A stretch of 10,803 bases of DNA from Gemmatimonadota bacterium (lineage in GTDB: Bacteria; Latescibacterota; UBA2968; UBA8231). The notes beneath the pieces are model-generated. The model saw nothing but the letters and a program-made list of their open reading frames with translations. It ran no database searches and was not told the DNA's origin. The translations under genes and the position numbers were made by a program. The stretch is from NCBI GenBank assembly GCA_009845645.1, contig VXZF01000142.1, positions 1 to 10,803 of the forward strand. The letters run 5' to 3'. This document shows positions 1-10,803 of the stretch, piece by piece; within the stretch, counting starts at the first letter, position 1; each line of letters begins with the position of its first letter.

Positions 1-43
1 CTGGGTGGCAACCAGATCCCGACTGGCCAGTCCCTCTTGTTCC

Positions 44-1084
44 ATGCGACTGGGATTCAAGAAAGTTACAGTATATCAGAGCGTAGATTTGGCGACCAGC
101 AAGCAAGCATTTATAGAAGCCTCCAAGGCAAAGCCGACCTTTACTGCTGAGCAGGGAGCAGTGGCTTTTGCTAGACAGGGGCTAGGCTCGATTATCGAAT
201 GGACTGAACTTGAAGCAAATTACACCAACTGTGTCTATAAGGCAGTGTGTTGTGACGGCAGCTATGTGATCAAGATCAAGTATCGAAAAGCCTTCTCGCT
301 AGCGGTCGATTTCAATATTACCGCATTGTTACGCGATACAACCACTCTGCCCGTCCCGGAGACCAGTGTATTATGCGAGGACACCGATGTGTTCGGATAT
401 CCTTATCTGATTTCTAGTCTGCTCCCCGGTACTCAAGGACGAGACTTTTTCGAGAGGCCCAGTACTAGCGATGATCGGCGATGTCGCCTGCTCAAAGAAT
501 TTGGCTCAGTGGTCGCTGCCATCAATGAACAGAGAGTATCCGACGGTCTCCTGCCCGTGCAGGATGTGACCCAATGGCGAGAAGACATACGGAGAAAGCT
601 CCTTTACAATCAGGACTTGGTAGCCGACCTGCCAGAGAATTGTCAAGCCAAGTTGCCCATTATCGAAGATCTTCTGGACAAGATTGATGTCGTGCCGAAT
701 CCGAGTCCTCAAGGGCTTCTATGGGGAGATGCAACTATACACAATCTTTTGGTTGATGATGATGGCCATATCGTCGGCATTTACGATTTTGAGAATGGAG
801 CGACTGGCGACCTTCTACATGACCAACTGCATGTCGCAGCAGAGTTTACCCGAAAACCTCAAGAAATTTATGGTCGCGATCACTATCCGCAGGAGTTTTG
901 GTCTGGGTATGCGGAGGCAGGTGGAGTGCGAATAGAACCAGATGAGACGTACCTTAAAGTCAGACAAGCCACCATGGGCGCCGGTTTGTGCTGGTTCTGG
1001 GAAGTGCTGGGAGTCTTTCACCCCAAAACGCCGCAATGGCTGGATGACTTGGAAAGTGGATTAAAAAGCCTTGTGGATTCCTGA
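44..1084 (+). CDS. Aminoglycoside/choline kinase-fold phosphotransferase (APH family)
   Basis: A protein of about 346 residues with the APH (protein-kinase-like) fold, predicted to transfer phosphate from ATP to a small hydroxylated substrate in the cytoplasm. Numbering from the ATG at 44, Lys77 in VIKI is the likely ATP-anchoring lysine, the catalytic loop is WGDATIHN with Asp229 and Asn234, and the metal-binding DFG equivalent is DFE at 248-250. All three key positions are present, so it is probably active. The substrate cannot be told: antibiotics, choline, fructosamines or homoserine are all used by relatives. The start is uncertain. The frame is open to the left edge (a GTG lies at 5) and ATG 44 has no clear ribosome-binding site. 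The first 32 or so residues precede the normal beginning of the fold (FTAEQ), so they may be an extension or read-in from upstream. An attC follows 40 bases after the stop, making this a cassette gene. Confidence 0.8.
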   Translation: MRLGFKKVTVYQSVDLATSKQAFIEASKAKPTFTAEQGAVAFARQGLGSIIEWTELEANYTNCVYKAVCCDGSYVIKIKYRKAFSLAVDFNITALLRDTTTLPVPETSVLCEDTDVFGYPYLISSLLPGTQGRDFFERPSTSDDRRCRLLKEFGSVVAAINEQRVSDGLLPVQDVTQWREDIRRKLLYNQDLVADLPENCQAKLPIIEDLLDKIDVVPNPSPQGLLWGDATIHNLLVDDDGHIVGIYDFENGATGDLLHDQLHVAAEFTRKPQEIYGRDHYPQEFWSGYAEAGGVRIEPDETYLKVRQATMGAGLCWFWEVLGVFHPKTPQWLDDLESGLKSLVDS

Positions 1085-1124
1085 GGCTCGGGTGCGCATA
1101 AACGTGAGTCAAATGTCATTCTTC

Positions 1125-1190
1125 GCGTAACAAGCAGTTACCACTGCGGGCAACCTGCTTCGCAGGTTCAGTGACTGCAAGACGTTATCT
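1125..1190 (+). repeat. attC recombination site 1
   Basis: Integron attC, 66 bases, downstream of the kinase gene. The left core is GCGTAAC (1125-1131) and the right core GTTATCT (1184-1190). Between them lie nested inverted repeats: GCAGT..CACTG pairs with CAGTG..ACTGC, capped by a 7-bp hairpin AACCTGC-TTC-GCAGGTT at 1152-1168. The folded bottom strand of such sites is the substrate of the integron integrase, which cuts between G and T of the right core, so the next cassette starts at 1185. Cores deviate somewhat from consensus but the palindrome is excellent. Confidence 0.85.
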
Positions 1191-1216
1191 GCCATGCGTT
1201 TTCGCCTGATTGGTCG

Positions 1217-1223
1217 AAGGGGT
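1217..1223 (+). promoter_or_regulatory. Ribosome-binding site deciding the beta-propeller start
   Basis: GAAGGGG ends 7 bases before the ATG at 1231, a normal Shine-Dalgarno spacing. It favours ATG 1231 over the in-frame TTG at 1210, which lies upstream of this site. Confidence 0.55.
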
Positions 1224-1230
1224 TACAGCT

Positions 1231-2049
1231 ATGGAAACTTCCAAAATCGCCTTTGTGAGAGACCGGGATGGACTCTTTGATATCTTTACCATGAATGAGG
1301 ATGGAACAGATCAGACCAACATCACGCGCACCCCGGATTACGAGAAAGATCACGTAAGCTGGTCTCCCAATGGCACGCGTATCGCCTACTGCGACCGACG
1401 CCATGGCAAGGGCGAAATTTACGTAATCAACGCCGATGGAAGCGAACCGAGGCGACTGACCCACAATTCGGCCCCTGATCTTCGTTCTCACTGGTCGCCC
1501 GACGGCCAGACGATCATTTTTTGCACGGATCGTCACGACAACGTCGAGATCTATGCCATGAACAGCGACGGTTCTAACCAGAGGAATTTGACCAATCATC
1601 CGGCGTATGAGTTGGAATCAACTTTTTCCCCAGATGGCTCTAAGATTGCCTTCACGACCGACCGCGATGGTAAGACACAAATTTATGTGATGAAACCGGA
1701 TGGAAGCGAGCAAAAACGGTTGCACGTTTCTCAGGGCAACGATGAAGATCCTGCTTGGTCACCGGACGGCAAGTGGATCGCCTTTAAGTCGGACCGCGAT
1801 GGCAAAAGATCGCAACTCTACATCATGAGAGCGGATGGGTCGGATCCTAGACGCCTCACCAACGTTGAGGGCGGCGGCGCTATGGAACCCTCATGGTCGC
1901 CAGATGGCTCGGCGATCAGCTTCACAGGCGACTGGGAAGGCCGCCAGCAAATCTACCGGATAGATATCGACGGAAAGAATTTGACTAATCTCTCTAATAG
2001 CTCGACGAAGGATTTTGCTGGTGATTGGGGACCAACGATCAAGATTTGA
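1231..2049 (+). CDS. PD40/WD40-like (TolB-type) beta-propeller protein, soluble
   Basis: A 272-residue protein made almost entirely of PD40 repeats like those in the C-terminal propeller of TolB. The signature W/F-S-P-D/N-G appears five times, at residues about 44, 88, 132, 176 and 222, so each blade is 44 to 46 residues. Each is preceded by IY-x-M/I-x-x-DG and often RLT/NLT. With the incomplete repeats at both ends this gives a six-bladed propeller. There is no signal peptide and no TolB N-terminal domain, so unlike TolB it should be cytoplasmic. Propellers of this type usually bind proteins or ligands, and no catalytic residue is apparent; the actual partner is unknown. It lies just after attC 1 and is followed after 18 bases by the hydrolase with no attC between, so the two share a cassette and possibly a transcript. 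Confidence 0.85.
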   Translation: METSKIAFVRDRDGLFDIFTMNEDGTDQTNITRTPDYEKDHVSWSPNGTRIAYCDRRHGKGEIYVINADGSEPRRLTHNSAPDLRSHWSPDGQTIIFCTDRHDNVEIYAMNSDGSNQRNLTNHPAYELESTFSPDGSKIAFTTDRDGKTQIYVMKPDGSEQKRLHVSQGNDEDPAWSPDGKWIAFKSDRDGKRSQLYIMRADGSDPRRLTNVEGGGAMEPSWSPDGSAISFTGDWEGRQQIYRIDIDGKNLTNLSNSSTKDFAGDWGPTIKI

Positions 2050-2067
2050 GCTTTTGAGCTTCGGCAA

Positions 2068-2796
2068 ATGACAGAGTCGTTTGTTGATATTGGAAATCTC
2101 CGTCTGTGGACAATAGTGCAGGGGAGAGGAGTGCCGTTGGTGCTGTGCAGTGGTGGTCCTGGTTGCTGCGACTATCTTGAACCCCTTGCAGGAATGCTCG
2201 ATGATCTATGTGAAGTGATTCGCTTCGATCACAGAGGATGTGGTCGGTCTGACAAGGCGGAGCCTTATACACTTGCAACCTGCCTTGAGGACTTGCACAC
2301 CATTCGTCATCACTACGGTGTCGATCGCTGGATCATGGTTGGCCACTCATTCGGGGCGGACTTATCGTTGGCCTATTCAATGCGATACCCCGAGCACGTG
2401 CATGGCTTCATTTGTCTTTCAGGAGGTCGGGTACACAACGATCGGGACTGGCACCGAAGCTACAGCGAGCGGCGTGATCAGGGGCTTGAGGCACCGCCAG
2501 AGCAGGCATATCCAGCGAATATGGAGGTGAACAAGCAGGTCAACGAGTCTTGGAAGGAATATATTAAACGCCCAGAGCTGTTTCGGGACTTGGCATCATT
2601 GACCGTACCAGGGCTCTTCGTGTATGGCAGACAGGATATCAGGCCGAGTTGGCCAGTCGAGCAACTTGCTCAACTGTTGCCGAACGCGCGTTTGGAGTTT
2701 CTTGAGAATGCCCATCACCAAATTTGGCTTGGGCACGAAGAATTGCTCCAAGGTTTCTTGAGGGAATTTGTAAAGAAATTTACCCACAGCACATAA
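2068..2796 (+). CDS. Alpha/beta hydrolase, prolyl-iminopeptidase-like
   Basis: A 242-residue, apparently complete alpha/beta-hydrolase of the peptidase S33/AB_hydrolase_1 type. Seen in order: oxyanion-hole motif SGGPGC (28-33), DHRGCGRSD (54-62), nucleophile elbow GHSFGA with Ser94, acid-containing loop VYGRQD with Asp190, and the catalytic His in ENAHHQIW (216 or 217). The HGGPG-like and RGCGRS motifs resemble prolyl aminopeptidases and related hydrolases, but the short cap region (about 120-175) makes the substrate unpredictable; esters, amides or lactones are possible. It is cytoplasmic, without a signal peptide. The start ATG has only a weak upstream ribosome-binding site and lies 18 bases after the beta-propeller stop, so translational coupling is plausible. 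The stop codon forms part of the left core of the following attC, a common arrangement in cassettes. Confidence 0.85.
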   Translation: MTESFVDIGNLRLWTIVQGRGVPLVLCSGGPGCCDYLEPLAGMLDDLCEVIRFDHRGCGRSDKAEPYTLATCLEDLHTIRHHYGVDRWIMVGHSFGADLSLAYSMRYPEHVHGFICLSGGRVHNDRDWHRSYSERRDQGLEAPPEQAYPANMEVNKQVNESWKEYIKRPELFRDLASLTVPGLFVYGRQDIRPSWPVEQLAQLLPNARLEFLENAHHQIWLGHEELLQGFLREFVKKFTHST

Positions 2797-2874
2797 CACG
2801 TCCGCGCCCGGCTTCGGCGCTAGCGCGCCTTTGCCCAACCGCTACGCGGTTCGGGCACGGCGAAAACGTTACAC
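2791..2874 (+). repeat. attC recombination site 2
   Basis: 84-base attC. The left core ACATAAC (2791-2797) contains the hydrolase stop codon; the right core is GTTACAC (2868-2874). The tip hairpin AACCGC-TAC-GCGGTT (2837-2851) is flanked by GCCC/GGGC with one unpaired C, resembling the extrahelical base typical of attC. The left arm CGTCCG..GCCCGGC is partly matched by the right-arm CGGGCACGGCG. Confidence 0.88.
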
Positions 2875-2893
2875 GCCATCCGGATGAAGATGG

Positions 2894-2899
2894 AAAGGA
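2894..2899 (+). promoter_or_regulatory. Ribosome-binding site deciding the GTG start of the zinc-ribbon gene
   Basis: AAAGGA ends 7 bases before the GTG at 2907. Earlier in-frame starts (for example 2724) would place the N-terminus inside the hydrolase gene and the attC, so GTG 2907 is preferred. Confidence 0.55.
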
Positions 2900-2906
2900 C
2901 GAGAAC

Positions 2907-3311
2907 GTGGCGAAATCCTGTCCTGAATGCTTAAGTGATGTTCCTGAGAGCGCATTTGTATGTCACGCTTGCGGCCGAAGGATCGTGGGAAAGGAGTGCC
3001 CCGAGTGTTGTGAAGTTTCGAAAGAGCCTGCAAAAAGGTGCGCCTATTGCGGCCACAACTTTGAGCGCAAGGAGAAGATTGCCAACATTGAACCATTTAG
3101 TGCAAAGGCCTCATTGCTGGCCACGCTCTTCCTCCGGATGCGTTTGATCCCACAGGAGATTTTCCTAACTCCAGAGAAGATCGTCATCCAAACGTGGGGA
3201 TTCTTTTGGCTTAGCAGGTCGGACGAAGACATCCCTTGGGAGAAAATCGCCGGCTATCACTACCACGCAGGATGGTTCTGGGACAGTCTTGAAATCCAGA
3301 CACGCGGCTAG
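2907..3311 (+). CDS. Double zinc-ribbon protein with PH-like domain, ended early by an amber codon
   Basis: A 134-residue product of unknown function. The N-terminus holds two zinc ribbons, each with paired CxxC knuckles: Cys5/Cys8 with Cys19/Cys22, and Cys31/Cys34 with Cys45/Cys48, a double zinc-ribbon (DZANK-like) arrangement. From about residue 60 the sequence (LIPQEIFLTPEKIVIQ, then WFWDSLEIQTRG) looks like bacterial PH-type domains, which begin with a similar 'e.i.lT..ri.i' strand. The frame stops at TAG 3309-3311 but continues in the same frame for 25 further codons to TAG 3387-3389, giving a helix-like tail that ends KADGLRIKEILEQMKE, as expected for the C-terminal helix of a PH domain. 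A CAG to TAG change is the simplest explanation, so this product is probably truncated and perhaps non-functional. It lacks a signal peptide or membrane segment. Confidence 0.7.
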   Translation: MAKSCPECLSDVPESAFVCHACGRRIVGKECPECCEVSKEPAKRCAYCGHNFERKEKIANIEPFSAKASLLATLFLRMRLIPQEIFLTPEKIVIQTWGFFWLSRSDEDIPWEKIAGYHYHAGWFWDSLEIQTRG

Positions 3312-3389
3312 ACAGCCAATAGAATACGATGCCTTCAGAAAGCAGACGGTCTAAGAATCAAGGAAATACTCGAGCAAATGAAAGAGTAG
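3312..3389 (+). pseudogene. Detached C-terminal tail of the zinc-ribbon/PH-like gene
   Basis: Twenty-five in-frame codons continue past the amber stop at 3309-3311 and end at a second TAG (3387-3389). They encode an amphipathic lysine/glutamate-rich helix closing with IKEILEQMKE. The frame is unchanged across the stop, so a single base substitution rather than an indel would separate it from the main part. It would be made only with amber suppression or readthrough. Confidence 0.55.
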
Positions 3390-3410
3390 AGACGAAGAGG
3401 ACCCGGCGGC

Positions 3411-3434
3411 GTGTAACACGTCCGTGCGCGGCTC
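3411..3434 (+). repeat. Partial attC (left arm only)
   Basis: Begins GTGTAACACG and continues CCGTGCGCGGCTC, nearly identical to the left arm of the attC at 4277 (only one differing base over the 19 following the shared TAAC). No tip hairpin and no right core follow; the sequence passes directly into a GNAT gene fragment. This is the remnant of the zinc-ribbon cassette's attC after a deletion. Confidence 0.65.
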
Positions 3435-3551
3435 GGCGAAGGGAGTCCTGTCGGTTTCTACGAAAAATGCGGTTTTGTCCGTAATGGCAAGACGTATGGT
3501 GATCTCCATATTATCGAGCGCTACACTGCATTTTTGCCGTATAGTCACTAG
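3435..3551 (+). pseudogene. C-terminal remnant of a GNAT acetyltransferase
   Basis: An in-frame stretch without a start codon reads GEGSPVGFYEKCGF and continues about 24 residues to TAG at 3549-3551. The GxGSPxxFYxKxGF pattern is the hallmark C-terminal motif of many GNAT N-acetyltransferases, covering the last helix and strand. The acetyl-CoA-binding motif A and everything before it are missing. An in-frame TAA at 3414 in the attC remnant closes the frame upstream. The gene has therefore lost its 5' part, probably in the same deletion that removed the right half of the attC. The sulfotransferase gene starts 20 bases after its stop, with no attC between. Confidence 0.65.
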
Positions 3552-3571
3552 CTAGCTTTGGAGACACATGG

Positions 3572-4204
3572 ATGGTTGAGATGATAGACTCAGAAGTCAC
3601 CCTCGTCAGTGTCCACATTCCCAAAACGGGGGGGATGACGCTGTTGAGTATTTTACAGCAAGTGTATGTTGGTCACCTACAACTCGCCTACGAGGATGAG
3701 CGTGATACGATAGTCGAAAAACCACTCTGCTATCACGGACATGCTGTGCTGGATAAGTTTGCCAACAATTTGGCCGCATTGCCCAATGTGAAATGGATGA
3801 CGTTTCTGCGCGACCCCCTTCGATCTGCGGTCTCGCTTTATCACTACGGTGTTAAACATGGGACCATTCGCGAAATGGGGCTGGACCAGTGGCTCACGGG
3901 AACGGAGATGTTCTGCTGGCCCGATCCTCCCGCATACAACCACAACCGCTTCTCGAAATGGATCGGGCGTGCGAGAACCTCATGGGATCAGTTTGACCTC
4001 ATCGGACTCACAGAGTACTTCGACGAATCGATCCAACTCGCTTCGGAAGTGCTTGGATGGCCTGATGTCGAATACACATCGCAGAACGTGGGGACGTACG
4101 GCGATCCCAATATGAATGAATCGACTATCAATGTTTTTCGTCGGTTGAATTCAGATGACTACATAGTGTATGATAAAGCGATAAGGCGATTGCAGGGCCA
4201 ATAA
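3572..4204 (+). CDS. Sulfotransferase family protein (PAPS-dependent)
   Basis: A 210-residue protein of the sulfotransferase superfamily, which moves a sulfuryl group from PAPS to sugars, lipids or other hydroxyl or amine acceptors. The 5'-phosphosulfate loop is HIPKTGGMTL (15-24), with the Lys-Thr-Gly-Gly expected of the Sulfotransfer_2 or Gal-3-O-type families. The 3'-phosphate motif is FLRDPLRSAVSLYHY (78-92), containing the characteristic Arg-Asp-Pro and Ser. The acceptor cannot be predicted. ATG 3572 is chosen because GGAG sits at 3560-3563 at suitable spacing; ATG 3581 is an alternative. The frame continues without a stop from 4205 to the TAA inside the next attC (4280), so the C-terminus may once have been 26 codons longer. 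It follows a GNAT remnant and precedes an attC. Confidence 0.82.
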   Translation: MVEMIDSEVTLVSVHIPKTGGMTLLSILQQVYVGHLQLAYEDERDTIVEKPLCYHGHAVLDKFANNLAALPNVKWMTFLRDPLRSAVSLYHYGVKHGTIREMGLDQWLTGTEMFCWPDPPAYNHNRFSKWIGRARTSWDQFDLIGLTEYFDESIQLASEVLGWPDVEYTSQNVGTYGDPNMNESTINVFRRLNSDDYIVYDKAIRRLQGQ

Positions 4205-4276
4205 GACGCTGCACTGGAAGAGGAATCCGCTGCGCTTCTATCCCCGCCGGTGAGTTTGAACGGTAGATCCTACTTC

Positions 4277-4361
4277 ATCTAACACGACCGTGCGCGGCTC
4301 AGTCCTGACGGGCTTCGACCCAACCTGCTCCGCAGGTTCGCGCACGGCGAAGCCGTCAGAG
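4277..4361 (+). repeat. attC recombination site 3, with altered right core
   Basis: 85-base attC. The left core ATCTAAC (4277-4283) is a perfect RYYYAAC. CCGTGCGCGGC in the left arm pairs with GCGCACGGCG in the right arm, and the tip hairpin AACCTGC-TCC-GCAGGTT spans 4322-4338. The base at the expected right core is GTCAGAG (4355-4361) instead of GTTRRRY, changing the second T of the cleavage triplet. A canonical GTTATGC occurs 54 bases further on at 4415-4421. Confidence 0.82.
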
Positions 4362-4447
4362 GAAATAGGAAAAGTAAAATTAGATCCTTGTAGGATATCT
4401 CCAGTATATCACTAGTTATGCAACAAGAGAATTGAGTAGCCTTTGCC
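4362..4447 (+). other. AT-rich spacer with an isolated GTTATGC core
   Basis: This 86-base leader between attC 3 and the next gene is clearly richer in A and T than its surroundings. It contains GTTATGC (4415-4421), identical to the right core of the attC at 6831-6837, but no palindrome leads to it. It could be a second cassette boundary, an insertion, or chance. No convincing promoter or ribosome-binding site was found. Confidence 0.35.
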
Positions 4448-5497
4448 ATGAACGAAGTCCTGAGGGCCCTAGATCGCGAACAGCTCAAGCGTGCTTTCAG
4501 CAATCACTTCGGATGCTCGATCGAAGAGATCAAAGTCCGAGAGTCGAGGCCGTTGCCTCCGAATCCTGGATTGTCTGGGGACAAACTGATCTGCGAAGTC
4601 TCGATGCGGTCAGGAGGAAGAACCTTGGCTCCGGTGGAGTGCTGTATCAAGCGGATGGTAACGCCCGACGGCCGCGAAGCCCATCTGTATCGATCGCTGC
4701 ACGACTTGCAGTTCCCGTTGCCCGAGTTCTATGGGCACTATCTGGATGAGAAGGGTCGGGAGGTGCTGATCCTGGAGTATATCCCGCGTGTAGGGTACTC
4801 CTTTCGATCAGATGAGGAGACAACGGAGTGGCTTTCGCTCATGGCTCGATTCAACTCCATGCCACTGAGTGCCTTCGATGTTGATTCACTAAGGCAGCAG
4901 GATTGGGGAGTTTGGCTCATCGATGGGAAGGTTGAGACCGAGTTTGAAGAAGTGATACGGTGCGCGGCTGAATCCTTGATCGGCGACGAGTTGGCCGCGT
5001 TCTGCCAAGCTCAGGCGTCCAAGATCCGATCTCTTAGTGGCTTCGCCAGAAGACTTCACGCCGTGGTAATGGACATGCCTAAGGCGCTTTGCAACGAGGA
5101 GCTTCATCCGGGATGGCGATCAGACGGAACACTTGTGGCATTCGATCTGCACAGTACAAGACCGAGTCCTCGGTTCATGGACATCTCGAACTACATCGGC
5201 GCACCCGAGTCGGGATCATGGCTAGGGGCCCTGTCACCTCGGATGAAGTGGGCCCGCGTCTACGGCGAAGCGTTGGCAGTTGCGGGCGGCCCATCCGTCG
5301 ACGCGGCGACCATTCTACACGAGTCACGTCTTGTTTGGATGGCATTCGCATTCCAACTCGCATGGTGCCTTCAGGTCGCTATCGACGGCAAGATCAACTG
5401 GTCGGAGGATCTAGAGAAGAACAAGCTGGGGGCGCGCAGAGGGATCCTGATGCGGCTTGCCTATTTAACAGAGGCTCAAGAATGGGCCCTGGTGTGA
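4448..5497 (+). CDS. APH-fold protein with degenerate catalytic loop
   Basis: A 349-residue protein resembling aminoglycoside phosphotransferases. The N-lobe has ECCIKRM with Lys68 as likely beta3 lysine, REAHLYRSL with Glu78 as likely helix-C glutamate, and hinge LEYIP at 109-113. The normal catalytic loop HGDLHPGN appears here as NEELHPGW (216-223): the LHPG core is kept, but the catalytic Asp is Glu and the metal-binding Asn is Trp. The DFG position reads FDLHS with Asp233. Thus either a pseudo-kinase, a protein with another nucleotide chemistry, or a decayed enzyme; the frame itself is intact, which argues against simple decay. The start ATG 4448 has no strong ribosome-binding site. A GNAT gene follows after 62 bases without an intervening attC, so both lie in one cassette. 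It is cytoplasmic and its substrate is unknown. Confidence 0.7.
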   Translation: MNEVLRALDREQLKRAFSNHFGCSIEEIKVRESRPLPPNPGLSGDKLICEVSMRSGGRTLAPVECCIKRMVTPDGREAHLYRSLHDLQFPLPEFYGHYLDEKGREVLILEYIPRVGYSFRSDEETTEWLSLMARFNSMPLSAFDVDSLRQQDWGVWLIDGKVETEFEEVIRCAAESLIGDELAAFCQAQASKIRSLSGFARRLHAVVMDMPKALCNEELHPGWRSDGTLVAFDLHSTRPSPRFMDISNYIGAPESGSWLGALSPRMKWARVYGEALAVAGGPSVDAATILHESRLVWMAFAFQLAWCLQVAIDGKINWSEDLEKNKLGARRGILMRLAYLTEAQEWALV

Positions 5498-5559
5498 AGA
5501 GCCTCAGTGGAACATCTTCTGAGATCCAACGGAGGCAAACTGTATAACTACGGTGAACC

Positions 5560-6003
5560 ATGGCAGACATCCTGGTGAGACTTGCTAGCAAGGCAGATGT
5601 CGAGTGGTGTGTAAAGACTGCCACATTTGACTCGAATCGATTTGCTGAGCAGATCTCCGGCATAAACGAAGTGATCGTCGCGGAATTGCAGGGTGAACTC
5701 GTGGGAGTGCTTCACCTATGCTTTTTGTGGCCAGGACATGATGGCGGAACCGCATTCATCAGCCTGATTAACGTATTGCATCAGCACCAGCGAAAAGGTA
5801 TTGGGAAGGCTATGTTGGCGTTCGTAGAAGATGATCTGCGGCACCGAGGCCACAGGATTCTGTTGAGTTCGTGCGTTGTGGATGAATACGAGCCGCAGAC
5901 ATGGCATAGACACATGGGGTTTTCTGAGTGCGGGTTTCTGGCAGGTTTCCCGTTTGAGGACGACCTGGGGGAGCTTTTCCTGTTCAAAGAGCTGGGGACG
6001 TAG
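5560..6003 (+). CDS. GNAT family N-acetyltransferase
   Basis: A 147-residue, full-length GNAT protein predicted to transfer an acetyl group from acetyl-CoA to an amine. Motif A is seen as LINVLHQHQRKGIGKAML (69-86), with the pyrophosphate-binding Q-R-K-G-I-G at 77-82. The C-terminal MGFSECGF segment (119-126) is the usual GNAT beta6 region. The N-terminal VRLASKADVEW matches the typical first strand and helix of the fold. Relatives acetylate antibiotics, protein N-termini, polyamines or amino acids; nothing here selects among these. It shares a cassette with the upstream APH-fold gene and is followed within 6 bases by an attC. Confidence 0.85.
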   Translation: MADILVRLASKADVEWCVKTATFDSNRFAEQISGINEVIVAELQGELVGVLHLCFLWPGHDGGTAFISLINVLHQHQRKGIGKAMLAFVEDDLRHRGHRILLSSCVVDEYEPQTWHRHMGFSECGFLAGFPFEDDLGELFLFKELGT

Positions 6004-6009
6004 GCCATC

Positions 6010-6097
6010 GCTCAACACAGCGTTTTGCGCTGCGGTACCTTTGGCACCTTGGCCTACGGCAACCGCTTCGCGGTTCGCAAACCGTGAAACGTTAGAC
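6010..6097 (+). repeat. attC recombination site 4
   Basis: 88-base attC with canonical cores GCTCAAC (6010-6016) and GTTAGAC (6091-6097). The tip hairpin AACCGC-TTC-GCGGTT lies at 6061-6075. The inner right arm TTCGCAAACCGTGAAAC partly mirrors the left arm AGCGTTTTGCGCTGCGGT. It ends the GNAT cassette; the methyltransferase cassette begins at 6092. Confidence 0.88.
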
Positions 6098-6126
6098 AAC
6101 ACCCAATTTGAAAGGTCATCCGATCA

Positions 6127-6732
6127 ATGCAGTTCTCCGAAATCCTGATCGCTTCGTACGAAAATCACGCACGTGAACGGGAATCGAGTGCTTCCAATGA
6201 ATTCAAGGAGCAAGAGAAGCACGAGTTTCAGAAATATCTGAGAAGCGAGAGACGAAACACTATCCTTGAGCTTGGCTGTGGGCCAGGCCACGACGCACGA
6301 TCCTTTCAGGAACAGGGTTTCCAAATTCTAGCTATCGACGCTGCTCCAACTATGGTACAATTAGCGAAGCAAAAAGGAGTCAACGCCAGGATTCTGGATT
6401 GTTATGACCTTGATCAGATGGTCGAAACGTTTGACGCCGTTTACTCCATGAATTGTCTTCTTCACATACCGCAGAATGATATTCTTCACATACTCGATTT
6501 GATCTCGGCTCGTCTCAATGAAGGCGGCTTGTTGTACCTTGGCTTATGGGGAGGCGAAGACTTTGAGGGTATCTGGGAGAAGGACCGATATGAGCCGAAA
6601 CGATTTTTCTCTTTTCGGAAGACAGAGACTCTCTTGAGTGTCGTACATCAGTCGTTCGAGGTCGAGTATTTTCGAAGAATAGAGGCTCAAAAGAGTATGT
6701 TCTTCAATTCACTGATTAGTCGCAAGCGTTAG
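6127..6732 (+). CDS. Class I SAM-dependent methyltransferase
   Basis: A 201-residue protein of the Methyltransf_11/25 type. Motif I is ILELGCGPGHDAR (46-58), which binds S-adenosylmethionine. ILAIDAAPTMVQLAK (67-81) contains the acidic Asp71 expected to hold the ribose hydroxyls. FDAVYSMNCLLHIP (102-115) is the motif IV region, and the post-motif strand GGLLYLGLWGGED lies around 133-145. The methyl acceptor is unknown; relatives modify small molecules, tRNA and antibiotics. A GAAAGG at 6110-6115 precedes the ATG by 11 bases and may serve in translation. It is alone in its cassette, between attC sites 4 and 5. Confidence 0.87.
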   Translation: MQFSEILIASYENHARERESSASNEFKEQEKHEFQKYLRSERRNTILELGCGPGHDARSFQEQGFQILAIDAAPTMVQLAKQKGVNARILDCYDLDQMVETFDAVYSMNCLLHIPQNDILHILDLISARLNEGGLLYLGLWGGEDFEGIWEKDRYEPKRFFSFRKTETLLSVVHQSFEVEYFRRIEAQKSMFFNSLISRKR

Positions 6733-6754
6733 CCCGAGGTGGGCCTCGTCTAAC
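6728..6754 (+). repeat. Short inverted repeat across the methyltransferase stop
   Basis: GTTAG (6728-6732) and CGAGG (6735-6739) pair with CCTCG (6744-6748) and CTAAC (6750-6754) around a TGGG loop. The outer arms are the gene's stop region and the left core of the next attC. With no T-run after it, it is not an intrinsic terminator of standard form, and the core order is opposite to that of an attC. Confidence 0.45.
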
Positions 6755-6837
6755 ACAGCAGTTCGCGCTGGGCGTATACGCGCCCTAGCCCTAGGGGCAG
6801 CCTGCTTCGCAGGTTCGCAAACCATGGGACGTTATGC
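6748..6837 (+). repeat. attC recombination site 5
   Basis: 90-base attC with canonical left core GTCTAAC (6748-6754) and right core GTTATGC (6831-6837). The tip hairpin AGCCTGC-TTC-GCAGGTT (6799-6815) contains one G-T wobble. The arms also contain GGGCG-TATACG-CGCCC and a CCCTAGGGG palindrome, so more than one fold is possible. The right half resembles attC 4 closely (GGTTCGCAAACC in both). Confidence 0.88.
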
Positions 6838-7897
6838 GAAAGTGAGTTCGATTTTGTTTAGAACGGATTTCTTCCAAGCGCACTTGGAAAACTGGGAACT
6901 CATTCTACAGGAGCGAACCGTTGAAGCCATCGAACGGATCGCATCTGTTCCTGGCGTTGCGGGTGTGATTCTAGGGGGTAGCGTTGGGCGAGGAATGGCG
7001 TGGCCTATATCAGATATAGACCTCATCTACATTACTACCAGGGTGGCGGACAACAGTCTTGCAAAAAGAGTGGACGAGCTTGCGTTGTCCATCACAAGGG
7101 AGTGGGGTCGAGACACGTGGCCGACGTCTGTTGACGCAGGTCGACTCCATTTTACAGCCGACGAGGCAGACGACTTGATCAAAGGCAAGCGTCACTTAGA
7201 TGAGCTGATGGCCAACGAGAGGACTTTCCATGCGACCGACAAGAGCCACCTCGGTCAATCAGTTCACGCGTCTGAGGATTGCGATACTCCTGCATTTGTT
7301 GTGCTACTTTCCGATGGTCGATTTGACCCATCGGTTGTCCAGGCACGCCAAATCGAGCGGGTCAGACGTGTAACCAGTCTCGCTCAGCGAGTTCAGTCAC
7401 ATCTGGAGGCAGGTAGTCTGATTGAAGCAGGGATCTCTATACAGGAACTCGCGCGTGTGATAATCCCATATCTGCAGGAAAGGTGGGGGCATGGAGATCG
7501 GTCCTTTGGCAGGGCTTTCACTCGTTTTTGCGTTCTAGCTCACGAGCACCAGGAAGAAGGAATTGCGAATCGCCTCATTCGACTGTTCTCTCTTACGGCG
7601 GATGAGGTAGAAGCAAGGTACGCCAAGGCTCCCGCTAATGTTGTGGAGCGGCACATCACATCGTATCCATCCCGCCTAGCCGTGGGCGAGGAGATCACGG
7701 AGCTCGATGACAAACGCGATGTCCTGTATGCCTATACGTGGTATGCAGTTCGTACTGGTGAAACAGGTTCGTGGCTCCTCAATGAGGATCTCCACAAGTC
7801 TCAACTCAAGTTGTCACTGGATCAAACAGCATCCATATGGGCCGAGGTGGTCTCGAAGGAGCCGGATTGCGTATCTAGCGAACTCACCTTCGCATAG
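6824..7897 (+). CDS. Nucleotidyltransferase-fold protein (aminoglycoside nucleotidyltransferase-like)
   Basis: A protein of up to 357 residues with the polymerase-beta nucleotidyltransferase motif: GGSVGRGMAWPISDIDL gives GGS at 51-53 and the metal-binding pair Asp64 and Asp66. Such enzymes transfer a nucleotide to small molecules (ANT enzymes), proteins (MNT toxins/antitoxins) or RNA. The large alpha-helical C-terminal part (about 190-350) resembles the accessory domains of antibiotic nucleotidyltransferases, but I do not recognise a specific subfamily. The start is unsettled: ATG 6824 lies inside the upstream attC, before its cleavage point at 6831, so it would belong to the previous cassette. 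In-frame GTG 6842 or TTG 6854 lie within the cassette itself. A second nucleotidyltransferase gene follows after 75 bases, with no attC between. Confidence 0.75.
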   Translation: MGRYAKVSSILFRTDFFQAHLENWELILQERTVEAIERIASVPGVAGVILGGSVGRGMAWPISDIDLIYITTRVADNSLAKRVDELALSITREWGRDTWPTSVDAGRLHFTADEADDLIKGKRHLDELMANERTFHATDKSHLGQSVHASEDCDTPAFVVLLSDGRFDPSVVQARQIERVRRVTSLAQRVQSHLEAGSLIEAGISIQELARVIIPYLQERWGHGDRSFGRAFTRFCVLAHEHQEEGIANRLIRLFSLTADEVEARYAKAPANVVERHITSYPSRLAVGEEITELDDKRDVLYAYTWYAVRTGETGSWLLNEDLHKSQLKLSLDQTASIWAEVVSKEPDCVSSELTFA

Positions 7898-7963
7898 TGC
7901 GTTGCCAGCCCGTCGCCGGTTCAATCGCTATCCCTCTATCGCCTAAAGGCCACAGTCTCACGC

Positions 7964-7967
7964 GAGG
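7964..7967 (+). promoter_or_regulatory. Ribosome-binding site of the AadA-like gene
   Basis: GAGG, within CGCGAGG, ends 5 bases before ATG 7973. It is one of the clearest Shine-Dalgarno sequences in the array and supports this start. Confidence 0.55.
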
Positions 7968-7972
7968 TTTTT

Positions 7973-8806
7973 ATGAACCATCGCCTAGCTCCTACCCCAT
8001 TTACCGACGTCAATTTTGTCCTTGACCACTTCCGCTCACAGCTTCAAGCACTCTTGGACAGCGAGCTCGTGGGCATCTATCTGGTCGGTTCTCTCGCCTT
8101 GGGCGATTTCAACCCGCGCAGCAGCGATATTGATTTTGTTGTCGTGACCTCTACAGAGATTGATCCTGATCGCTTCACTGCCTTGCAACATGTCCACGCC
8201 CAATTCGCTGCCAGCGACTCCCCTTGGTCCGAGAAGATTGAAGCGATCTATGTTCCTGCTTCTGCGCTTCGTCACAGCGCGACAAATACCTCGCACTATC
8301 CACAGATCGAAAAGGGAACGTCGCTGTTTCTAGCTCCACTCGAAGATGGATGGGTTTTCCAATGTCTCACCATCCGTGATCAGAGCGTGAGCATTATCGG
8401 ACCCGATTCGCGAACACTGGTTGACCCAATTGAGACTCAGGAACTCCACGCCGCAGCGACGATGATTGTCGGTCGATGGATACAACAGGTAGCACACGAC
8501 CCGACGTGGTTGCTATGGCTACGCCAAACAGAAGCCCAAGTATTTGTAGTTCAAACTCTTTGTCGTTTGCGGTATTCGTTGGCAACGGGAACAGTCGCCT
8601 CCAAGCCCCGTGCAACTGAGTGGGCTCGAAAGAATTATGGAGAACCTTGGGCCAGTTTCATCGAGCAATCTCTTACCAAACATCACGGGTCAGGAAACAT
8701 ATCACAAGGCGAGGAGAACACGACGCTCGCCTTCCTGGCATTCATCCTTGAAGAGATTCAGCGTTCTGCTGCCGCAATCAGATCACGAACCCAGAATGCA
8801 AGCTAA
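7973..8806 (+). CDS. AadA/ANT-like aminoglycoside nucleotidyltransferase (DUF4111 C-domain)
   Basis: A 277-residue protein matching the two-domain layout of AadA-type adenylyltransferases, which inactivate streptomycin and spectinomycin by AMP transfer. The N-terminal domain has VGSLALGDFNPRSSDIDF (38-55) with metal ligands Asp52 and Asp54; Glu90 in EKIEAIYVP is the likely catalytic base by position. The C-terminal helical domain contains TLCRLRYSLATGTVASKPRATEWA (about 195-218), which parallels the conserved ADP-/aminoglycoside-binding helix region of AadA (TLxRxxYSxATGxIxxK). Length is close to AadA (about 260). Overall similarity to the known aadA alleles appears moderate, so resistance is an inference and no allele name is given. 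It is the last gene of the array; the stop codon lies in an attC-like left core. Confidence 0.82.
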   Translation: MNHRLAPTPFTDVNFVLDHFRSQLQALLDSELVGIYLVGSLALGDFNPRSSDIDFVVVTSTEIDPDRFTALQHVHAQFAASDSPWSEKIEAIYVPASALRHSATNTSHYPQIEKGTSLFLAPLEDGWVFQCLTIRDQSVSIIGPDSRTLVDPIETQELHAAATMIVGRWIQQVAHDPTWLLWLRQTEAQVFVVQTLCRLRYSLATGTVASKPRATEWARKNYGEPWASFIEQSLTKHHGSGNISQGEENTTLAFLAFILEEIQRSAAAIRSRTQNAS

Positions 8807-8884
8807 CACGCCGCTGTAGCTGACGCCGCTGTGCGGCCCCAAGATCGGTGCAATCATGACGTACCTGATTTGCTCCAGTTAGGC
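8801..8884 (+). repeat. Degenerate attC-like end of the array
   Basis: AGCTAAC (8801-8807) carries the stop of the preceding gene, and GTTAGGC (8878-8884) lies 84 bases away, the spacing of the other sites. A hairpin GCCGC-TGT-GCGGC (8825-8837) and a direct repeat ACGCCGCTGT (8808-8817, 8823-8832) occupy the left part. The right half lacks the complement of the left arm and the tip hairpin of its neighbours. Either a divergent attC or a left half joined to foreign sequence. Confidence 0.5.
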
Positions 8885-8918
8885 TGAGACTATTTCTTAC
8901 CCGCTAAGAAGCAGTCTG

Positions 8919-10803
8919 ATGAAGCAGAAACAACATGAGCCTAAGAAAGTGGCGATTTTGGCCTTTGCCGTGCTGGGTGGGATTGCAGGGTTTTGCAGCC
9001 ATGGGGCGGCCCAAGAAAATTGGTGGCAGCTCGGAGGAGAGGGCGGCGTTTCCTGGACGGAAGTAGCGGATTTCAGCCTGATGACGGACGACTCGACCGC
9101 CGCTGGGGCGCTCCAGCCTTTCGAACTCAAGCCGGACGAGAACCTCTTGCCTCAGTTGGGACCCTGGCAGCCCTTCAGGTTCACCTTCGACCCGGTTTAC
9201 CACCCGGGTCATCCGCGTTTGTGGCTGGGACACGGCAACTTTCTATTGAAGAGCCGCGACGAGAACCTGGGGAATTATGGTATTTTGTACCAGCCCAACC
9301 TCCTCGTCTTCGTCGACGGCGATCCCGCCACCTACGTCGAGCGCAGGGACGAGGTCGCCGACCCGCGCAGCCGCCCACCATCGGGGTCGTCTTTCTATTA
9401 CACGATAGATATGGGCGCGCAGGTGCCGGTGGAGCGCTTTGTGTTCTACCCTCCCGAGGGGGTGAGCTCCGACAGCGACCAGCCCTTTCGTCCCAACTAT
9501 GTCCTCAAATCATTCAGCCTGACAGCCCGCCAAGACGAGGGAGGTATAATGGAAGAGGAGATGGCGCAGGGCTTCAGATGGCGCGGGGCGGGCTTCTGCT
9601 GCCCGCTGGAAAATCAGCTAACCTACCGCCAAGCCAACCGCGACAGCGTCACCGAGGTCCGCTTCCCGCTGCAGAATTTGCGCTATTTGCGCCTGCTGGA
9701 AGTCCCCGACGGACTCACTTTGGATGGTCAGCCGATCGTCGTCCAGTCGGCTTATGCGGAGATGGAGGTCTACGGCCGGGGTTTTGCGCCTACGGCGACC
9801 TGGGAGTCGCAGATAGTGGACCTGGGGCGGGAGGTCAACTTCGGGCGAGTGGTCTTCGAGGTGAGCAAGTGGCGCAAGGACGGGGAGCGGTTGGTCGCCC
9901 TTGAGGACGGTCCGGTTCGCGTCCAGGTGGAGATCAGGACGGGTCGCGACGACACTCCGACGGCCTACTTCGGCTTTGACGATCTGGGAGCCCACGTGGA
10001 GGTGACCAAGAAACAGTGGGAACGGCTGACTTCCTCCGTGCCGAGGGCGACCTTGATCAGTTCCATATCTAGACTGGAGGCGCGCGGTGCCACGGTGCCG
10101 GTGGTGGGATTTCGAGGGCCGGTGGTCGAGGATCTGAAAAACTGGAGTTTCTGGTCGGTGCCACTCGCGGAGTCGGGACAGCACCCGCGCCTGCCGTGGG
10201 GGCGCTACTTTCAGCTGCGGGTGCAGCTAGAGACGGATGCGTTCTTTGACTTTGCCCGGCTGGATTCGCTGCAGATCGAGATCGCGCCGCTGTTGGCGGA
10301 TCGGGTCGTGGGCGAGGTGGTCCTGGAGGAAGATCACCAGCCGCAGGGCGGGCGAGTGCGCGTGCCGGCGGGCGAGAAAAAGTCGTTCGTATACGATATT
10401 GGCGTTGAATTTTCCAGCGCGGACCGCACCGGCTTCGACGTCGTGCGGGTCATGACGCCGGCGGAAGCGGAGTTCGGCTGGCTGGAGATAGGTGAGCCCT
10501 TGGGCACCGTGGAACCGGACAGCATCGTGAACGAGGAAAGCGGTTTTGTTGTATTTTTGCCCCGCCGCTTGAGTCCAGAGGGCGATCAGCGGCTGCGCAT
10601 TGGGCTAGAAACAGTGCTCTACGACGAGGCCGGCGAGTTCGGAGGGGAGGTTTTCAACCGCGGGGAACAGAGCTTGTTGCAGCGGGTCGAAGGCGGTGAT
10701 GTCAGCGAGGAGCTTGGTTCCAACCAACTGGTGGTGGTAGCGTCGGCTTCCTCGGCAAGGGGAGTTCTGGGGGATCTCGAGGTGGGGAGCCGCGCTTTTA
10801 CCC
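8919..10803 (+). CDS. Large exported protein of unknown function (partial, continues past the right edge)
   Basis: A single frame is open from ATG 8919 to the window end (628 codons plus one base), with no stop. The N-terminus is a classic signal peptide: basic MKQKQHEPKK, hydrophobic VAILAFAVLGGIAGF, and a probable cleavage near Ala31-Gln32 (GAA-QE). The mature part is rich in beta-type sequence. LVFVDGD...YYTIDMG...VERFVFYPPE (about 129-180) resembles a discoidin/F5-8C-like galactose-binding sandwich. WESQIVDLGREVNFGRVVFEV (295-315) followed by VRVQVEIRTGRDD looks like a second sandwich of the kind in large secreted proteins of uncultured phyla. I recognise no catalytic motif. Third-position GC is much higher than in the cassettes, so it is probably host chromosome flanking the array. 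The ribosome-binding site is weak. Confidence 0.75.
   Translation, partial: MKQKQHEPKKVAILAFAVLGGIAGFCSHGAAQENWWQLGGEGGVSWTEVADFSLMTDDSTAAGALQPFELKPDENLLPQLGPWQPFRFTFDPVYHPGHPRLWLGHGNFLLKSRDENLGNYGILYQPNLLVFVDGDPATYVERRDEVADPRSRPPSGSSFYYTIDMGAQVPVERFVFYPPEGVSSDSDQPFRPNYVLKSFSLTARQDEGGIMEEEMAQGFRWRGAGFCCPLENQLTYRQANRDSVTEVRFPLQNLRYLRLLEVPDGLTLDGQPIVVQSAYAEMEVYGRGFAPTATWESQIVDLGREVNFGRVVFEVSKWRKDGERLVALEDGPVRVQVEIRTGRDDTPTAYFGFDDLGAHVEVTKKQWERLTSSVPRATLISSISRLEARGATVPVVGFRGPVVEDLKNWSFWSVPLAESGQHPRLPWGRYFQLRVQLETDAFFDFARLDSLQIEIAPLLADRVVGEVVLEEDHQPQGGRVRVPAGEKKSFVYDIGVEFSSADRTGFDVVRVMTPAEAEFGWLEIGEPLGTVEPDSIVNEESGFVVFLPRRLSPEGDQRLRIGLETVLYDEAGEFGGEVFNRGEQSLLQRVEGGDVSEELGSNQLVVVASASSARGVLGDLEVGSRAFT

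Follow-up and report, generated by a model that had tools for sequence, protein, structure and literature searches.

A chromosomal array of gene cassettes with one attC type and no nearby integron-integrase in a Latescibacterota draft genome

Introduction

In the published passages that describe them, clusters of attC sites without an integron-integrase (CALINs) consist of at least two attC sites bounding cassettes with no integrase nearby, and a 2021 review derives them from off-target insertion, loss of intI or rearrangement (PMC9024848, PMC8618304). The array described here is of the same make-up, and against those passages we see no difference in principle, except that Latescibacterota does not appear in the phylum list of the 2021 passage. 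The array is very probably of a known kind, a CALIN, in a phylum for which our literature search found no report on integrons, although some papers were judged by their title and the start of their abstract and absence from print is not thereby proven.

The chromosomal integrons of Xanthomonas with inactivated intI also bear a resemblance, since the section of that work concerned with them describes CALINs whose chromosomal positions are conserved among species, common loss of intI and eroding arrays (PMC12444791). The same section reports an intI retained at one fixed locus (ilvD), whereas one of the eleven genomes of the genus studied here has a frameshifted intI and one other has a remnant, and, unlike the situation it portrays, cassettes in this genus have recently been common to several species that lack intI. 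Sedentary chromosomal integrons are characterized, in the relevant part of PMC8618304, by attC sites conserved in sequence and structure; our array is likewise chromosomal with one recognizable attC type, but it has no intI, few cassettes and pairwise attC identities of 37–71%. In the same family, genome G017 has an integron (L024) with both intI and an attC array, but its attC sites are 120–124 bp long, start with TAACA and have no AACC-GGTT tip, unlike those of the array analyzed here.

We conclude that the window, by which we mean the whole stretch of 10,803 nucleotides analyzed, is very probably the right-hand part of a chromosomal CALIN whose cassettes were placed by an integrase and which has since been eroding.

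Results

Gene and attC content of the window

The preliminary description had reported five attC sites and two damaged ones between same-strand genes (all on the + strand), and both the sequence and a covariance model bear this out. The window opens with the 3' end of a cassette gene, F3 (1..56), the remainder of which lies past the contig end. This segment joins the next cassette without an attC site, while the 100% identical segments in loci L087 (5803-5858) and L088 (1859-1914) both run on into one. It is followed by the body, without leader, of a cassette with a phosphotransferase (APH) family gene, F2 (57..1084; PF01636, E 5.1e-18), copies of which are 96–97% identical in genomes G001, G004, and G008. 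Downstream of attC a1 (1125..1190, 66 bp) are genes for a TolB-like beta-propeller protein, F7 (1231..2049, with a longer frame from 1210; PD40 repeats, E 3.3e-50) and an alpha/beta hydrolase, F12 (2068..2796; PF00561, E 2.8e-23), which adjoin without an attC site; the F12 cassette is found upstream of F2 in G004.

Site a2 (2791..2874, R' GTTACAC) precedes a gene for a double zinc-ribbon protein (2907..3311; PF12773, E 4.2e-7). The two damaged sites are as they had been described. The first, a3 (3411..3434), is an attC 5' half, recognizable by a 21-nt repeat common to a2 and a4, whose 3' half is absent from the sequence; it is joined directly to an acetyltransferase-like fragment (3438..3551), apparently a gene end as judged by eye and without a Pfam match, and the stretch 3430-3502 is identical in L088. 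A sulfotransferase-like gene (3572..4204), weakly assigned (PF00685, E 0.034, below cut-off), attC a4 (4277..4361, R' GTCAGAG) and a 349-aa gene with no Pfam match (4448..5497) follow. The next gene encodes a GNAT acetyltransferase (5560..6003; PF00583, E 1.7e-11) with a weak match, far under cut-off, to AAC(6') models, and a methyltransferase gene (6127..6732; PF13649, E 2.2e-15) lies between attC a5 (6010..6097) and a6 (6748..6837).

The likely ATG start of the nucleotidyltransferase-like gene beyond a6 (6833..7897; PF01909, E 0.0024, below cut-off), in a frame that opens at 6824, overlaps the R' box of a6; four of its 15 homologues are 347 aa long. The last cassette gene, F8 (7973..8806), belongs to an AadA-like adenylyltransferase family (PF13427, E 1.1e-9, and PF01909), matches 2274 plasmid records, each at less than 60% identity, and has an internal deletion in its G001 copy. 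The right edge of the array is the second damaged site, a7 (8801..8884, R' GTTAGGC), a decayed attC in which the outer boxes are kept and the paired arms are gone. Beyond it is the host gene F9 (8919..10803), a member of a large paralogous family truncated by the contig end, with identities of 97% in G001 and G004 and 81% in G009.

Structure of the attC sites

A home-made AAC...GTT finder gave scores of at least 36 to three window sites, as compared to none in 20 shuffles, but left out a4 (R' GTC) and a6 at score 36. It performed well on typical sites, gave doubtful weak matches in relatives and was replaced by a covariance model, R1, with a2, a4, a5, and a6 as training set and a1 held out. 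The model search that the preliminary description had proposed came out in favor of attC: R1 recovered a1 (E 0.0023 in 130 kb and 0.076 across the whole 4.37-Mb genome, both E-values being rough) and found 72 matches in 35 loci of the genus. In the R1 matches, whose alignment is fitted to the model, standard pairs made up 91.1% of pair cells as compared to 25–37% when the 3' partners were slid, and both sides had changed in 180 pair cells relative to 61.5 in shuffles. Helix 1, formed by outer boxes ending in AAC and beginning with GTT, was paired in 91.0% of cells over 71 distinct sites; a4 has GTC, so that its crossover triplet is altered. The inner L''/L' boxes vary in sequence with pairing kept (88.9% in helix 2, 90.1% in helix 3), and eight of nine pairs had changes on both sides.

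The five sites lie within 5.7 kb. Bottom-strand folding was clearly better than that of shuffles for a1, a2, and a4 (z -2.5 to -3.0; a1, -2.67), weakly so for a5 (z -1.7) and a6 (z -0.95), and damaged a7 had no bottom-strand signal beyond shuffles (z -0.1). The bottom strand was the stabler in three of the five sites, with a1 and a6 almost equal on the two strands.

All five sites had been said to share a tip hairpin; sites a1, a2, a4, and a5 have it in the form AACC(T)GC-NNC-GC(A)GGTT, whereas the 5' arm of a6 reads AGCC. Their arms are similar only in part: mean pairwise identity was 51.5% relative to 29.3% for shuffled sites, making uniformity a weaker sign of a sedentary integron than had been claimed. 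An integron cassette array whose sites belong to one attC type is nonetheless supported, and the type, which had not been assigned to a described group, was unmatched outside the lineage in the comparisons made: a6 had no match in plasmid records, a5 had only chance matches of 21–24 bases, and an Rfam search returned no attC family, its three matches being at chance level.

Extent of the array

The source draft genome, G000, carries the left part of the array on contig C455. F3 starts at the end of C455 and finishes at window 1-56, from which we infer the C455-C382 join. On the left the array runs up to a tRNA-Val gene in G000 (C455), G001, and G008, and on the right it borders F9. A terminator-like hairpin also lies at the left edge. 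In both G001 and G008 the complete array is on a single contig with intI absent. An empty insertion site was sought and no clean one was found: F9 in G009 has other DNA upstream with no R1 match within 10 kb, and the G003, G007, and G010 stretches have the tRNA-Val side without F9.

Cassette exchange among sister genomes

Sister genomes have the same cassettes at the same locus in differing orders, which suggests that they were moved by an integrase since gone from the array. F3 is present in G001, in G008, and twice in G004, each copy ending exactly at CGTTA with four different right-hand neighbors, and its start is CGTTATACGAA in three copies. F2, which begins at GTTACGCG, follows one attC site in G001 and a different one in G004. 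Cassette genes had third-position identities between genomes of 91.7–99.4% in 25 of 26 comparisons, as opposed to 67.9–90.8% for flank genes on the tRNA side (19 comparisons), and this greater likeness across species argues that the cassettes moved after the lineages split. The sole low comparison, F11 at 73.1%, contradicts recent exchange for that cassette.

Not all of the differences need an integrase, and arrays that were inherited, or imported as DNA, might have been reshuffled without integrase movement in the lineage, solely through homologous recombination and deletions where cassettes are repeated. We judge this unlikely, although several observations are in its favor. In 47 of 59 cases (which are not all independent) the alignment end was at a crossover in neither genome, so that deletion or homologous recombination accounts for much of the difference between genomes. 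In G004 a large rearrangement has taken place between two arrays with an inverted 740-bp copy of one cassette in common. The right-hand neighbors F9 and F14 are also unusually similar (94.1–97.6% of third positions, four comparisons), making homologous transfer of the tract possible on that side. However, ten of the 59 ends fall on an attC crossover in both genomes, relative to a mean of 0.0135 for random placing, and in three genomes both boundaries of F3 coincide exactly with the crossover while its neighbors differ. The differences apart from these crossover ends are mostly deletions.

Search for an integrase

No integron-integrase lies near the cluster, subject to the draft state of the assemblies and to the C455-C382 join. 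With integron-integrase and Xer queries, tblastn found no integrase in 56 stretches around attC matches. TIGR02249 exceeded its cut-off in none of the 11 genus genomes, among the matches listed (in G000 the best score was 83.4 bits against a cut-off of 265), although an integrase or its remnants elsewhere could be missed, given the 75% completeness of G000 and the draft state of most genomes. The single-contig chromosome of G004 has attC matches at five places and no integron-integrase above cut-off.

Two genomes retain traces of intI. In G006 an apparently frameshifted intI spans contigs C19 and C156, which share an identical 141-base overlap at their ends; the search for an R1-type site next to this gene gave none, leaving use of the R1 attC type by this enzyme unsupported. 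In G010 an N-terminal remnant of 65 residues (C80) is adjacent to small cassette-like genes; the short row of cassettes on its right is itself bordered on the right by the flank that also borders the array in G008. Outside the genus, an integron-integrase exceeds the cut-off in five other genomes of the family, and no R1-type attC was found in them at E 0.05 with strict filters.

The preliminary description had considered a lineage-specific integrase to the left of the array likely. As the contig breaks on that side, the window could be a fragment of a complete integron with intI and attI just beyond, and the integrases of the five family genomes and the traces in G006 and G010 would agree with this. 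We nevertheless hold it to be very improbable, because in three genomes a tRNA-Val gene, and no integrase, is found at the left end, because no listed match in the genus is above cut-off, and because R1-type attC sites are missing, at the E-value and filters given, from the family genomes that carry intI, the G017 sites being of another type. The lineage-specific integrase has some support as history, from G006 and G010, and none at the array itself.

Movement of the cassettes by a resident recombinase other than IntI, such as XerC/XerD or a third tyrosine recombinase encoded on C135 in G000, is likewise very improbable: the exchange is recent and none of the three tyrosine recombinases of G000 is IntI by model, but no relative of these enzymes occurs in the 56 stretches and no sequence feature links them to attC. 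It is hardly credible that the hairpins have no relation to cassettes and represent a dispersed repeat of the REP or MITE-like kind, as R1 sites do occur on six contigs of G000 but the R''/L''/L'/R' architecture with its covariation and the exchanged gene-plus-site units bounded by sites contradict it.

Discussion

A CALIN that was built by an integrase and is now eroding best accommodates these observations. An integron-integrase that recognizes attC sites in their folded form would have put the cassettes in place. The lineage may formerly have had its own enzyme, now mostly lost, to which the frameshifted G006 gene and the G010 remnant would testify; alternatively, relatives may have supplied the enzyme in trans. 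Deletions would since have taken out attC sites and fused adjacent cassettes.

More tentatively, and with considerable doubt, we suggest that the cassettes moved across species and loci after the split exactly at attC crossovers even though most members, among them one with a single-contig chromosome, show no integron-integrase of their own, in which case the traffic would rely on an outside integrase (of a G006-like relative, a visiting element or a community member) or else on some recombinase whose use of attC has yet to be recognized.

With this array Latescibacterota, a poorly known phylum, joins those with integron cassettes, and the eleven genomes form a natural set in which the same loci can be compared for the order of cassettes, the decay of attC sites and the loss of the integrase. 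If cassettes still move in lineages without their own integrase, CALINs would be a shared pool served in trans and not merely dead remnants.

Array structure and attC sites

The draft genome of which the window forms contig C382 in full (10,803 bases) amounts to 4.37 Mb in 769 contigs and is 75% complete. All genes taken as cassettes (57 to 8806) lie on the plus strand and, as the preliminary description had it, five attC sites and two damaged ones are found among them. Sites a1 (1125-1190), a2 (2791-2874), a4 (4277-4361), a5 (6010-6097), and a6 (6748-6837) separate cassette genes, a3 (3411-3434) is the 5' half of an attC, and a7 (8801-8884) is a decayed attC retaining the outer boxes alone; a tandem duplication of ~15 bases in a7 (8808-8836) is absent in the genus relative G001. 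No attC intervenes between the TolB-like F7 and the hydrolase gene F12, the 349-aa and GNAT genes, or the gene at 6833 and the AadA-like F8.

The identity of the sites is supported by an attC covariance model, the check proposed in the preliminary description. Our model, R1, was built from aligned a2, a4, a5, and a6 with hand-written R''/R', L''/L', and tip pairs, and recovered the held-out a1 at E 0.0023 (130 kb searched) or 0.076 (whole genome). In the window's genome R1 gave 13 matches at E <=10, five on C382 and eight on C455, C431, C715, C367, and C356. Across 35 genus loci the matches numbered 72; of their cells, 91.1% were paired (25-37% when the partners were slid), and 180 had changed on both sides (vs. 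61.5 in shuffles); the alignment underlying these counts leans toward R1, although the slid and shuffled controls are nonetheless far off.

Several array genes are from families with aminoglycoside-modifying members (APH, GNAT, AadA-like, and nucleotidyltransferase-like; 57-1084, 5560-6003, 6833-7897, and 7973-8806), and none of these reaches a curated NCBIfam cut-off. By eye, the array of the relative G008 has one additional gene resembling AAC(3). One gene within the array lies on the opposite strand (676 aa; L096 10634-12664; homologues in L039 and L105, 98-99% identity); its start resembles a sigma factor, again by eye.

Ends of the array

The block preceding the array in G001 and G008 is also present in the window's genome, on contig C455; its last features are tRNA-Val(gac) and a hairpin resembling a terminator. 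Since the cassettes of C455 extend to the first bases of cassette gene F3, and the window opens with the final 56 F3-matching bases, C455 and C382 most likely, judged from sequence, make up a single array in which F3 alone separates them. Near the left edge, a short hairpin with attC-like outer boxes (GTCTAACCC...GGGTTAGAC; L039 reverse complement, ~1870-1925) is possibly an attC reduced to those boxes. To the right, after a7 (GTTAGGCTGA), the window matches the relative G009 from GACTATTTCTTAC onward, and in the 10 kb upstream of the matching stretch G009 has no R1 match. The host gene at this end, F9 (8919-10803), is one of a large family, genomes of the genus giving dozens of matches each (up to 51), and is without a significant Pfam match.

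Cassette reshuffling among relatives

The shared cassette genes occur at this locus in different orders (x, unshared gene): F11-x-x-F4-F5-F6-F3-F2-F7-F12-(six further genes and a fragment)-F8-F9 in the window's genome (G000), F4-F5-F6-F3-F13-x-F2-F7-F8-F9 in G001, F11-F4-F3-x-x-F5-F6-F2-F7-F8-F14 in G008, and F3-x-x-F13-x-x-x-F12-F2-F9-F14 in G004, whose second F3 copy lies at a different locus. The right boundary of F3 falls precisely at CGTTA in G001, in G008, and in the two copies of G004, each of the four having a different right-hand neighbour; in three cases the left boundary is at CGTTATACGAA. F2, of the APH family, starts at GTTACGCG in G001 and G004, behind different attC sites. Among 59 alignment ends inside both arrays, not all independent, 10 fall <=12 bases from the crossover in each of the two genomes, and the count is 12 when one genome suffices (0.0135 and 1.7 on average under random placing); the other 47 are deletions, fusions, or alignment limits. 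In G001, a1 is missing and F8 is internally deleted; in G004, F2 joins F9 directly.

In G004 the tRNA-Val and F9 sides are separated by ~0.5 Mb (L091, 0.645-0.665 Mb; L092, 1.138-1.158 Mb) and oriented oppositely compared with G001; each is close to an array that has an inverted copy of F3 (740 bp, 98%). This split is consistent with inversion via recombination between two arrays. At least three further attC clusters apparently have corresponding chromosomal positions across several species of the genus, with shared flanks or cassettes (L040/L093/L098/L107/L116; L041/L094/L111/L118; L095/L097/L106/L112).

Third-position identity was 67.9-90.8% in tRNA-side flank genes (19 between-genome comparisons) and 91.7-99.4% in 25 of 26 comparisons of cassette genes (the exception being F11, 73.1%). 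Between G001 and G004, identity is 89.5% both in the 17.4 kb beyond the right side and in 5.8 kb to the left, and 94.0% in 7.4 kb further left. On these figures the array is an island of similarity, and the exchange of its cassettes postdates the split of the lineages. They may have been exchanged singly through attC or partly in longer tracts, as F9 and F14 also have raised identities (94.1-97.6%, 4 comparisons).

Search for an integrase

The preliminary description had it that a lineage-specific integrase likely lay to the left of the array, which was not supported for this array: the left edge is tRNA-Val, and the single-contig arrays of G001 and G008 contain no integrase. None of the three tyrosine recombinases of G000 reaches the cut-off of 265 of the integron-integrase model (best 83.4 bits), nor does any gene in the 11 genomes of the genus, including G004, a single contig with 13 R1 matches at five places. 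Searching 56 fetched stretches around attC matches with integrase proteins (tblastn) also revealed none. Five of 47 genomes of the class exceed the cut-off (G013, G015, G017, G018, and G020), and these gave no R1-type match at E 0.05 under strict filters. G017 has its own array with attC sites of 120-124 bp; L024 1119-10455 of G017, a genome from a related genus, appears to be a complete integron, with intI and at least five attC of another type.

Traces of intI are kept in at least two genomes of the genus, G006 and G010, and there may be further remnants. The G006 gene is apparently frameshifted (L169 7984-9908 on C19 plus L019 1-886 on C156), scoring 251.5 and 160.7 bits in two frames on C156 and, on C19 where it starts, 71.5 bits; the ends of the two contigs are identical over 141 bases, and the gene therefore spans the break. 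Its product is 67-75% identical to those of G018 and G020. On C19, a methyltransferase-like gene and a 134-bp attC-like site (crude-finder score 41.5) lie left of intI on the opposite strand, which is the layout of an ordinary integron; R1 matched nothing beside this intI, the 134-bp site included. G010 (L170 9336-11165, C80) has a 65-residue N-terminal fragment of intI, to the right of which come three small plus-strand genes looking like cassettes. An attC-like stretch, not matched by R1, follows the first, and by eye the last two resemble a toxin-antitoxin pair. The flank beyond matches that right of the G008 array (95% over 2.3 kb); as the window's right flank, F9, differs, the G010 remnant is tied to the window's array via G008 only.

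Lineage and interpretation

R1 matched at E 0.05 in 27 of 60 genomes (own included), 26 of them within the window's class and one beyond it (G048, E 0.04), and at E 1e-4 in 20 of 64 phylum genomes, both searches using strict filters by which weak matches are lost. The nearest relatives in a scan with the F9 protein (OX638377.1, an uncultured Latescibacteria chromosome, G004; VXML01000079.1, G001; PBOD01000091.1, G009) are all assigned to one genus and are, we take it, mostly sponge-associated or marine. The latter two records bear the label Gemmatimonadetes.

We conclude that the array is very probably a CALIN, i.e., a cluster of attC sites lacking an integron-integrase, and its cassettes would, as we think rather likely, have been moved by an integron-integrase since lost or acting in trans. 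Published work defines CALINs, lists their likely origins, and describes them as mobilisable in trans (PMC9024848, PMC8618304, PMC12444791), and similar arrays at conserved loci are described for Xanthomonas (PMC12444791). A 2021 list of integron-bearing phyla, in the excerpt available, includes Gemmatimonadota, under which some of the present records are labelled, and is without Latescibacterota (PMC8618304). New here are the lineage and, among the four genomes compared (G000, G001, G004, and G008, each without an integron-integrase over the cut-off), the recent movement of cassettes between species.
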